Shown: positions 1-64,000 of the stretch, piece by piece
Numbering within the stretch: the first letter of the stretch is position 1
Layout: every line of letters begins with the position of its first letter
Origin: Deltaproteobacteria bacterium HGW-Deltaproteobacteria-18
GTDB taxonomy: Bacteria > Desulfobacterota > Desulfovibrionia > Desulfovibrionales > Desulfomicrobiaceae
Reading direction: 5' to 3'
DNA: 64,000 bases
Assembly: GCA_002841885.1 (NCBI GenBank)
Contig: PHBE01000007.1
Location: 248,001 to 312,000, forward strand
Position numbers and translations under genes: made by a program
Notes under the pieces: generated by a model
What the model was told of the DNA's origin: nothing
What the model saw: only the letters and a program-made list of their open reading frames with translations
Database searches by the model: none

Positions 1-1383
1 AGACATATTCCGTCCGTCGATCGTTTTCTGCAGGATCTGGAGCAGGATCAGGTCCTGACCGGCCTGCCGCGCCAGATGCTCAAGGACCTGGTAGGCGAGT
101 TCCTGGACCTCTGCCGCGAAGAGATCCGCGCCGGGGTAATCAAGGACGAGAGCGCGCTGGCTTTTGCGACCCTGGCCGCACGGGCCGTGGCCTATGCACG
201 GACGCGTTCTCGGCCCCATTTCAGGCGGGTCGTCAACGCCACGGGCGTGGTCATCCACACTAATCTCGGCCGCTCCATCCTGGCCGAAGAGGCTGTCCTG
301 GCCGTGGCCGAGGGGTGCCGCCATTATTCAAATCTGGAGATGGATCTGGATACCGGCCAGCGCGGGAGCCGCTATTCCCACGTCGAGAAGCTGCTCTGCC
401 GCCTGACCGGAGCCGAGGCGGGGCTTGTGGTCAACAACAACGCCGCCGCCGTGCTGCTGGTCCTCGACACCCTGGCCAAGGGCCGCGAGGTCGTGGTCTC
501 GCGCGGGCAGCTGGTCGAGATCGGCGGCTCGTTCCGCATCCCCGAGGTCATGAAGAAGAGCGGGGCCGTGCTGCGCGAGGTCGGGGCCACCAACCGCACC
601 CATCTGCGCGACTACGCGGAGGCCATCGGTCCCGATACCGCCATGCTCATGAAGGTGCACACCTCCAACTACCGCATCATCGGATTCCACAAGGAAGTGG
701 ACCTGTCCGATCTGGTGGCGCTGGGCCGCGAGCGGGGCCTGTCCACCTTCGAGGACCTGGGCAGCGGCAATCTTTTCGATTTTTCCCCCTACGGATTCAT
801 GCCCGAGCCTACGGTGCAGCAGGTGCTCAAAAGCGGGGTGGATGTGGTCACCTTCAGCGGCGACAAGCTGCTGGGCGGTCCCCAGGCTGGCGTGATCGTC
901 GGTCGCCGGGAATTCATCGAGCGCATCAAGAAGAACCAGCTCAACCGGGCCCTGCGCATCGACAAGATGACGCTGGCCGCGCTGGAGGCGACCCTGCGCC
1001 TGTATCTCGACCCTGAGCAGGCCCGGCGCACGGTGCCGACCCTGGCCATGATCACGGCCGGACGGGATGAATTGCGGACCCGGGCCGGACGTCTGCGGCG
1101 CAGGCTGGTCCGGGATCTGGCGGGGCTGGCCTCGGTGGCGGTGAAGCCCGGTTTTTCGCGCGTGGGCGGCGGCTCTTTTCCAGAGCAGGATCTGCCGACA
1201 ACGCTGGTCAGCGTTGCGCCGACGGGCATGGATGTGGACTCCCTGCGCCAGGGCCTGCTGGCGACGGATACCCCGGTCGTAGGGCGGGTGGAGGACGGCG
1301 CGTTCTGCCTCGATCCACGCACGCTCATGGATGCGGAGTTCGCGGTGGTGGCGGGGGCCATAAAGGCTGTCCTCGCGCAGTGA
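1..1383 (+). CDS. selA: L-seryl-tRNA(Sec) selenium transferase (5' end cut by window edge)
   Basis: PLP enzyme that converts seryl-tRNA(Sec) to selenocysteinyl-tRNA(Sec) using selenophosphate. The reading frame is open from base 1, before the first internal ATG at 76, and its N-terminal residues (HIPSVDRFLQD) fit the SelA start, so only a few codons are missing. The 460 residues present are close to the usual family length of about 460. The PLP lysine lies in TFSGDKLLGGPQAG near residue 289 of the visible part, and the N-terminal NATGVVIHTNLGRS block is intact. Its presence implies selenoproteins in this organism, typically formate dehydrogenases or hydrogenases in sulfate reducers. selB and selD are not in the window. 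Confidence 0.96.
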   Translation, partial: RHIPSVDRFLQDLEQDQVLTGLPRQMLKDLVGEFLDLCREEIRAGVIKDESALAFATLAARAVAYARTRSRPHFRRVVNATGVVIHTNLGRSILAEEAVLAVAEGCRHYSNLEMDLDTGQRGSRYSHVEKLLCRLTGAEAGLVVNNNAAAVLLVLDTLAKGREVVVSRGQLVEIGGSFRIPEVMKKSGAVLREVGATNRTHLRDYAEAIGPDTAMLMKVHTSNYRIIGFHKEVDLSDLVALGRERGLSTFEDLGSGNLFDFSPYGFMPEPTVQQVLKSGVDVVTFSGDKLLGGPQAGVIVGRREFIERIKKNQLNRALRIDKMTLAALEATLRLYLDPEQARRTVPTLAMITAGRDELRTRAGRLRRRLVRDLAGLASVAVKPGFSRVGGGSFPEQDLPTTLVSVAPTGMDVDSLRQGLLATDTPVVGRVEDGAFCLDPRTLMDAEFAVVAGAIKAVLAQ

Positions 1384-1508
1384 TGACGTGAGCATTCCGG
1401 CAGTGCGTCCGATGCATGCCTGTTGAACGAATTTTGCAAGCCGCACATGCGGATAATCGAAGGGACGCGCACCCCGGCACAAGGGGCGCGCAGCAAAGGA
1501 GAATGTCA

Positions 1509-2624
1509 ATGACCAAGGTTCTGGTGCGGCCGGAGATGGAGGGTTTCAAGCCCTATTCGCCTGGCCTGTCCATCGATGAAATAAAGAAACGTTACGGCCT
1601 GGCCCGGGTCATCAAGATGGCCAGCAACGAGAACCCGCTGGGCACGTCCCCCGTGGTTCAGGAGCGGCTCAGGAACGTCAGTCCCATGGCTTTTCGCTAT
1701 GCCCAGGCCGGCTCTCCGGCCCTGACCGAGGCCTTGGCCGCGCATCTGGGCGTGCCCGCCTCCTGCGTGGTGGCGGGCAACGGCTCGGACGAGATCATCG
1801 ATCTTCTGCTGCGCGTGGTGGCCCGGCCCGGTGTGGACAACGTGGTGGCCTTCAAGCCCTGCTTCAGCATCTACGATGTGCAGTCCAGACTGTGTGGTGT
1901 GGAGTTTCGGCAGGCCAGGCTCAACGCCGACTTCTCCTTTCCGTTCGACAAGCTCCTTGCCCTGACCGACGAAAATACCGCCCTGGTTTTCGTGACCAAT
2001 CCGGACAACCCCTCGGGCCATGCCTGTCCGGCATCAGACCTGATCGAGCTTGCGGCCATGCTGCCGGCGCGTGCGCTCCTGGTGGTGGATGAGGCCTATG
2101 TCGATTTCGCCGAGCCGCTTGAGGCCTACAGCATGCTCCCGCACCTGGGCACGATCCCCAATCTGGTCGTCCTGCGCACTTTTTCCAAGATGTACGGGCT
2201 GGCGGGCCTGCGCCTTGGCTACGGGCTCATGCCCGAGTGGCTGGCGGACCTGCTGCTGCGGGTCAAGTTGCCCTTCAGCGTGAACATCCTGGCCGAGCAG
2301 GCCGGACTGGCCGCTCTTGATGACGACATCTTCGTGTCCCAGACCCTGCTCGTCGTGAGTGAGGGCCGCCGCCTGCTGGAGCGCGAGCTTTCGGCCATGG
2401 GCTGCAAGGTCTGGCCGTCACAGGCGAATTTTCTGATGTTCGAGCCGCCCATGGACGCGCGCACCCTTTTTGAGGCATTATTGGCCAGAGGGGTCATCAT
2501 ACGCCCCCTGAGCAGTTATGGCATGCCCGAGAAGCTGCGTGTCAGCATCGGCAACGAGGAAGAGAATCTGGAATTTCTGGCCAAAACAGCGGAGGTGCTG
2601 CGTGATCACAATCGTCACTCTTGA
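1509..2624 (+). CDS. hisC: Histidinol-phosphate aminotransferase
   Basis: Class I/II PLP aminotransferase of histidine biosynthesis, converting imidazole acetol phosphate to histidinol phosphate. Family signatures are KMASNENPLG near the N-terminus, NPDNPSG in the cofactor region and FSKMYGLAGLRLG with the PLP lysine. I chose ATG 1509 over ATG 1503 because an AAGGAG at 1496-1501 stands 7 bases from 1509 but only 1 base from 1503. The product is 371 residues, normal for HisC. The downstream cmk starts inside its last codons, so the two are probably translated together. HisC-type enzymes can also accept aromatic substrates, so the exact role is inferred from family resemblance. Confidence 0.93.
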   Translation: MTKVLVRPEMEGFKPYSPGLSIDEIKKRYGLARVIKMASNENPLGTSPVVQERLRNVSPMAFRYAQAGSPALTEALAAHLGVPASCVVAGNGSDEIIDLLLRVVARPGVDNVVAFKPCFSIYDVQSRLCGVEFRQARLNADFSFPFDKLLALTDENTALVFVTNPDNPSGHACPASDLIELAAMLPARALLVVDEAYVDFAEPLEAYSMLPHLGTIPNLVVLRTFSKMYGLAGLRLGYGLMPEWLADLLLRVKLPFSVNILAEQAGLAALDDDIFVSQTLLVVSEGRRLLERELSAMGCKVWPSQANFLMFEPPMDARTLFEALLARGVIIRPLSSYGMPEKLRVSIGNEEENLEFLAKTAEVLRDHNRHS

Positions 2625-3276
2625 TGGACCGGCCGGGGTGGGCAAGACGACCATCGCCCGTGAGCTGGCGGACCGCCTGGGCATCGCCTATCTGGATACC
2701 GGAGCCATGTTTCGCTCCGTGGCGCTTTTTTTCGGGGACGGAGGCTGGGAGCAGCCCGTTGACCAGCTGGTGCCCGAACTCAATCGTCTGGATTTCGACC
2801 TGGAGGGGACGGGAAAATATTCCGAATTGCTCCTGAACGGGATGCCCCTGGACCCGGATATCCGCAAGGAGGAAGTGGGGCTGTGGGCCTCGCACTTGGG
2901 CCGCATTCCAGTGGTGCGCGATTTTCTGCGCCGCAACCAGCAGGCCATCGGCCGGACCACCTCTCTTGTGGCCGAGGGCCGGGACATGGGCAGCGTGATC
3001 TTTCCGAACGCCCGGCACAAGTTCTTCATGGACGCATCCATCGACGTGCGTGCCAAGCGCCGACACGCGCAGCTTACGGCCATGGGCATGGATGAGGACC
3101 TGGAGCGCATCCGCGGCCAGATCCGCATCCGTGACGACCAGGACCGCAACCGGGTGGTGGCTCCCTTAAAGCCCGCCCTGGACGCCGTGATTATCGACAC
3201 CAGCGCGCTGGACGCGGATCGGGTGCTGGAGAAGATCGTGGAGCATATTCGGCAGAAAGGTCTTCTGGACGATTGA
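2602..3276 (+). CDS. cmk: Cytidylate kinase
   Basis: Phosphorylates CMP and dCMP with ATP in pyrimidine nucleotide salvage. The P-loop is DGPAGVGKTT at residues 8-17, and the (d)CMP kinase core follows (DTGAMFRSVA, AEGRDMGSVIFPNA). I propose a GTG start at 2602, with GGAGG at 2591-2595 six bases upstream. This gives 224 residues, typical of Cmk, and overlaps the end of hisC by 23 bases, which suggests translational coupling. An upstream ATG at 2518 would add 28 residues that belong to the hisC frame. A short hairpin repeat lies just downstream, and mazG converges from the other strand. Confidence 0.93.
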   Translation: MITIVTLDGPAGVGKTTIARELADRLGIAYLDTGAMFRSVALFFGDGGWEQPVDQLVPELNRLDFDLEGTGKYSELLLNGMPLDPDIRKEEVGLWASHLGRIPVVRDFLRRNQQAIGRTTSLVAEGRDMGSVIFPNARHKFFMDASIDVRAKRRHAQLTAMGMDEDLERIRGQIRIRDDQDRNRVVAPLKPALDAVIIDTSALDADRVLEKIVEHIRQKGLLDD

Positions 3277-3315
3277 AAAATTCGTTTTGGAACGCGTTGT
3301 TTCCTGATTTTGAGA

Positions 3316-3337
3316 GGGCGGCCACATAGGGCCGCCC
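3316..3337. repeat. Short palindromic repeat (REP-like) between cmk and mazG
   Basis: A perfect 8-bp inverted repeat, GGGCGGCC and GGCCGCCC, separated by ACATAG and followed by CCTACGG. No run of T follows on either strand, so it is a poor intrinsic terminator. It resembles the short dispersed GTAGGGGCGGCC-type palindromes common in intergenic regions of many bacteria. I saw no second copy in this window, so calling it a repeat family is inference. Confidence 0.5.
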
Positions 3338-3376
3338 CTACGGTATTGTTTATTTCCGTCTTGTCGTGATGGATTT

Positions 3377-4156
3377 TCAGCGACCGGCCTTGATTTCGTC
3401 CCAAAGTTTGTCCATCTCCTCCAAAGAGAGCTTGTCCAGTTCCAGGCCGCGCTCGCGGGCAAGTTTTTCCATGGACTCGAAGCGTTGCAGGAACTTGGCG
3501 TTGGCCACGGCCAGGGCCGAGTTGGCCTTGATTCCGCGCCGTCTGCCGTATTCCACCAGCGAAAACAGATAGTCCCCGAATTCCTCTTCCTTTGCCGCCG
3601 CGTCGTCCGAAGCCAGCGCGGCCTGCAACTCCTTCCATTCCTCGACCAACTTCTTTTCCTGGTCCGCGTCCGTGGCCCAGGTGAAGCCCGTACGGGCCGC
3701 CTTGGAGTTGATGCGGTAGGCGCGCAGCAGCGGCGGCAGGCTTGCAGGCAGGGATGCGAACACGCCGGGATCCTTGTCTTTTTCGGCTTTCTCCTGCTTC
3801 TTGATCTGCTCCCAGTTCTTGATCACTTCGGCCACGTCGGCGGCTTTTTCGCCATAAACGTGGGGATGGCGGCGGATCATCTTGGCCACGTTTCCGGCCA
3901 GCGCGGTCTCCAGGAAATCAGGGATCTCCCGGTCGTGGCAGCGGCCGATGAAGAGCAGCAGGAAGAGTACATCGCCAAGCTCTTCGGCGATCTCGGACTT
4001 GTCGTCCTGCCGGATGGCTTCCACCAGCTCGAAACATTCCTCCACCAGATAGTCGCACATGGACTGGGGGGTCTGCTCCTTGTCCCAGGGGCAGCCGTCC
4101 GGTCCGGTCAGGGTGTCGATGACTTCTATTATGCGTTCGAAATTATTCTTTTCCAC
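3377..4156 (-). CDS. mazG: Nucleoside triphosphate pyrophosphohydrolase MazG
   Basis: Hydrolyses (d)NTPs to monophosphates and pyrophosphate, and is thought to act in nucleotide-pool cleaning and stringent-response control. It has two tandem MazG domains. The first carries GCPWDKEQTPQSM, the metal-binding EECFELVEAI and EELGDVLFLL. The second carries EEWKELQAAL and EEFGDYLFSL. At 259 residues it matches full-length MazG. The start is GTG, preceded by AAAGGA, and overlaps the end of cvpA by 14 bases, so the two form an operon. Confidence 0.94.
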   Translation of the reverse strand: MEKNNFERIIEVIDTLTGPDGCPWDKEQTPQSMCDYLVEECFELVEAIRQDDKSEIAEELGDVLFLLLFIGRCHDREIPDFLETALAGNVAKMIRRHPHVYGEKAADVAEVIKNWEQIKKQEKAEKDKDPGVFASLPASLPPLLRAYRINSKAARTGFTWATDADQEKKLVEEWKELQAALASDDAAAKEEEFGDYLFSLVEYGRRRGIKANSALAVANAKFLQRFESMEKLARERGLELDKLSLEEMDKLWDEIKAGR

Positions 4157-4715
4157 CAGGGGTTCCTTTCATTTCCTTGAGTTTTTCAACGACCCGCTTC
4201 TCCCACTCCTGCTGCAGCTCCTGGCTGCGAATCAGGAACTGGTCGCGCATCTCCTTGGGCAGGGCGTTGGAGAGAATGGTGTTGAAGGTGTTGACGTAGG
4301 GCATGATCTTCGACTCGGTCAGCAATGGAGACCTGGACGGCAGAAAGGCGGTCAGCGCCATGACGATGATGCTGCACAAAAGCGCGCCCTTGAAGAAGCC
4401 GAGCGCGCCGCCGCCGATGCTGTCCACCCAGCCGAGCATGATCATCTGCAGGAGCTTTCTGATCAGTGAGGCGAGCAGGAAGACCACCGCCACGACGCCC
4501 AGAAAGATGGCCAGATAGGCTGCGAGGTTGGCCATGCCGGGGCCACCCGGGAAGTTTTCGACCATAGCCGCAAGCTGCGCGTGATAGGAGTTGGCCAATA
4601 CGAAGCCCAGGACCAGCCCCAGGATGGAGGCGATCTCCTTGACAAGTCCGCGGAAAATGCCGCGCAGGCCCAGAAATCCCAGAATCACGCAGAAGACGAT
4701 ATCCAGAGTGTTCAT
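4143..4715 (-). CDS. cvpA: CvpA family membrane protein
   Basis: CvpA (colicin V production) family inner-membrane protein of 190 residues with four predicted membrane segments. It starts with the family-typical MNTLDIVF and GLRGIFRGLVKEIAS. The start at 4715 is preferred over the upstream in-frame ATG at 4733 because GGGAGG stands six bases before it. The C-terminus is charged and helical (about residues 160-190). In E. coli the family is linked to colicin V secretion and purine-gene context, but the biochemical role is unclear. It overlaps mazG by 14 bases. Confidence 0.88.
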   Translation of the reverse strand: MNTLDIVFCVILGFLGLRGIFRGLVKEIASILGLVLGFVLANSYHAQLAAMVENFPGGPGMANLAAYLAIFLGVVAVVFLLASLIRKLLQMIMLGWVDSIGGGALGFFKGALLCSIIVMALTAFLPSRSPLLTESKIMPYVNTFNTILSNALPKEMRDQFLIRSQELQQEWEKRVVEKLKEMKGTPGGKE

Positions 4716-4884
4716 GCTTAACCTCCCGGTCATTGTGAGGGTCGGCTATCACAAAGGATGGTGATCGGAAAGGGCGCACCGGGCACGACCTTGACAGTGC
4801 AGGGCGCACCTCGTAGACACGAAACCTCGGCTCGTCCGGACTTTTCGGGCGGGGTTACGAGTCAAGAAACATGATGAGGTGACA

Positions 4885-5232
4885 ATGTACGATATCAGAT
4901 TGGTGAAGTTGGTGAACGGCGACATGGTGCTCGGCAAATGGAACGAGGAGAAAGGGGTCATCACTGATCCGGCCATCCTGCAGACCATCCCCACGCAGCA
5001 GGGCGGCATGCAGATGCTGCTGCTTCCTTTCGGCTATCCCTTTGATCAGGAAATGACAGGGGAGATCGAACTCAAGCACGTCATCTATCAGTACAAGACC
5101 GTACCCGAAGAGCTCAAGACCAAGTATCTTGAGGCGACCACCAACCTGACCCTGTCTGCCCCCGGCGGCCTCGGCAACTTGGGCGGCATGGGCGGCGGCG
5201 TGTCCGATTTCAGCAAATTCTTGAAAAAATAA
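4885..5232 (+). CDS. Conserved hypothetical protein, possible Sm-like fold
   Basis: 115-residue protein that I cannot name. The N-terminal 80 residues (VKLVNGDMVLGKW, a proline-containing middle, then GEIELKHVI) follow the strand pattern of small Sm/LSm-like beta barrels, but that is inference from pattern only. The C-terminus is a Gly-rich stretch (GGLGNLGGMGGG) ending SDFSKFLKK, likely flexible. ATG 4885 has GATGAGG about five bases upstream; a GTG at 4879 would add only two residues. It is a single-gene unit closed by a strong terminator at 5253-5280. Confidence 0.7.
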   Translation: MYDIRLVKLVNGDMVLGKWNEEKGVITDPAILQTIPTQQGGMQMLLLPFGYPFDQEMTGEIELKHVIYQYKTVPEELKTKYLEATTNLTLSAPGGLGNLGGMGGGVSDFSKFLKK

Positions 5233-5252
5233 CGCAGCAGGCGCTGCCGGGA

Positions 5253-5280
5253 AAAGGGTGGCTTTCCACCCTTTTTTTTT
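5253..5280 (+). terminator. Intrinsic terminator after the Sm-like gene
   Basis: A perfect 9-bp stem, AAAGGGTGG and CCACCCTTT, closes a CTTT loop and runs into a total of ten T. It ends the transcript of the gene at 4885-5232. Confidence 0.9.
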
Positions 5281-5309
5281 CTTCCCGGCCCTGCGCACGG
5301 CAAGGACTC

Positions 5310-7856
5310 ATGAAGGCTCTGCTCCCCCTCTTTTCCCGCCCCAGTCATTACCTTGGCACCGAGATCAACAGCGTCCACAAGGACCTGAAAACGGTCCGGG
5401 CCCACGTGGCCCTGGCCTTTCCGGATCTCTACGAAGTGGCCATGTCCTATCTTGGACAGAAGATCCTGTACGATATCGTCAACACCACTGACCATTTCTT
5501 CGCAGAGCGGGTCTTTGCGCCCACCGAGGACGTGGCCGGGGTGCTCAGAGCCCACGACGCCCTTCTGGCCACCTTGGAAAGCGACACGCCGCTCAAGGAT
5601 CTGGATGGCGTGCTCTTCAGCATCACGCACGAGCTGTGCTACACAAACGTGCTCTACATGCTCGACCTGGGGGGGATCCCACTCCGTGCCGCACAGCGCA
5701 GCGACGGGCATCCGCTGGTCATCGCCGGAGGAGGTTGCACCTTCAACGCCGAACCGCTGGCCGCTTTTGTCGATGCCATGGTGCTTGGCGACGGGGAGGA
5801 AGTCCTGCCCGAAATGCTCGGACTCATTGCGCGCGGCAAGGACGAGGGCTGGTCCCGCAGTGAACTGATCCGCCGCCTGGCAGAGATTCCCGGCGTGTAT
5901 GTGCCTGCGTTTTTCGAGGACGACGGCAGCGGGGCCATGCGTCCGCTGGACGCCGCGCAGCCGCAGGTTGAAAAGCGCATCGTCATGGACATGAACAAGG
6001 TCTCCTTCCCGACGCGCCAGATCGTGCCCTTCGGCAAGCCCGTGCATGACCGTTATTCCGTCGAGATCGCGCGCGGCTGCACCCGCGGCTGCCGCTTCTG
6101 TCAGGCGGGCATGATCTACCGTCCGGTGCGCGAGCGCGAGGTGGACGTGCTCGGTTCCATCATCGATCGCGGCCTGGCCGAGACGGGCAGCGAGGAGTTG
6201 TCCTTCCTGTCACTCAGCACCGGCGACTTCAGCGCTCTTGAGGCTCTTTTTCTGTCCTCCTACAGCCACTGCAGGCAGGAGCAGGTTTCCATTTCACTGC
6301 CGTCCCTGCGCGTGGGTTCGGTCTCCGAAGACCTGATGCGGCTCATGGGCAAGATCCGGCACACGGGCATGACTCTGGCCCCCGAGGCCGGCACCCAGCG
6401 GCTGCGGAACGTCATCAACAAGGGCGTGACCGAGGAAGAGTTGCTCGACCATACAGGCAAGGCTTTTCGCCTGGGCTGGCAGCAGGTCAAGCTGTATTTC
6501 ATGATGGGCCTGCCCACGGAGACCCGCGAGGACCTGCACGGCATTCTCGATCTCTGCCTGAAGGTCGCGGCCAGTGCCGGAAAGAATGTCAGGCGCCTTC
6601 AGGTCACGGCGGCGGTTTCGCCGTTCGTGCCCAAGCCGCACACCCCTTTCCAGTGGGAGCGGCAGATCTCCATGGCCGAGATCGAGGAGCGACTGGCCTA
6701 TCTGCGCAACATTTTCCGCCCCTACAAGAAGCTCAAGCTCAAGTGGCACCATTCGCACATGACCTGGCTCGAAGGGGTCTTCTCCCGTGGCGACCGGCAT
6801 CTGGCTCCGGCCCTGGAAGTCGCCTATGCCAAGGGAGCGCTTTTCACCAGCTGGTCAGACCATCTGCGTCTTGAGCCGTGGCTGGAGGCTTTTTCCGAAA
6901 CCGGCATCGACGCGGAGTCCTACCTGCGCGAGCGGGATCCGGAGCAGCCTCTGCCCTGGGACCATCTCGCCTCCGGGGTGAGTCGCAAATATCTGCTCAC
7001 CGAGCGCCGTCGCGCCCTGGAAGAGGCCGCGACGCCGGATTGCCGCTACGAGGCGTGCCGGTCCTGCGGGGTCTGCAACCTGGACGGCCGCGAATCCGAA
7101 TTGACGAAGCAGGCTGCAGACCACGACATTGCGCCGGTCATCAACCGCACTACGCGCGACCAGGAAGATGCCGACCTGGTGGATGAGCCGCCAACGGACA
7201 GCGCGGGTCCCGTCGTTGACCTGCACAACAAGGAGCAGCGTTTTCGGCTGTGGTACTCCAAGACCGGCCCGGCCATGTATCTCAGCCAGCTCGAGCTGCA
7301 ACGGATTTTCGAGCGCGCGTTTCGCCGCGCGCGCTTGCCCTTGGCTTTCAGCAGCGGATTCCATCCCGCGCCGCTCCTGTCCTTTGCCCGGGCTCTGCCC
7401 GTTGGCGTCGGCAGCGTCTGCGAGTGGATGGATTTCTTCGTGCGCGAGCACATAAGCGTCGAGGACCTGCCCGCTTTGCTCGAAGCCGAGCTCCCGCAGG
7501 GCATGCGCGTGGTCAAGGTGGACGAGTTGCCGTGTCAGGGCCGGGCACCCATATCGAACCACGAGCGTTTTTCCTTGGGGTTTGTGCGTGCGGAAGCCAG
7601 CCAGCGCTTTGCCGCCCGGCTTCCGGCTTTCCTGGAGGCCACGGAGTGGAAGGTGTTCAAGCGGACCAAGAAGGGCGAGCCCGGAGAAGTGGATGTGCGG
7701 CCCATGGTCAAGTCCATCACGGAGGACGAAAAGGGCTTTGCCATCGATTTCGACTGGCAGACCCTCTATGTCAGTCCGATCTTTGTGCTGCAGGCCGTGG
7801 ATCCTGAATTCACGATGCTGCAGGGACGACTGATCAAGACTGCACAGTTTTTCTGA
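5310..7856 (+). CDS. Radical SAM protein, TIGR03960 type fused to a TIGR03936/DUF2344 domain
   Basis: 848-residue fusion. Residues 1-230 resemble the B12-binding-like lead domain of the TIGR03960 family. The radical SAM core follows, with the cluster motif CTRGCRFC at C257, C261 and C264. A four-Cys patch (CRYEACRSCGVC) begins at residue 578, and a DUF2344-type domain (FRLWYSKTGPAMYLSQLEL, SFARALPVGVGS) fills about 640-840. In many bacteria these are two adjacent genes, often near ribonuclease G, which has led to suggestions of RNA modification; the reaction is not established. AAGGA precedes the ATG. The gene ends before a bidirectional terminator. Confidence 0.9.
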   Translation: MKALLPLFSRPSHYLGTEINSVHKDLKTVRAHVALAFPDLYEVAMSYLGQKILYDIVNTTDHFFAERVFAPTEDVAGVLRAHDALLATLESDTPLKDLDGVLFSITHELCYTNVLYMLDLGGIPLRAAQRSDGHPLVIAGGGCTFNAEPLAAFVDAMVLGDGEEVLPEMLGLIARGKDEGWSRSELIRRLAEIPGVYVPAFFEDDGSGAMRPLDAAQPQVEKRIVMDMNKVSFPTRQIVPFGKPVHDRYSVEIARGCTRGCRFCQAGMIYRPVREREVDVLGSIIDRGLAETGSEELSFLSLSTGDFSALEALFLSSYSHCRQEQVSISLPSLRVGSVSEDLMRLMGKIRHTGMTLAPEAGTQRLRNVINKGVTEEELLDHTGKAFRLGWQQVKLYFMMGLPTETREDLHGILDLCLKVAASAGKNVRRLQVTAAVSPFVPKPHTPFQWERQISMAEIEERLAYLRNIFRPYKKLKLKWHHSHMTWLEGVFSRGDRHLAPALEVAYAKGALFTSWSDHLRLEPWLEAFSETGIDAESYLRERDPEQPLPWDHLASGVSRKYLLTERRRALEEAATPDCRYEACRSCGVCNLDGRESELTKQAADHDIAPVINRTTRDQEDADLVDEPPTDSAGPVVDLHNKEQRFRLWYSKTGPAMYLSQLELQRIFERAFRRARLPLAFSSGFHPAPLLSFARALPVGVGSVCEWMDFFVREHISVEDLPALLEAELPQGMRVVKVDELPCQGRAPISNHERFSLGFVRAEASQRFAARLPAFLEATEWKVFKRTKKGEPGEVDVRPMVKSITEDEKGFAIDFDWQTLYVSPIFVLQAVDPEFTMLQGRLIKTAQFF

Positions 7857-7870
7857 AGCTTAAAAATGAA

Positions 7871-7896
7871 AAAGGCGAAGCATGTGCTTCGCCTTT
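7871..7896. terminator. Bidirectional intrinsic terminator
   Basis: A perfect 12-bp inverted repeat, AAAGGCGAAGCA and TGCTTCGCCTTT, lies between the convergent radical SAM gene and mucR. On the minus strand it runs into TTTTT, so it is a strong terminator for mucR. On the plus strand the T run is short. Confidence 0.9.
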
Positions 7897-7917
7897 CCGG
7901 TTTGTGCAGAGGCAAGA

Positions 7918-8310
7918 TTACTTCTTGACCCGTTTTTCCCAGAGCTTCATGTCCTGCATCTTCTTGCGGCGGTCACGAGCCAGGGATTTGGCCACCAGGG
8001 ACGTTCCTTTCTTGTAGCCCCACTTTTCCCGGTATTCTTCGGGAGTGAGACCGTGGGTGGCCAGATGGCGTTTGGTCAGCACCTTGAACGACTTCGAGCA
8101 TTCCATGCAGATGATGCTTTTTTCGCGGATGGCTTTTTTGGCATCATCAAGGGACAGGGTTGCTTCGGGTTCGGGCTGGTTTCCTTCGGCGACGTTCTTG
8201 ATTCCTTCGGTCAACGAACGAATCATGGACGTCAGCTCTTCCTCGTTCATGTTGCGCACACTGGCTTGTGCTTTGACGATTTCGAGCGCTTGTTTTACAT
8301 AATCTTCCAT
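7918..8310 (-). CDS. MucR/Ros family zinc-finger transcriptional regulator
   Basis: 130-residue MucR/Ros-type DNA-binding protein. The zinc-finger core CMECSKSFKVLTKRHLATH and the following GLTPEEYREKWGY are the family hallmark. The N-terminal third is helical and probably oligomerises. The C-terminus is very basic (ARDRRKKMQD, WEKRVKK). MucR proteins in alphaproteobacteria act as nucleoid-associated regulators of surface polysaccharide, motility and cell cycle; targets here are unknown. GGAGG lies upstream and a sigma-70 promoter is visible at 8347-8375. Members often repress their own promoter. Confidence 0.92.
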   Translation of the reverse strand: MEDYVKQALEIVKAQASVRNMNEEELTSMIRSLTEGIKNVAEGNQPEPEATLSLDDAKKAIREKSIICMECSKSFKVLTKRHLATHGLTPEEYREKWGYKKGTSLVAKSLARDRRKKMQDMKLWEKRVKK

Positions 8311-8346
8311 GTGTAACCTCCAACTATCGCGTATTTGTAATTGGCA

Positions 8347-8375
8347 GTGTTAGTTTTCTTCTGTAAATTTGTCAA
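8347..8375 (-). promoter_or_regulatory. Probable sigma-70 promoter of mucR
   Basis: On the minus strand a consensus TTGACA (8370-8375) is followed after exactly 17 bases by TAACAC (8347-8352). This lies about 37 bases upstream of the mucR start, in an AT-rich divergent intergenic region. Confidence 0.6.
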
Positions 8376-8472
8376 CACGCTATAAATGTTTACGGTGATA
8401 CATCAAAAATAAGTACACGATATTTTTTCATTCAGGAAAATTAATCGATAATCACGTTACAGGGAGTAGAAA

Positions 8473-8955
8473 ATGACAATTCCGCATAATGCGCTGAACG
8501 ACATGGCCCAGGTTTTTCATTTTGAATTTTGGCTTCGTTATTATTTTATCGAAGAGCAGGATGGCGCCCTTTTTATTAAATTGACTGAAGAGCAGAAAAC
8601 GCAAATGCAGGCCAAATTCCCCGAGTACTGGGAGTTGGCGGAGAGCGTACTAGGCCGTCCCCTGTCTCCTGAACTGTCTCAGCAATCCGTGGTCGAGTTT
8701 CTCCAAGTCAACTTCGAAGGCAAGAAATATCCTGCCAACACCGTTCTCAAGGTTCTGGACAGCAAGGACTTTTCCGTCGAGATGTATCTGTTCGATACAT
8801 GGGTTGATCTGCACGAAGAGCAACTCATGCAGAAGATATTCGGATTCGACTACTGGATGCACGCCTACGGTGAATGGAAGACAACCGAGAAGGCGCAGCA
8901 ATTGCTTCAGTCCCTCAAGTTGCAGATGCAGGGTGAGCACGGCGCCATGAACTGA
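8473..8955 (+). CDS. Conserved hypothetical protein
   Basis: 160-residue soluble protein that I do not recognise. It is rich in aromatic and acidic residues (FHFEFWLRYYFIEEQDG, FGFDYWMHAYGEW) and has no signal peptide or membrane segment. The start has AGGGAG nine bases upstream. The leader is AT-rich. It is transcribed divergently from mucR and may be under MucR control, which is inference from position alone. No cofactor-binding or catalytic motif was seen. Confidence 0.75.
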   Translation: MTIPHNALNDMAQVFHFEFWLRYYFIEEQDGALFIKLTEEQKTQMQAKFPEYWELAESVLGRPLSPELSQQSVVEFLQVNFEGKKYPANTVLKVLDSKDFSVEMYLFDTWVDLHEEQLMQKIFGFDYWMHAYGEWKTTEKAQQLLQSLKLQMQGEHGAMN

Positions 8956-9096
8956 TGCGTTTTGGGCGTAAAGATATTCACTGCAAGTGACCCGTTGTCG
9001 CCATTAGCTTCACGGCCCGCGGGAATCCCTGCATGGGTTCGGTTGAGTGAATGGCGCAAAGAATCGCTTGAGGTTTTTTTGGGGATGAAAAAAAGA

Positions 9097-9132
9097 AGCC
9101 CCCGCAGGTTGTGATGCCTGCGGGGGCTTTTT
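9097..9132. terminator. Bidirectional intrinsic terminator
   Basis: Stem AGCCCCCGCAGG with CCTGCGGGGGCT (12 bp, 8-base loop), followed by four more T on the plus strand and preceded by A-rich sequence that serves the minus strand. It separates two convergent genes. Confidence 0.9.
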
Positions 9133-9157
9133 GTATTGGTCGAACCTCGACGAAGGC

Positions 9158-9655
9158 TTACTGGAAGAGCGCTCCCTGGCTGGCAAAGAAAACCTGTGAG
9201 GTCCCGGCTGCACCCAGCGTGTTTTTTTCCGCCGTCAGCTCCATGCGGTAGCCAAAAGAGATGTACAGCGGGCCGGAGGAGCCCAGTGATTCGGGAGTGA
9301 GGTGGAATTCGAAGGGTACGCCCTTTTCGTGGTCAAGGCCGGTGGGCAGGTAGAGACGCAGGTCCTTGGCCAAGACGCGGCTCTGGTCGTCGCTGAGGTA
9401 GATCTGCATCCAGAGGTCCTGAATCCAGGTCGCCCATTCCGGGATCGCGCCAGCCACGGGAGTGGCCGTGCCGGATACGATCAGCCTGTTGTCCTCCAGG
9501 CGGCTCGTGTAGGAAAATTCCCAGTAACGCATGACAAGGGTCTCCTGCTGACCCAGGGTCCAGGGTTTCTTGTCCAGATGCACGACGCTCAAATGCGCGC
9601 AACCCGCAATGAGTAAAACCGCAATCACAAGCGGCAGCAAAAGCCGTGGACGCAT
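9158..9655 (-). CDS. Putative lipoprotein
   Basis: 165-residue protein with a lipoprotein signal: MRPRLLLPLVIAVLLIAGC, lipobox LIAGC with Cys19. The mature part (QQETLVMRYWEFSYTSRLED, then strand-like segments) has no domain I can name. The start at 9655 is chosen because AAGGAGA stands just upstream; the longer frame from 9688 would add 11 residues before the signal peptide. It follows the YkgJ-type gene by 29 bases, so the two are probably cotranscribed. Confidence 0.82.
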   Translation of the reverse strand: MRPRLLLPLVIAVLLIAGCAHLSVVHLDKKPWTLGQQETLVMRYWEFSYTSRLEDNRLIVSGTATPVAGAIPEWATWIQDLWMQIYLSDDQSRVLAKDLRLYLPTGLDHEKGVPFEFHLTPESLGSSGPLYISFGYRMELTAEKNTLGAAGTSQVFFASQGALFQ

Positions 9656-9684
9656 GCTCGTCTCCTTGTATTTCTTCATGACCA

Positions 9685-10281
9685 TCACAATTTGGGACTG
9701 CCCTGCACTATCATCTCGGCCAGGGTCAGATCAACCCGGGGCAGGGCGCGGATTTGCCTGGGCCCGACGAACTGCACTTCGAGCTCCATGAGCCTCGTGT
9801 ACAGCGCCGTGCGGTCCAGAACCGGAAAGGAGTCCGTGTTTTCGCAAAGCTCCTGGCTGCGGAAACATCCCGGGAAGTCGATGGCGCGGCCGTCGGGGTA
9901 GCGCAGCCTGTTGGGCACGCCGTGCAGCCTGCAGATCATCAGCCGGTGGGCGTAGACACCGCAGCGTCCGTCGTCGTTCAGCGGACACATGATCGACGGC
10001 CGTTCGCCCCGGGACAGGGCGGCCGTGGCTTCGTGCACATAGACGCGCGCCCGCTCCTCGTAGGCAGCCCGGCGGTCGGCCGGCAACTCGCGGAGGCCCT
10101 GCAACAGGTAGGCCCATTCGATGCGGGTGTGGTGCTGGAAGAAGCTGGTGCAACAGTTGTCTGGGCAGCCGTCGCAGCTCAGGCCTAGAGTTTGCGCGTG
10201 GGCGGAGTAGCTCGTCTGCATGTCCGCGTAGAGGGCAGCCAGTTTCCGGAAAGCTTGGGCGGGAAGTATTTTCTTGATCAC
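9685..10281 (-). CDS. YkgJ-type cysteine-cluster protein
   Basis: 198-residue protein with the Fe/Zn-chelating Cys cluster of the YkgJ/UPF0153 family: CDGCPDNCC near residue 36, then CPLNDDGRCGVYAHRLMICR and a later CF. The metal and function are not established for the family. The start is GTG at 10281, overlapping the stop of the shikimate kinase-like gene in a GTGA, which indicates translational coupling. AGGATG just upstream serves as the ribosome site. Confidence 0.85.
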   Translation of the reverse strand: MIKKILPAQAFRKLAALYADMQTSYSAHAQTLGLSCDGCPDNCCTSFFQHHTRIEWAYLLQGLRELPADRRAAYEERARVYVHEATAALSRGERPSIMCPLNDDGRCGVYAHRLMICRLHGVPNRLRYPDGRAIDFPGCFRSQELCENTDSFPVLDRTALYTRLMELEVQFVGPRQIRALPRVDLTLAEMIVQGSPKL

Positions 10282-10799
10282 GACTCATCCTGTGTGGTTC
10301 GGGAAAGCTCCCGGGTGATGGCGGAGCAGGTTTGACTGGGGGTCGCTCCGTCGGTGTTCACCGTTAGCTGGGCGAAGCGTGCATACAGGGGGGCGCGTTC
10401 GTCGTAAAGGTCTTTGAGGGTCTGGCCGGGCCCGATGGCCAGTCCTCTTGAGGTCGGGTTGGTCAGCCTGCGGGAGATGCTCTCAAAGGACGACTCGATG
10501 TAGACGATATGCCCCTGGCCTTGCAGATGTGCCATGGCGGCCTCGGAATAGACCACGCTGCCGCCCGTGGCGATGACGCAATGCCTCAGGTGCATTCGCT
10601 GAATCTGCTGTGCTTCGGCCTGCACGAAGGCCTCAAGCCCAAGGTAATCACTGATTGTCTGCAGGGGAGCGCCCCACCAGGCTTCCATGAGCAGATCCGT
10701 GTCCACGAAGGCCCAGTCGAGGCGCTTGGCCAGACGTCTGCCAAGGGTGGATTTGCCTGTGGCTGCCATGCCGATGAGGATGATGTTCTGGTGATTCAT
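10278..10799 (-). CDS. Shikimate kinase-like protein
   Basis: 173-residue P-loop kinase of the shikimate kinase fold. Walker A is GMAATGKST, followed by FVDTDLLMEA, the ATGGSVV loop and a lid with NPTSRGLAI and DERAPLYARFA. The family phosphorylates shikimate at the 3-OH in the aromatic pathway. The sequence departs from classic AroK at several places (for example GMAATGKS instead of GxxGxGKS), so another small-molecule substrate is possible. Start 10799 follows GGCGGA. It is coupled to the YkgJ-type gene. Confidence 0.75.
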   Translation of the reverse strand: MNHQNIILIGMAATGKSTLGRRLAKRLDWAFVDTDLLMEAWWGAPLQTISDYLGLEAFVQAEAQQIQRMHLRHCVIATGGSVVYSEAAMAHLQGQGHIVYIESSFESISRRLTNPTSRGLAIGPGQTLKDLYDERAPLYARFAQLTVNTDGATPSQTCSAITRELSRTTQDES

Positions 10800-10823
10800 G
10801 CTTAAAATCCGCCCAAAAAAATG

Positions 10824-10848
10824 AAGCCCAAGCATGACGCCCGGGCTT
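10824..10848 (-). terminator. Terminator of the liv operon
   Basis: AAGCCC and GGGCTT arms, read on the minus strand, are followed by CATTTTTTT. This lies about 30 bases past the livF stop. The stem is only 6 bp, so strength is uncertain. Confidence 0.6.
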
Positions 10849-10875
10849 GTTGGAACACGGGAGGCGCCGAGGCCT

Positions 10876-11601
10876 TCAGCCTCCGAGATACGCTTTTTTC
10901 ACGTCGGGGTTGTTCATGAGTTCCCGGGCATTGCCGGAGGCGACGATGGCCCCGGTATCGAGCACATAGCCCCGGTGCGCGAACTGTAGGGCGATGCGCG
11001 CGTTCTGCTCGATCAGAAGGAGCGTCATGCCCTGGGAATTGAGTTCCTTCAAGGCCCTGAACATGTCGTACATGAGGAGCGGCGCAAGGCCCATGGAGGG
11101 TTCGTCGAGCATGATGAAGTTGGCTCCTGTCATGAGCGAACGGCCCACGGAGAGCATCTGCTGTTCGCCGCCGGACAGGGATTCGCTGCGCTGCTTGCGG
11201 CGTTCGAAGAGTCTGGGGAAGAGGTCGTAGACTCTCTTGAAATCCACCTGGATCTGATCGTTGTCCTTGCGCGCATAGGTGGCCAGTTGCAGATTTTCCT
11301 CAACGGTCAGGTTGCCGAAGATGTGCCTGCCCTCGGGGGACAGCGCGATTTTGAGGTCCTGAACGACCTTGTGCGCTTCAGTGCCGATGATGCTCTTGCC
11401 CTCGTAGAGGATGTCGCCCTGGGTGATCTTCGGTCCCTCCGGCGGCGGGACGCGGGTGATGGTGTGGAGGGTGGTCGTTTTTCCAGCGCCGTTGGCACCG
11501 ATCAGGGTCACGATCTCGCCCTTGGCCACGTTGAAGGAGATGCCGTGCAGGGCTTCGATATTGCCGTACTTCACATAGAGGTTTTTGACTTCGAGCAGCA
11601 T
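10876..11601 (-). CDS. livF: Branched-chain amino acid ABC transporter, ATP-binding protein LivF
   Basis: 241-residue ABC ATPase. Walker A is GANGAGKTT, signature SLSGGEQQ, Walker B FIMLDEPSMGLAP, with the switch histidine replaced by the family-typical IEQN. With LivG it powers import of Leu/Ile/Val or related substrates through LivH-LivM. ATG 11601 shares one base with the livG stop (TAATG), so translation is coupled. A longer frame from 11715 only reads back into livG. Confidence 0.94.
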   Translation of the reverse strand: MLLEVKNLYVKYGNIEALHGISFNVAKGEIVTLIGANGAGKTTTLHTITRVPPPEGPKITQGDILYEGKSIIGTEAHKVVQDLKIALSPEGRHIFGNLTVEENLQLATYARKDNDQIQVDFKRVYDLFPRLFERRKQRSESLSGGEQQMLSVGRSLMTGANFIMLDEPSMGLAPLLMYDMFRALKELNSQGMTLLLIEQNARIALQFAHRGYVLDTGAIVASGNARELMNNPDVKKAYLGG

Positions 11602-12368
11602 TATATATTCTCGTCTCCAAGATAAGCTTTGATGACATCCGGATTGTTCTGGATCTGCTCCGGAGTTCCTTCCGCGATGGTCACGCCGAAATCGACAACC
11701 TTGATCCAGGAGCACAGCGACATGACCACGTCCATCTGATGCTCGATCATCCAGATGGCAATCTTGAACTCCTTGTGGATCCAGCCAATGAGCTTGATCA
11801 GGTCGTTGACGTCGGATGAGTTGAGCCCGGCCGCGGGTTCGTCGAGCAGCAGCAGCGCAGGGTTGATGGACAGGGCGCGCGCAATTTCGACGCGTCTCTG
11901 CAGGCCGTAGGGGAGGTTCTTGGGCATTTCTTCGGCGAATTGCCGGAGATCGAGGGCTTCCAGGATTTCATAGCCCCGGTCGGCGATGCGCTTCTCGTTG
12001 CCCATGTAGCGGCGGGTGCGCAGGAAGGCGTCCACGAGATTGTAACCGAGGTTGTAATGCTGTGAGATCTGGATGTTCTCGAGCACGGTCATGTCGTGCC
12101 AGAGGCGGATGTTCTGGAAGGTCCGCGCTATTCCCATGGCCGTGACCTGATGCGGCTTGAGACCGGCCAGGGACTTGCCCTTGAAGACCAGAGACCCTTC
12201 CGTCGGCGTATAGAACCCGGACACCAGGTTGAATACCGTGGTCTTGCCCGCGCCGTTGGGACCGATGAGGGCCATGAGCTCGTTTCCTTCGATGGAAATG
12301 GAGAAGTCCGACACTGCGCACAGGCCGCCGAAGGTTTTTGTCATGTTTTGAATCTGCAAAAGGGACAT
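11601..12368 (-). CDS. livG: Branched-chain amino acid ABC transporter, ATP-binding protein LivG
   Basis: 255-residue ABC ATPase with Walker A GPNGAGKTT, a family-variant signature region LPYGLQRRVEIARAL, Walker B LLLLDEPAAGL and IEHQMDVVM after it. It has the C-terminal BCA_ABC_TP tail (GTPEQIQNNPDVIKAYLG). GGAG lies upstream of the ATG. It is the fourth gene of the livKHMGF unit. Confidence 0.94.
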   Translation of the reverse strand: MSLLQIQNMTKTFGGLCAVSDFSISIEGNELMALIGPNGAGKTTVFNLVSGFYTPTEGSLVFKGKSLAGLKPHQVTAMGIARTFQNIRLWHDMTVLENIQISQHYNLGYNLVDAFLRTRRYMGNEKRIADRGYEILEALDLRQFAEEMPKNLPYGLQRRVEIARALSINPALLLLDEPAAGLNSSDVNDLIKLIGWIHKEFKIAIWMIEHQMDVVMSLCSWIKVVDFGVTIAEGTPEQIQNNPDVIKAYLGDENI

Positions 12369-12416
12369 AGAAGCTCCGGATGATGAATACGATCGCTTTT
12401 CGCTGTTGCGAGCGCG

Positions 12417-13493
12417 TTACTTGAACGAGTAGAATTTCTTGAGTTTCGGGAATATGTCGGACAGTTCCCTGTTACCCATGATGCCTTCGGGCCTGAATTG
12501 CATGAGCAGGATGAGGATGAGGGGAATGATGACCCATTTCCAGACCTGGCTCAGTTCATAACCGTCGGGGAGCAGGTGCACGTAATGCATGGCGGTATCC
12601 ATCCAGGGAATGATGAATCGCAGCGATTCCAGGAGCAGGGTGAAGAGGATCGCGGAGATGACCGAACCGCTGAGCGATCCCATGCCGCCGAGATAAACCA
12701 TGACGAGGCATTCCGTTGATTTCAGGATCCCGAAGGAGTTCGGGTTGATGTAGCCCAGGATGTGCGCGAAGAGGCCGCCCGCGATGCCGGCCAGGCCGCT
12801 GGAGAGCATGAAGGCCACCAGTTTCATCCTGTTGGTGTTGACGCTCATCATTTCCGCGGCCACCTCGTCCTGCTTGATGGCGATGATGCCCTTGCCGTAG
12901 GTCGAGGTCACGTAACGGCGGATGATGAAAACCGTGCCGAAGGTGAAGACCATGACCCACAGCAGGATCCAGGGGATGTCGTAGCTGTCGCTCATGGCGA
13001 AGAGCACCTTCTTCATGCCCATGAACCCGCGGGCGCCGCCGATCTTGTCGATGTTGATGATGGTGCTGATGATGATGAAGTTGGCCGCGATGGTGATGAT
13101 CGCCAGATAGTCGTCGCGGGTCTTGAACGAGGGAATGGCCACCAGTACGCCGGTCACCGCCGCTGCGGCTCCGCCGATCAGCAGGGTGAAGGGAAAGAGA
13201 TAGACGGCCATTTCCGGAGGCAGCAGCGCTGCGCCGAAGACCTTGTCGTCGGTGAAGAGCATCACGTTGATGACGGAGGTCACGTAGGCGCCCACGGCCA
13301 TGAATCCGGCATGCCCGCAGGCGAACTCGCCCATGTAGCCGTTCACGATGTTGAAACTGCTGGACAGGATGATGTTCACGCCCATGAACATGATGACGGA
13401 CTGAATGTACAGGTCGATGTATTCCTGATGGGACATGAACACTATCACACCGGTTATCGCCAGCAGGAGCGTGGGGACGGTTAGTTTTCGCAT
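12417..13493 (-). CDS. livM: Branched-chain amino acid ABC transporter permease LivM
   Basis: 358-residue inner-membrane permease with about nine or ten predicted segments. The family block NIVNGYMGEFACGHAGFMAVGAY is near residue 50 and the EAA-like segment GLAGIAGGLFAHILGYINP is near 250. It pairs with LivH to form the translocation channel. It lies 48 bases upstream of livG and 61 bases after livH. Confidence 0.93.
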   Translation of the reverse strand: MRKLTVPTLLLAITGVIVFMSHQEYIDLYIQSVIMFMGVNIILSSSFNIVNGYMGEFACGHAGFMAVGAYVTSVINVMLFTDDKVFGAALLPPEMAVYLFPFTLLIGGAAAAVTGVLVAIPSFKTRDDYLAIITIAANFIIISTIINIDKIGGARGFMGMKKVLFAMSDSYDIPWILLWVMVFTFGTVFIIRRYVTSTYGKGIIAIKQDEVAAEMMSVNTNRMKLVAFMLSSGLAGIAGGLFAHILGYINPNSFGILKSTECLVMVYLGGMGSLSGSVISAILFTLLLESLRFIIPWMDTAMHYVHLLPDGYELSQVWKWVIIPLILILLMQFRPEGIMGNRELSDIFPKLKKFYSFK

Positions 13494-13554
13494 TGAATTC
13501 CTCGAGTACCAAGTGAAAAAGAAGAGAACGATCGATCCGATTTTGTATCCGTCT

Positions 13555-14469
13555 TCAGATCTTGGTCGTGCCTGCCACGCCGAACATGCCTGTGGGTTTG
13601 ATGCACAGGATGGTCATCAGGATGGCGAAGGCGATCAGGTCCCTGTAGGTTGACGGGAAAACCGCGACGACGAGAATTTCCACGAAACCGAGGAGAAAAC
13701 CGCCCAGGAAAGCCCCGCGAATGTCGCCGATCCCTCCGACCACGGCTGCGATGAAGGCTTTCCAGCCGATCATTGCACCCATGTAGGGGTCCAGGATGGG
13801 ATAGGAGAGGGCGAAAAGCAGACCCGCCAATCCGGCGAAAGAGGAACCGAGAATGAAGGTGAAGACGATGACCGTATCGATGGGGATGCCCATGAGCGGT
13901 ACCGCGAACTTGTCGTAGGAGATGGCGCGCATGGCCATGCCGATCTTGGTCTTGGTGACGATGAACTGCAGAAAGATAAAGACCAGGATTGCGGAGAACA
14001 CGACCCCTATTTTCAGGTTTGTCATGCTCAGGTCGCCGACGGTGTAGACGACCTTGTCCACGAGTTCGGGAAAGCTCTTGCGACTGGCGCCAAGCAGCGC
14101 GAGGTTGCCGTTTTCAAGGACCAGGCCGCACATGAGTGCGGTGATGACGACATACAGGCGGTGCGCGCCCTTGCGGCGCAGCGGCCGATAGGCGATGCGC
14201 TCCAGCGATACGCCCACGAGGGCGGTGAGGATCATGGTCAAGGGAATGACCATGGCCAAAACCATCCAGCCCGGGAGCGAGACCGCCATGCCCAGGATGG
14301 CCGTGGCGATGAAGAACGCGATGTACGCGCCAACCATGAAAATGTCGCCGTGCGCGAAATTGATCAAACGCAACACGCCGTACACCAGCGTATAGCCAAG
14401 CGCGATCAGGGAGTAGAAGCTGCCCCACTGAAACGCGTTGAAGAGGTTCTGGATAATACTTGCGAGCAC
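13555..14469 (-). CDS. livH: Branched-chain amino acid ABC transporter permease LivH
   Basis: 304-residue permease with about eight membrane segments. The N-terminus has the LivH hallmark YSLIALGYTLVYGVLRLINF followed by AHGDIFMVGAY, and the EAA-like region is near FAGLAGLLFALSYP. It is separated from livK by a terminator-like hairpin, which should lower its expression relative to the binding protein. Confidence 0.93.
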   Translation of the reverse strand: MLASIIQNLFNAFQWGSFYSLIALGYTLVYGVLRLINFAHGDIFMVGAYIAFFIATAILGMAVSLPGWMVLAMVIPLTMILTALVGVSLERIAYRPLRRKGAHRLYVVITALMCGLVLENGNLALLGASRKSFPELVDKVVYTVGDLSMTNLKIGVVFSAILVFIFLQFIVTKTKIGMAMRAISYDKFAVPLMGIPIDTVIVFTFILGSSFAGLAGLLFALSYPILDPYMGAMIGWKAFIAAVVGGIGDIRGAFLGGFLLGFVEILVVAVFPSTYRDLIAFAILMTILCIKPTGMFGVAGTTKI

Positions 14470-14541
14470 GAGTTTTCCCCTATGAGTCCAGTGTCCCGGT
14501 GACTTCTGTTGACAATGAAAGGCCCGGTAAGGCTTTGAAAC

Positions 14542-14576
14542 AAAAAAAGCGCGCGGAGTTCAAACCCCGCGCACTT
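14542..14576 (-). terminator. Attenuating terminator between livK and livH
   Basis: Read on the minus strand, GCGCGG and CCGCGC arms (extended by AAAGTGCGCGG-like flanks) end in GCTTTTTTTG. It sits just after the livK stop. Partial read-through would give more binding protein than permease, a common arrangement in ABC operons. Confidence 0.8.
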
Positions 14577-14587
14577 TGATCAATCTG

Positions 14588-15751
14588 TTACGGGCAGACG
14601 GATTTGGTGAACACGAATTCGCCCTGATCGCTGATCTTGACGACCACCGCGCATTTGATGGGGTCGCCTTCAGCGTCGAACTTCATGTTGCCGGTGATGC
14701 CCGGGAACTCGGGGATGGCAGCCATGGCGTCGCGAACGGCCTTGCGGTCGGCGCGGGTCTTGCCGGTCAGTCCGCCGGTGTTCTGGATGGCCTTGAGGAC
14801 CAGGTTGGTGGCATCCCAGGTCAGCGCGGCTACGTCGGCGGGCTCATAGCCGTATTTTTCCTTGTAGCGGTCGATGAAGACCTTGGTCTCGCCGGTGGCG
14901 CCAGCGGCCGCGTAGTGGGTCGAGAAGTACTGGCCCTTGCAGTTGTCGCCGCACAGCGCCATCAGCTCGGAGTTGCCCCAGGCGTCGGCGCCCATGAAGG
15001 GGTTCTTCCAGCCGAGGTCGTGGGCCTGTTTGATGATCAGCGCGACTTCGTTGTAGTTGTTGGGCAGGAAGATGAAATCGGGCTTGGCGGCCAGGATGGT
15101 GGTCAGCTGGGCGCTGAAGTCCTGATCCTTGGAGGAGTAGGATTCGAAGCCCACGACTGCGCCAGCGCCGTTCTTGGCGTTGAAGTCGTCACGGAAAATT
15201 TCGGCCAGGCCCTTGGAATAGTCGTTGTCGAGGGCGTAGAGGACTGCGGCCTTCTTGGCGCCGAACTGCTCCATGGCGAAGTCCACGGCCACGGGACCCT
15301 GGAAGGGGTCAAGGAAGGCGGCGCGGAAAACCCAGGGGCGGTCCTTGGTGGTGTCGGGGTTGGTGGACCAGGGCGAGATCATCGGGGTCTGGTTGTCGTC
15401 GCAGACCTGGCCGGCTGGGACAGCCTGCTTGCTGGAGTTGGGGCCGACGATGGCCAGCACGCTGTCGCGCTCGATGAGCTTGAGGGCGGCGGAGACGGCG
15501 GATTCAGCCTTGGATTCGTTGTCTTCGTAAATGAATTCGAGCTGGTACTTCGTGCCACCGACATCAAGGCCGCCTGCGGCGTTGATGTCTTCCTTGAGCA
15601 TTTCGGCGGCAAACTTTGATTCTTCACCCACTTTCGGGATGTCGCCGGTCAGCGGGATGTTGAAGCCAATTTTGAGGGTCTCGGCTCCAGCGGCCGCGGC
15701 AAAGAGGAGCACGCATGCCAGGGCAAGTAAAACACGGGCGGATTTCTTCAC
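14588..15751 (-). CDS. livK: Branched-chain amino acid ABC transporter, periplasmic binding protein
   Basis: 387-residue type I periplasmic binding protein. The signal peptide is about 22 residues (VKKSARVLLALACVLLF, then AAAAGA before ETLKIG). The mature start IGFNIPLTGDIPKVGEE, the AIVGPNSSKQAVP segment and GAGAVVGFESYSSKDQDFS are typical of Leu/Ile/Val-binding proteins; the actual ligand is not certain. GTG 15751 is the preferred start because GGAGG is six bases upstream; a TTG at 15757 has no separate ribosome site. It has its own strong promoter at 15823-15851. Confidence 0.92.
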   Translation of the reverse strand: MKKSARVLLALACVLLFAAAAGAETLKIGFNIPLTGDIPKVGEESKFAAEMLKEDINAAGGLDVGGTKYQLEFIYEDNESKAESAVSAALKLIERDSVLAIVGPNSSKQAVPAGQVCDDNQTPMISPWSTNPDTTKDRPWVFRAAFLDPFQGPVAVDFAMEQFGAKKAAVLYALDNDYSKGLAEIFRDDFNAKNGAGAVVGFESYSSKDQDFSAQLTTILAAKPDFIFLPNNYNEVALIIKQAHDLGWKNPFMGADAWGNSELMALCGDNCKGQYFSTHYAAAGATGETKVFIDRYKEKYGYEPADVAALTWDATNLVLKAIQNTGGLTGKTRADRKAVRDAMAAIPEFPGITGNMKFDAEGDPIKCAVVVKISDQGEFVFTKSVCP

Positions 15752-15822
15752 AAACAACCTCCATGAAGTAAGTGTTACAAAGTGATGGTTTTTCTAATGG
15801 AAAAAACCAAAAAAAGAAAGTT

Positions 15823-15851
15823 ATTTTAGGAGCGTGCACGCTTTTTGACAA
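15823..15851 (-). promoter_or_regulatory. Sigma-70 promoter of livK with palindromic spacer
   Basis: On the minus strand TTGTCA (15846-15851) and TAAAAT (15823-15828) are separated by exactly 17 bases. The spacer contains a perfect 12-bp palindrome, AGCGTGCACGCT (15831-15842), placed where a repressor would block RNA polymerase. The start site would be about 65 bases before the livK GTG. Confidence 0.7.
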
Positions 15852-15881
15852 AATTGGGGGCTCCGCTAAAGAACTCCGTGA

Positions 15882-15917
15882 TTCAGGACCTTTAGGCCTG
15901 AATTGATTGTGCAATCA
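15882..15917. promoter_or_regulatory. Inverted repeats upstream of livK (candidate regulator sites)
   Basis: TTCAGG/CCTGAA with a 9-base spacer (15882-15902) is followed directly by TGATTG-TG-CAATCA (15904-15917). They lie about 30-65 bases upstream of the livK -35 box, in the 434-base gap before gmhA. They look like operator half-sites, but no regulator is identified. The rest of the gap (15918-16185) shows only weak promoter-like matches (TTGACA at 16076-16081 without a good -10). Confidence 0.4.
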
Positions 15918-16185
15918 TTATGCCTGAACTGCACGGGGCTTGAAAACCGTCCATGGGAGGGCGCCAGGGTTTGACAATCCGGAAAGATTGGTATTTTTGA
16001 AAAAAGGGTGATGGATACTTTAGCGATGATGCGATGTCGAAATTGTCAAAATAAAGAGAACTCCTGCGCGATATGTTGACAGATTTGTAGAATTTAATGG
16101 GCCTGATGCGAGGAAGAAAACCTTGCCAAAGGGCAGGGGGGGACTTAGAAACCATGGGCCTGTTCAACGAGCACGGGAGGTTTCC

Positions 16186-16809
16186 ATGACGGAGCGGGTG
16201 CACAAGATCATTACGGACCATGCGCATGAAGGCGCCGAGCTGCGCAAGACCTTTTTCGCCAACAACGCCGCGCAGGTGGCCGAAGTGGCGCGGGCCATGG
16301 CGCTGAGCCTTACGGCCGGCGGAAAGATTCTTTTCTGCGGAAATGGCGGCAGCGCCGCCGATGCGCAGCATTTCGCGGCCGAACTGGTCAACCGCTTCAT
16401 GATGGAGCGGCCTCCGTTGCCGGCCATCGCGCTGACCACGGATACTTCGGCCCTGACCGCCATCGGCAACGACTATTCGTTTGACCAGATTTTCAGCAAG
16501 CAGGTCCAGGCCCTGGGGCGTCCCGGGGATGTGCTGATCGGCATCTCCACTTCGGGCCGCAGCGCCAATGTCAATGAGGCGCTGCGCGTTGGCCTGGAGA
16601 ACGGGCTGGTCACGGTGGGCCTTGGCGGAGGCGGGGGCGGAGCCATGCTCGCCCACTGCCATCACGCCCTCATCGTGCCGGACACGCGGACGCCGCTGGT
16701 TCAGGAAATTCATGGGGCCATCGGCCATCTTTTGTGCGGCCTGGTGGACTATTATCTGTTTGAAGCGGTTGCCGAGCTCGAGCCTTTTCTGGGCTCTGAA
16801 CAACCATAA
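16186..16809 (+). CDS. gmhA: Phosphoheptose (sedoheptulose 7-phosphate) isomerase
   Basis: SIS-domain enzyme, 207 residues, converting sedoheptulose 7-phosphate to D-glycero-D-manno-heptose 7-phosphate, the first step of LPS inner-core heptose synthesis. It has the family motifs [37 protein letters not shown] and [13 protein letters not shown] 16186 follows GGGAGG by five bases; an upstream frame extension from 16123 lacks conserved sequence. It leads a three-gene unit with the FmdB protein and hemC. Confidence 0.93.
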
Positions 16810-16818
16810 GGAGGAAGC

Positions 16819-17061
16819 ATGCCCATCTTCGAATATGTCTGCAATTCCTGCCACAAGGAATTCGAGGAAATCGTTCTCGGCGGGGAGCAACCCGTCTGTC
16901 CGGCCTGCGGCGCCGCGGATACGACCAAGCTCATTTCGCGTGGCGTGTTCCGGACCGGAGGCCCCATCGTCATGGGCTCTCCCTCTGCCAACGCCATCAC
17001 CACCAGAGGCAAGAGCGGTTGCGGTACCTGTTCCGGCGGCAATTGTTCCAGCTGCGGCTAA
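16819..17061 (+). CDS. FmdB family zinc-ribbon protein
   Basis: 80-residue protein starting with the FmdB/CxxC_CxxC_SSSS signature: [17 protein letters not shown], then [16 protein letters not shown]. Two CxxC pairs form a zinc ribbon. A second Cys group at the C-terminus ([14 protein letters not shown]) is frequent in anaerobe members. Function is unknown; FmdB was named as a putative regulator of an amidase-formamidase gene. It begins nine bases after the gmhA stop with AAGGAGG in between. Confidence 0.88.
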
Positions 17062-17081
17062 AATCTAAGGATCCACTCTTG

Positions 17082-18017
17082 ATGAACACCATTCGTATCG
17101 CTACCCGGGGCAGCAAGCTGGCCTTGTGGCAGGCGCATCACATTTCCGGCCTGCTTCGCGCCCAGTATCCGGGCATGACCGTCGAACTCAACATAATCAA
17201 GACCAAGGGCGACAAGATTCTGGATGTGCCCCTGGCCAAGATCGGCGGCAAGGGCCTTTTCGTGAAGGAAATCGAGGAAGCCCTCCTGGCCGGCGAGGCC
17301 GACATTGCAGTGCATTCCATGAAGGACGTGCCCGCCCAGCTGCCCGAGGGCCTCAAGCTCGGCATCATCCCGCAGCGCGAGGTTCCTACGGACTCTTTTC
17401 TGAGCGTCAACTACCCGGACATCGCGTCGCTTCCGGCCGGCGCCAGGGTCGGGACCAGCAGCCTGCGTCGTCAGACCCAGCTCATGGGCCTGCGCCGGGA
17501 CCTGTGCATTCTCTCCCTGCGCGGCAATCTTGACACGCGGGTGGGCAAGCTCATGGCCGGCGAATTCGATGCCATCATCGTGGCCACGGCGGGCATGAAC
17601 CGTCTTGAACTCTCAGCCCCGCACATGCAGGAGCTGGCACCGCCCATGTTTTATCCGGCAGTGGCCCAGGGTGCGCTTGGCATCGAATACTGCGCCGACC
17701 GTCCGGAACTGGACGAGCTCCTGGCCTTTCTGGACCATGCGCCTTCCAAGGTCTGCGTGGAGGCGGAGCGGTCCTTTCTGTTCGGCCTGGACGGAGGCTG
17801 CCAGGTGCCCATCGCCGGCTATGCGACCCTAAGCGGCTCGGAGATCACCCTCACGGGCCTGGTGGCCGACCTCTGCGGTGAGCGGGTCATCCGCCGGCAG
17901 GCCACGGCTCAGTCCCACGCGGCAGTGGAGCTTGGCGCAAACGTGGCCAAGGCCGTGCTGGCCGATGGCGGCAAGGATATTCTGGACGAGGTCTACCGGA
18001 GCGGCGCAGCGGTCTGA
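17082..18017 (+). CDS. hemC: Hydroxymethylbilane synthase (porphobilinogen deaminase)
   Basis: Joins four porphobilinogen units into hydroxymethylbilane on the way to siroheme, heme and cobalamin. It is 311 residues, the usual size. Motifs are [15 protein letters not shown] at the N-terminus, [19 protein letters not shown] and [17 protein letters not shown]. Cys240 in GGCQVP is the expected dipyrromethane cofactor attachment. ATG 17082 follows AAGG by about 12 bases. A terminator follows at 18044-18076. Confidence 0.95.
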
Positions 18018-18043
18018 GGCTGATCCTGATTCGGATGCAATGC

Positions 18044-18076
18044 AAAAGGGCAGGCGGTTATTCCGTCCGCCCTTTT
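18044..18076. terminator. Terminator between hemC and cobT
   Basis: AAAAGGGC-rich left arm and GCCCTTTT right arm with a near-continuous 14-bp stem (one mismatch, one G-T pair) and a short loop. It can serve both hemC (plus) and cobT (minus). Confidence 0.85.
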
Positions 18077-18108
18077 GACATTTCGGCCTGAGCCACTGCG
18101 GGACGGTG

Positions 18109-19167
18109 CTATTCTCCGCTGTGTACGCCCGCCGCTGAGAACGTGGCCATGTCGTTGTAGAGATTGGCCGCGCTGCGCAGGATGAAGATGGCCATGGCCG
18201 CGCCGGTGCCTTCGCCAAGGCGCATGTTCAGGTGCAGGAGCGGGCTTGCATCCAGACCCCTCATGACGGCGGCGAACCCGGGTTCCGCCGAGGCGTGGGA
18301 AAAGAATGCGTATTCGGCCACCAGCGGGCAGATGGCCCGGGCTGCGACATAGGCGCTGGAAGAGATGAAGCCGTCGATGACCAGAGGCTTGCCAAGGCTC
18401 GCTCCGCCCAGGATCATGCCGGCCAGGGTCGCTATTTCGAATCCGCCGAGGCAGGCCAGGATATCGATGGGATCGGCCTTGTCGATGGTGGGGGCATGCA
18501 GGGCCAGGGCTTTTTCGATGACCGTGATCTTGTGGCGCACCCCTTCGGCTCCAAGTCCCGTGCCAGGGCCGGTAATGTCGGCCGGGGCAAGGCCCAGATA
18601 GGCGCAGAAGAGGGCCGTGGCCGGGGTCGTGTTGGCGATGCCCATCTCCCCGGTGCCCAGAGTCACGATTCCGTCCCTGTGCGCCGCCTTGGCCAGTTCG
18701 ATCCCGTTTTCAAGGGCTTTCAGGCAGTCTTCGCGGGTCATGGCTGCCTCTGTGCTCAGATCCTTGGTGCCGGGCGCGACCTTGCACTGGACAAGGGCCG
18801 GATGATCGGGAAACCTGTCGCCCAAGCAGCCGGCGTCCACGACTTTGAGGTCCACTCCCGCTGTGCGGGTAAGGACGTTGATGGCCGCGCCGTTCATGAC
18901 AAAATTGGCAACCATCTGCCGCGTCACTTCCTGTGGGAAGAGGCTCACGCCCTGGAGCGCCACCCCGTGATCCCCGGCGCATGTGTAAATGCGGGCCGGG
19001 TCGACCTTGGGCGCTTCTCCGCCGGCTATGGCCACCAGCCGGCAGGCGACCTGTTCCAGGACGCCGAGGCTGCCTTTGGGTTTTGTCTGGGAATCCAGGT
19101 GCGTCTGGGCCTTTTGGAAGTACGCGCGGTCAAGGGTGCGGATCTGGTCGATGGTGGACTGGAGCAT
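18109..19167 (-). CDS. cobT: Nicotinate-nucleotide--dimethylbenzimidazole phosphoribosyltransferase
   Basis: Activates the lower-ligand base (5,6-dimethylbenzimidazole or related) to its alpha-ribotide in cobalamin synthesis. It is 352 residues, normal length. Motifs are SQTKPKGSLGVLE, CAGDHGV, GTGEMGIANTT and, near the end, MRLGEGTGAAMA with the catalytic glutamate. GGAGG lies ten bases before the ATG. No cobalamin riboswitch was recognised upstream. Other cob genes are outside the window. Confidence 0.95.
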   Translation of the reverse strand: MLQSTIDQIRTLDRAYFQKAQTHLDSQTKPKGSLGVLEQVACRLVAIAGGEAPKVDPARIYTCAGDHGVALQGVSLFPQEVTRQMVANFVMNGAAINVLTRTAGVDLKVVDAGCLGDRFPDHPALVQCKVAPGTKDLSTEAAMTREDCLKALENGIELAKAAHRDGIVTLGTGEMGIANTTPATALFCAYLGLAPADITGPGTGLGAEGVRHKITVIEKALALHAPTIDKADPIDILACLGGFEIATLAGMILGGASLGKPLVIDGFISSSAYVAARAICPLVAEYAFFSHASAEPGFAAVMRGLDASPLLHLNMRLGEGTGAAMAIFILRSAANLYNDMATFSAAGVHSGE

Positions 19168-19244
19168 GAGTATGAAGCCTCCGGAATTTCACGTTATTTT
19201 GATGCGTATTGTCGCGTTCAAAGGGCTACAGGATGGAGAAAACG

Positions 19245-19691
19245 ATGACAAGAGCCGATTTGAAGGACCATGGGCCAATTTTGGTCAGTGCCTGTCTGCT
19301 TGGGATTTATTGCCGCTATGACGGGCGCTGCGACACGGACGAGAGAGTCATGGCCCTGTCAAAAGACCATGTCCTGGTCCCTGTCTGTCCGGAACAACTG
19401 GGCGGCTTGCCCACGCCGCGTTCGGCAGTGGAACTGCTCGAAGGCCGGGCCGTGACCCGGGACGGTGCTGACTTGACCGAGGCCTTTGAACGCGGGGTCC
19501 GGCAGGTCGAACTCGTGGCCCGGCTGACCGGGGCCCGGGCGGCAGTGCTGCAGCCGCGCTCGCCGAGCTGCGGGCGGGGAATCATCTACGATGGCACGTT
19601 CTCCGGCCGACGTATAGAGGGTGACGGCGCTCTGGCAGGGGCTCTCAGGGAGCAGGGGTTTTTGCTGCTTGTGCCGGACGAACTTGACTGA
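19245..19691 (+). CDS. DUF523 family protein
   Basis: 148-residue member of DUF523. It has the conserved VSACLLGIYCRYDG at the start, VPVCPEQLGGLPTPR in the middle and LQPRSPSCGRGIIYDGTFSG. Three conserved Cys suggest a redox or metal role, but no biochemical function is known. ATG 19245 is preferred because TGGAGA precedes it by five bases; ATG 19233 is four residues upstream. Confidence 0.88.
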   Translation: MTRADLKDHGPILVSACLLGIYCRYDGRCDTDERVMALSKDHVLVPVCPEQLGGLPTPRSAVELLEGRAVTRDGADLTEAFERGVRQVELVARLTGARAAVLQPRSPSCGRGIIYDGTFSGRRIEGDGALAGALREQGFLLLVPDELD

Positions 19692-19761
19692 CCGGGGCTC
19701 TTTTCTTTTTTCGTGGATGAGTTAACAGTTAAGTTGATTCATCGGGATGAACGGAGGGGCA

Positions 19762-20082
19762 ATGACAAACAAGGCAGACAGACGAGAATTTACTCGCATG
19801 CGAAAAGAGGTCAGGGTTCGCTATAGCCAGCTGGGCAGCGAAGAATACAGCGATGCGCGACTCGTGGACGTGAGCGAGGGGGGGCTTTGCATGGAGGCCA
19901 GCAAGCCGCTCAGGACCGGCACTGAGATTTATGTCCAGCTTCTGAACATCAATCCGGAAACTTCTGGACTGGCCGCGCACAGGACATCCCACGGCAGGGT
20001 TCGCTGGACCAAGGATTTGGGATGTATGGAACAAGCCCGTTTCGGGATCGGGGTGCAGTATACGCATCCTGTGTGTCACTGA
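19762..20082 (+). CDS. PilZ domain protein
   Basis: 106-residue single PilZ domain, a c-di-GMP receptor. The RxxxR motif is in RREFTRMRK and the D-x-S-x-x-G motif in VDVSEGGLCME, both needed for ligand binding. The C-terminal strand ends FGIGVQY. GGAGGGG stands a few bases before ATG 19762; the in-frame ATG at 19747 lies upstream of that ribosome site. Output partner unknown. Confidence 0.87.
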   Translation: MTNKADRREFTRMRKEVRVRYSQLGSEEYSDARLVDVSEGGLCMEASKPLRTGTEIYVQLLNINPETSGLAAHRTSHGRVRWTKDLGCMEQARFGIGVQYTHPVCH

Positions 20083-20103
20083 TGAACACAAACAGGAAGA
20101 AGC

Positions 20104-20439
20104 ATGTCCGCATTTGATCAGGAGCTTGAGGCGAGCGGGGAATTGTTGAAGAATGAGAAGATTTCCAAGGATTTGGCGCGCGCTCATGCACGATCCCTGG
20201 CCTGGTTCAGGCAGCACCGGGAAGAGCTTGAGGCAGCGGGCTGGAGCGTTGCCGAGCTGTACCGCATCGGAACCCTTTCTTTTCCCTATTCGGAATGGGG
20301 GCCGGGCTGGATGACCTTGTGGAACAACGAAAAATGTTCGCCCCGGATGGGCCGCCGGGGCGAGATAGAGTTTGTTCTGCACGAGGCGGGTGGGGACGTG
20401 ATCCAGTCCTGCCGCCTCGACAAGAGTTTTTTGTCCTGA
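20104..20439 (+). CDS. Conserved hypothetical protein
   Basis: 111-residue soluble protein, not recognised. The N-terminal half is helical and charged (ELEASGELLKNEKISKDLAR); the second half has several aromatics (FPYSEWGPGWMTLWNN). AGGAAG precedes the ATG. It starts 21 bases after the PilZ gene and is probably cotranscribed. Its stop directly abuts the stop of the convergent gene at 20440, leaving no room for a terminator between them. Confidence 0.72.
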   Translation: MSAFDQELEASGELLKNEKISKDLARAHARSLAWFRQHREELEAAGWSVAELYRIGTLSFPYSEWGPGWMTLWNNEKCSPRMGRRGEIEFVLHEAGGDVIQSCRLDKSFLS

Positions 20440-21513
20440 TTACTGCCCCTGGTTTTGGGTCTCGTTGCCCGTCACCACCTGTTCCACTTCCGGCTGAGGC
20501 TCAAGGGCGCGCTCCTGAACAGCCTCCGCCGTCCTGACCAGAAGCTCTCCGGCCTTGGCTATGCTGCCCATCCCATTCGGGTCTTCCAGGCTTCGCCGAT
20601 GAACCCATTGTGCCAGATAGATCAGCTCCGAGGCGTCCATGCCCTGCGGGTTCGAAGCGCTGACGATGGCTTGCAGGAGCCTCTGACGCGAGATCTCGCG
20701 GGTCTGGATGGTGGTCTTGATGCGGGCGCTGGCCTCGTTCTTGGCCGAGATGGACGCCTCCTGCCCCTGCATGTTCCAGAATGCCAGATGCGCCTGGCTG
20801 ACACTCTCCATGTCCTCAAGATATTTCGTGACCAAAAGCCGGATCGAATCCGTTCTGGCCAGGGTGCTTACCGTCTTGCCGATGGTCTTCAGCCGCGCGG
20901 CAAGCAGATTCAGCATCTCCTTTCGCTGGGCCTCGCTCACGACGGCCATCTGTCCGGAGGGCAGGGTGTAGGTGGTCGACTGCAGGGCACGCTCCAGGCT
21001 GTCCAGAAAGAGCGGCGTGTACGCCGCGTGCAGGAAATCGAGCACGGGCTCCTTGAGCACATGCGAGAAGATGACCTTGCGCGCTCCGAGAGTGTCGGCC
21101 GGATCCACGTTCAATCCGTTGAAATCGACACCGTAGCGTATGTTCACGGACTTGACGTTGAGGACGAACCTTGGCTCGGATCCGGGATTCTTCTTGGTTC
21201 CGCCCGGCAGATAGCAGTCGACCATGTAGTGGCTTAAGTCCTCAATGAACTCATGACGTACTATTTCGTCGGCCGGGAGGACGGGGGCGGTGGCGTTGCC
21301 CTGGGCCGTGGCGTTGCCTTCAGGCGCGACGACGGTCGCGTTGACCGTTTCCTGCACCGGAAGCACGGGGGCCGGCTGACCCGTGCCGACCTGCCAGCGT
21401 TGCGGCGCCACCTCCGTGGCTACCGGTTTCGGGAAAAAACGGTCGCGGTTCTGCATGAACCAGTAGCCGCCGGCCAGAGCCAGAATGAAAGCGATGGCGA
21501 GAATACGTTTCAT
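20440..21513 (-). CDS. Membrane-anchored hypothetical protein
   Basis: 357-residue protein with one N-terminal membrane anchor (ILAIAFILALAGGYWF, residues 4-19). A Pro/Ala/Val/Thr-rich linker (to about 80) with repeated NATA-type segments follows, and then a mostly helical periplasmic domain. No known domain was recognised. It follows the phosphofructokinase gene by six bases and is almost certainly in the same transcript. The C-terminus is rich in Gln and Glu (EPQPEVEQVV). Confidence 0.78.
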   Translation of the reverse strand: MKRILAIAFILALAGGYWFMQNRDRFFPKPVATEVAPQRWQVGTGQPAPVLPVQETVNATVVAPEGNATAQGNATAPVLPADEIVRHEFIEDLSHYMVDCYLPGGTKKNPGSEPRFVLNVKSVNIRYGVDFNGLNVDPADTLGARKVIFSHVLKEPVLDFLHAAYTPLFLDSLERALQSTTYTLPSGQMAVVSEAQRKEMLNLLAARLKTIGKTVSTLARTDSIRLLVTKYLEDMESVSQAHLAFWNMQGQEASISAKNEASARIKTTIQTREISRQRLLQAIVSASNPQGMDASELIYLAQWVHRRSLEDPNGMGSIAKAGELLVRTAEAVQERALEPQPEVEQVVTGNETQNQGQ

Positions 21514-21519
21514 GAGCGT

Positions 21520-22833
21520 CTATGCCTTTGTAGCGCAGTTAAACATGGATTGGGGTTGTCCGGTGGATTCCATGACAGATCTCCAGTAGTTGGAGTAGAT
21601 GTTGAGCTTGCGCCGTTTGGCGGTGACCAGATCCAGGGGCAGGTACAGGTAGCGCTCCTGCAGCTTGGACACGACCATCCCGGTCTTGCCGGCCATGGCC
21701 GCGTGCACGGCATGCTGGCCGAGGAAGCCGCAGTAGATGCGGTCGTTGGAGTTGGCCGGGATGGAACGGATGATGTAGCTGGGGTCGATGTATTTGAGTG
21801 TGTAGGGAAAATCCGTGGCGTCAAAGAATTTCTTGATCTCAGAGCGCAGCACATCGCAGATGTCGCCCAGGATGGGGTTGCCAGAGAGATCGACCTGGTT
21901 GTTGATCCGGCACAGGTCCTGACCAGCCCCTTCGGCCACGACGATGACCGCGTGCTGCCGCTGCTCCAGGCGGGTTTTGAGCTGAACCAGAAAGCCGTCC
22001 GGACCATGCAGTTCAAAAGGCGCTTCGGGGACCAGCACGAAATTGACCTCTTTTAAAGCCAGGCTGGCCTGGGCGGCGATGAAGCCCGACTCCCGGCCCA
22101 TGAGCTTGACCATGCCGATTCCGCCGGGCGCACCCAGGGCCTCGATATGGGCGCAGCGGATGGCCTCGGTGGCTTTTTCCACAGCCGTATCGAAGCCAAA
22201 GGAGCGGGTCACGAAGTTGATGTCGTTGTCGATGGTTTTGGGGATGCCGATGATGGAGATCTTGAGCCCCCGCCGCAGCACCTCCTGGGTCACGGAGCTG
22301 GCCGCTTTCATGCTGCCGTCGCCGCCGATCATGAACAGGGCCGAGATGTTCATGCGCTCCAGCGCGTCCACGATCTCCTCCGGAGCCTGGGGCCCGCGCG
22401 AGGAGGACAGGATGGTGCCTCCGAATTCGTGGATGTCGCAGACGCTGTCCGGGGTCAGCTCCATGATGTCGTGCTTGTATTTGGGGATGAAGCCCTGCAG
22501 GCCGTAGCGGATTCCGTAGATTCCGGAGATGTGATAGTTGTGGTGGGCGCTCATGACGATGGCCCTGATCACGTCGTTGATGCCTGGGCACAAGCCGCCG
22601 CAGGTCACGATGGCGCATTTGGTCTTGGGCGGGTCGAAATAGATTTTCTGTCTGGGCCCCGCTTCCTCGAATTCGCAGACTGTATTGGACGTCGCGCCAT
22701 CAAGGATCTCGCCGGAGAGATAGAGGGGCATCTTGGATTTATCGTCTATATGGTGGCAGTAGGGCAAGGGATTGTCGACCTTGCATGGGCCAAGGGTGGG
22801 GACGGAAGTGTCGAGGCGTGGCGCGTTGCCCAT
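21520..22833 (-). CDS. ATP-dependent 6-phosphofructokinase-like enzyme
   Basis: 437-residue PFK family protein. The Rossmann-like start is CAIVTCGGLCPGINDVIR. GGDGSMKAA carries the Gly that favours ATP over pyrophosphate, IPKTIDNDI is the catalytic PKTIDND motif, and MGRESGFIA follows. It belongs to the longer clade that includes plant-type PFKs. It probably phosphorylates fructose 6-phosphate in glycolysis. ATG 22833 follows GGAGACGCA; the 29 upstream in-frame residues have no family match. It sits downstream of a terminator that isolates it from the epimerase gene. Confidence 0.88.
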   Translation of the reverse strand: MGNAPRLDTSVPTLGPCKVDNPLPYCHHIDDKSKMPLYLSGEILDGATSNTVCEFEEAGPRQKIYFDPPKTKCAIVTCGGLCPGINDVIRAIVMSAHHNYHISGIYGIRYGLQGFIPKYKHDIMELTPDSVCDIHEFGGTILSSSRGPQAPEEIVDALERMNISALFMIGGDGSMKAASSVTQEVLRRGLKISIIGIPKTIDNDINFVTRSFGFDTAVEKATEAIRCAHIEALGAPGGIGMVKLMGRESGFIAAQASLALKEVNFVLVPEAPFELHGPDGFLVQLKTRLEQRQHAVIVVAEGAGQDLCRINNQVDLSGNPILGDICDVLRSEIKKFFDATDFPYTLKYIDPSYIIRSIPANSNDRIYCGFLGQHAVHAAMAGKTGMVVSKLQERYLYLPLDLVTAKRRKLNIYSNYWRSVMESTGQPQSMFNCATKA

Positions 22834-22876
22834 TGCGTCTCCATGAGGTTGCGGTCTTGAAAAGGGCACTGAAATG

Positions 22877-22925
22877 AAAAAAGCTTCCTGTTCGTTAAGC
22901 CAGGGTGGCCTAAAAAACAAGAAGC
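22877..22925 (-). terminator. Terminator after the TIGR01777 epimerase gene
   Basis: On the minus strand GCTTCTTGTT pairs with AACAGGAAGC (one G-T pair) around an inner GC-rich hairpin and runs into TTTTTT. It separates the nifSU-epimerase group from the phosphofructokinase gene. Confidence 0.8.
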
Positions 22926-22943
22926 GTGGCGAGTTGCAATAAT

Positions 22944-23858
22944 TCAGGCGGAGCGGGTGGTCTTGAACTCAGGGAGAACGTGGGCCAGGGCCGCGTCGAG
23001 GTTCGGAAAGGCGAAGCCGAATCCCAGGCGCTGGAGCGCCTCGGGATGGCAGCGCTGACCGGTCAGGAGCATCCCGGCCGCCTCGCCCAGGGCCAGACGC
23101 AGCGCGAAGGCTGGCACGGGCAGTATGGCCGGGCGGCCGAGGCCCTTTGCCAGGCTCTGCGTGAAGCCCGCGTTGGTCACGGGTTCCGGGGAGCAGGCGT
23201 TGAATGACCCCGAGGCTTCAGGGGTTTCCAGCAGGAAGCTCATGACCCGCGTCAGGTCGTCTATGTGAATCCACGAGAACCACTGCCGCCCGTGGCCTAT
23301 CCTGCCGCCAAGGCCCAGCGAGAAGGGCGTGATCATCTTGGCCAGCGCGCCGCCATGGCCAAGAACGACCGCGATGCGCGGGATGACCACCCTGTGTCCG
23401 AATTCCTGGGCATGCAGCGCCTCTGCCTGCCAGGCTTTGCAGACCTCGGCCAGGAAGCCGTTGCCTCGCGGTGTGTCCTCGGTGCAGACGCTGTCCCCGG
23501 TATCGCCGTAAAAGCCTATGGCGTTGGCGCAGAGCAGGGTCTTGCCCGTGGTGCGGGCCAGGGCGTCCACAATGTGCCGCGTGCTCATGACCCTGGATTG
23601 CAGGATGCCTTCCTTGCCGGCCTTGTTCCAGCGGGTCATGACCGGGCTTCCGGTCAGGTTCACCACTGCATCGTGCTCGCCGATCAGATCCTGCCAGGGC
23701 CCCGGCGTGACCGGATCGGCCCGCGCGACGCGCACCGGAGAAGAGAATCTGGCCTTGCCGGAACGGGCGGCCACGGTAACTTCGTGGCCGCGTCCGACGA
23801 GATGGGGCACAAGATGCGCCCCCACGAATCCGGTTGCGCCGAAAGCCAGAATCTTCAT
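22944..23858 (-). CDS. TIGR01777 family epimerase/oxidoreductase
   Basis: 304-residue extended short-chain dehydrogenase of the YfcH/SulA-like family. The NAD(P) motif is GATGFVGAHLVPHL, then VVNLTGSPV, an active-site-region Y in GFYGDTGD, and GGRIGHGRQWFSWIHIDD, the most conserved block. The C-terminal DUF1731 segment has PVPAFALRLALGEAAGMLLTG. Substrate unknown. It follows nifU by 16 bases. Confidence 0.87.
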   Translation of the reverse strand: MKILAFGATGFVGAHLVPHLVGRGHEVTVAARSGKARFSSPVRVARADPVTPGPWQDLIGEHDAVVNLTGSPVMTRWNKAGKEGILQSRVMSTRHIVDALARTTGKTLLCANAIGFYGDTGDSVCTEDTPRGNGFLAEVCKAWQAEALHAQEFGHRVVIPRIAVVLGHGGALAKMITPFSLGLGGRIGHGRQWFSWIHIDDLTRVMSFLLETPEASGSFNACSPEPVTNAGFTQSLAKGLGRPAILPVPAFALRLALGEAAGMLLTGQRCHPEALQRLGFGFAFPNLDAALAHVLPEFKTTRSA

Positions 23859-23874
23859 GGGTCCCTCCCGCCCT

Positions 23875-24477
23875 TTAGAGGCCGAAGTGTTTTTGAATGT
23901 AGCCCGACATGACCGCCTGGGCGTTTTCGTGACATTCCCCGCAGCCGGTGCCGATCTTGGTCATGTCCTGCAGTTCCGAAAAACTCCTTACGCCTTCAAG
24001 CACAGCGTGCTCGATGTCTTCGTCAGTGACCTGCATGCATTCGCAGACTATCTTTGCGCTCTGCGTCCTGACGCGGTCTTCCATGCCGTTCTTGCGATAA
24101 TAGTCGTCGATGGCGGCCCTGAGCGCCTTGTCGCCGAGCACTGAGCAGTGCACCTTGTTGTCGGGCAGTCCGCCCAGTTCCTGCAGGATATCCTTGGCGG
24201 TGATGTCGTAGGCCTGCTCCAGGGTCATCCCGATGACCATCTCGGAGAGGATGGATGTGCTCGCGATGGCGCTGGCGCAGCCGTACGTCCGCCACTTGCA
24301 GTCGGTGATGGTCAGGTTTGCGGGGTCGACCTTGATGTAGACGATCATCTCGTCGCCGCATTTAATATTGCCCGTCTGTCCAATGCCGTGAAAGTCCGCC
24401 TCGTTGTCCTCGCGCAGGATGTTGCGGGGGTTCATGAAGTGGTCCTTCACCTTGTCCGAGTAGGTCCATTTTGCCAT
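23875..24477 (-). CDS. nifU: NifU-like Fe-S scaffold protein (short form)
   Basis: 200-residue scaffold for Fe-S cluster assembly. Residues 1-125 are the IscU-type domain with its cluster cysteines in TGNIKCGDEM, YGCASAIAS and VHCSVLG. Residues 140-200 form the BFD-like [2Fe-2S] domain (CECMQVTDEDI, GTGCGECHE). The C-terminal Nfu domain of classical NifU is absent. It starts one base after the nifS stop. With NifS it probably provides general Fe-S assembly, as in other anaerobes without an ISC operon. Confidence 0.93.
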   Translation of the reverse strand: MAKWTYSDKVKDHFMNPRNILREDNEADFHGIGQTGNIKCGDEMIVYIKVDPANLTITDCKWRTYGCASAIASTSILSEMVIGMTLEQAYDITAKDILQELGGLPDNKVHCSVLGDKALRAAIDDYYRKNGMEDRVRTQSAKIVCECMQVTDEDIEHAVLEGVRSFSELQDMTKIGTGCGECHENAQAVMSGYIQKHFGL

Positions 24478-24478
24478 G

Positions 24479-25663
24479 TTATTTTCTCCTGTACGCAGTG
24501 GACATGGTCCGGATGCGGTCGATGATAATGGGGAGGTGGTGGAGCATGTACTCTACGTCTTCCAGGGTGTTCTCGCGGCCCAGGCTGATGCGCACGGAGC
24601 CGTGGGCGTTCTCAACGGGCACGCCCGTGGCCATGATGACATGGGACGGGTCCAGGGAGCCCGACGCACAGGCCGAACCAGTGGACACGGCAATGCCGGC
24701 CAGATCCAGGTAAAGAAGGATGGCCTCGCCCTCGGCTCCGGCAAAGGAGACGCTGAGCGTGCCCGGAAGACTGTGCTCGGGGTGGCCCATGAAGAGCGCG
24801 TCCGGGATGGCTTCGGCGATGCCGGCCTTCAGGATGTTCTTGAGCTCAAGCAGGCGTTTTTCCTCTTCTTCCATCTCGACGGCGCGCAGTTCCATGGCCT
24901 TGCCCATGCCGATGATGCCCAGGGAGTTTTCCGTCCCCGCGCGGCGGCCGCCTTCCTGATGTCCGCCCAGGATGAGCGGACAGTAGGGCGCGCCCTTCTT
25001 GACGTACAGGGCTCCGATGCCCTTGGGGCCGTAGAGCTTGTGGGCGGAGATGGTCAGAAAATCGACATCGAGGTCACGCACGTCGACGGGGATCTTGCCC
25101 ACTGCCTGCACCGCGTCGGTGTGGAAAAGGGCCCCGCCTTCATGGGCGATGCGGGCTGCGGCCTTGATGTCCTGGATGGTGCCGATCTCGTTGTTGGCCA
25201 TCATGATGGACACCATTGCTACCTTGTCCGTCACGGCCCGGCGCAGTTCCTCAAGATCAATGCGACCGTATTTGTCCACGGACAGGTAGGTCACGTCGTG
25301 GTTCTTGCGCCCGAGGTCGCGGGCAGTGTTCAGCACGCAGGGGTGCTCGATGACCGTGGTCACGAGGCCGCTGCGTTCGCTGAGCGAGCACGAGCAGCGA
25401 GTACTGTCGCAATGCAGCAGGGACAGCACGGTATTGTTGGCTTCGGAACCGCTGCCGACAAAAAGGATTTCGTCAGCTTCCGCCCCGATGAAAGACGCGA
25501 CTTTTTCGCGCGCCTCCTCGACTTTTTCCCTCGCTTCGCGGCCGAAACCGTGCATGCTGGAAGGGTTCCCAAATATTTCAAGGCCCTCGATGAGGGCTTC
25601 TTTCACACCCGGATGCAGGGGGGTGGTGGCGTTGTTGTCGAAATAAACGGTTCTGTTTTCCAT
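24479..25663 (-). CDS. nifS: Cysteine desulfurase NifS
   Basis: 394-residue PLP enzyme that removes sulfur from cysteine and hands it to NifU. It has the start VYFDNNATTPLHPGV, the PLP lysine in ISAHKLYGPKG and the catalytic cysteine in STGSACASGS. An unusual feature is a Cys-rich stretch, HCDSTRCSCSLSERSG, near residues 83-98, where relatives have a plain helix. It may be lineage-specific or redox-sensitive. The gene forms an operon with nifU, and the tRNA-protein transferase gene is 42 bases upstream. Confidence 0.95.
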   Translation of the reverse strand: MENRTVYFDNNATTPLHPGVKEALIEGLEIFGNPSSMHGFGREAREKVEEAREKVASFIGAEADEILFVGSGSEANNTVLSLLHCDSTRCSCSLSERSGLVTTVIEHPCVLNTARDLGRKNHDVTYLSVDKYGRIDLEELRRAVTDKVAMVSIMMANNEIGTIQDIKAAARIAHEGGALFHTDAVQAVGKIPVDVRDLDVDFLTISAHKLYGPKGIGALYVKKGAPYCPLILGGHQEGGRRAGTENSLGIIGMGKAMELRAVEMEEEEKRLLELKNILKAGIAEAIPDALFMGHPEHSLPGTLSVSFAGAEGEAILLYLDLAGIAVSTGSACASGSLDPSHVIMATGVPVENAHGSVRISLGRENTLEDVEYMLHHLPIIIDRIRTMSTAYRRK

Positions 25664-25705
25664 GTAGGCTCCTTGTTTCGCAAAATTACGATGAAATCTT
25701 AATCC

Positions 25706-26461
25706 CTAATCCGGACCTGTCCACCCCGAAAATGGATGAAGAATGCCCGGACTCGGCGATTTAGGATCTTCACCGTCCTCGTGCCAGAGTCCGTCCTCCC
25801 AGCAAAAGAGCTGGTGCGGATTGAACCCGGCCTTGTAGGCCATGCGTTCGCATCCCGGCACAACATAACCCAGGTAGTAGTGGGCAAGCCCCCGTTGTTT
25901 CGTCTCCTCGATCTCGCGCAGAACGCTGAAAATGCCGGGGCTGAGGTGCGAGACAGCAGGATCGAAGACGAAATAGACGGAACTCAAGCCATCGCTGCCA
26001 AGGTCCAGGTATCCCGCTCCGAGCAGGCGTCCGTCATGCTCGTAGCGGGCCAGCAGATTCGGACAGGGTGCGGAATGCAGATTGGCGATGAATTCGTCGA
26101 AGGTGCTCTCCTGTCCGAAACGGATCCTGGAATGTGTATGATACAGGTCAAAAAGTTCTTTTTCGTAGCGAACCGGGCCGAAGCTGACGCTGATCCGGCT
26201 GCAGCGGCGCAGCACGCGCTTTTGTCCGCGGCTGGGCTTGAATCGCCTTACGGGCACGCGCAGGGGGGTGCAGGCCCGGCAATCGGGGCAGGCGGGACGA
26301 AAGAAATAATGGCCGAACTTGCGCCAGCCCCGGGACAGGAACCAGGACAGTTCGGCGCCATTCAGGCTGTCGGCGAAGAAGAAGGAATAGACCAGCGTCC
26401 TGTCCGGCAGATAGGGACAGGGCGCGGGCGGCGAAAATTCGGGCCGGGAATAGAGAATCAT
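25706..26461 (-). CDS. bpt: Aspartate/glutamate leucyltransferase (bacterial protein transferase)
   Basis: Transfers Leu (or Arg) from tRNA to N-terminal acidic residues of proteins, marking them for ClpAP degradation. It is 251 residues. Family motifs are YLPDRTLVYSFFF, the Cys-rich CPDCRACTPLRVPV, GAGYLDLGSDGLSSVYFVFDP and GYVVPGCERMAYKAGF. The start is a little uncertain: AAGGAGG is about 12 bases before ATG 26461, longer than usual, and the alternatives upstream are TTG codons. Confidence 0.9.
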   Translation of the reverse strand: MILYSRPEFSPPAPCPYLPDRTLVYSFFFADSLNGAELSWFLSRGWRKFGHYFFRPACPDCRACTPLRVPVRRFKPSRGQKRVLRRCSRISVSFGPVRYEKELFDLYHTHSRIRFGQESTFDEFIANLHSAPCPNLLARYEHDGRLLGAGYLDLGSDGLSSVYFVFDPAVSHLSPGIFSVLREIEETKQRGLAHYYLGYVVPGCERMAYKAGFNPHQLFCWEDGLWHEDGEDPKSPSPGILHPFSGWTGPD

Positions 26462-26545
26462 GGCTGCGCCCAAACCTCCTTGCAAGCGCCGGACGGCAGT
26501 TCGGTTCCTTCCGGGCCGAAGCCGTCCGGCCTGTCCATGGCCAGC

Positions 26546-28216
26546 CTATTTTGCCATCTTGGACCAGGAATCACGCAAGGTGACGGTCCTGTTGAAAACC
26601 GGGCGGTCCGGACCGTGATCATGGCGGTCCGCGCAGAAAAAGCCCTGTCGTTCAAACTGGAAGCGCGCCTCGGGCGCAGCCTGGAGCAGTGATTTTTCCA
26701 CTTTGCAGTCGGTCAGAATTTCCAGGGAGGCCGCGTTGATCTGGGTCAGGAAGTCGGCATCCCTGCCCGGCGATTCCACCGTGAAGAGACGGTCGTAGAG
26801 GCGCACCTCGGCCTGTGCGCAGTGCCGGGCGCCGACCCAGTGCAGGGTACCCTTGACCTTGCGTCCGTCCGGGGCGTCCCCGCCCCGGCTGCCTGGGTCG
26901 TAGGTGCAGATCACGGCCTTGATGGTTCCGTCGGATTTCTTGAGCACATCCTGGCACGTCACCAGATAGGCGCCGCGCAGGCGCACCTCGCGGCCGGGAG
27001 AGATGCGAAAAAACTTGCCGGGAGGGTTTTCCATGAAATCATCGGCCTCGATGAAGATTTCGCGTGAAAAGCCCACCTTCCGGCTGCCCATCTCCGGGTT
27101 TTTGGGGTGGTTGGCCAGTTCGAAGAACTCCTCCTTGTCTTCAGGGTAGTTCTCGATGATCAGCTTGATCGGACGCAGCACGGCCATGGCCCGGGGGGCG
27201 GCCGTGTCAAGATCCTCGCGTACGGAGTTTTCGAGCACGCCCATGTCCACGCAGCTGTCCGAGCGACTCACCCCGATGCGTTCGCAGAAGTCGCGGATGG
27301 CCGCGGGCGGAAAGCCTCGGCGGCGCAGTCCTGAGATGGTGGGCATGCGCGGGTCGTCCCAGCCTGCAACGACGCCGTTGTCGACCAGGTTCTTGAGCTT
27401 GCGCTTGCTGGTCACGGTGTAATTGATGTTCAGGCGGTTGAATTCGTACTGCACGGGCCGGCTGGGGACGTCGAGCTGGTCCAGCAGCCAGTCGTAGAGG
27501 GGCTTGTGGTCCGCGAATTCGAGGGTGCAGATGGAGTGGGTGATGCGCTCCAGCGAGTCTGACAGGCCGTGGGCGAAGTCGTACATGGGGTAGATGCACC
27601 ACGCATTTCCCGTATTCTGGTGCTCCTGGTGCAGGATGCGGTACAGGGCCGGGTCGCGCATGTTCATGTTCGGCGAGGCCATGTCGATCCTGGCCCGCAG
27701 GATGTGCGCTCCTTCGGGGAATTCACCGGCGCGCATGCGGGAGAAGAGATCCAGGTTTTCCTCCACGGAGCGGTCGCGGTACGGGCTGTTCCTGCCGGGC
27801 TCGGTCAGGGTGCCGCGATAGAGGCGCGTGTCTTCGGCCGAGAGCGAGCAGACGTAGGCCTTGCCTTTGCGGATCAACTCCACCGCGAAATCGTGGAGGC
27901 GCTCGAAGTAGTCCGAGGCGTGGTAGAGGTGCTCGCCCCAGTCAAAGCCGAGCCAGCGCACGTCCTCCTTGATGGAGTTCACGTAGACCGGATCTTCCTT
28001 GCCTGGGTTGGTGTCGTCGAAGCGCAGATGGCAGCGTCCGCCGTAGTCGCGCGCCAGACCGAAGTTCAGGCAGATGGACTTGGCGTGACCGATGTGCAGG
28101 AACCCGTTCGGTTCGGGTGGGAAGCGGGTACAGACCCGGCCGTCGTTCTTGCCGGTCCTGAGATCTTCTTCGATGATGGCGCGCAAAAAATTTGAGGGTG
28201 CGGATGGCGTGTCCAT
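26546..28216 (-). CDS. glnS: Glutaminyl-tRNA synthetase
   Basis: 556-residue class I synthetase charging tRNA(Gln). HIGH motif is GFLHIGHAKS, the KMSKS-equivalent is VTSKRKL, and tRNA-recognition segments such as TRFPPEPNG and MYDFAHGLSDSLE are intact. The C-terminal beta-barrel anticodon domains extend from about 345. Length matches E. coli GlnS. It lies between the Nudix gene (34 bases upstream) and bpt (84 bases downstream) in the minus-strand series. Confidence 0.97.
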   Translation of the reverse strand: MDTPSAPSNFLRAIIEEDLRTGKNDGRVCTRFPPEPNGFLHIGHAKSICLNFGLARDYGGRCHLRFDDTNPGKEDPVYVNSIKEDVRWLGFDWGEHLYHASDYFERLHDFAVELIRKGKAYVCSLSAEDTRLYRGTLTEPGRNSPYRDRSVEENLDLFSRMRAGEFPEGAHILRARIDMASPNMNMRDPALYRILHQEHQNTGNAWCIYPMYDFAHGLSDSLERITHSICTLEFADHKPLYDWLLDQLDVPSRPVQYEFNRLNINYTVTSKRKLKNLVDNGVVAGWDDPRMPTISGLRRRGFPPAAIRDFCERIGVSRSDSCVDMGVLENSVREDLDTAAPRAMAVLRPIKLIIENYPEDKEEFFELANHPKNPEMGSRKVGFSREIFIEADDFMENPPGKFFRISPGREVRLRGAYLVTCQDVLKKSDGTIKAVICTYDPGSRGGDAPDGRKVKGTLHWVGARHCAQAEVRLYDRLFTVESPGRDADFLTQINAASLEILTDCKVEKSLLQAAPEARFQFERQGFFCADRHDHGPDRPVFNRTVTLRDSWSKMAK

Positions 28217-28250
28217 GGTGATCCTTGAATGCTGCGAGGCGTCTTTGGGG

Positions 28251-28817
28251 TTAAGAGTGTTGAACGCTTACGGTCAGGGGCATGGGCTTGCAGGCCTGTC
28301 CGTTGATATGGGCCAGAAGAGCGTCGCGGGTGCTCGGAAAGGCCAGGTCGTCCCAGGGTATCTGGTCGCGCTCGAAGAGACTCAGGTATTCGGTCTCCTC
28401 GCCCGCGCTGGGCTCTGCCGTATCCAGGTGGGCACTGTAGACGATGATGACCGGCGGCCACCCGGCGTAGGAGAAGACGCCGACCAGACCGTCCAGGGTG
28501 ATGTCGAGATTCACCTCTTCGCGGATTTCGCGGATGGCGGCCAGTTCGACGGGCTCGCCTTCATCCACGTAGCCTCCGGGCAGGAGCCATTTGTGGCTGT
28601 CGTCCGGGCGTTTGCGGCGCAGGAGCAGGATTTTGTCGCCAATCTCGAGGATGACGCAGGTCACGACCTTGGGGTCGAGATAGACCACGCCCGCGCATTT
28701 CGAACAGACGAGGCGGGCGGGCTCGCCCGGGCGCAGGCGTTGCAGTTCCAGGGGCGATCCGCAGGCGGGGCAGAAACGGTAGCGGTCGTGACGGATGGGA
28801 CCGGCGGTTATGGTCAT
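28251..28817 (-). CDS. Nudix hydrolase with N-terminal zinc ribbon
   Basis: 188-residue protein. Residues 15-42 form a zinc ribbon (CPACGSPLE ... CSKCAGVVY) as in NADH pyrophosphatase NudC. The Nudix box is GYVDEGEPVELAAIREIREE, with Asn replacing the usual Gly two residues later. Ribbon plus box suggests an NADH-diphosphatase-like or related nucleotide substrate, which is inference. ATG 28817 overlaps the nitroreductase stop in an ATGA, so the two are coupled. Confidence 0.87.
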   Translation of the reverse strand: MTITAGPIRHDRYRFCPACGSPLELQRLRPGEPARLVCSKCAGVVYLDPKVVTCVILEIGDKILLLRRKRPDDSHKWLLPGGYVDEGEPVELAAIREIREEVNLDITLDGLVGVFSYAGWPPVIIVYSAHLDTAEPSAGEETEYLSLFERDQIPWDDLAFPSTRDALLAHINGQACKPMPLTVSVQHS

Positions 28818-29335
28818 GAGTAGGTGTTGGTCCTGATCGTGTGATCCTTGAGGGTTTCGCGGGCGTGGCCCGCGAGGGATTTGGCCGGATACCCGATGCT
28901 GATGATGGATTCAACCCGCAAATGGGGTGGAATGTGCAGAATCTCGCGCACGCGGTCCTCGGCCGACCTTTCCTGGTCGTGGGGTCGCAGGCGGATCTGC
29001 ACCCAGCAGCTGCAAAGGCCCAGGCTCTCACAGGCCAATTGCAGAATGATGGAGGCGATGGCGCAGTCTTCGATCCAGGTGTCGGCCTTGTCTTCGTTGC
29101 CGAGCACGGCCACGCCCAGGGCCGCCTCGCGCAGAAAATGCGCGCCGTGCGGTTTGGCTGTGGACAGGGTCTCAAGGAGGGACTTGTCCGTGACGAAAAT
29201 GAACTCCCAGGGGTTGAGCCCCCGGGATGACGGCGAGCGCAGCACGGCCTCCTTCAACTGATCCATGACTTCGGGCTCGATGGCTTGCGGAGTGTAATGG
29301 CGGATGCTGCGGCGCTTGCGCAGGATTTCGAGCAT
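28814..29335 (-). CDS. Nitroreductase family protein
   Basis: 173-residue FMN-dependent oxidoreductase of the nitroreductase fold. FMN-phosphate contacts are in KRRSIRHYTPQ, followed by APR-like PSSRGLNPWEFIFV and LGLCSCWVQIR near the second FMN loop. The substrate is unknown. ATG 29335 follows GGGGAG; the longer frame from 29431 adds 32 non-conserved residues. It heads the minus-strand series running to 20.4 kb. Confidence 0.88.
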   Translation of the reverse strand: MLEILRKRRSIRHYTPQAIEPEVMDQLKEAVLRSPSSRGLNPWEFIFVTDKSLLETLSTAKPHGAHFLREAALGVAVLGNEDKADTWIEDCAIASIILQLACESLGLCSCWVQIRLRPHDQERSAEDRVREILHIPPHLRVESIISIGYPAKSLAGHARETLKDHTIRTNTYS

Positions 29336-29474
29336 GTTTTTTTCTCCCCGGCCGTTCCTGAAGGATCGGCCATGGCGGTTTTGACCGCACTCCTTGATCA
29401 GTGCGGACGCATACCGTATCAAAGCCCTCATTGGGCGGCAATCGCCGAATCCTGGTGCTTTTCACGGAGGAACA

Positions 29475-29918
29475 ATGGATGGACTGATTCTCGTCTTGAC
29501 AGCGCTGGCCGGGTGTCTCATGCCGGTCCAGCCGGCCGTTAACGCCGTGACCGCGCACCTGATGAGCAGTCCGTACCTGGCCTCGTTTTTTTCCTTTCTG
29601 ACCGGCACGCTGGTTTTGGGCCTGCTGTGCCTGGCTCTGCGCCTGCCCTGGCCCGACGGAAAAATCATGATGAGCCTGCCGTGGTGGGCCTGGCTGGCCG
29701 GGCCCATGGGGGCCTTCTTCGTGACCATGACCATCGTCGCGGTGCCGCGTCTGGGAGCCATGAGCGTCATGGCGCTGCTCATCGCCGGGCAGATGGGCAT
29801 CTCGCTCGTCATGGATCATTTCGGGTGGCTCGGAATTCCGGCCCAGCCCATCTCCCTGTGGCGAATCCTGGGCGCAATCCTGCTTTTCACCGGCGTGGTC
29901 CTGATCCGCAAATTTTAA
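29475..29918 (+). CDS. DMT-type membrane protein, YdcZ/DUF606 family
   Basis: 147-residue inner-membrane protein with about five hydrophobic helices. It has the YdcZ-like start ALAGCLMPVQPAVNAV and the end GRILGAILLFTGVVLIRKF-like (seen WRILGAILLFTGVVLI). Single-domain members probably dimerise to make a transporter; the substrate is not known. ATG 29475 follows ACGGAGG by four bases. A DsrE-type gene follows after 11 bases. Confidence 0.86.
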   Translation: MDGLILVLTALAGCLMPVQPAVNAVTAHLMSSPYLASFFSFLTGTLVLGLLCLALRLPWPDGKIMMSLPWWAWLAGPMGAFFVTMTIVAVPRLGAMSVMALLIAGQMGISLVMDHFGWLGIPAQPISLWRILGAILLFTGVVLIRKF

Positions 29919-29929
29919 GGAGCTTGCTT

Positions 29930-30274
29930 ATGAAAACAGTGCTGTTCGTATTCAACGGCGATCCCATGTGCTTTATCCATGTGCTCCTGAACGCCCTCGA
30001 CATGCACGCCGCCGGTCACGAAGTCCGCATTGTCATGGAAGGGGCTTCCGTTGCGCTGGCCCCGGCCTTGGTCAAGCCCGATCATCCTCTGGCCAAGCTG
30101 TTCGCCAAGGTCCGCGAGTCCGGATTGCTTGATGGCGCATGCAAGGCCTGTTCCGTCAAGCTCGGCGTTGCCGCCGAGGTCGAGGCCTCGGGTATCGCCC
30201 TCATCGGCGACATGAGCGGCCATCCGTCCATGCGCTCACATATGGAAGCCGGATGGCAGGTCATCACGTTTTGA
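29930..30274 (+). CDS. DsrE family-like protein
   Basis: 114-residue protein with the alpha/beta pattern of the DsrE/DsrF-like fold: VLFVFNGDPMCFIHVLLNAL, a middle FAKVRESGLLDGACKACSVKLG and a C-terminal GDMSGHPSMR. Two Cys in ACKACS lie where sulfur-relay members carry their active cysteine, so a sulfur-handling role is plausible but unproven. AAGGAG precedes the ATG. The next gene overlaps its last 22 bases. Confidence 0.75.
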   Translation: MKTVLFVFNGDPMCFIHVLLNALDMHAAGHEVRIVMEGASVALAPALVKPDHPLAKLFAKVRESGLLDGACKACSVKLGVAAEVEASGIALIGDMSGHPSMRSHMEAGWQVITF

Positions 30275-30828
30275 CCCGGAACATCGGGGATTGCCGGTAC
30301 GGCGATGCGCCGCTGGTCATTCGGGTCGGTTCGCTCAATCCGGTCAAGCTGGGTGCCATCCGCGATGTCATGTGCGTGCCTTTTCCCCAGGCCCGGTTCG
30401 AGCCCGTGCCCGCACCCTCCGAGGTGCCGGACCAACCCCTCGGGCTTGAAGAGACCCTGCGCGGAGCAAAGAATCGCGCCAGAAATGCCTTTGCCGACTG
30501 CGCTCTGTCCGTGGCCCTGGAATCCGGACTCATCGAAGTGCCCGGGTCCAACACCGGCTACATGAATTTGACGGCCTGCGCCATTTACGACGGCCGCGAA
30601 ATGTATCTGGGGCTGGGTCCCGCCTTCGAACTGCCCCCGGAGGTGACTCGCCTGGTGGTGGTCGAGGGCCTGGAACTGGACCCGGCCGTGCGCCGGGTCG
30701 GGCTGACCGAGAACGAGCGTATCGGCTATTCCCAGGGCCTTATCGGAATCCTGAGCGGCGGCCGGGTCACGCGCATGGATTACAGCCGTCCTGCGGTGTC
30801 CATGGCCCTGGTCCGCATGGGCCTGTAG
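30253..30828 (+). CDS. DUF84 family protein (inosine/xanthosine triphosphatase-like)
   Basis: About 191 residues. The core VIRVGSLNPVKLGAIRDVM, LEETLRGAKNRARNA, ALESGLIEVPG and GYSQGLIGILSGGRVTR match DUF84, whose members (E. coli YjjX) hydrolyse ITP and XTP to limit purine damage. The start is uncertain: ATG 30253 overlaps the DsrE-like gene by 22 bases and adds about 20 residues before the conserved core; a TTG at 30271 is also possible. Confidence 0.82.
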   Translation: MAGHHVLTRNIGDCRYGDAPLVIRVGSLNPVKLGAIRDVMCVPFPQARFEPVPAPSEVPDQPLGLEETLRGAKNRARNAFADCALSVALESGLIEVPGSNTGYMNLTACAIYDGREMYLGLGPAFELPPEVTRLVVVEGLELDPAVRRVGLTENERIGYSQGLIGILSGGRVTRMDYSRPAVSMALVRMGL

Positions 30829-31002
30829 GCACGATTGGCCCCGCAGCCCGGACTGCTTAGCGTTGTCTTGAAAAAACGGATTTTTACGTGCATCGTGATG
30901 CTATTGAATTTCAGCTATTGCATCGCCACCATTTTTACTGCGCAACCTGCAAGAAGTGTTTTGAAACAATCGTAAGTTCAACCATTTGCCAACGAGGAAA
31001 AT

Positions 31003-31413
31003 ATGTCCCGCTCATATCTGGTCTATCGCTGCAAGGAAGGAGAGGTGCTCAAAAAGCCCGAGGCCGTCATCGCCCTATGGGATGAGGATCTGCCGCGCTT
31101 CTCCGAGATCCTGGACGAGGCCACGGCCTCGCGTCCGTCAAAGGCCCGCAAGCCTGGCGAATTTTGGGAGATCGTGACCAAGGAAAAGGCCGATCCCTAT
31201 GACTGGGAAAAGATCGTGGAGCCAGTGAAGAACAAGGACCACGATCCGCTGGGTGACATGTGGAAGGAACGCGCCAAGATCGAGAAGCTGATGCAAGAGG
31301 GTGCGAGTCTGGAGCAGGCCCTGGACGTCATGACGCCGTTCAGCCACACTTTTCGCTACGAGTCCGAGGCCCCCAAGGATCTTCTCCCCAAGATGGGCGA
31401 GATCGAGTCGTAG
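31003..31413 (+). CDS. Conserved hypothetical protein
   Basis: 136-residue soluble, charged protein that I do not recognise. It has repeated Lys/Glu-rich helical segments (KNKDHDPLGDMWKERAKIEK) and several Trp. No signal peptide or metal motif. GAGG precedes the ATG. The 174 bases upstream hold no confident gene, only a weak Cys-rich reading frame discussed in findings. Confidence 0.7.
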   Translation: MSRSYLVYRCKEGEVLKKPEAVIALWDEDLPRFSEILDEATASRPSKARKPGEFWEIVTKEKADPYDWEKIVEPVKNKDHDPLGDMWKERAKIEKLMQEGASLEQALDVMTPFSHTFRYESEAPKDLLPKMGEIES

Positions 31414-31452
31414 CTCTTTTTTGGGCGACTTTGCCCTGCCAAGGAGACACTC

Positions 31453-31914
31453 ATGCGCTGGATCGTTCTGTGCCTGCTTCTGATCCCTCTGCCCGGACTT
31501 TGCGGCGGGCCGGCCCTGTCGTCGGGTCAACTGCTTTATGTGCCCGTATATTCGCACATCTACATCGGAGACAAGGAACGGCCGTTCAATCTGGCCGTGA
31601 CCCTGTCCATCCGCAATACCGATCCGCGCGGCATCCTGAAATTGACGGCTGTGGACTATTACGACACCGACGGACATCTGGTCAGGCACTACCTGGACGC
31701 ACCCGTGGAAATGAAGCCGCTGGCCTCCATCCGATACGTGGTGGCCGAAAAGGACGTAAAGGGCGGTTCGGGTGCCAATTTTCTGGTGCGCTGGGAGGCC
31801 CCGGACGCGATCAATATTCCGGTGGTGGAGTCGGTCATGATTGGCGCCCAGTCGGGGCAGGGCATTTCCTTCACTTCCCAGGCGAGGGAAATTCAAGAAC
31901 ATTCACAAGATTAG
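31453..31914 (+). CDS. DUF3124 protein with signal peptide
   Basis: 153 residues. A signal peptide (WIVLCLLLIPLPGLCGGPA) is followed by the DUF3124 domain: SGQLLYVPVYSHIYIGDKER, LAVTLSIRNTDP, VDYYDTDGHLVR and SVMIGAQSGQGISF. The Cys at the end of the hydrophobic stretch (PGLCGG) could make it a lipoprotein, but the lipobox is imperfect. Function unknown; found in many deltaproteobacteria. AAGGAGA precedes the ATG. Confidence 0.88.
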   Translation: MRWIVLCLLLIPLPGLCGGPALSSGQLLYVPVYSHIYIGDKERPFNLAVTLSIRNTDPRGILKLTAVDYYDTDGHLVRHYLDAPVEMKPLASIRYVVAEKDVKGGSGANFLVRWEAPDAINIPVVESVMIGAQSGQGISFTSQAREIQEHSQD

Positions 31915-31923
31915 GGAGAAGGA

Positions 31924-32334
31924 ATGGAGAACGTGACGGAAGAACTTGAGGCGTTTGTTGCAACGTGGGATTCTTGCGACGCCAAGGACGCATTTCTGGT
32001 TTTCAGACAGACTCTTGAGGCCGTGGATGGCGTGATCCTTGATTTCAAGGCCCGTCCGGGAATCACCTATTCCTTGCGCGGTGCGCATCCGGCCCAGCAG
32101 GGGCGGGATCTCTTCGCGCTGATCGATGTCATCGACGACGATCCTGAACAGCGCTGGCTTTCGGTCTGTTTTTACGACGATCTGGTCACCGACGAACAGG
32201 AGCAGGGGGACTGGGTTCCCGCTGGTCTCATGGGCGAGGATGCCCGTTGCTTCAATGTCGACGAAGCCGACGAGGATCTCGTGGCCTATGTGGTCGAACG
32301 CATCCGCGAAGCCGGAGCTGGCGCGGTGAGTTAG
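31924..32334 (+). CDS. Conserved hypothetical acidic protein
   Basis: 136-residue acidic protein (many Asp and Glu), with alternating helix and strand segments: LEAFVATWDSCDAKDAFLVF, GITYSLRGAHPAQ, LFALIDVIDDD, RWLSVCFYDD. I cannot assign it to a family with confidence. AGGGAGAAGG stands just before the ATG. It begins nine bases after the DUF3124 gene and is probably cotranscribed. Confidence 0.72.
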   Translation: MENVTEELEAFVATWDSCDAKDAFLVFRQTLEAVDGVILDFKARPGITYSLRGAHPAQQGRDLFALIDVIDDDPEQRWLSVCFYDDLVTDEQEQGDWVPAGLMGEDARCFNVDEADEDLVAYVVERIREAGAGAVS

Positions 32335-32426
32335 CCAGTCCGTTGGTCTTCCGGGCCGGAGAGGCTTTGACTCCCGATGGTCGGAGCGATCGCTACGCGG
32401 ACCACGTTTTTTTGGGGGAGAAGCGC

Positions 32427-33422
32427 ATGGCGTATATTCTGGCCGCCGACATCGGCGGGACCAACAGCCGTTTCGGTCTTTTCGACCATTTGCCGGGTCG
32501 GGATCCGGAGCTTCTGGAGTCTTTTGGCGTTCTGACCGCCTCAGTCTCTTCCTTTGCGCAGTTGCTGCGTCGGGTGCGGGACGAGGGCTTGAGCCTTGAT
32601 CCCATGGACGCGGACCAGGTCGTCCTGGCAGTGGCCGGACCCGTGCGGGACGGGGTGAGCTGCAGCCTGACCAACGCTTCCTGGGATATCGATCTGCGCG
32701 AGCCTGCGGCCGGATTGCCGATTGAACGGACCGTCCTCATCAACGATTTCGTGGCTCAGGCCCTTGGCTGCCGGACCCGCAAGGCGGCCGAGTCCTCCAT
32801 CCTGATACAGAAGGGAGTCCCTCGTCCCGCAGTGGTGGCAGCGGTGGGTCCGGGGACGGGACTTGGTCTTTGCGCCCTGGCTCCGCTGGCCGGGAGGTGC
32901 CCTGGTTTTCTGGCCCTGCCTTCGGAGGGCGGGCATGCTCCGCTGGCCTTCGTGACCGAACGCGAGTTCGATTTTCTGCGTTTTCTGCAGGCCCGCACCG
33001 GCCATTCCCATGCATTCGGCGATATCGTGGTCTCGGGCCGGGGCCTGAGCGCCATGCACTTGTTTCTGACGGGACGCGACCTGCCCGCTGCGGAGGTGGC
33101 GCGGGAAATCGACCCTGAAAGCGAGACTTCAGAGTGGTTCGCGCGCTTTTTAGGCCGTGCCTGCCGTGCCTATGTGCTTCATGTGCTGGCCTGGGGCGGT
33201 CTTGATCTGTGCGGCGGGATTGCGGCCAAGAATCCCTTTTTGGCCGCTCACGATGAATTTTTGCGTGAATTTTGCGATTGCCCGGCCTATGGGCATCTAC
33301 TGGCCCAGATTCCCGTCCGCCTGATCACTGCCCAAGACACGGGCCTGCGCGGCGCGGCCAGCCATGCACGGAGTCTGCTTGACGCCGAAGCAAAAGACGC
33401 TGCCCACGTTTTTGTGGGGTAA
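32427..33422 (+). CDS. glk: Glucokinase
   Basis: 331-residue hexokinase of the proteobacterial Glk type. The phosphate-1 motif is LAADIGGTNSRFGLFD, followed by LAVAGPVRDGVSCSLTNASW, NDFVAQALG with the catalytic Asp, VGPGTGLGLCAL and SEGGHAPLA. It phosphorylates glucose with ATP. ATG 32427 follows GGGGGAG by five bases. It stands as a single gene. Confidence 0.9.
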   Translation: MAYILAADIGGTNSRFGLFDHLPGRDPELLESFGVLTASVSSFAQLLRRVRDEGLSLDPMDADQVVLAVAGPVRDGVSCSLTNASWDIDLREPAAGLPIERTVLINDFVAQALGCRTRKAAESSILIQKGVPRPAVVAAVGPGTGLGLCALAPLAGRCPGFLALPSEGGHAPLAFVTEREFDFLRFLQARTGHSHAFGDIVVSGRGLSAMHLFLTGRDLPAAEVAREIDPESETSEWFARFLGRACRAYVLHVLAWGGLDLCGGIAAKNPFLAAHDEFLREFCDCPAYGHLLAQIPVRLITAQDTGLRGAASHARSLLDAEAKDAAHVFVG

Positions 33423-33482
33423 CAGCCTACGAAAATGTTACCTTCTTTTTCACATCGATCATAAAAACCAGATAGTTGCAAC

Positions 33483-33498
33483 TGGCACGAGAGCTGCT
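33483..33498 (+). promoter_or_regulatory. Sigma-54 promoter before the repeat protein gene
   Basis: CTGGCACGAGAGCTGCTT: the -24 element TGGCACG (GG at 33484-33485) and the -12 element CTGC (GC at 33496-33497) have exactly ten bases between GG and GC. Only one base departs from the YTGGCACGrNNNTTGCW consensus. Transcription would start near 33509, just before the AGGAGG ribosome site of the gene at 33524. An activator with upstream sites would be required. Confidence 0.72.
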
Positions 33499-33523
33499 TC
33501 AGCCTCCCTAACAGGAGGCTGCC

Positions 33524-34474
33524 ATGCCCGTCATCACGACACCATTCGGAGTTCTTGAAACCCTTCCCGATATAGAATTTTTTCCGGGCGGCACCGTGCA
33601 GTCCTGCATCGCCGCCCAGGCCTGTCCCCTGTCCACCCCTGTCGGTTTCCTTGTCCCTCAGTTCACTGCCCGCACCCTGCGCAAGCGCCAGTTGCCGGCC
33701 ATTTCCTTCCATCCAAATGGCATGATCCGCAATCTTCCGCTGGAAGAGCAGGTCATGGTCCCGACTCCTCTTGGCACACTGCCCGCCGAACAGGTCACTT
33801 TTTATGATACCGGAGCCGTCAAGCGCGTTTTTCCGTTGAACGGAACCCTGAGCGGTTACTGGACCCAGGAGGACGAGGCCGCCATGGCCACGCCCCTGAT
33901 CCTCGACACGCCCATCGGGTGCGTCGAGGTCAAGCCGGTGAGTGTCTATTTTGGTCCCCAGGGCAATCTGCGCGGCCTGACCCTATGGCCGGGCACGGTG
34001 CTTGATGTGCCCACTCCGCTCGGCAGCATCTGCGTACGGATCGGTGTCTCATTTTTTGACAGCGGCGTTTTGCGCTCCGTGGAACCGGCAGAGCCCGTAG
34101 CCGTGCCGACGCCTGTGGGCGTGCTTCTGGCCTTTGACCAGGATGCGGTGGGCATCTGCGGGGATAAGAACTCGCTGCGCTTCCGCGAAAATGGAGGCTT
34201 GCTTGGCCTGACGACGGCGGCTCACGCTTTTGAGGTCGAGATGGAGAACGGGCGCAGGCGGACCCTCACCCCGCCCCTGCGCCGACACCCCTGCGACGGC
34301 GAGCGCATGGAAGCGGGCTCCATAACTCTGGATTTCAGCCCAGGGCAGGTCAGTTTCACATTCGCGGATTCCCCGCTCATCAAGGTCAAGGCCGAAGGAA
34401 TTACGGCGACCCGTTTTTTTCTGCCGCTGCCTGCGTTGTCTCCCATGTGTTCCATGGGCGCGGGCAAGTGGTAG
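33524..34474 (+). CDS. Hypothetical protein with six TP(F/V/L/I)G repeats
   Basis: 316-residue soluble protein made of about six tandem units of 30-45 residues. Each begins TPFG, TPVG, TPLG or TPIG and then runs as paired strands around a Gly turn (PGGTVQS, PNGMIRN, DTGAVKR, PQGNLRG, DSGVLRS, ENGGLLG). The units start near residues 6, 39, 81, 126, 165 and 193. This resembles a beta-repeat scaffold built on a (phi)F-x-x-x-G-x-(phi)-(K/R) turn. I know no named family for it. No signal peptide. It is driven by a near-consensus sigma-54 promoter and followed by a small gene at 34506. Confidence 0.8.
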   Translation: MPVITTPFGVLETLPDIEFFPGGTVQSCIAAQACPLSTPVGFLVPQFTARTLRKRQLPAISFHPNGMIRNLPLEEQVMVPTPLGTLPAEQVTFYDTGAVKRVFPLNGTLSGYWTQEDEAAMATPLILDTPIGCVEVKPVSVYFGPQGNLRGLTLWPGTVLDVPTPLGSICVRIGVSFFDSGVLRSVEPAEPVAVPTPVGVLLAFDQDAVGICGDKNSLRFRENGGLLGLTTAAHAFEVEMENGRRRTLTPPLRRHPCDGERMEAGSITLDFSPGQVSFTFADSPLIKVKAEGITATRFFLPLPALSPMCSMGAGKW

Positions 34475-34505
34475 TCCGCATGAACTAAACCGCTACGGAG
34501 GAATC

Positions 34506-34757
34506 GTGAACGTAAGCTGTCTGGAAAAAGTCGTGGAATACGCATCCATGCCCCTGCACGGGACACTCTCGCGCAAGCTCAGAAAGGGACTCAAGATTCA
34601 GATCAATGAAGGGCGGGTCTATGAAAAGGCCGTTCTTTTCCTGGGTTCCGATTTTCTGCGCGTGACCGAGAAGGATGAAGGACTGTCAGTCAATACATAT
34701 TATGGATGGGAAGAGATCGCCTCCATCCGTACCTACAGTTCGGAACCGGAGGAATAG
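34506..34757 (+). CDS. Small conserved hypothetical protein
   Basis: 83-residue protein from a GTG start with CGGAGG five bases upstream. It is probably one small beta-rich domain (GLKIQINEGRVYEKAVLFLG, SVNTYYGWEEIASIRTY). No known motif. It begins 31 bases after the repeat protein and likely shares its sigma-54 transcript, which ends at the hairpin 34762-34781. Confidence 0.7.
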   Translation: MNVSCLEKVVEYASMPLHGTLSRKLRKGLKIQINEGRVYEKAVLFLGSDFLRVTEKDEGLSVNTYYGWEEIASIRTYSSEPEE

Positions 34758-34761
34758 TCGA

Positions 34762-34781
34762 AGGGGGCTTTTTGGCCCCCT
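34762..34781 (+). terminator. Hairpin after the sigma-54 unit
   Basis: Perfect 7-bp stem AGGGGGC/GCCCCCT around TTTTTG. There is no T run downstream, so termination strength is uncertain. The 173 bases from here to 34955 hold no gene that I can see. Confidence 0.55.
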
Positions 34782-34954
34782 GAAGTAAGCCAGGCCGAGG
34801 GTCCATGAGAATGTCCACGTTGGGTGCAGGGCGCATTCATTCCCTTTTGAGATAAGGACTGGGTGAGTTCGGAGAGCCGATCCGCTCCTGACATCAATTT
34901 GGGATCTTGGCTGAAATTCGGAAATTCCGGATGTTTTCCAACACTCGGTTAATA

Positions 34955-36232
34955 CTAGCCCGCCATCCGGCGCAGGGCTGACAGGAACCGTGAACGCAGC
35001 TTTTCGCCCAGAAGGGCCCGTTTCACGGGCGGGAGCTTCAGGAAGCCTCCCACGAGCGCGCGCATGAACTCCTGGGTGCGGCTCTCCGGGTTGTCGAAGA
35101 TGAAGGTCTGGAAGGTGTTTCGCTCCAGGGCCTGGAGCATGACCCGCTCGAAGCTGTCCTCGGGATGATACACTTTTTGCGGGCGGGTCTGGAGCGTGAT
35201 CGCTCCTGTGGGGCATTTCAGGGCGCATACCCCGCAGCCCAGGCAATGCTCCTTCATGCTCGCCAGCTTCTTTGGCTTGTGGCCGTCCTGCCCGGAAACC
35301 TTCTCCACGCCCACGGCGTTTACGGGACAGGCCTTGGCGCACAGGCCGCAGCCGGTGCACAGGGCTTCGTCCACCACGGCTACCACGCTGGCCGTGACCA
35401 GGATGCCCGTATACCCGGTCTCCCGAACTCCCTGAAGCAGATTGCAGCAGCAGCCGCAGCAGTGGCAGATGAAGCCGGCGTCGCGGCGCACGTTGTCGGC
35501 GGACAGGGTCAGGCCCTGGTCGCGCGAGCGGGCCAGGATGTCGCGCATCTGCATTCTGTCGATGGGTTTGGCGAAGCCGTTGCGGATCAGGAATTGCGCG
35601 CCGGTACCCATTGAGGTGCATGTATCCATGGGCGTGCGACATGGCGCGTGTCCGAGATGGTGCTTCTCATGTCGGCAGGAACACAGTCCCAGTGAAAATT
35701 CCGTGTGTTCCTCGATGAGCGCGGAGGCCTTCTCGTAGTCCAGGATCTCCACATGTTCACCCAGCGCCTCCTCGTACGGCAGTGCACGCATGACCGAGGT
35801 GGCCTGTCCGTCCCCGAAATTGGCGTGCAGGAACTCCTTGTCCCCAAACATGTAGGCCTGAAAAAGTTCCGCCCAGCGTGCGCGCGGCAGATCCGGGCCG
35901 GTGCGCATCATGGTGAATTCGAAGAAGCCGATGACAATGGGGCTGACCATGTACTGGTAGCGCGTACCGTCCCAGATATCGATGACCAGACCTTTGGCGC
36001 AGAGTCCCTCGATCATGGGCCGCAGGGCGTCTTCGGGTTCGCCCAGCATGGCCGAGATGCGCGCCAGGGTGGAGGGGCGGTAGGGCATGCGTGCGACCAG
36101 TTCGGCCTCGGGGCGGGAATACAGCTCTTCGACCAATTGGCCGAAAACCTCTGTCCACGGTGTGCGCACCGGGGCCTGGTCGAGGCGGTGTCCGAGTTTG
36201 CGGAAGATGTCCTTGCTGGCGATGTGTCCCAT
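34955..36232 (-). CDS. 4Fe-4S ferredoxin-type protein with winged-helix-like N-terminus
   Basis: 425 residues. Residues 30-90 look like a helix-turn-helix or winged-helix segment (RPSTLARISAMLGEPEDALRPM). A Cys patch GLCSCRHEKHHLGHAPCRTPMDTC lies at 194-217 and a dense FICHCCGCCCNLL near 264-276. Two 4Fe-4S ferredoxin motifs follow: CTGCGLCAKACPVNA and CLGCGVCALKCPTGA. A cytoplasmic electron-transfer or sensing role is likely, but the reaction is unknown. It is transcribed divergently from the TauE gene, with a GntR-type operator between. Confidence 0.85.
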   Translation of the reverse strand: MGHIASKDIFRKLGHRLDQAPVRTPWTEVFGQLVEELYSRPEAELVARMPYRPSTLARISAMLGEPEDALRPMIEGLCAKGLVIDIWDGTRYQYMVSPIVIGFFEFTMMRTGPDLPRARWAELFQAYMFGDKEFLHANFGDGQATSVMRALPYEEALGEHVEILDYEKASALIEEHTEFSLGLCSCRHEKHHLGHAPCRTPMDTCTSMGTGAQFLIRNGFAKPIDRMQMRDILARSRDQGLTLSADNVRRDAGFICHCCGCCCNLLQGVRETGYTGILVTASVVAVVDEALCTGCGLCAKACPVNAVGVEKVSGQDGHKPKKLASMKEHCLGCGVCALKCPTGAITLQTRPQKVYHPEDSFERVMLQALERNTFQTFIFDNPESRTQEFMRALVGGFLKLPPVKRALLGEKLRSRFLSALRRMAG

Positions 36233-36334
36233 GATGATCCCTGTTTGCGCGGTTGATGCGCGGTTGATGAGCGATGATTCCCCCGACGCCCCCTGAATTG
36301 CAAGCCTGAATCCACTCTTTTGTGCCGCGTGCCG

Positions 36335-36377
36335 TTGACAAGCGCGTCAGACTGGTTCAAATATTGGTCCTACCAAT
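36335..36377 (+). promoter_or_regulatory. Promoter region with GntR/LldR-type operator upstream of tauE-like gene
   Basis: A perfect palindrome ATTGGT-CCT-ACCAAT (36363-36377) matches the GntR (FadR subfamily; PdhR, LldR) operator pattern TTGGTnnnACCAA. A consensus TTGACA lies at 36335-36340; 17 bases on is only a weak -10 (CAAATA), overlapping the operator edge. The site is about 54 bases before the TauE ATG and about 130 bases from the divergent Fe-S gene. Confidence 0.65.
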
Positions 36378-36430
36378 TTTCATAGGGTCGTTCGCGGCAT
36401 GTCCTGCGCGGCCTCCATCAGGAGAGTCTC

Positions 36431-37228
36431 ATGTTTGAAGTGATCGCTTTGTATCTGGCCGTGGGCGCGGTGGCCGGGGTTTTGGCCGGATTGCTGGGCA
36501 TCGGGGGCGGACTTGTCATCGTGCCCATGCTGGTATTTTGCATGGAGTTGCAGAATCTGCCTCAGGAACTGATCATGCATCTGGCGCTGGGCACCTCCAT
36601 GGCCAGCATCATGTTCACCTCGGTTTCGAGCTTCATGGCCCATCATCGCCGGGGGGCGGTGGAGTGGGGCGTGGTCAGGCGCATCGTGGCGGGCATCCTG
36701 GTCGGCACGCTCCTCGGAGCCTGGGTGGCTGCGCAGATGAGCACCGGTGCGCTCAAGATATTTTTCGTCATTTTTCTTTACTACGTCTGTTACCAGATGC
36801 TTTCCGGCAAGAAACCCAAGCCGTCGCGCGTTATGCCGGGAGCGGCCGGGATGTTCGGGGCGGGCAATGTCATCGGGGTGGTTTCGAGCCTGGTCGGCAT
36901 TGGCGGAGGCACACTCTCCGTGCCGTTCATGGTCTGGCACAATATTCCCATCCACAAGGCCATAGGCACTTCCGCCGCCATCGGGTTTCCCATCGCCGTG
37001 GCTGGAACAGTGGGCTACATCCTGAACGGCTGGGGCGTGGACTCCTTGCCGCCCTATTCCCTGGGCTACGTCTCCCTGGTAGCCTTGGTCTCCATTGCGG
37101 TCATGAGCGTCATCACCGCTCCTTTGGGCGTGCGTCTGGCCCACAGCCTGCCTGTGGACAAATTGAAGAGAGTGTTCGCGCTGATTCTCTTTTTGGTGGG
37201 CACCAAAATGCTGATATCGCTTTTTTAG
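36431..37228 (+). CDS. TauE/SafE family sulfite/organosulfonate exporter-like permease
   Basis: 265-residue membrane protein with about eight helices in two halves. The N-terminal half has AGVLAGLLGIGGGLVIVPML and the second half VSSLVGIGGGTLSVPFM, the duplicated Gly-rich motifs of the family. Members export sulfite, sulfoacetate or related anions. The substrate here is unknown. GGAGAG precedes the ATG. It probably responds to a GntR-type regulator through the operator at 36363-36377. Confidence 0.9.
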   Translation: MFEVIALYLAVGAVAGVLAGLLGIGGGLVIVPMLVFCMELQNLPQELIMHLALGTSMASIMFTSVSSFMAHHRRGAVEWGVVRRIVAGILVGTLLGAWVAAQMSTGALKIFFVIFLYYVCYQMLSGKKPKPSRVMPGAAGMFGAGNVIGVVSSLVGIGGGTLSVPFMVWHNIPIHKAIGTSAAIGFPIAVAGTVGYILNGWGVDSLPPYSLGYVSLVALVSIAVMSVITAPLGVRLAHSLPVDKLKRVFALILFLVGTKMLISLF

Positions 37229-37243
37229 CCGATCCCCGAACAG

Positions 37244-37325
37244 GCAGGCCCCCCGATCGCAAATCCGGGGCCTGCATCGGCCCGGAACAGATTTTCACGA
37301 AAGTGGATCGGCTCCGGGTTTTTTT
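37244..37325 (+). terminator. Terminator region of the tauE-like gene
   Basis: Two hairpins: GCAGGCCCC/GGGGCCTGC (37244-37275), then CCCGGA/TCCGGG (37281-37318) enclosing a small CAC-GAAA-GTG hairpin and followed by seven T (37319-37325). The second is the likely terminator. The rest of the gap up to 37543 shows no gene or signal that I can support. Confidence 0.7.
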
Positions 37326-37543
37326 GCGTCCAGCTTCAGACCCGAAAAAAGATTCGGAGACGCTTTTGACTGCGCTCCCCTGGCCTTCAGCGGCGGGGAT
37401 TCTTCCGGCATGCTCCCGGAAAATCCGTATTCACTCAAGGGGCGGAACTGTTCTGGCTGGTGGCGGACATGGCGGTCGTGGAGGGGCGGCAACGGCAGTG
37501 CCTTTGGGGATAGGCCGCGCGTAAATGGCCGCGCCGGGGGTGA

Positions 37544-38260
37544 TCAGTACTTTTCCAGAATCGCCTCATACTCTCCGTTTGCCTTGATGCGTGCGAGTCC
37601 TTCGTCGAGTTTTTCCTGATAATGCCTTGCCTTTGGATGTTGTTTGGAAAAAGCCACGTAAACCCTGCTGGGCTCACTGGGGAAGGCGGCAAAGACTTCG
37701 TTTTGCAGTTTCATTTCATGGAGAAACAAATTGGCGGTCTTTTCGAAGAGAATGACCGTGTCCACGCGCCCGGCTTGCAGCATCCGTATGATTTGGTCAT
37801 GTCGTTTTCCCCAGACCTTGGAGATCCTGTCATTCTGGTGGAAAAACTCTCCGTATTCGTACCCACGTATAACTCCCACCTTCTCGCCGTTATGGAGTTC
37901 TTCCGCGCTTGACGCTTCAAGCAAGCCTGGGCGGCAATGGTAATAATGTGCCCTGGCCAGGAAGAGCATTTCCTTGCCCCAGAGAAACGCGTCCTCGCGC
38001 GATGGCTCCCTGGCTACGTTGAATCCGCCGATATATTTTCCGGTTTTAACTTCCTGCAGCAGGCGGGCGTAAGGAACAACCTCGAAGGTCACCTCGATGC
38101 CTACTGATTTGAAGGCCGCCCGGACGATATCGTTGGACATGCCGGTTCCGTCCGGATTGGCATAGGGCTCCCTGGCATCCTCGACAGCCAGCGTCAGCGC
38201 ATGGGCAGCGGAGGTCATGGTGAAAAGGAGTAGCAGCGCTATGCGAATCATGCCGGCCAT
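37544..38260 (-). CDS. Periplasmic substrate-binding protein, SBP_bac_3 type
   Basis: 238 residues: signal peptide (MIRIALLLLFTMTSAAHA) then a bacterial extracellular solute-binding family 3 domain (LTLAVEDAREPYANPDGTG, MSNDIVRAAFKSVGIEV, YARLLQEVKTGKYIGGFN). It is an amino-acid-binding-like protein without an adjacent permease or ATPase, so it may be an orphan receptor or feed a distant transporter. ATG 38260 or 38251 are both possible starts; a clear ribosome site is lacking. Confidence 0.8.
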   Translation of the reverse strand: MAGMIRIALLLLFTMTSAAHALTLAVEDAREPYANPDGTGMSNDIVRAAFKSVGIEVTFEVVPYARLLQEVKTGKYIGGFNVAREPSREDAFLWGKEMLFLARAHYYHCRPGLLEASSAEELHNGEKVGVIRGYEYGEFFHQNDRISKVWGKRHDQIIRMLQAGRVDTVILFEKTANLFLHEMKLQNEVFAAFPSEPSRVYVAFSKQHPKARHYQEKLDEGLARIKANGEYEAILEKY

Positions 38261-38360
38261 GAGTGAGTTGTCTTCTTTTTTTCGTTGTTTTCCATATGTC
38301 ACAATACGCAGGAATACTTATTAGGACAAGGACGCGGAGGAGAGGGGGGGATGCGGGAAG

Positions 38361-39101
38361 TCACATGTACCAGCGCCAGCTCTGCCCGGCACGGAACAGT
38401 TCACGCAGGGTGAGAGGCCTGTTGCCTGCGATTTTCTTGGCCAGATAGATGAAGAGATAGGCGGTCTGAAGGGCGTCGCCCAGGGCCTCGTGGGCCGTGA
38501 AGCGGGGCAGGTCGAACTCCCTGGCCAGGTCGGTCAGCACATAGGATATGTTCAGGTTGTACTGCTCGTAATGCGAGGGCGTGCGCTTCTCACGCCACAG
38601 CATGGCCATGCGCATGGTGTCCAGGCAGGGGTTGGCCAGTGGTCGGCCATGATTTTTTTTGCAGGCCCGGTTCAAGAAGCTCATGTCCAGGCCCACGTGG
38701 TGGCCGACGATGAGGGTGCCCTTGCAGAATTCGATCAGCCCGGGGAGAACATCGGCCAGAGGCGGGGCCTCGGAGATGGCCTCGGGGGTGATGCGGTGGA
38801 TGAGGGTGCTGGTCTTGGGCAGCGGGATGCTGGGGCGTACCAGCGCGCTGAAACTTTCTCCCGGCAGGATGGCCAGTCCCCGGACCCGCACGGCTCCGAT
38901 GGAGACGATCTCCTCCTTGCGGGCGGAGAGGCCGGTCAGTTCCGTGTCCAGCACCGTGTAGACATAGTCTTCCAAGGGGCGGGTCTGGTCCAGCTGCCGG
39001 CACAGGCGGTTGTTTTCATCCAACGCCGGCAGGCTTGAGGCCCCTTGAACAAACCCCAGCAGGGCGAGCAGTCTTTTGGGCGTGACAGGGTTCATGTTCA
39101 C
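38361..39101 (-). CDS. 3'-5' exonuclease, DnaQ/epsilon-like
   Basis: 246-residue DEDDh exonuclease. Exo I is TVLDTELTGL (Asp and Glu ligands), exo II is VGHHVGLDMSFLN and exo III is HEALGDALQTAYLF, with the preceding TAH giving the DEDDh histidine. It starts with GTG overlapping the stop of the cNMP-CBS-DUF294 gene in GTGA; an ATG two codons later is an alternative. Such exonucleases are often paired with DUF294 proteins, which suggests a shared nucleotide-signal or RNA role rather than replication. Confidence 0.88.
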   Translation of the reverse strand: MNMNPVTPKRLLALLGFVQGASSLPALDENNRLCRQLDQTRPLEDYVYTVLDTELTGLSARKEEIVSIGAVRVRGLAILPGESFSALVRPSIPLPKTSTLIHRITPEAISEAPPLADVLPGLIEFCKGTLIVGHHVGLDMSFLNRACKKNHGRPLANPCLDTMRMAMLWREKRTPSHYEQYNLNISYVLTDLAREFDLPRFTAHEALGDALQTAYLFIYLAKKIAGNRPLTLRELFRAGQSWRWYM

Positions 39102-41011
39102 ACCATGTTCAGCCGGAAGACTTCGCGCAACACCCCGTGCAGGGGGGTGATCACATTGAAGGCTTCGCGCAGGGTTCTTTTTTCCAGGGCCGAAAGGGTT
39201 CCAGGATCCAGCCGGTTGTCCGGGGCCACGCCCTGCTCCATCTGTTCGAGCTGATGCATGAGTCGGGAATGCAGCAGGAATTCGAAAGCCTCCCGCGCTT
39301 CGTGGAACAGGTCGCGCGACAGATGCCCCTCCTGATGCAGCTGTTCAAGTCTTCCAAGAGTGCTCGTTTCCCGGATTCCGTGATAAAGGGCCATGACCCG
39401 CGCAAAATCCATGAAGGGCAGCAGGCCTCTGGTTTTTATGTCCAGGGTGTTCTTGTGGGCTCCGTCCTTTTCGACCATGAAATTCTTGAAGAATGTCAGC
39501 GGCGGTTTGGAATTCAGACACTCCGCAGCCAGATAGCGCAGAAAAAGGTCCTTGCCGACGCAGGCGTTGGTGACGTGCAGGCGCAGGTTTTCGGCCAGAT
39601 CCTTGTGACCGTATACGCCCCTGAAGTCGAAAAAAACGGAGCTGGCCAGGACGCGCTCGGGCTCCGGCGTGGTGGTCCAGTTGTTGACCCGGTTTTTCCA
39701 GGCGTCGAGGGAGCCACGCCACTGTGGGTTCGAGGCCATCATGTCTCCGGGGCAGCGCGGAAAGCCGCAGTTTATGAGATGCCCGACCATGCGTTCCGTG
39801 AAGGCCGAAAAATACGTCTCGGCCGCGCGTTCCAGAAAATCCACTCCGCAGTTTTCAGTAACAAGCGCGTTGTCCTGGTCCGTGGCGAAGGTCTGTTCCC
39901 GGCGGCCCTCGCTGCCCATGAGGAGCAGGCAGAACTTGACCGGAGGGGGGCCCAGTTCCCGCAGCATGAGATCAAGGAGTTTGGACATGATCTGGTCGTT
40001 CAGGATGGCGATCATGCGCGTGATGTTGCCTGCCTTGGCACCCTGCTGGACCAGGGTGCGGATGACCGGGGTGATGCTGTCGTGCAGCGGATAGAGTCCG
40101 GGAATGGTGGTGCGGGAGGCGATCTCCCGGAACACGGACATGGGCGAGCGGCCCTGCAGGAGCATGATGTCGTGGGAACTGATGACGCCCTGCAGCCTGT
40201 TGCTGGACTTGACCACGAGGTGGTGAATGTTCTTGGACATCATGGTCAGAAGGGCGTCGAAACATACCGCTCCCGCATCGATGCACTCCACCGGCGTGGT
40301 CATGATGGTTTCGGCCGGGGCCTGCAGGTCAAGGCCGAGGGCCATGGCCTTGCGCAGGTCCGTGTCCGTGATGATGCCGCAGATCTCTCCCGAGGGTTCG
40401 CGGAACAGGAGTGAGCCCGTGTTGTGGCGGATCATCTCCTTGGCTGCCGCCTGGATGCTCAGTCCAAAGGGTACGCTGACCGGTTCCCGGGAGACGAGAT
40501 CTCCCACGGGGTTGCTGAAGAGATGCAGGCTGTGGTCCTCGTGAGCCGGCTGGGTCTTGCAACGCATTTCCTCGAAGGCCTTGGAGAGGAACGTGTCAGC
40601 GAAGGATTTGAGGTAGAATCGGGGGATGGACGGGTTGAGATGCACGGCTTCGAAAAAGCGGTCGCGGGGAATTTTGATGATGAAGGTGTCTTCGACCGTT
40701 TCGGCATCCATGGCTGATTTTTCGCCGTTGAAAAGCGACAGCGCGCCAAGGGATGCCCCTTCGGTGCGGATGTCCATGAGAATCCCCTCGTCTTCCAGAA
40801 AAAGGCGGATGGCTCCTTTCTGCACCAGATAGAGGCCGTCGACCTCTGTGATTCCCCGGCGCAGCAAGCGTGTTCCGGCCGGAAAGAAGTCGACCAGACA
40901 GCTGCGGGCCAGACGCACAAGACTCTGCCGTTCCAGTTCTGAAAAGGGCAGAGTGCTCTCAAGAAAGGTGATGATGCTGTCGTACCCCGCAGGCTGAATT
41001 CCCGCGTTCAT
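39098..41011 (-). CDS. cNMP-binding / CBS pair / DUF294 putative nucleotidyltransferase
   Basis: 637-residue cytoplasmic regulator. Residues about 15-140 are a cyclic-nucleotide-binding domain (FFPAGTRLLRRGITEVDGLY). About 165-295 are two CBS motifs (PVSVPFGLSIQAAAKEM, GIITDTDLRKA; GVISSHDIMLL). About 320-460 are a DUF294 nucleotidyltransferase-like domain with GSEGRREQTFATDQDNAL, where the GS and DxD-type residues are intact. The rest is the DUF294 C-terminal helical domain. This layout is known next to ActP-like symporters and is thought to control them by an unknown modification. It overlaps the exonuclease gene by four bases. Confidence 0.9.
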   Translation of the reverse strand: MNAGIQPAGYDSIITFLESTLPFSELERQSLVRLARSCLVDFFPAGTRLLRRGITEVDGLYLVQKGAIRLFLEDEGILMDIRTEGASLGALSLFNGEKSAMDAETVEDTFIIKIPRDRFFEAVHLNPSIPRFYLKSFADTFLSKAFEEMRCKTQPAHEDHSLHLFSNPVGDLVSREPVSVPFGLSIQAAAKEMIRHNTGSLLFREPSGEICGIITDTDLRKAMALGLDLQAPAETIMTTPVECIDAGAVCFDALLTMMSKNIHHLVVKSSNRLQGVISSHDIMLLQGRSPMSVFREIASRTTIPGLYPLHDSITPVIRTLVQQGAKAGNITRMIAILNDQIMSKLLDLMLRELGPPPVKFCLLLMGSEGRREQTFATDQDNALVTENCGVDFLERAAETYFSAFTERMVGHLINCGFPRCPGDMMASNPQWRGSLDAWKNRVNNWTTTPEPERVLASSVFFDFRGVYGHKDLAENLRLHVTNACVGKDLFLRYLAAECLNSKPPLTFFKNFMVEKDGAHKNTLDIKTRGLLPFMDFARVMALYHGIRETSTLGRLEQLHQEGHLSRDLFHEAREAFEFLLHSRLMHQLEQMEQGVAPDNRLDPGTLSALEKRTLREAFNVITPLHGVLREVFRLNMV

Positions 41012-41030
41012 GGCTTTGTCCTTGGGTTGC

Positions 41031-41050
41031 GGGGCCGGTTTCCCGGCCCC
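41031..41050. terminator. GC-rich hairpin between the symporter and cNMP-CBS-DUF294 genes
   Basis: A perfect 8-bp stem GGGGCCGG/CCGGCCCC. On the minus strand the loop is a GAAA tetraloop; on the plus strand a TTTC loop is followed by AATTTTT. The T run favours termination on the plus strand, although both neighbours are minus-strand genes. It could instead be a processing or stability element. Confidence 0.55.
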
Positions 41051-41062
41051 AATTTTTCAGGT

Positions 41063-42838
41063 TTAGTGGTCGATGGCCGCGCCCGCTCCGCGAGGGATGC
41101 GTACGCTTTCAACCATCTCCTGTACGGCGGCCGGCGGAGCCTTGGTGATCATGGAGACTCCGAATGTGACCGCGAAGTTGATGACCATGCCCACGGTTCC
41201 GATGCCTTCAGGGCTGATGCCGAAAAACCAGGGAGACACGCCCAAAAACTTGGTCTGCACGATGTAGAGCATGGTGAAGCCGATGCCGCTGATCATGCCG
41301 CAGATTGCTCCTTCCTTGGACGCGCGCTTCCAGAAGATGCCGAGCACGATGATGGGGAAGAAGGACGACGATGCCAGTCCGAAGGCCAGCGCCACCACTT
41401 GGGCGACAAAGCCCGGAGGATTGATGCCGAAGTATCCCGCGATGATGACGCCAACGCCGATCATGACCCGGCCCACCAGCAGTCGCATCTTTTCCGAGGC
41501 GCCACGGTCGAGGATGCGGTAGTAGAGGTCGTGGGAGATGGACGAGGCGATGACCAGCAGGAGCCCGGCCGCCGTGGACAGTGCCGCGGCCAGGCCGCCG
41601 GCCGCGACCAGGGCGATGACCCAGGGCGGAAGCTGCGAGATTTCGGGGGTGGCCAGGACCATGATGTCATTGTCTATGTAAAGTTCGTTGGCGTTGTCGA
41701 GAGGCGTGTTCGTGACCAGTCGCTGGCCGTGTGCACCGGTTTCTCCGCTGTATGCTGGTTTGCCAGCGAAGGCTGCCCCGGCGCGGTAGGTTATGATGCC
41801 GTCGTTGTTCTTGTCCACCCATGCCAGAAGTCCGGTCTTCTCCCAGTTGCCGAACCAGGCAGGTACGGAGGAGTAGGGTGTCTCGCTCAGGGCATTGGTC
41901 AGGGTATAGCGGGAGAACGCACCCAGGGCCGGAGCCGTGGTATACAGGATGGCGATGAAAAGGATGGCGTAGAAGGCTGAGAGGCGCGCGGCCCGCACGC
42001 TGGGCACGGTGTAGAATCGGATGATGACGTGGGGCAGGCCGGCCGTGCCGACCATGAGGCACATGGTGATGGCGAAGACATCGATCATGGGTTTGGTGCC
42101 CACGCCAAAGGCACTGGTGTACTCGGCGAAGCCCAGATCCCTGCCAATCTGGTTCAGGGTTTCGAGCAGGTACTTGCCCGAATCCGCTCCCCCGAGGATG
42201 GTGCTTCCGAATCCCACCTGCGGAATGGGATTGCCGGTCAGCTTGAGTGAAATGGCGATGGCCGGGATGAGGAAAGCCGTGATGAGGACGCAATACTGGG
42301 CGACTTGGGTCCAGGTGATTCCTTTCATGCCGCCGATGGCAGCGTACAGGAAAACCAGGACCATGCCGATCATGACGCCGGTGTTTACGTCGACTTCCAG
42401 AAAGCGGCTGAAAACGATGCCGACGCCACGCATCTGCCCGGCCACGTATGTCAGGGAGACGAAGATGGCGCAGATCAGGGCCACGAGCCTGGCCGCCGAG
42501 GAATAATAACGATCACCGACAAAATCCGGGACCGTGAACTTGCCGAACTTTCGCAGATACGGGGCCAGGAGCAGGGCCAGGAGAACGTAGCCGCCGGTCC
42601 AGCCCATCAGATACATACAACCCGCGTAGCCCATGAATGAGATCATGCCGGCCATGGAAATGAAAGAGGCCGCGCTCATCCAGTCTGCGGCCGTGGCCAT
42701 GCCGTTGGCCAGGGGCGGAACTCCGCCTCCGGCGACGTAAAAGCCCTTGGTGTCCTTGACGCGGGAAGTCCAGGCGATGCCTATGTAGAGGGCGAAGGTT
42801 GCGCCCACTATGAGATAAGTCCAGATTTGCAGTGACAT
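41063..42838 (-). CDS. Sodium:solute symporter, ActP/VC_2705-like
   Basis: 591-residue transporter of the SSS family with about 13-14 membrane segments. Motifs include TAADWMSAASFISMAGMISFMGYAG-type (seen in two parts: TAADWMSAASFISMAG and MISFMGYAG), GMKGITWTQVAQY, and TAGLPHVIIRFYTVPSVRAAR. A long periplasmic loop (about 310-380) separates helices. Relatives move acetate or other short organic acids with sodium. It is preceded by its DUF4212 small partner and followed by the cNMP-CBS-DUF294 regulator. Confidence 0.92.
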   Translation of the reverse strand: MSLQIWTYLIVGATFALYIGIAWTSRVKDTKGFYVAGGGVPPLANGMATAADWMSAASFISMAGMISFMGYAGCMYLMGWTGGYVLLALLLAPYLRKFGKFTVPDFVGDRYYSSAARLVALICAIFVSLTYVAGQMRGVGIVFSRFLEVDVNTGVMIGMVLVFLYAAIGGMKGITWTQVAQYCVLITAFLIPAIAISLKLTGNPIPQVGFGSTILGGADSGKYLLETLNQIGRDLGFAEYTSAFGVGTKPMIDVFAITMCLMVGTAGLPHVIIRFYTVPSVRAARLSAFYAILFIAILYTTAPALGAFSRYTLTNALSETPYSSVPAWFGNWEKTGLLAWVDKNNDGIITYRAGAAFAGKPAYSGETGAHGQRLVTNTPLDNANELYIDNDIMVLATPEISQLPPWVIALVAAGGLAAALSTAAGLLLVIASSISHDLYYRILDRGASEKMRLLVGRVMIGVGVIIAGYFGINPPGFVAQVVALAFGLASSSFFPIIVLGIFWKRASKEGAICGMISGIGFTMLYIVQTKFLGVSPWFFGISPEGIGTVGMVINFAVTFGVSMITKAPPAAVQEMVESVRIPRGAGAAIDH

Positions 42839-42860
42839 ATTTCCTCCGGTTGATCAGTTG

Positions 42861-43112
42861 CTATTCGTGCACGTCGTATTTCTTATCCAGCCGGTCCATG
42901 AGCAGGAAATAGGCAAGAATAATGAGTACGAAAACATAGATGGAGCCTTGCTGCGCAAACCAGAAACCTAGAGGAAATCCGCCCAGTGAAATGGTGTTGA
43001 GCTGTTCGACGAAAAAAATACCGAATCCGTAAGATACCGTTGCCCAGATAGCTAAAAGGATGAGCATGTACGTTTTGTTTCTTTTCCAGTAACTCTGCAT
43101 TGACATTTCCAT
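42861..43112 (-). CDS. DUF4212 small subunit of the sodium:solute symporter
   Basis: 83-residue membrane protein with two helices, YMLILLAIWATVSYGFGIFF and GSIYVFVLIILAYFLLM. The N-terminal WKRNKTYM and the loop GGFPLGFWFAQQGS are typical of DUF4212, which always accompanies this symporter type. It lies 22 bases before the symporter and has GGGGGG five bases before ATG 43112. Confidence 0.92.
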   Translation of the reverse strand: MEMSMQSYWKRNKTYMLILLAIWATVSYGFGIFFVEQLNTISLGGFPLGFWFAQQGSIYVFVLIILAYFLLMDRLDKKYDVHE

Positions 43113-43690
43113 GTTGTCCCCCCTGTGAAAAAGCGTTGATGAAATGAGGCTTCACCCGATTGAGCTTGGATGTTTTCTGACACGGTTTGCAAAGCCTTGC
43201 ATCCTGTTTCCGGTGAATGGAGGGATAAACAGGTTATTGGTGAAACGAATCAAATTGCTCTGGTGAGTGGGAATTTATTGCCGTTGACCGCGTTGCGCCT
43301 ACCGTTCGATTGTTGATGATAAATAGTTGTAATAAGCGAATGTTCAGGCTATGTACGTACATTGTGCGGGTGCGCTCGGAGCGTTCTACGACGGGGAACG
43401 GATTCAATTTGGCCGTGAACTGCGCAAGGAGCGGGGTCAGCGGTCGGAATCGCGCATTGCCTCGTGAAGGTGGGAGGAAATGAACAGCTGTGAAGAATGC
43501 CTTGCACGGGAAAAGGACTGACGATTTCGGGCACGCGATTTTTTTGCGCGGCGGTCTGCTTCAGGCTTTCGAACCGGATTGGCACCCCTTTATTTTGCGT
43601 GGGGCATGAGCTAGACCGTGAGCGGCAAAACGTTTTGCTGTCGACGTTCATTTGCGGTCGCATCCGCCGAATACAATTGCCGGGAAAAAC
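43113..43690. other. Divergent intergenic region (578 bases) without a supported gene
   Basis: It should hold the symporter promoter (minus) and the lipoprotein promoter (plus). Two symmetric sites are visible: TGCAAAGCCTTGCA (43188-43201, near-perfect) and ATGTACGTACAT (43351-43362, perfect 12-bp palindrome). A 38-codon frame starts at 43351, without a good ribosome site. No clear -35/-10 pair was found. Confidence 0.45.
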
Positions 43691-44884
43691 ATGAAGAGTA
43701 TCGTTTGGTTGCTGTGCCTTTTGTCCTTGTCCGCTTGCGCTGGCCAACGTGGCCAGGCCCAGGCACCTGTTGCGGCGCGGGCAAGCGTTCTTCCCGTGTT
43801 CGAGGATCTAAATGCCCTGCACGAACAGTTTCTGGTTTTCAGGGAAGATGACATTTTCCGGCGCTACGGCTTCACGTACAATTCCCCGTACGCCGACTGG
43901 TTGCAGCGCGTCCGCGAACAGGAACAGGATCCGGCCACGGGTGAAGTGGCCCGTCTCCTGGCCGGTCTTTCCATCGCTTACCGCACGCATGGGGCCAAGA
44001 GCGCTGTCTACGCACAGTTCGAGGAGCGTTTCGACAAGGCGCTGCGCACCCCCGTGGAACATGCCCCTCCGTTGCGGCCCGTGCCTGCTGCGTCTCCCGT
44101 GCCCGGGATCACGATTCTTTTCAGCGGCGATACCCGGGGCGATGTGTTTTCAAAGCCCGGCCTGGCCGGAGACGTAGGCGGTCTTGCCCGGCGTCCGGCC
44201 ACGATTGCGTATTTCAGGGAAAAGGATCCAGGAGTCCTCCTGCTTGACGCGGGAGACGCTTTTGCCTCCGGACCCGCCGGGTCCAGGGTGACAAACCAGA
44301 TCCTGGTCCGAGCCATGAATCGAATGAACTACGATGCCATGGGACTCGGACCCGAGGATATGGCCATAGGCGAAGTGGCGTTGCGGGAGCTTGCCGGCAT
44401 GGCGAAATTTCCCCTTGTCTGTTCCAATCTTGAGTTCAGAAAAGGTATTGCGCCGTGGATCAGGCCTTACGTGATTTTAGAACGAAATCAGCGCAGGGTT
44501 GCCGTCATGAGCCTTCTTCCTCCGGTTCCGGGAGCTGTCATAACCGGGGCGCGCTTCATTGCACCGTCTGCTGCCCTGCGCACTCTTTTGCCGGCTCTTC
44601 GGAGCAAGGCGGACTGCATTGTGCTTCTGACGCAGTTCGGAAGCCAGAATGTGGCCCCGCTGCTTGGCGATGACGAGGGGTTTGACGTGATCCTGGGCGA
44701 TAGCGCGGCGCTTTCGCAGAGCATTCCCGCATACATGCCAGCCGTCCCCGGATGGCTTGGCTTCGGATCCGTCCGATTGGAGATGCGGAACCCAGGCAGG
44801 ACGCGGGTGACTGAGGCCATGCCCGTGCTTCTGGGAGTGGAATCCGACGTGCAAATTTTTGAAATGCTGGACGAACTCGAATAG
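43691..44884 (+). CDS. Lipoprotein with degenerate 5'-nucleotidase/metallophosphatase-like domain
   Basis: 397 residues. The lipobox is SLSAC (signal MKSIVWLLCLLSLSAC, Cys16). Residues about 20-130 are helical. From about 135 the pattern follows UshA-type metallophosphatases: ITILFSGDTRGDVF for the first motif, LLLDAGDAFASG for the second and MNYDAMGLGPEDMAIG for the third. The canonical D-x-H and N-H-E residues are missing (GDTRG, GPED), so it may not bind two metals and may not be catalytic. It stands alone before the tRNA gene. Confidence 0.75.
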   Translation: MKSIVWLLCLLSLSACAGQRGQAQAPVAARASVLPVFEDLNALHEQFLVFREDDIFRRYGFTYNSPYADWLQRVREQEQDPATGEVARLLAGLSIAYRTHGAKSAVYAQFEERFDKALRTPVEHAPPLRPVPAASPVPGITILFSGDTRGDVFSKPGLAGDVGGLARRPATIAYFREKDPGVLLLDAGDAFASGPAGSRVTNQILVRAMNRMNYDAMGLGPEDMAIGEVALRELAGMAKFPLVCSNLEFRKGIAPWIRPYVILERNQRRVAVMSLLPPVPGAVITGARFIAPSAALRTLLPALRSKADCIVLLTQFGSQNVAPLLGDDEGFDVILGDSAALSQSIPAYMPAVPGWLGFGSVRLEMRNPGRTRVTEAMPVLLGVESDVQIFEMLDELE

Positions 44885-44941
44885 TTGGAAAAAATGCTTG
44901 CTTTTTCAAAAAGGTTTGGGCAGTAACCGTTTTCGCGTTGT

Positions 44942-45017
<76 letters not shown>

Positions 45018-45057
45018 CTTATACGCAAAAGAAAACATCAGTTTTCTTGAATGCCGC

Positions 45058-45095
45058 AAACAGAAAAGCCGTCAGAGATGACGGCTTTTCTGTTT
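45058..45095 (+). terminator. Terminator after tRNA-Ala
   Basis: A perfect 17-bp stem AAACAGAAAAGCCGTCA with its complement around GAGA, ending in CTTTTCTGTTT. It is a strong hairpin 40 bases after the tRNA. Confidence 0.85.
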
Positions 45096-45510
45096 GATGT
45101 CGTCCAAGTGTCCGGCGCTTGCTGAAGACTGCTCAAGTACCGGACTTCCCTGTCATTATTGTCCGCTAATGGTCACCGTGCAGATGGCGGTTATCAATAG
45201 ACTGTTTTGGAATTCTTCAACGCCGGTCCCGCTTTCAAGCCTTCCTAGGTTTCTTCTGTTGTTGGGTATCACCGAAACGTTACAGTTACCCTTGCGACCC
45301 GATACACATTTTCTCAAGTTTCGACTGGTCTGCAAAGTGCCGGCAGGTCATAGGCTTTCCGAATTGAGCACTTGCAAAAGGTGCGTGGTGTGGGCAATGT
45401 TCAATACGGGCAGAAATGATTCGGACTGTTAGGCAAGGGACGGTTTGGATATTTAGACAAATTGGGATGCACCGTCACGGACAGTTGGCTGTGGCAAACT
45501 GCAAGAAAAA
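45096..45510. other. Intergenic region (415 bases) at the start of the accessory segment
   Basis: Base composition falls through this stretch. I see no integrase, no copy of the tRNA 3' end and no convincing coding frame. The short frame at 45094-45432 lacks a ribosome site and protein-like sequence. Confidence 0.4.
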
Positions 45511-47169
45511 ATGAAACTAATAGCTCGCCAAAAAATTCGTTTTTATTACTATCTCACTGGTATAGTTGCGATGATATTCATTGCAGCGTCAATGAGCGTG
45601 CCCTATTTTTTGAATTTAAAAAAAGAGTACCAGTCAAAGATTGAACAACTTTCTCAAAGTATTATCTCGGAGAAAAAACGTCATTTGCACGACGTAATAA
45701 ACAGAACAATTTTAGAAATTGAATTTATAAGGACAGATTCGTCCAGAGAATATAACGAGATTTGTGCCGAAGTTTCTAATTTCTTATCCTCATCGCATTC
45801 GTGGAAGGAACCGTTCCGCGATGAGTCACTGCTGACTGTTCAAAATGAACATATTCAGGATTCAGCCAGAAAAAATTTAAATAATATCATAAGTTTCATA
45901 GTTTATGATACAAAGAATTCACATGTAGTTCGTTCGTCAGAGGATAATGTTGCGGAAATATTTGCAAGAACAGTATCTTTAAATGCAAATAACAGAGAGC
46001 TGTATCCTGCTATCGCCACTGCTATTTCGAATGAAGGCTTCAGTATATATGTCTTTGTCTCTAGGGACAATTTTGAAATAAATGTCAAGAATCGTATCAA
46101 AGATCTTATTCGAGCAGTTCGGTTTGGAGACGATGGCTATATCTGGATCAATGAAATAATCAATTATGACGGCGGAGACGATTATGCAATTCGTCTTGTC
46201 CATCCAAATCTTCCGCAGACAGAAGGGCTTAAACTTTCAACAAAAATGCAAGATATTAATGGAAATTTTCCATACAAGACGGAGCTCGATGGAGTGAAAC
46301 TCAACGGCGATTTATATTTTGATTATTACTTTAAAAAAATGAATACAGAACAAATTTCGCACAAATTAACATACGCGAAACTATACAAGCCTTATAATTG
46401 GGTTATTGCAACTGGCGTATATATTGACGATGTAGATAATCTAGTAATAAAAGAACAAAAATCTATGGATAATACGTATAAAAATCAGATTCAAATTCTT
46501 GGATTTGTTGTTTTTGGCATACTTGTAATTTCATTTATTTTCCTTGTTGCATTTGAAAGACATATTAACGGATTGATCAGTTCGTATGTTGAAACAATTG
46601 AAGAAAAAGAAAAGTCTTTACGACTAGAGAAGGATAAGGTCGAGAAGGCTTTCGGAAAACTTAAAGATGTAGCATATCTCGACTACTTGACAGGTTTATG
46701 GAACAGACGAGCAATGTATGAACGCATTACGGATGAATACTCAAGATGTTCAAGAAATAATTCTAGCTTTGCAATCATACTTGGGGATATTGATCAATTT
46801 AAAATTATCAATGACACTCATGGACACGAATGCGGCGACATCGTTCTTAAACAACTATCGAAAATAATGTCTAAAAATATTAGAAATGAAGACAGTGTTT
46901 CTAGGTGGGGTGGTGAAGAGTTTCTTATCCTAGGCACATCCTGTAATTTTGCAGACGGCGTTTCTCTTGCTGAAAAGGTGCGAAGTGTAATTGAACATCA
47001 AGAAGTTTCTTTTAATAATTTTACACTTAGATTAACAATGACTCTTGGCGTCGCCGTGTTTGATCCAAAAAAATCCATAGATGAGATCATAAATGAGGCA
47101 GACACAATGCTTTATATTGGAAAGAATAGAGGGCGTAACTGCGTCATCTCGACGATGACTTCAGTTTGA
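45511..47169 (+). CDS. Cache-domain membrane diguanylate cyclase
   Basis: 552 residues. Membrane segment 1 is about 10-32, an extracytoplasmic cache-type sensor about 38-320 (DGYIWINEIINYDGG and YKPYNWVIATGVYIDDVD are typical of the membrane-proximal part), membrane segment 2 about 325-350, a coiled linker, and a GGDEF domain about 388-548. The active site is RWGGEEF (about residue 466), an active variant. The inhibitory site RNED lies five residues before it. It should make c-di-GMP on sensing a small ligand. The gene is strikingly AT-rich compared with the backbone, which suggests acquisition from elsewhere. Confidence 0.93.
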   Translation: MKLIARQKIRFYYYLTGIVAMIFIAASMSVPYFLNLKKEYQSKIEQLSQSIISEKKRHLHDVINRTILEIEFIRTDSSREYNEICAEVSNFLSSSHSWKEPFRDESLLTVQNEHIQDSARKNLNNIISFIVYDTKNSHVVRSSEDNVAEIFARTVSLNANNRELYPAIATAISNEGFSIYVFVSRDNFEINVKNRIKDLIRAVRFGDDGYIWINEIINYDGGDDYAIRLVHPNLPQTEGLKLSTKMQDINGNFPYKTELDGVKLNGDLYFDYYFKKMNTEQISHKLTYAKLYKPYNWVIATGVYIDDVDNLVIKEQKSMDNTYKNQIQILGFVVFGILVISFIFLVAFERHINGLISSYVETIEEKEKSLRLEKDKVEKAFGKLKDVAYLDYLTGLWNRRAMYERITDEYSRCSRNNSSFAIILGDIDQFKIINDTHGHECGDIVLKQLSKIMSKNIRNEDSVSRWGGEEFLILGTSCNFADGVSLAEKVRSVIEHQEVSFNNFTLRLTMTLGVAVFDPKKSIDEIINEADTMLYIGKNRGRNCVISTMTSV

Positions 47170-47345
47170 GTAAGAATATTTGTGTATACGATGGCTTGAG
47201 ATGGGGTTTCAGCAGTTTTTTTTGGCTGCTTATTGGGCGGTCTGACATTGTTCAACTAGATATAGCATAAAAGTAACATTCTGTTTTTTGTAATGACCTA
47301 ATATAGATAAGCTTGTCTAGTTGTTGAAGTATGGCATCCAATAGG

Positions 47346-47850
47346 CGGGTGTCCTGAATTTCGTGTAGACGGCAGTGTTAGAGGTTGATCATCCTGTTTT
47401 CGATCTGAATGCTGAATTTTGTCAGCGCAGCTTTCCAAGGGGGGCTATTCCAGTCAGATAGAAGAGCTTGGCAAGAGATTCGTCACTCGGGATTGATTCC
47501 CTGTTCTTGGTGATCGTGCGCAGGCTCATATTGATCGATCCAATAGCTTTGAAAATATAGATAACTTTCCTGATTTTAGGTGGATAGCTGAAAAACGCGA
47601 TGATCCGCTCCCAGTTCCTGCGCCAGGACTGCCCGATGGGTGCCAGCGTCTGGTTCCGCTTCTCTTCAAACTCCGCGAGCCGTTGCTCTCCAGCTTCAAC
47701 CGTCGTCGATGTCTAAATGGCTTTCAGATCGGCGGCGACTTCCTTGCGCTGCTTCCCGTTTGAGAACTTGATGCAGTGACGCACCATATGCACCAGGCAG
47801 AGTTGGACATCAGCATGCGGGAAGGCCGATGCAATGGCCTCCGGGAAGCA
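47346..47850 (-). pseudogene. IS256-family transposase remnant
   Basis: Conceptual translation on the minus strand gives FPEAIASAFPHADVQLCLVH, then ADLKAI, stop, TSTTVEAGEQRLAEFEEK, RNWERIIAFFSYPPKIRKVI, and after a frameshift WKAALTKFSIQIENRM. This is the second half of an IS256-type transposase with at least one nonsense codon (TAG in place of Tyr after ADLKAI), one frameshift near 47440, and loss of everything upstream of FPEAI. GTGTCCTGAATTTCGTGTAGAC at 47349-47370 may be the element end. The remnant abuts the 3' end of the chemoreceptor gene. Confidence 0.85.
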
Positions 47851-47935
47851 CCGTCTCTCATGGGCGGTCGCGCCGATGCCCGGACGGCCTGGAACTGGTC
47901 CGCGCGTGACCAACCGGCCGGCCTTCCCGCAACGC

Positions 47936-49993
47936 TCAGGCTTCCAGTCTGAACCTGGAGATGAGGTCCTTGAGTTTTACGGCCGTTTCCGACAGTCCCG
48001 CGGCGCTCAGCCTGACCTGCTCGCTCGAAACGAGAATTTCCCCGGCTTGCGCCGAGACATCCGAAATGTCTGCGGCTATCTCCCTGGACACGGACGAGCC
48101 CCGGGCCACGTTTCCGTTCACTTCGTCAATGCCCCTGGACGCCTGGCCTACATTGGCCGCGATGTCACGGGTCGTCACCGATTGCTCCTCCACGGCCACG
48201 GCAATGGTGGCGACGATCGAATCCACATCGGCGATGACCTTGGCAATGTTGGCGATTTCCGTGACGGTCACATCGGTGGCCCGCTGGATGCCCTGAATCT
48301 TGGCTCGAATCTCCTCCGTGGCCAGGGCGGTTTGCTGGGCCAGTTCCTTGATCTCATTGGCCACAACGGCGAACCCCCGGCCCGCTTCTCCAGCCCGGGC
48401 AGCCTCGATTGTCGCGTTCAGCGCCAGCAGATTGGTCTGGGATGAAATGGCCGTGATGGATTCAGTGACCTTGCTGATCTCGGAGGCCGCCGCGCCCAGT
48501 TCGTGGACCCGGGTCGAAGCCTCGCCGGCCTGGCGCACTGCTTGGTCCGTGATATTCTTGGCCTTGCCCGAGTTCGCCGCGATCTCGGAGATGGTCGCGC
48601 TCATCTCCTCGGCGGCCGTGGCGACGGTAGTCACATTGATTGCAGCTTGCTCCATGGCCACCGCCACGGAATTCTGATTATCGCTCATCACCTCGGCCGA
48701 GGTGGCAACCTGGCGGGAACGCTGCACCGAGAGCGTCGCACCGTCCGTGACCTGCTCTGCGATTCCAGCCAGTGAAACCGACGAGGAGGTCACGGACGCC
48801 ACTTCTCCGGCAACCTCCCCCATCATCCGCCGCAGATTGAGCACCATCTCGTTCAAGGCGTTGGCCAGCGTTCCGATTTCGTCATTCTGCCGCACGTCCA
48901 TGGTCCGGCTCAGGTCTCCGTCCGCCATGGCGCGCGCCAGTTCCACACCTTTGAAGAGGGGAACCGTAATGGCCCTGGTCAGGACAATCCCAATCAAAAG
49001 CCCCAGCACCGCGCCCGCACCGGCCATAATGGCCGAACGAAGCTTGACGGAGGCCGCGGTATCCCGCGCAGCCTGGACCTGGGCGGCGGCGCTACCGTTC
49101 ACCATCGTCATCAACCGATCCAGATTCTTCTGCACTTCCCCACGGGCGACCGCCTCCTTCGTCTCCGACAGGCTGATCATGGTCTGAAATTTCTGCTGAG
49201 CCTGGGAGCTGATATTCATGAGTTCGAAGTAAATGCCGAAGAGATTGCTCGCGCTCAGTCGGGCCTTGCGCTGGTAAGCCTCCCGTGCGCCGTCCATGTC
49301 GCCGGCTGCGACCAGTTCCTTGATCTCCGCTATGGACGCATGCAAGGACAGGTGCACGGGCTTGAAGCGATCGATGCGGCCGGTGATATCCTTGTTCTTG
49401 GAGGTGAAGGTTTGCAGCCACTGCCCGAGGGGGGATTCCTCCGCGTTCTCGCCGCCCGGGAACGGCGTTTCAAAGAGCATCAGCCGGGCGACCTTGTCCA
49501 TGAGTTCATAGTACCAGGAAGACTGCGAGATGAGGACAGACGCGAGAGCATCCGGTTCGGTGACGTCCATGAGAACCAGTTCATTTGAAAGCGAAATTAT
49601 TTTCTCCGTCGACTCGATCCATGAGCCCAGAGCGCTTTCCATGCTCTCGACTTCTGCGAGAACATCTTCGCCAAGGCCCGGACGCGTCTTGAGCGTTTCA
49701 AGCCTGTCCCGCATCTGCGCCTGTAGCGTTTTTAACTGGAGATGGACATCCTGCCGCTCTTCGCTGCTCATGGTCTGCGCAAGGAGCATGTTCAGATTGC
49801 TGCGCACCATTTGCTGCAGCGTACCTACGGCCATGACATCCTGCACGGCAGTCATTTCGACTTCCGCCAGCGAGTTGATCTGGCCTTCGAGCATGTTCAG
49901 CCCCGCTCTGTCCTGCATTCCCATCGCAAGAGTGATCAGGACCGTTATAACAAACCCGCCAATCAGCTTGATGCTCAATTTCACATTCTTCAT
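47936..49993 (-). CDS. Methyl-accepting chemotaxis protein
   Basis: 685 residues. Membrane segment 1 is about 8-26; a large all-helical periplasmic sensor (about 30-315) has the size of an HBM or double four-helix-bundle domain; segment 2 is SAIMAGAGAVLGLLIGIVL; a HAMP domain follows (TRAITVPLFKGVELARAMADG). The signalling domain has the conserved tip ITAISSQTNLLALNATIEAA and AGEAGRGFAVVANEIKELAQ. There is no C-terminal CheR-binding pentapeptide. GGAG precedes the ATG. Its codon use and GC content match the backbone, unlike its neighbours on both sides. Confidence 0.95.
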   Translation of the reverse strand: MKNVKLSIKLIGGFVITVLITLAMGMQDRAGLNMLEGQINSLAEVEMTAVQDVMAVGTLQQMVRSNLNMLLAQTMSSEERQDVHLQLKTLQAQMRDRLETLKTRPGLGEDVLAEVESMESALGSWIESTEKIISLSNELVLMDVTEPDALASVLISQSSWYYELMDKVARLMLFETPFPGGENAEESPLGQWLQTFTSKNKDITGRIDRFKPVHLSLHASIAEIKELVAAGDMDGAREAYQRKARLSASNLFGIYFELMNISSQAQQKFQTMISLSETKEAVARGEVQKNLDRLMTMVNGSAAAQVQAARDTAASVKLRSAIMAGAGAVLGLLIGIVLTRAITVPLFKGVELARAMADGDLSRTMDVRQNDEIGTLANALNEMVLNLRRMMGEVAGEVASVTSSSVSLAGIAEQVTDGATLSVQRSRQVATSAEVMSDNQNSVAVAMEQAAINVTTVATAAEEMSATISEIAANSGKAKNITDQAVRQAGEASTRVHELGAAASEISKVTESITAISSQTNLLALNATIEAARAGEAGRGFAVVANEIKELAQQTALATEEIRAKIQGIQRATDVTVTEIANIAKVIADVDSIVATIAVAVEEQSVTTRDIAANVGQASRGIDEVNGNVARGSSVSREIAADISDVSAQAGEILVSSEQVRLSAAGLSETAVKLKDLISRFRLEA

Positions 49994-50009
49994 TCAATTC
50001 TCCAAGTAA

Positions 50010-51059
50010 CACAGTTTCCTCACGGTTCTCAGAATGCGCCACACCAACAAAATGCAGAAGCAGGCCGCCGGGCGCGGCTAGGTCACCGTCGACCAGGATC
50101 GGCGACATCGCACCTGAATCCCACATCGGCGCCCGCCATCTCGACCGGAGGCTCATCGGGGTGAAGGAAGACATGATTCGCCTGGTTCAGCCTTGCTCAG
50201 GATGAATTGACTAGTGAGTATCAGAGACGACGCGCCAGATCGGCGCGCCGTTTGTGAGTATCCAAAAGCAAGGAACGTTCCACGCGCCCGGCAGGGAATA
50301 AAAATCGACAATATCCTGATTTTAAATAATAAAATTATTGAGCGCCGTGTGTGCAAATTTTATTTCGCATCACCCTTCATGACGTGTCTGATTTCGGGTA
50401 ATCCGTGAGCGAATTTGCGCACTTCATCAAGAAAAGGAGGCGCCAGTTAAAATTAGTTGGTCAAATATTCCTTTTGTCTTGGATTCGTACTCACCTGTGC
50501 CTAGTTTTTTTGCCGCCCTTTGGGGCTTGTTTTGTGTCCTTGGGACCTCTGGGCATGAGTGTTTCGTGCGGGACAATGAATTTCATGTTTGCTGTGGATG
50601 GAAATTTTTGATCGACATTACAGTGTATTGGCGGAATTTTTCTTGGGGGGTGTGGAGGGGCTATGACAAATTCATTCTCCTTTGTGCAGAATTTATCGAT
50701 TAAGTACCAATTAAAATGTGTAGGGACGCGTTAATGAAAATACCATCGATTAGGCATTGTAGCTAAGAAGTATATGCAAGTAATGTAAGTACTCATTAAC
50801 GCTAATTTTGTAATTTTATGATTGTTTTTTTTATTATCTTTGTAAGAATAAATCAGCGTAATAATTTTTATTATTTCAAATAAATAATTTAATTTTCAAT
50901 ATTGTGTATATATAAAATATAACATTAACTGTTATGTTTTTCACTGTGTGTTCATAATTGATAATGCAGTATTAAAATACTAAATGAATCCTAAACTTAA
51001 TACAGCGCAAAGCCAGTTTCATGAGGGATGATGAATTTTACTTTTTACGGAGAAAGGTC
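50010..51059. other. Long intergenic region (about 1.05 kb), AT-rich in its right half
   Basis: No confident gene. Short frames at 50214-50408, 50405-50611 and 50153-50356 (minus) have no family resemblance and poor start context. The right half (50700-51020) is very AT-rich and ends at the response-regulator gene, so it probably carries its promoter. I did not find a clear -35/-10 pair or repeat. Confidence 0.5.
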
Positions 51060-51366
51060 ATGAAAAAAAAGATTCTTCTGGTTGAAGATGACCTATTGTT
51101 ACGCAAAGGGCTGAAAACAATGATCGAGATGCGTGGTAGCTTCAGCATTGAAGCCGACACAGGGAGTGGAAAGGATGCAGTCAGTCTTTTTGAGGCGGTT
51201 CATCCGGATGTTGTTCTGCTCGATTTGCAACTTCCCGATATTCCCGGAACGGAAGTCTTGCGGCAGTTGAAACAGGTCTCGCCGAAGACTCCCGTTGTCC
51301 TGTTGACCATCTGCGAAGAGAACGATCTGCTTTTTCAGGCATTGGCCCTTGGCGCCAATGCCTATG
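51060..51366 (+). pseudogene. NarL-type response regulator, 5' half (receiver domain), interrupted by an IS
   Basis: Encodes MKKKILLVEDDLLLRKGLKT, the phosphoacceptor region VVLLDLQLPDIPG (Asp54) and ALALGANAYV. The frame then runs into the insertion sequence (ELPLLNRTLCGC, stop at 51407). ACGGAGAAAGG precedes ATG 51060. The normal continuation is found after the element at 52680. Without that half the protein lacks the receiver's last helix and the DNA-binding domain. Confidence 0.9.
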
Positions 51367-51380
51367 TGGAGTTGCCCCTA

Positions 51381-52274
51381 TTAAACCGGACACTCTGCGG
51401 TTGCTGAAAGGCGGATGAATTCCCTTGGCGAAAGCATCCGCAGCCCCTTGTGTGGGGCGAACTCGCGTTGTAATCCTCGAACCACGTCGCCAGCATTTTC
51501 ATCACGGAGACTGCGTCCTGACATTCATTGGCGTGGACGTAATCCCTCTTGAAGGTTTTAACGAAGCTTTCAGCCATGCCGTTGCTCTCGGGACTCCTGA
51601 CAGGCGTAAAACGGCTCACCAGGCCAATCCACGAGGCAAACTCCATCGTTTCCCGTGCGGTGTAGCAGGATCCGTTATCCGAAAGCCATTCCACTGGATG
51701 GGGTGTTGCCGCCAAGCCAAAACGCCGCTCTACGCTTTCGAGCATCAGATCCCGAATCATTGAGCCAGAAATGCCTCCTGTTGTGGCAACATGACCAATG
51801 ATTTCTCGGTCGCAGGAATCCAGCGCAAAGGCCACGCGTACAATCTCGCGGTTGTCGCAGCAAATCTCGAATCCATCAGAGCACCAGCGGGTGTTTCGCC
51901 TCAAGGTTATGACCTTGCCGTCGTGAGTCCGATCCGGTCGCTTTGCGCTATGCTTGGCGAGTAGCAACCCATTTACGTGCATGATTCGATAAAGACGCTT
52001 GTGGTTCACTCTGGCGCATCCTTCGGCCTCTAGGCGCCGATTCAAATATACCAAGACGCGACGATATCCGAGCGTCTTTCGTTCATCGAGAATCTCGCGG
52101 ATCAGGCAGAGCAGCTCTTCATCCTGATTTTTTTGGTATCGCCCGTGCCGCACAACTTTCGTGTCGCCTAAGCGTTCCATGAGGCGAGACCGGGACACCT
52201 CCATCGCCTCCGCAATACGCTTCACAGGGAATCGTCCTCGAATGGCAACGGCGTGCGCGAGATCAGTTTTTTTT
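51381..52274 (-). CDS. IS3-family transposase OrfB (frameshifted near its 3' end)
   Basis: DDE integrase-type catalytic domain. It has TRWCSDGFEICCDN, VEWLSDNGSCYTA and SPESNGMAESFVKTFKRDY for the D, D and E residues. The OrfB frame is open upstream through the A8 run at 52267-52274, as expected for -1 frameshifting from orfA; a GTG at 52225 is the first internal start. Near 51449-51453 the reading CCCCACACAAGG has two extra bases, so the conserved ending HKGLRMLSPREFIRL is out of frame and the actual frame runs on to 51362. The enzyme may therefore be inactive. Confidence 0.85.
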
Positions 52275-52620
52275 CGCGTGCGATATCGAGAGCTTCCTTC
52301 AAGATCTCGACTTCCATGGTCTTTTTGCCAAGAATTCGTTCGAGTTCCCGGACTCGCTTTTTCAATGATTTGGCTTCACTGGCACTCACAACTTGTTCAT
52401 CAGCCTGGACCGCAACTTTACCGCCATCGCTCATGAGCTTTCTCCATCGAAAAAGAAGATTCGGAGCGATGCCGTACTTACGGGCCACATACGAAACATT
52501 CATCCCCGGTAGGGATGCTTCTTCTACCATTCGAACCTTGTCCGCAACCGACCATCGGCGGCGATGAACCATATTGACGACTTCTACGGTTGAATAGTCG
52601 TTAGCACTATGTCTGGACAT
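52222..52620 (-). CDS. IS3-family transposase OrfA (IS2-like)
   Basis: 132-residue helix-turn-helix protein: RRRWSVADKVRMVEEASLPG, MNVSYVARKYGIAPNLLFRW, then a leucine-zipper-like helix (LKKRVRELERILGKKTMEVE, ILKEALDIAREKK). It is clearly similar to OrfA of IS2. Its last part overlaps OrfB, and a run of eight A just after REK can act as the -1 slippery site. Confidence 0.9.
   Translation of the reverse strand: MSRHSANDYSTVEVVNMVHRRRWSVADKVRMVEEASLPGMNVSYVARKYGIAPNLLFRWRKLMSDGGKVAVQADEQVVSASEAKSLKKRVRELERILGKKTMEVEILKEALDIAREKKLISRTPLPFEDDSL
52267..52274 (-). promoter_or_regulatory. Probable -1 ribosomal frameshift site of the IS
   Basis: Eight consecutive A on the minus strand (in codons GAA AAA AAA CTG of orfA). 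From this run the -1 frame is open continuously into orfB, giving a fused OrfAB with residues KKTDLAHAVAIRGRFPVKRI at the joint. IS3-family elements use such A-runs to make the transposase. Confidence 0.65.
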
Positions 52621-52679
52621 ACCCCTTGCACTACCTCTTAAGGTTGGCAGGGTGTCCGGTCCAATTGGGGGCTACTCCA

Positions 52680-53030
52680 AAGGGTTCGGGTCCGGAAGAG
52701 TTGTTCTTGGGGATTCACTATTCCTTGAAAAACGAGGTATTCATAAGTCCGAAACTGGCAAAGATTATTGTCGAAGATTATCTTCTGGTGAACCATCATC
52801 GAAATTCTCTTCCTCCTCTTCAAAATCTTACCGTACGGGAAAAACAAATTGTCAGGCTTATTATCGACGGAAAGAAAAGCAAGGAGATCGCGGATGCTCT
52901 TTTCATCAGCATCAAGACAGTAAACAAACACAGATCAAATATTCTCATGAAGCTAGGAATTCATAATCTTTTAGAACTGCGTCAAAGAAAATTTTATGTT
53001 TTGGATACGATAATGGACGAGACTGATTAA
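52680..53030 (+). pseudogene. NarL-type response regulator, 3' half (LuxR-type HTH), separated by an IS
   Basis: The frame begins KGSGPEELFLGIHYSLKNEV, the usual linker after a NarL receiver, and continues to LTVREKQIVRLIIDGKKSKE, IADALFISIKTVNKHRSNIL and MKLGIHNLLELRQ, a complete LuxR-type helix-turn-helix. It is AT-rich like the first half. A TTG at 52626 inside the IS end could start an HTH-only protein, but no ribosome site is evident. Confidence 0.9.
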
Positions 53031-53499
53031 ATTTTAAATTTTTTTGTTTGATGTTAAGTGTTATATATAAATTTATTTTACTATTTTCTGCATAATTATA
53101 TGTATTTTTAGTAATTTGATTTTTTTTATTTAGATATAAAAATACATATTCTTTCATTTCGTTGCTCTGCCAATATTACATTCAAAACTTCACTGCAAAA
53201 AGTCAGGAAGAATCCTGATTGTCATTTCCTTGAACATGTGCCCGGCATGAAGGATGATCATGCAAGCTTGCGTGTAAACCCTTTTTTCAACTATTTGAAA
53301 ATGCATTTCGTTCTCCAAGGAGATGACGACTTGTTGTAGTGACGACATTCAAAACGATGCTCGCTGAACGATTCTGGTTATCAGGGTAGCGTGCATGGCA
53401 AATTTTGCGGGAATATGTTGCTTGTTTTACTGTGGTCATGAATCTTGAGACAGTCGTGTTTTTCGTGAGCCGCCGAGGCCTTGAGTCAGGACAGAAAGC
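53031..53499. other. Intergenic region at the right border of the accessory segment
   Basis: AT-rich to about 53160, then rising to backbone composition. No gene supported; the frame at 53405-53713 runs into the antisense of the aminotransferase. No tRNA end repeat or integrase was seen. Confidence 0.45.
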
Positions 53500-53528
53500 A
53501 AAAGGCAGGCCTTGTCAGCCTGCCTTTT
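53500..53528 (-). terminator. Terminator of the aminotransferase gene
   Basis: Perfect 11-bp stem AAAAGGCAGGC/GCCTGCCTTTT with a 7-base loop; on the minus strand it ends CCTTTTGCTTTC. It lies about 33 bases past the stop. Confidence 0.85.
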
Positions 53529-53561
53529 GTCGGAACATGGTGCGCCGGATTGGAGTAGCGG

Positions 53562-54758
53562 CTATTCTGCCGCATAGGCTTTCAAGGCGGCAAGGCCTTT
53601 GCGGATCCCCTCCGTGTCGATGCCGGAATAGGCCAGACGCACGAAGCGGCGCGTTTCCCCAGGCAACGGGCGGCCGAAGTGCAGGCGTGTGCACAGCGAG
53701 ACGCCCGTCTTGACCAGGATGTCTTCGGCAAACCGCGCGTAGTCGTCTCCAAAGCCCTTGCGGGCCATCAGTTCCGTGACCTCGGGGAAAAGATAGAAGG
53801 TGGCCTCGGGGCTTGGGCAGTCCACTCCGGGCATGGAATTCAAAAGCTCCACGGCCGTGTCGCGACGTTCCTTGAGCGTTTTCAGGATGGCCAGGGGGCC
53901 GGACTGGTCACCGGTCAGACCTTCAAGGGCGCCGTGCTGCACAAAGTGATTGGAGCAGGACTCGTCGTTGACATTGAGCTTGGAGATGATGTCGATGACG
54001 GCCCTTGGTCCGATGGCTGCGCCAAGACGCCAGCCTGTCATGGCGAACTTTTTGGAGAAGGTGTAGAGGATGACGCTTCGTGCCTGCATGCCCGGAATGG
54101 ATGCCAGTGAGGAACTTTTCCCGCCGTAGCGGATGTCGAAATAGGCCTCGTCCAGAAGTACGGACAGATTGTGGCGCATGACCAGATGGGCCAGACGTTC
54201 GCGTTCAGCGTCTGAGCACTGGGCACCCAGGGGATTTTGCAAGTCGTTGATAATGATCGCTCGCGTGTGCGGGGTGACGAGGCTTTCAAGATGGTCAAGA
54301 TCGATATGAAAGCCGCTACCGTCCCGGATGTAGCGATAGGGCACGGCGACTCCGCCGTGGTATTCGATCTGGGATTCGTAAATGGGGTAGCCCGGATTGG
54401 GGTAGAGCACTTCATCGCCCGGGTTCACGCAGGCCATGATGAATTTCCCGATAACCGGCTTTCCGCCAGGCTGGATGGCCACGTTTTCCATGGCGTAATC
54501 CAAGCCTCTTGCCGCGCTCACGTCCTGCGCCAGGGCGTCGCGCAGCTCGGGGATGCCGGGGCTTGGACAATAGCCGGTCTTTCCGTTGCGCATGGCGCGG
54601 CAAGCCGCGTCCATGACGTTTTGGGGCGTCGGGATGTTCAGGTCGCCCAGGTGAAAAGGGAAGACCTCGTGCCCTGCGGCCTTGTGCGCCGCGGCGCGGC
54701 CGGCAACGGCAAAGGCCGTTTCGGTGCCGAGTCGTGCAATTCTGTCTGCAATGAACAT
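53562..54758 (-). CDS. PLP-dependent class I/II aminotransferase
   Basis: 398-residue aspartate-aminotransferase-like enzyme (fold type I). Motifs are HLGDLNIPTPQNV, NPGYPIYESQI, IINDLQNPLGAQCS and the PLP lysine in YTFSKKFAMTGWRLG, with the carboxylate-binding Arg near the C-terminus (RFVRLAYSG). The exact substrate pair cannot be told from sequence. ATG 54758 follows GAGGG; the 39 residues upstream in frame are non-conserved and overlap the isomerase remnant. Confidence 0.88.
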   Translation of the reverse strand: MFIADRIARLGTETAFAVAGRAAAHKAAGHEVFPFHLGDLNIPTPQNVMDAACRAMRNGKTGYCPSPGIPELRDALAQDVSAARGLDYAMENVAIQPGGKPVIGKFIMACVNPGDEVLYPNPGYPIYESQIEYHGGVAVPYRYIRDGSGFHIDLDHLESLVTPHTRAIIINDLQNPLGAQCSDAERERLAHLVMRHNLSVLLDEAYFDIRYGGKSSSLASIPGMQARSVILYTFSKKFAMTGWRLGAAIGPRAVIDIISKLNVNDESCSNHFVQHGALEGLTGDQSGPLAILKTLKERRDTAVELLNSMPGVDCPSPEATFYLFPEVTELMARKGFGDDYARFAEDILVKTGVSLCTRLHFGRPLPGETRRFVRLAYSGIDTEGIRKGLAALKAYAAE

Positions 54759-54802
54759 GGATGCCCTCACTTGAGTTTGAAAACTTCGGATTCTATCATT
54801 AG

Positions 54803-55150
54803 TCATGTTGCGAGATAGCCTCTGGCGTGCATGAGACTGGAGAACTCGTTCTCGACGTTGTCCAGCATGGTGCAAACGGCAGTGGTCAGGGGGGCGTTGG
54901 CCTCGAAGGTGCGTTTGATGTCCCCGCGGCAGGCGAAGTGTCCGACGTCAGATAACCGTTGTGCCCATAGCATCGAAGGTAATTGAGGAACTCAACGTAT
55001 TCAAGGTAATGTTTGATGTTGCAGAAGTAATCCCTGTGCCATCTGTCGTCGTTGTCGTTAACGTGCACGTAAAGGTGGTAGAGGTTTTCAGAGGTGAGAG
55101 GCAACGCTTCGCCGGGGTGGAGAGAAAGAACACCGTGTCAAGGAGACCGG
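54803..55150 (-). pseudogene. C-terminal remnant of a xylose isomerase-like TIM-barrel protein
   Basis: Minus-strand translation gives LHPGEALPLTSENLYHLYVH, VNDNDDRWHRDYF and YLEYVEFLNYLRCYGHNGYL. After a one-base frameshift near 54930 it gives GDIKRTFEANAPLTTAVCTM and ends HARGYLAT at 54803. This matches the last third of sugar isomerase/epimerase (AP-endonuclease 2-like) proteins: YHVHVNDN, GYxGWLTxD and the C-terminal helix. The 5' two thirds are missing and a further shift lies near 55125. It abuts the stop of the AEC transporter gene. Confidence 0.7.
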
Positions 55151-55154
55151 AGGA

Positions 55155-56132
55155 TTAGATGATCCCGGTCAGCCAGTACAGCATGGGCAGCACCACGATC
55201 AGGGCCAGGGTGGAGGTGAACCAGCAGGCATTGGCCAAGTCGATGTCCAGATCGTAGATCGAGGGCGGGATGAGGGCCGTGAAGGCCACGGGCATGGATG
55301 AAAGGATGAGCACGACCTTGAGGGGCGCGCCGCCCATGATGCTCCCGAATCCCAGGGCTGCTGCGGCACCTGTGGCCAAAATGGGCATGCACACGAATTT
55401 GATGCCCGTGATGACCGCGCACTCCCGCAGATACGTTCCCAGGCGTGTGAAACGCATGGCCAGGCCGATGGAGAAGAGCATCATGAGCGACCCCAACGGC
55501 ACGAGAATGCTGTTGAGCAGCGGAAAGAAAGAGGGACGCTCAAGTCCGGAGAGGTTCAGGACTCCTCCCAGCAGCATGGAGGAGAGGGCCACGATGATGA
55601 AGGGGTCGGTCACCACGCGCCGCAGGCCTGCCATGGCCCCGCCGCCCTGTCTTCCTCCCTCAGCGTAGGCTTTTGCCAGGGGAAAGCCGAAGGAAAAATA
55701 GACGATCTCTTCGAAGAGTTTGTAGGCCGGGACCAGGGCGAAGGCCGCTTCGCCCAGGAAGGTGTGGCAGACCATGGCCCCCACGGCGCCGATGTTGGTG
55801 AACGATCCGCAGCAGTAGAAGGCCCCGGTCTGGCGCGCGCTGAGGCCCAGAGGCTTGGCTGCGGCGAGAGCTAAAAAGCCCCCCGTCAGGAAGACCGTGC
55901 CCCCAACGAAGGGCATGGCCACCAGTTCCACGTCCCTGAGGGACAGGTTCCAGATCGCCCCGCAATAGGTCAGGGGCAGAACCCACAAGAGCGCCGTTTT
56001 CTGCAGGCCGACGCGCAGTCGCGCCATGTCGACAGGCAGCCGCAGCCGTCCTCTGTCCACGGCCATTCGGACGAGCCAGCCCAGGCCCAGACCGGTGACG
56101 ATGATGGCCAGGGAAAAGAGAACCTTGTCCAT
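55155..56132 (-). CDS. AEC (auxin efflux carrier) family transporter
   Basis: 325-residue membrane protein with about ten helices. The central FYCCGSFTNIGAVGAMVCHT and the C-terminal ILSSMPVAFTALIPPSIYDL are the two half-helix crossover regions of the AEC/bile-sodium-symporter-like fold. Relatives move malate or other small acids; the substrate here is unknown. It begins 14 bases after the helicase stop. Confidence 0.83.
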   Translation of the reverse strand: MDKVLFSLAIIVTGLGLGWLVRMAVDRGRLRLPVDMARLRVGLQKTALLWVLPLTYCGAIWNLSLRDVELVAMPFVGGTVFLTGGFLALAAAKPLGLSARQTGAFYCCGSFTNIGAVGAMVCHTFLGEAAFALVPAYKLFEEIVYFSFGFPLAKAYAEGGRQGGGAMAGLRRVVTDPFIIVALSSMLLGGVLNLSGLERPSFFPLLNSILVPLGSLMMLFSIGLAMRFTRLGTYLRECAVITGIKFVCMPILATGAAAALGFGSIMGGAPLKVVLILSSMPVAFTALIPPSIYDLDIDLANACWFTSTLALIVVLPMLYWLTGII

Positions 56133-56146
56133 GCTGCGTGCTGGCG

Positions 56147-57682
56147 TCAGCCGCGTTTGTTTCCGCGGGAGGGCCGTCCCTGCCTGCCGGTCTGGGCCGG
56201 TTTGGCGGGGCGTCCACCGCGCCCGGGCCGTTCCGTGCCTGAACCGCCGCGCGAGTCGCGGGCTTTCGGGGCGCCGGTCCCGGACCGGTCGTCATCTCTT
56301 TTTCTGCCTTGTCCGCCGCGCCCTCTCGAATCCGGCTTCGGACTCGTGTCGGGTCCATTCTGTGAGCCTGATTTTTCGTTTTTCTTGCCGCGCGTCGTCG
56401 ATTCGGGCTTTGCGTCCTTGGGTTTCTTGCTTCGGCCCTGGACGCGCAGTTTGGCGTCCGACTTCTTGGCCACCAGCGCCTTGATTTCCTTCGGGGCGTT
56501 TCTCTCGCTTTTCATGTTGCCGGGACGGTAGAGCACGAAATCGGGGAGATCGCTGTCTTCCGTAAATCCCTTGACCGCTTCGACGGGAATCTTGTGGCGC
56601 AACAGGGTTTCAATGGCCAGCAGAAGGTTGTGCTCCTCAGGGCTGACCAGGGAGACGGCGATGCCGCTGACCCCTGCGCGACCAGTGCGTCCGATGCGGT
56701 GCACGTAGTCTTCGGGAGAATTGGGGATGTCGTAGTTGACCACGAAAGGCAGGTTGCTGATGTCGAGACCGCGCGCGGCAACGTCCGTGGCCACGAGGAT
56801 GTGGAGCTTGCCGTCCTTGAATTCTTCAAGGGTCCGCTTCCTGAGCGATTGGCTCTTGCTGCCGTGCAGGGCCGCGACGCTGATCCCGTGCGCAGCCAGC
56901 TTGTCGGTCAGTCTGTTGGCCCAGGTGCGGGTACGGGCGAAGACCAGGATGCGGTCCTGCTGCTGCTTTTCGATGAGGTGCAGCAGCAAGGGCAGCTTGT
57001 TGTCCTTGTTCACCATGTGCACCTTCTGCACGACCGCTTCGGCCGCAGTGGTGTCCGGTGTAATCTCTATATACTCGGGATTTTTTAGCATCTTCGCGGC
57101 AAGCGCCTTGATTTGCGGCGTGTAGGTGGCCGAGAAGAGCATGGTCCTGCGATCGGTGGGCAGGAGGTCCACGATGGCGTTGATCTCGCCGCTGAATCCG
57201 AGGTCGAGCATCCTGTCGGCCTCGTCAAAGACCAGGAATTCGATGGACGCAAGGTTCAGGTGTTCCTGGTTTGCGAGGTCAAGCAGGCGTCCGGGGGTGG
57301 CCACCAGAATGTCGATGCCGCGTTGCAGTCGCGCGATCTGGGGTTCGATGCGCACTCCGCCAAAGGCCACGGTGCAGCGCAGGGAGACCTTGCGGGCGTA
57401 GCCTTTGATGCTTTCGCCGACCTGCAAGGCCAGTTCCCGCGTGGGGGTGAGGATCAGGGCGCGGGGGTGATGGCCGTTGCCGCGTGCCTGACCCAGAATC
57501 TGGACGATGGGCAGGCCGAAGGCGTCAGTTTTGCCCGTTCCGGTCTGTGCGCGGGCCAGGACGTCCCGTCCGGAGATGATGACGGGTATGGCCTGGGCCT
57601 GGATGGCGGTGGGGGTGTCGTAGCCTTTGTTCTTGGCGGCTTTCAGCAGTTCGACCCGCAGGCCAAGTTGATCAAATGACAT
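56147..57682 (-). CDS. rhlE: DEAD-box RNA helicase, RhlE-like
   Basis: 511 residues. The core has the Q motif (LGLRVELLKAAKNKGYDTPT), motif I ARAQTGTGKT, PTRELA, TPGRLLD, DEAD in VFDEADRMLD, SAT in LFSATY, and motif VI HRIGRTGRAG. The C-terminal 120 residues are a basic, Arg/Gly/Lys-rich low-complexity tail (RGRGGQGRKRDD, GRGGRPAKPAQTGRQ) that probably binds RNA. It acts in ribosome biogenesis or cold adaptation in relatives. AAGGA precedes the ATG. Confidence 0.93.
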   Translation of the reverse strand: MSFDQLGLRVELLKAAKNKGYDTPTAIQAQAIPVIISGRDVLARAQTGTGKTDAFGLPIVQILGQARGNGHHPRALILTPTRELALQVGESIKGYARKVSLRCTVAFGGVRIEPQIARLQRGIDILVATPGRLLDLANQEHLNLASIEFLVFDEADRMLDLGFSGEINAIVDLLPTDRRTMLFSATYTPQIKALAAKMLKNPEYIEITPDTTAAEAVVQKVHMVNKDNKLPLLLHLIEKQQQDRILVFARTRTWANRLTDKLAAHGISVAALHGSKSQSLRKRTLEEFKDGKLHILVATDVAARGLDISNLPFVVNYDIPNSPEDYVHRIGRTGRAGVSGIAVSLVSPEEHNLLLAIETLLRHKIPVEAVKGFTEDSDLPDFVLYRPGNMKSERNAPKEIKALVAKKSDAKLRVQGRSKKPKDAKPESTTRGKKNEKSGSQNGPDTSPKPDSRGRGGQGRKRDDDRSGTGAPKARDSRGGSGTERPGRGGRPAKPAQTGRQGRPSRGNKRG

Positions 57683-58030
57683 AATATTCCTTCAAAGGTG
57701 GGTGATGAAAAATGTGTGTGGGCGAACCGGGATGTCCGGAGATTGGATGAAGTCCGAAAAATGGGATGCTGATTTGAACGCGTTCGCAAGCCATTCTCTA
57801 GTCAGTTCCGGCGAGAGTGTCCACTCTGCGGGGCAAATGGCGAATGAGGCGGAAAGCAGGTTCAGAATATCAATATTTCGGAATATTATGAATATATTGC
57901 CGCTTGAATTCCGACGTGTTATTTGAATCTGTATTTTAACTGTGGCTGCTCCGATTTTCTAACGCCTTGGCAGCGGCATTAAATCTGGAGTCTTTGAGTG
58001 AATGTGATCTTTCATACCCGGGAGCGGATC
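57683..58030. other. Intergenic region (348 bases) upstream of the helicase
   Basis: Contains AATATT-TCGG-AATATT (57876-57891 region) and other AT-rich symmetric stretches near 57860-57900, which may be part of the helicase or the small-protein promoter. The frame at 57702-57926 has no family resemblance. Confidence 0.4.
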
Positions 58031-58141
58031 ATGGGCGACAAGGGCGGAAAAAAAGACAAGAACAAGATGCAGAAGCAGAAAGAAAGCAAAAACGCGGAAA
58101 AGAAAAAGGAAAAACAGGATAAGCAGATAAAAAAAGTCTGA
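58031..58141 (+). CDS. Small lysine-rich protein (36 residues)
   Basis: Starts MGDKGGKKDKNKMQKQKESK and continues with Lys, Glu and Gln to the stop at 58139-58141. About half the residues are Lys. GGAG lies seven bases before the ATG. Very similar short, highly charged Lys-rich proteins are scattered in many bacteria without known function. It was found by reading the sequence directly; no domain. It converges with the inositol monophosphatase gene 10 bases on. Confidence 0.6.
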   Translation: MGDKGGKKDKNKMQKQKESKNAEKKKEKQDKQIKKV

Positions 58142-58151
58142 TTTTCTGTGC

Positions 58152-58976
58152 TCAGATTCGATCCGCCAGTTCGCCAAGCAATGCCGGCAGGAGATGTCCG
58201 TTTGCGGCGGCGAGGCGATTGGATACGAGCGGTGAGCCTTCTTCGAAAATGTCCGCGGTACTGCCCCCGGCTTCGGTGACCAGGAGCATCCCTGCCGCGA
58301 TGTCCCATGCCTTCAGGCTTTCGACAAAGAAGGCGTCCAATCGGCCCGCCGCGACATAGGCCAGGTCCAGGGCCGCTGCGCCCGCACGCCGGATGCCTGC
58401 CGCCTTTCTGGAGATGCGGCAGAATCGTTGCAGGTATGCATCATGCCCCGGCCAGCGTGGCGGAGGGACCACCGTGCCGACCAAAGCCTTTTCCAGTTCT
58501 TTGGTGGCTGAAACATGGATGGGTTTGCCGTTTAGAAAGGCTCCGCGCCCGAGCAGGGCGTGAAAGGTCTCGTCGCGAACCGGGTCGGCGACAACGCCCA
58601 GGACGATCCTGTCGTCCACGGTGAGGGCAAGGGAGACGGCATAGAAGGGAAAACCGTGTACGAAGTTCATGGTCCCGTCGAGAGGATCGACGATCCAGCG
58701 GCAGCGGGACTGGCCGCTGGTGCCGCCTTCTTCGCCGGTGAAGGCGAACTCGGGGAACCTGGCCTGCAAGCGATCGCGGATGGCGTCTTCGGCCCGGCGA
58801 TCGATGATTGTGGTCACATCGCCCGGACTTTTGGTCTTGACCATGCATTCGGTGAGTTGGCTCTGCCCCTGGACGAGGATCGCGCAGGCCTCGCCTGCGG
58901 CTTCGAAGGCTGCCGCCAGGGTCGCGTCAAGATCAACCAGCTCTTCAATGCGCGTTGGGCTTTTCGGGGACGGCAT
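58152..58976 (-). CDS. Inositol monophosphatase family protein (SuhB-like)
   Basis: 274-residue Mg-dependent phosphatase. Motif 1 is WIVDPLDGTMNFVHGFP (residues about 95-110, metal ligands D and D), preceded by TGEEGG with the first Glu, and motif 2 is KAWDIAAGMLLVTEAGG. It probably hydrolyses inositol phosphate or another sugar phosphate. GGA lies nine to eleven bases before the ATG. Slightly longer than the usual 260 residues because of a linker near 25-45. Confidence 0.92.
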   Translation of the reverse strand: MPSPKSPTRIEELVDLDATLAAAFEAAGEACAILVQGQSQLTECMVKTKSPGDVTTIIDRRAEDAIRDRLQARFPEFAFTGEEGGTSGQSRCRWIVDPLDGTMNFVHGFPFYAVSLALTVDDRIVLGVVADPVRDETFHALLGRGAFLNGKPIHVSATKELEKALVGTVVPPPRWPGHDAYLQRFCRISRKAAGIRRAGAAALDLAYVAAGRLDAFFVESLKAWDIAAGMLLVTEAGGSTADIFEEGSPLVSNRLAAANGHLLPALLGELADRI

Positions 58977-59089
58977 GATTCAATTCCTATGATGGAGTCG
59001 CGTCCGCAAAATCTTCAGACTGTGCGGTCGCAAAAAAAAGGGGAGCAAAAAGAGCGTCCTGACGACGCTTTTCCACTCCCCTTTTGCGT

Positions 59090-62000
59090 TTATACCTTCT
59101 GGCCGCAGGAGGTGCAGAACTTGAACTCCTCCCTGGTCACGGGAGCCGCGCAGGTCGGACATTTACGGGGCGCCGGCACAAGCACGACCAGCAATTCCCC
59201 TTCCTTGACCGGCACCATGATCTTGTCTTCCTGATAGTCGGCGAATTTGAGGACGCGTTCCACCATGCCATCCACAGGGGCCAAGATCGACTTTTCCTGT
59301 TTCATGATGGAGATGTTGAACAGTTCCTCGCCTTTTTTGACCATGTCGCCCGGTTTGACGAGCATGACCCACAAATCCCCGCTGGAAGGCGAGCCGACCT
59401 GATAGGGGTCGTTCTGGTCGGCCATCTCCGTCGCGTTCTCGTTCTTGCCCGTGGCATCGGCCACCTTGATCTGCTGGGTGAAGGATTCGGAATCCAGTGT
59501 ATAGGAGACCAGACTCATGCCCATGTCGTCGGGGCGGGAAATGTGCTGCAAGGACAGGACATGATGTTTGCCTGTCGAATCCTTGAACATGATCTCATCC
59601 CCGGCTTCCATGCCTTCAAACCAGACATGCAGGGGCAGGCGGTTGCAGTCTCCGTATTGACCCACGAACTTGATGGTCGTCAGGGCGTCGCCGGGATGGC
59701 TCAGATACATGAGCAGCTCTTCTTCCGTAGGGATGCGTCCGATGTGTTCGGCCAGGCTTTGCAATTCCTTGGTTTCGTCCACATCCGAAAGCGTCGCCAG
59801 CGGGGAACATTCCGTCCGCCGGGCGATGGCCTCCCGGTACTCGGGCCCGAAGGCCGACTCATAGACCCAGTCCTGCGGGAATCCGAGCGGCAGGCGGCCG
59901 AACTTGCCGAGCAGCAGATTCCTGAAAGCGTCATTGGCGTCCTGGTAAATCTTCAGGCGCTCGGTCTTGATCTCGTCGGTCAGCGCCTCTTCAGGCAGCG
60001 TGACCACCTGGTCCAGCACGGACAAGAGCTTGCGCAAGCCTCTTCTCCCACCGCGCTTGTAGGCACCGGTCACGGCCAGGAACGCCGTGTTCCAGGTGAT
60101 CTGCGAGCCGGGCGTGACATCGTGGTAGCGCACGATCTTGCGGATTCCGGCCAGAAACTTGAGCATGAAGGGCAAGAGGTGGATGTAGCCCTGCTTCATG
60201 GCCCCTTCCTGAGAGGAGGAGGTCGCGCCGCCGGGCATGCCGTGTTCGATGACGTCGTAGTCGATGCCTTGGAAGTAGGGAGCCGTGTAGCGGTCGTAGT
60301 AGGGCATGATCTGTTTGAGCACGAAGCCGGTGGTGCGGATCATGTCCTTGTTCAGATTGGTCTTGAGGCCCAGTTCTTCGATGTAGGCTGCCGTGGAGAG
60401 CACCTCGCCCTGGCCGTACCAGCGCACCGAAGCACCGATGGCCGTGTCCACGATGTGCGCACCGGCCTTGGCTGCCGCTGCCACGGCGGGAACGAAGAGG
60501 CCGTCGGTGTAGTGGCGGTGGTAGTGCAGGACCAGATCGGGGTGGGCATTGCGGATGGCCGTGACCAGGTTCGTCATGAAGATCGGCGGGCATGACCCGG
60601 CCATGTCTTTGAGACCCAGGATGAACGTTTTTTCCGCAGCGTCACTGGAGCAGCCCAGGATCTCGGCGTTCATGTCGATGATCTCCCGCACCACGCCCAG
60701 ATAATGCGGCACGTCAAAGTCCTTGGCAAAGGACAGGGAGATGGCCGGTTCCCAGATATTCTTGCTGGAAGCCAGGGCCATCTCGGCGAAGGGGCGCATG
60801 TTATCGATGTGGTTCAGAAAATCGAAACAGCGGATGACATCGTAATGCTCGCAGATCATCTTGCCGGTGCGGCGCATGATGTTGCGGGGCAGTGGCTTGT
60901 ATCCGAGCACGTTGGTGGAGCGGATGAGCAGCTGCTTCAGGGTCTTGGGCGCGAACTCGTTCCACTCTCTGGCTTCGGAGAAGGGATAGGTCATGTTGGC
61001 CAGCATGGCCACGTGGAAGTGCGCCCCGCCGCCGTTCTCCAGTGAAAAGAACCCGCAGTTGTCCAGGTAGGGGCCGATGATGCGGTCTTCGGCCAGCCGG
61101 AAACGGTTGCCTGAGTTGGACTGGGTGATATCGCGGGCGGTGGTGTCCGTGAAATGGACGTGGCCGGAGTCGCGCACGTACGACAGGATCGCGTCCCGAT
61201 CCCCGCGCGGGTAGGGGTACTGGTAGTATTCGGGCTCAACGCCGGGCAAGGACGGCCTGAAGGGGTCCATGCGCTTGCTTTCCCTGGTACGGTAGTCCCC
61301 GAGCTTGACGTGCGGGTTGTAGCCGTGGGCCGAGATCTCGGCCACCAGACGGGACAGTCGTACGGCCTCGGATTCCTTGTCCATGTAGACCATGAGTTCC
61401 GGGGCGTTCGTCACAAAATTGGTGTCGTACTCGCCTTCGCGGAACTTGGGGTGGGCAATGATCTGGCGGTGAAACTGGATCGTGGTCTTGATCCCTCCGA
61501 TGGTGTATTCGTCGAGGGCTCGTTCCATGATCCCCAGCACCTTGTTCCATTGCGGACCGTAGGCGATGAGCAGGGCTGCGGCCGAATCGTATTGCGACGG
61601 GAACTCGTACCCGCTGCACACGCAGGAATCCACGCGCACGCCGGGACCACCCGGAGAAAGGTAGCGGGTGATGCGGCCGGCGTTGGGGGCAAAATTGTTC
61701 TGGGGATCTTCGCAGTTGACGCGCACCTGGATGGCGTGGCTCTTGGGCGTGCAGTTCTCGTCGGTCAGGCGCAGCCTGGCCCCGAAGGCCACGGCGATCT
61801 GCTCCTCGACCAAGTCTATGCCATAGCGGCATTCGGTGATGCCATGTTCGACCTGCAGGCGGGTGTTGACCTCGATCAAATAGGCCCGGCCCGTCGCGTC
61901 GACCAGGAACTCCACCGTGCACAGGGAATAATACCCCACGGCGCGAACCAGCTGGCGGGAATATTCCTTGAGCTGTTCGCGCAGCTCCGCAGTCATGCCC

Positions 62001-62779
62001 GGCCAGGGCGAGGGCGTGATTTCGACCAGCTTCTGATGATTTCGTTGCACCGTGCAGTCGCGCTCGTCAAAGGCGAAGACATTGCCGTACTTGTCGGCAA
62101 TGACCTGGATTTCGATGTGCCGGATCGAGGTCAGCAGGCGTTCCACATACAGGCGTGGATTGCCGAAGGATGCCTGGGCCAGGGTCGAGGCCTTGACGAA
62201 GGCGTCGGTGAGCTGGCCTTCGCTGAAGACTTCGTAGATGCCGCGTCCTCCTCCTCCGCCTTCGGCCTTGAGCATGATGGGCAGGCCGATCTGCGCCGCT
62301 ACCTGCTTGGCCTCCTCGATGGTGACTGCGCCTTCGGAACCCGGCACCACGGGCACTCCGATCTTCTGGGCCAGGGCCCGGACCTGGACCTTGTTGCCCA
62401 GCAGACGCATGGCTTCGGACGAAGGACCGATGAAGATGATGCCGGCGTCGGCACATTTGGCCGGAAAGGAGTCATCCTCGGATGCAAAGCCCCAGCCTGG
62501 GTGGATGGCGGCCACACCGCGGGCCTTGGCCATGGCGATGACCTTGTCAATATCAAGATATGCACGATGATTCTCGCCAAGGTGCAGGAGTTCCTGTGCG
62601 CCGGCGGTAAAGGGGGCAGTCTTGTCCACATCGGTGGCCGTGATCATTGGCACGGCCTGAAAGACTTCCTTGATGGATCGGACAATGCGCCTGGCCGGGA
62701 TGCCTCGGTTGGCGACCAGGATCTTCTTGCCTTGGATCTCCAGGGTGACTTCTTCAAAGCTGGGTGGGGTCAGCGACAT
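59090..62779 (-). CDS. pyc: Pyruvate carboxylase with C-terminal zinc ribbon
   Basis: 1,229 residues. Biotin carboxylase domain about 16-475 (KILVANRGIPARRIVRS, KAEGGGGGRGI, YLIEVNTRLQVEHGITE); carboxyltransferase about 540-1010 with the carbamyl-lysine motif GLKDMAGSCPP; biotin carrier domain about 1130-1203, with biotinyl Lys1160 in SIMKQEKSI rather than the usual AMKME. Two more changes stand out: HYHRHYTDG replaces the canonical HxHTHDTxG metal motif, and a zinc ribbon is added at the end (CPTC at 1207-1210, CTSC at 1222-1225). It makes oxaloacetate from pyruvate and bicarbonate. It stands as a single gene. Confidence 0.92.
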   Translation of the reverse strand: MSLTPPSFEEVTLEIQGKKILVANRGIPARRIVRSIKEVFQAVPMITATDVDKTAPFTAGAQELLHLGENHRAYLDIDKVIAMAKARGVAAIHPGWGFASEDDSFPAKCADAGIIFIGPSSEAMRLLGNKVQVRALAQKIGVPVVPGSEGAVTIEEAKQVAAQIGLPIMLKAEGGGGGRGIYEVFSEGQLTDAFVKASTLAQASFGNPRLYVERLLTSIRHIEIQVIADKYGNVFAFDERDCTVQRNHQKLVEITPSPWPGMTAELREQLKEYSRQLVRAVGYYSLCTVEFLVDATGRAYLIEVNTRLQVEHGITECRYGIDLVEEQIAVAFGARLRLTDENCTPKSHAIQVRVNCEDPQNNFAPNAGRITRYLSPGGPGVRVDSCVCSGYEFPSQYDSAAALLIAYGPQWNKVLGIMERALDEYTIGGIKTTIQFHRQIIAHPKFREGEYDTNFVTNAPELMVYMDKESEAVRLSRLVAEISAHGYNPHVKLGDYRTRESKRMDPFRPSLPGVEPEYYQYPYPRGDRDAILSYVRDSGHVHFTDTTARDITQSNSGNRFRLAEDRIIGPYLDNCGFFSLENGGGAHFHVAMLANMTYPFSEAREWNEFAPKTLKQLLIRSTNVLGYKPLPRNIMRRTGKMICEHYDVIRCFDFLNHIDNMRPFAEMALASSKNIWEPAISLSFAKDFDVPHYLGVVREIIDMNAEILGCSSDAAEKTFILGLKDMAGSCPPIFMTNLVTAIRNAHPDLVLHYHRHYTDGLFVPAVAAAAKAGAHIVDTAIGASVRWYGQGEVLSTAAYIEELGLKTNLNKDMIRTTGFVLKQIMPYYDRYTAPYFQGIDYDVIEHGMPGGATSSSQEGAMKQGYIHLLPFMLKFLAGIRKIVRYHDVTPGSQITWNTAFLAVTGAYKRGGRRGLRKLLSVLDQVVTLPEEALTDEIKTERLKIYQDANDAFRNLLLGKFGRLPLGFPQDWVYESAFGPEYREAIARRTECSPLATLSDVDETKELQSLAEHIGRIPTEEELLMYLSHPGDALTTIKFVGQYGDCNRLPLHVWFEGMEAGDEIMFKDSTGKHHVLSLQHISRPDDMGMSLVSYTLDSESFTQQIKVADATGKNENATEMADQNDPYQVGSPSSGDLWVMLVKPGDMVKKGEELFNISIMKQEKSILAPVDGMVERVLKFADYQEDKIMVPVKEGELLVVLVPAPRKCPTCAAPVTREEFKFCTSCGQKV

Positions 62780-63072
62780 ATATCTCTCCGTAAACGTTAA
62801 TTGGCAGCGTAATCATGAACTCGGGGCGGAATCTGGGTTCGGCAGTGCCGTGCGATACAGGGTCGCGTACGGTCATTCTCTGAAATCGGCAAGTCGCGCG
62901 GAGTGTCCTTCAAATCGGGAAAAGAGCGTAGAGTCGTATGTTCAGAGGCTTAGATGGCAAGTGCCGATCAGGAGTTTTATTTTTTGCGGACTTCTTTGAC
63001 CAAATTCACCCCTGCCACGCACCTTTCGAATTCGTGTGTGGCAGGGGTGTTGTAACAAAAGGGCGCGCAGGG
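62780..63072. other. Intergenic region before pyc (293 bases) with a terminator-like hairpin
   Basis: Holds a 12-bp stem CACCCCTGCCAC/GTGGCAGGGGTG at 63007-63018 and 63038-63049, which probably ends the tctA-tctB transcript although the following T run is weak. The pyc promoter should be in the remaining part; no clear consensus was found. Confidence 0.55.
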
Positions 63073-63546
63073 CTAAAAGAACATGCTTTGCGGTGTCGGA
63101 ACACCCAGCAACAGTGCGAATCCCACCCAGACGGAAACGCACAGGATCACGGTAAAAATCGCCGACGCCAGAGCCTTTCTGGCGGTTGTGACGCCTGAGT
63201 CGCTCAAGATCATGGCCATGCAAAAGAGGAACAGCACCGAGGCCGGATAAAACCCGAGCAGCGGAATGATGCCCACATACAATATGGAGGCCAGGGCAAT
63301 GATGGCCACGCGCTTCACTGCCACCGGTTCCTCGGCCGGGAGTTCGCAAGGGGCGTCTTCAGCACGCTTCCTGGGGGTCAGGAGGCCGGATGCGAAAATG
63401 TACACGCCTCCAATGGTCATGAAGATGATGAGCATCCGGGGGAAAAGCAGGCTTACGCCCTCAAGGTCCCCGCATTGAGCCTGGAAGATGCCGGCAACTG
63501 CAAGAGTGGCCAGTCCGGCGGCGATATCGGAAGTACGGCTACGCAT
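63073..63546 (-). CDS. tctB: Tripartite tricarboxylate transporter small membrane subunit TctB
   Basis: 157 residues with four predicted helices and the TctB pattern (DIAAGLATLAVAGIFQAQ, LFPRMLIIFMTIGGVYIFAS, ILYVGIIPLLGFYPASVLFL). It forms the small membrane component of a binding-protein-dependent secondary transporter for citrate or another carboxylate. Its start overlaps the tctA stop by eight bases. A tctC binding-protein gene is not in the window. Confidence 0.85.
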   Translation of the reverse strand: MRSRTSDIAAGLATLAVAGIFQAQCGDLEGVSLLFPRMLIIFMTIGGVYIFASGLLTPRKRAEDAPCELPAEEPVAVKRVAIIALASILYVGIIPLLGFYPASVLFLFCMAMILSDSGVTTARKALASAIFTVILCVSVWVGFALLLGVPTPQSMFF

Positions 63547-64000
63547 GGGGGGGACCCTCCTTCAAGGATGTTGGTGCGCATGCGCATTTGGCGTCCAGGC
63601 GTTTGCGTTTCCAGTCGAGAAAAAGCGGCGTGAGCAGTGAGAGCGCCGTGAGGACCATGAGCAGGACGGCGATGGGACTCTCGAAAAATACCTTGATCAC
63701 GGAACCGCCGGAAGCCTTTGAAAGATGCACGCATCTGCCGAGGTTTTCCTCGATCATGGGGCCAAGAATGATGCCCAGAGCCATGGCTCCGGTATCCAGG
63801 CCCACAAGGTTCGAGAAGTAACCGATGAAGCCGAAAGCGATGACAATCCAGACGTCGAGCATGCTGTTGCGGATGGCATAGGCACCGATGACGGACAGGA
63901 CCACGATGCCGATGGCGACGAAGGTCAGGCGGATGCTGAGCAGTTTTGTCATGATTCGGGCCAGAACGAGTCCGACCGGGATCATGAGCAGGTTCACGGC
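63539..64000 (-). CDS. tctA: Tripartite tricarboxylate transporter large subunit TctA (3' part only)
   Basis: The last 153 or so residues of TctA, cut by the right edge of the window. It has membrane segments MIPVGLVLARIMTKLLSI, FVAIGIVVLSVIGAYAIR, the conserved GYFSNLVGLDTGAMALGIILGPMIEENL and a final helix (SPIAVLLMVLTALSLLTPLF). It is the transport-conducting subunit paired with TctB. Confidence 0.9.
   Translation of the reverse strand, partial: AVNLLMIPVGLVLARIMTKLLSIRLTFVAIGIVVLSVIGAYAIRNSMLDVWIVIAFGFIGYFSNLVGLDTGAMALGIILGPMIEENLGRCVHLSKASGGSVIKVFFESPIAVLLMVLTALSLLTPLFLDWKRKRLDAKCACAPTSLKEGPPHA

Follow-up and report, generated by a model that had tools for sequence, protein, structure and literature searches.

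The closest described counterparts of the locus analysed here are the AnfA and VnfA regulons – the anf genes of R. capsulatus and the vnf genes of A. vinelandii – in which a sigma-54 box is combined with dyads of the TAC-N6-GTA type. In the available excerpts of the respective papers the AnfA consensus is given as TAC-N6-GTA (PMC7294313) and the VnfA motif as GT(T/A)C-N6-GTAC (PMC9542535). For D. vulgaris, the AnfA/VnfA-like protein DVUA0143 has been proposed as the likely regulator of the nifH operon (PMC4641369, available in part); its targets in Table 1 of that source, as far as the available part extends, are DVUA0015-DVUA0007 and DVUA0016 only, with no stand-alone pair of the kind described below. 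The strain DP4 equivalent of the divergent gene is annotated as homocitrate synthase. Fitness on N2 has been reported for the nif-cluster genes of D. vulgaris (PMC10102598, in excerpt), and the DP4 nif region has no annotated TPxG gene. The window – the whole 64-kb stretch of DNA under analysis – holds a unit with the same combination of sigma-54 box and dyads; whereas the targets in the AnfA/VnfA regulons are nitrogenase genes, here the target would be a stand-alone unit of two genes, one encoding a protein with repeated TPxG motifs and the other a small partner (Table 1). That this unit belongs to the nif regulon is a conclusion we hold with high confidence. It is also likely, if somewhat less secure, that positions 33403-34757 constitute a nif accessory operon, situated away from the main nif cluster and induced together with nitrogenase by an AnfA/VnfA-like activator.

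The original prediction had described a six-unit TPxG repeat protein followed by a small second gene, and both open reading frames are as it described them. The motifs (TPFG, TPVG, TPLG, TPIG, TPLG and TPVG at residues 6, 38, 81, 129, 164 and 196) were matched in number by 0 of 20,000 shuffles of the protein, the shuffle mean being 0.26 copies. Directly 3' of the small gene, at window positions 34763-34780, lies a hairpin (GGGGGC-TTTTT-GGCCCCC) that perhaps marks the end of the operon. The gene at 36431-37228 (plus strand) encodes what we take to be a TSUP-type permease, with no NCBIfam match at E 1e-10; it stands near the TPxG gene in its own genus and has relatives no more than about 1.5 kb from TPxG in two g39 loci; L013, L020, L062 and L063 are the loci concerned.

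Table 1. Predicted control elements, genes and conserved features of the two-gene unit (window coordinates).
Feature	Position	Strand	Basis and remarks
Putative activator site 1 CCCACGTTTTTGTGGG	33403..33418	+	YAC-N6-GTR dyad; 121 nt before ATG; matrix score 11.8
Putative activator site 2 CCTACGAAAATGTTAC	33426..33441	+	98 nt before ATG; 23 nt from site 1; matrix score 9.8
Sigma-54 (-24/-12) promoter TGGCACGAGAGCTGCT	33483..33498	+	Predicted; GG-N10-GC core; 41 nt before ATG
Ribosome-binding site, TPxG gene (AGGAGG)	33513..33518	+	Sequence
TPxG repeat protein gene	33524..34474	+	316 aa; ATG start; model all beta apart from two helices, a short one mid-chain and one C-terminal
Six-TPxG-motif span	33539..34120	+	Codon starts 33539, 33635, 33764, 33908, 34013, 34109
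Conserved segment, residues 101-118 (FPLNG-LSGYWTQEDE region)	33824..33877	+	Top-conservation blocks, 49-row alignment; pLDDT 76 and 70
Conserved segment, residues 203-220 (A-x-D-x-D-A-x-G-I-x-G-D-x-N-S-L-x-F)	34130..34183	+	49-row alignment
Cys257 codon	34292..34294	+	Cys in 45/49 rows (redundant set)
Cys309 codon, low-confidence C-terminal tail	34448..34450	+	Cys in 44/49 rows
Ribosome-binding site, small gene (GGAGGA)	34497..34502	+	Sequence
Small partner protein gene	34506..34757	+	83 aa; GTG start

The predicted promoter scores 11 on a 12-position count. Its GG-N10-GC core has the exact spacing that had been claimed for it and sits in a TGGCAC-N5-TTGCW-like context, and a like box precedes 35 of 47 relatives located outside nif clusters. 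Two boxes scoring at least 10 occur in the 64-kb window, and only the one at 33483 has nif-type sites upstream. A search for an activator site upstream of position 33480 had been suggested, and two predicted palindromes are present there, the first overlapping the 3' end of the glucokinase open reading frame. The score of the best site in this region was equalled in 0.5% of 200 shuffles, and the spacing of the two sites is kept within the genus, all 10 of its rows in the promoter scan having them at -121/-98 or -122/-99. Both are YAC-N6-GTR variants of the TAC-N6-GTA type published for AnfA (PMC7294313, excerpt). The source genome's own nifH is preceded by a sigma-54 box and one strong activator site.

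For 47 relatives that lie outside nif clusters, drawn from 46 genomes, the promoter scan took in the 300 nt preceding each gene; it left out nif-cluster relatives, repeat copies of a genome that came from a different collection, L037, L040, and loci that were truncated or lay at contig edges (for example L011, L016 and L058). Activator sites were scored with a matrix derived from 36 sites that precede nifH, the P value of each site being taken from 200 shuffles. A box scoring at least 9 at -75 to -20 was found in 35 of the 47 relatives, against 1.04 expected from shuffles; these 35 span 11 genera, two of which supply 22, and congeners are not independent. An activator site at P<0.05 accompanies the box in 34 of the 35, in a test that is not fully blind because the core of the matrix was fixed after both promoter sets had been seen. 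Among the 12 relatives with no box scoring 9, only two have sites at P<0.05.

A sigma-54 box also precedes nifH in the loci examined, together with palindromes built on TAC-N6-GTA; 21 of 23 upstream regions contain one or more near-matches (by our own rule). Twelve nif-cluster loci were examined: a box plus site lies upstream of the nifV-TPxG operon in eight, and no such combination was found upstream in three g32 loci or in L061. Throughout 1.17 Mb of loci a box scoring at least 10 with two sites occurs in 44 places, the 33483 promoter alone qualifying in the window; 11 of the places are before TPxG genes, 5 are elsewhere, and 19 before nifH and 9 on the divergent (nifV) side are matches to be expected because the matrix was trained there. 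For the small gene outside nif clusters no consistent site was found: 5 of 24 upstream regions reach P<0.05, and a good box together with a site occurs in none.

Three further observations arose from these loci. At L057:7203 (minus strand), about 3.6 kb from a g56 TPxG gene, a sigma-54 box with two strong nif-type sites precedes a gene that the nif activator may also control. The TPxG genes of L068 and L079 have no nif-type promoter; beside them lie genes with sigma-54-activator motifs (GAFTGA, AAA+). L085 (genome G255) has a second, divergent TPxG copy with no promoter, in which the tail cysteine is kept and Cys257 is not.

Many relatives lie in the nif clusters themselves. The distance between the TPxG gene and nifD is no more than 12 kb in at least 52 of 129 genomes, representing five genera (g52, g48, g32, g38 and g21), and that between the small gene and nifD in at least 21 of 72, representing six (g52, g39, g51, g33, g29 and g21). 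Both are near nifD in 16 genomes, where, among the matches listed, they occupy opposite flanks of nifD. In L064, L080 and L086 the order nifV-modA-modB-TPxG is found on one strand, divergent from nifH; of the NCBIfam models in L064, TIGR02660 (NifV) is the best match but under its cut-off and ModA and ModB are above theirs, while the other nif-cluster gene names used here come from motifs or from our reading of the sequence, not from models. In L094, L174 and L180 the small gene comes after nifB, in L176 it is flanked by nifK and nifE, and in L177 and L178 it lies 3' of nifK; the two f105 loci showed no nif motif up to 10 kb from it. In the genus of the window the two genes form a unit behind glucokinase (glk), a gene present in all 16 genomes of the genus. 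In one nifD-negative member (G010, 88% complete) glk is followed, some 320 nt on, by the counterpart of the window's downstream 4Fe-4S gene (86.7% identical), and both intervening genes are gone: their joint absence, with the flanking genes kept, supports the earlier view that they are a genuine two-gene unit. The other nifD-negative genomes of the genus have neither gene within 1.5 kb beside glucokinase.

It might be argued from the nifV-modA-modB-TPxG operon, which TPxG ends in several genera, that the protein serves molybdenum supply – by binding, storing or releasing molybdate or thiomolybdate in sulfidic cells – and that its benefit to nitrogenase is only indirect. Sulfide renders molybdenum scarce, and two conserved cysteines of the TPxG protein would suit such a task. 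However, the other genera examined, the window's own included, have no mod neighbours, and the fold and profile searches matched no known molybdenum-binding fold; we consider this reading unlikely.

The distribution of the genes bears on the preferred reading, that the unit is a nif accessory operon. A TPxG profile (A1, 17 rows) was searched in 348 genomes of the order: the gene is present in 129 of them (23 of 59 genera), and in 15 of 395 genomes sampled from the phylum, three of which are outside the order. The small gene was found in 72 of these 348; among the 395 from the phylum, profile A2 detected it in 9, of which eight belong to four families outside the order. (The A2 alignment left out L102, L104, L106-L108, L110, L111, L119 and L121, as near-duplicates or contig-end cuts, and L125, which has an in-frame stop.) Genomes counted as nifD-positive are the 172 with a match minus six weak ones (best E 8.9e-11 to 7.4e-4), and partial matches occur among the carriers, as in G007 (490 contigs, E 7e-81 only). 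Within the order TPxG and nifD occur together in 128 genomes, TPxG alone in one, nifD alone in 38 and neither in 181; the single exception, G198, is 66% complete. Carriers of the small gene have nifD in 70 of 72 cases, the exceptions being G220 (73% complete) and G228, which is 67% complete and matches nifD only weakly. Fisher tests against nifD gave p values of 4e-59 (TPxG) and 3e-24 (small gene), which ignore phylogeny, the genomes being related. In the genus of the window the TPxG set and the nifD set are the same 11 of 16 genomes (in one of the 11, G006, TPxG is present as a contig-end fragment only), and the small gene is found in 10. All three TPxG-positive genomes outside the order have nifD over the cut-off.

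The association runs in one direction. TPxG is lacking from 38 nifD-positive genomes and both genes from 31, and the two are thus accessory. The nif region annotated on the DP4 plasmid of D. vulgaris contains neither gene, and tblastn with a TPxG relative (L047) and the window's small protein gave no match in a plasmid collection that includes nifH-bearing N. vulgaris plasmids. Since nifD genomes and the DP4 plasmid do without them, neither gene is needed for nitrogen fixation generally. As a separate observation, nifV and nifH point away from each other in the N. vulgaris DP4 plasmid locus (L163), where the nif genes are followed immediately by a gene annotated as the antiviral reverse transcriptase Drt2.

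These counts also weigh on the proposal that the TPxG protein responds to nitrogen starvation in general, independently of nitrogenase, and came under the same class of activator by happenstance. Other nitrogen genes of this order are likewise under sigma-54 promoters, according to the available part of PMC4641369; but with a single carrier lacking nifD among 129, the gene in 0 of 5 nifD-negative genomes of its own genus and many TPxG copies adjoining nifV and nifH, we judge this improbable.

Neither window protein matches any Pfam or NCBIfam model up to E = 1, in keeping with the original statement that no family could be recognised. Weak local matches are confined to other relatives, and lie below the Pfam cut-off where scored. 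DUF7406 (PF24155) matches 9 of 17 members (E up to 1, best 2.2e-4), and its bit scores in six relatives – 12.5-16 in three, 21.4 in L047, none in two – compare with a cut-off of 28.4; MORN_2 (PF07661) matches 1 of 17 at E 0.012. The window protein itself has no match to either up to E = 1, and the clear hit to a known domain family that had been named as a possible refutation did not appear.

The AlphaFold2 model of the TPxG protein (pLDDT 87, pTM 0.81) is nearly all beta, a predicted chain of beta hairpins. It had been suggested that the tandem units make a scaffold or binding surface; a beta-strand platform, which may bind a partner, fits the model. Its nearest folds by VIA are open single-layer sheets at Z 5 to 7 with large rmsd, and a Z below 8 may reflect merely a common arrangement. 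The CPAP G-box/TCP10 (4ld3; Z 6.9, 138 aligned, rmsd 10.5) and OspA (2oy8; Z 6.7, 182 aligned, rmsd 7.0) share with it an extended antiparallel sheet, but at identities of 8-9% and Z below 8. Foldseek found nothing for the TPxG model at E 0.001, and a profile match to the designed beta-propeller Pizza (6ren) at E 8.7e-5 is not significant in its single stretches. The small protein is modelled as a helix with a small sheet (pLDDT 86, the five models ranging from 67 to 86); the structural searches gave a clear fold for neither protein, a result that excludes no family.

The most conserved stretches of the TPxG protein (about residues 101-120 and 201-220) are among those less confidently modelled, as partner-binding loops might be, though over all blocks conservation and pLDDT show no significant anticorrelation (rho -0.22, p 0.24). 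Cys257 and the tail cysteine occur together in 40 of 44 non-redundant rows, with neither in two and one alone in two. The tail around Cys309 is otherwise variable, and Cys28 is found in 28 of the 40 two-cysteine rows. A signal peptide is not evident in the sequence.

In a further alternative the protein would be a MORN-like or OspA-like scaffold at the surface or membrane, serving the cell envelope. The one MORN_2 match at E 0.012 and the OspA mutants found by VIA at Z of about 6 to 7 speak for it; the lack of an evident signal peptide, the caution that applies to Z below 8 and the cytosolic role predicted from the nif link make it highly improbable. Least credible is a chance linkage through lifestyle, gene and nif both being kept in large free-living genomes: carriers do tend to have larger genomes and many sigma-54 regulons follow a free-living lifestyle (PMC4641369, available part), but against this stand the physical linkage to nif clusters, the activator sites in common, the loss of the whole unit from G010 with its flanks intact and the presence of the neighbouring glucokinase in every genome of the genus.

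Given nif-type control sites and near-exclusive presence in nifD genomes, the TPxG protein and its partner are probably undescribed nitrogen-fixation helper proteins. Like the accessory proteins of nif clusters, they are encoded in such clusters in many relatives and are almost confined to nifD-positive genomes, but unlike those they lack a Pfam or NCBIfam match. A literature search returned no described nif-linked gene of this kind in the portions of the papers available. Separately, we know of no phenotype for either gene. The original prediction had put the unit forward as a candidate for an undescribed function; this holds for the biochemical step, which cannot be named, and fails for the pathway, which can, the link to nif having been missed.

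Operon anatomy, co-occurrence with nifD, nif-cluster location and the shared type of promoter and activator site were computed; from here we infer how the unit might work. When fixed nitrogen is exhausted, a NifA/AnfA/VnfA-like activator (best candidate G000:C7:34720-36237) would bind the two palindromes and drive sigma-54 RNA polymerase at 33483, and both proteins would be made together with nitrogenase. The TPxG protein, most likely cytosolic, would act as a platform; its pair of conserved loops and pair of conserved cysteines may hold a partner in nitrogenase maturation or else a cargo, be it metal-sulfur or molybdenum. The small protein would be a second accessory protein, encoded within the nif operon in several other families. 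A specific role in nitrogenase maturation or in molybdenum or cofactor supply is put forward only tentatively. More speculative still, and in our estimate rather a long shot, is that TPxG is a new nitrogenase cargo carrier: its C-terminal cysteine tail and Cys257 would hold a metal-sulfur or molybdenum species, it would be made with nitrogenase in sulfidic, molybdenum-scarce cells, and the small nif-cluster protein would aid the hand-over.

As to the activator, the one encoded beside the small gene in L094 has its best match among the eight own EBP loci compared in L132 (59.6% over 361 aa), which scores 521.5 against a NifA cut-off of 528.85. On these grounds that activator, the candidate G000:C7:34720-36237, is probably the organism's own counterpart of DVUA0143. 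Flagellar regulation of the TPxG unit was an initial guess, dropped when neighbours and co-occurrence indicated nif; the flagellar activator DVU1063 has 12 operons assigned to it in the available part of PMC4641369.

The assembly of nitrogenase is among the most complex of metal-cofactor pathways, and its transfer to new hosts requires that every helper be known. The two conserved protein families described here have no Pfam or NCBIfam model and are linked to nif in a sulfate-reducing order, and the small one also occurs within nif operons in additional families of the phylum. Such families are direct candidates for the helpers still missing, perhaps ones suited to sulfidic conditions. The AnfA/VnfA-like control of nif proposed for this order would thereby extend to a stand-alone target operon.
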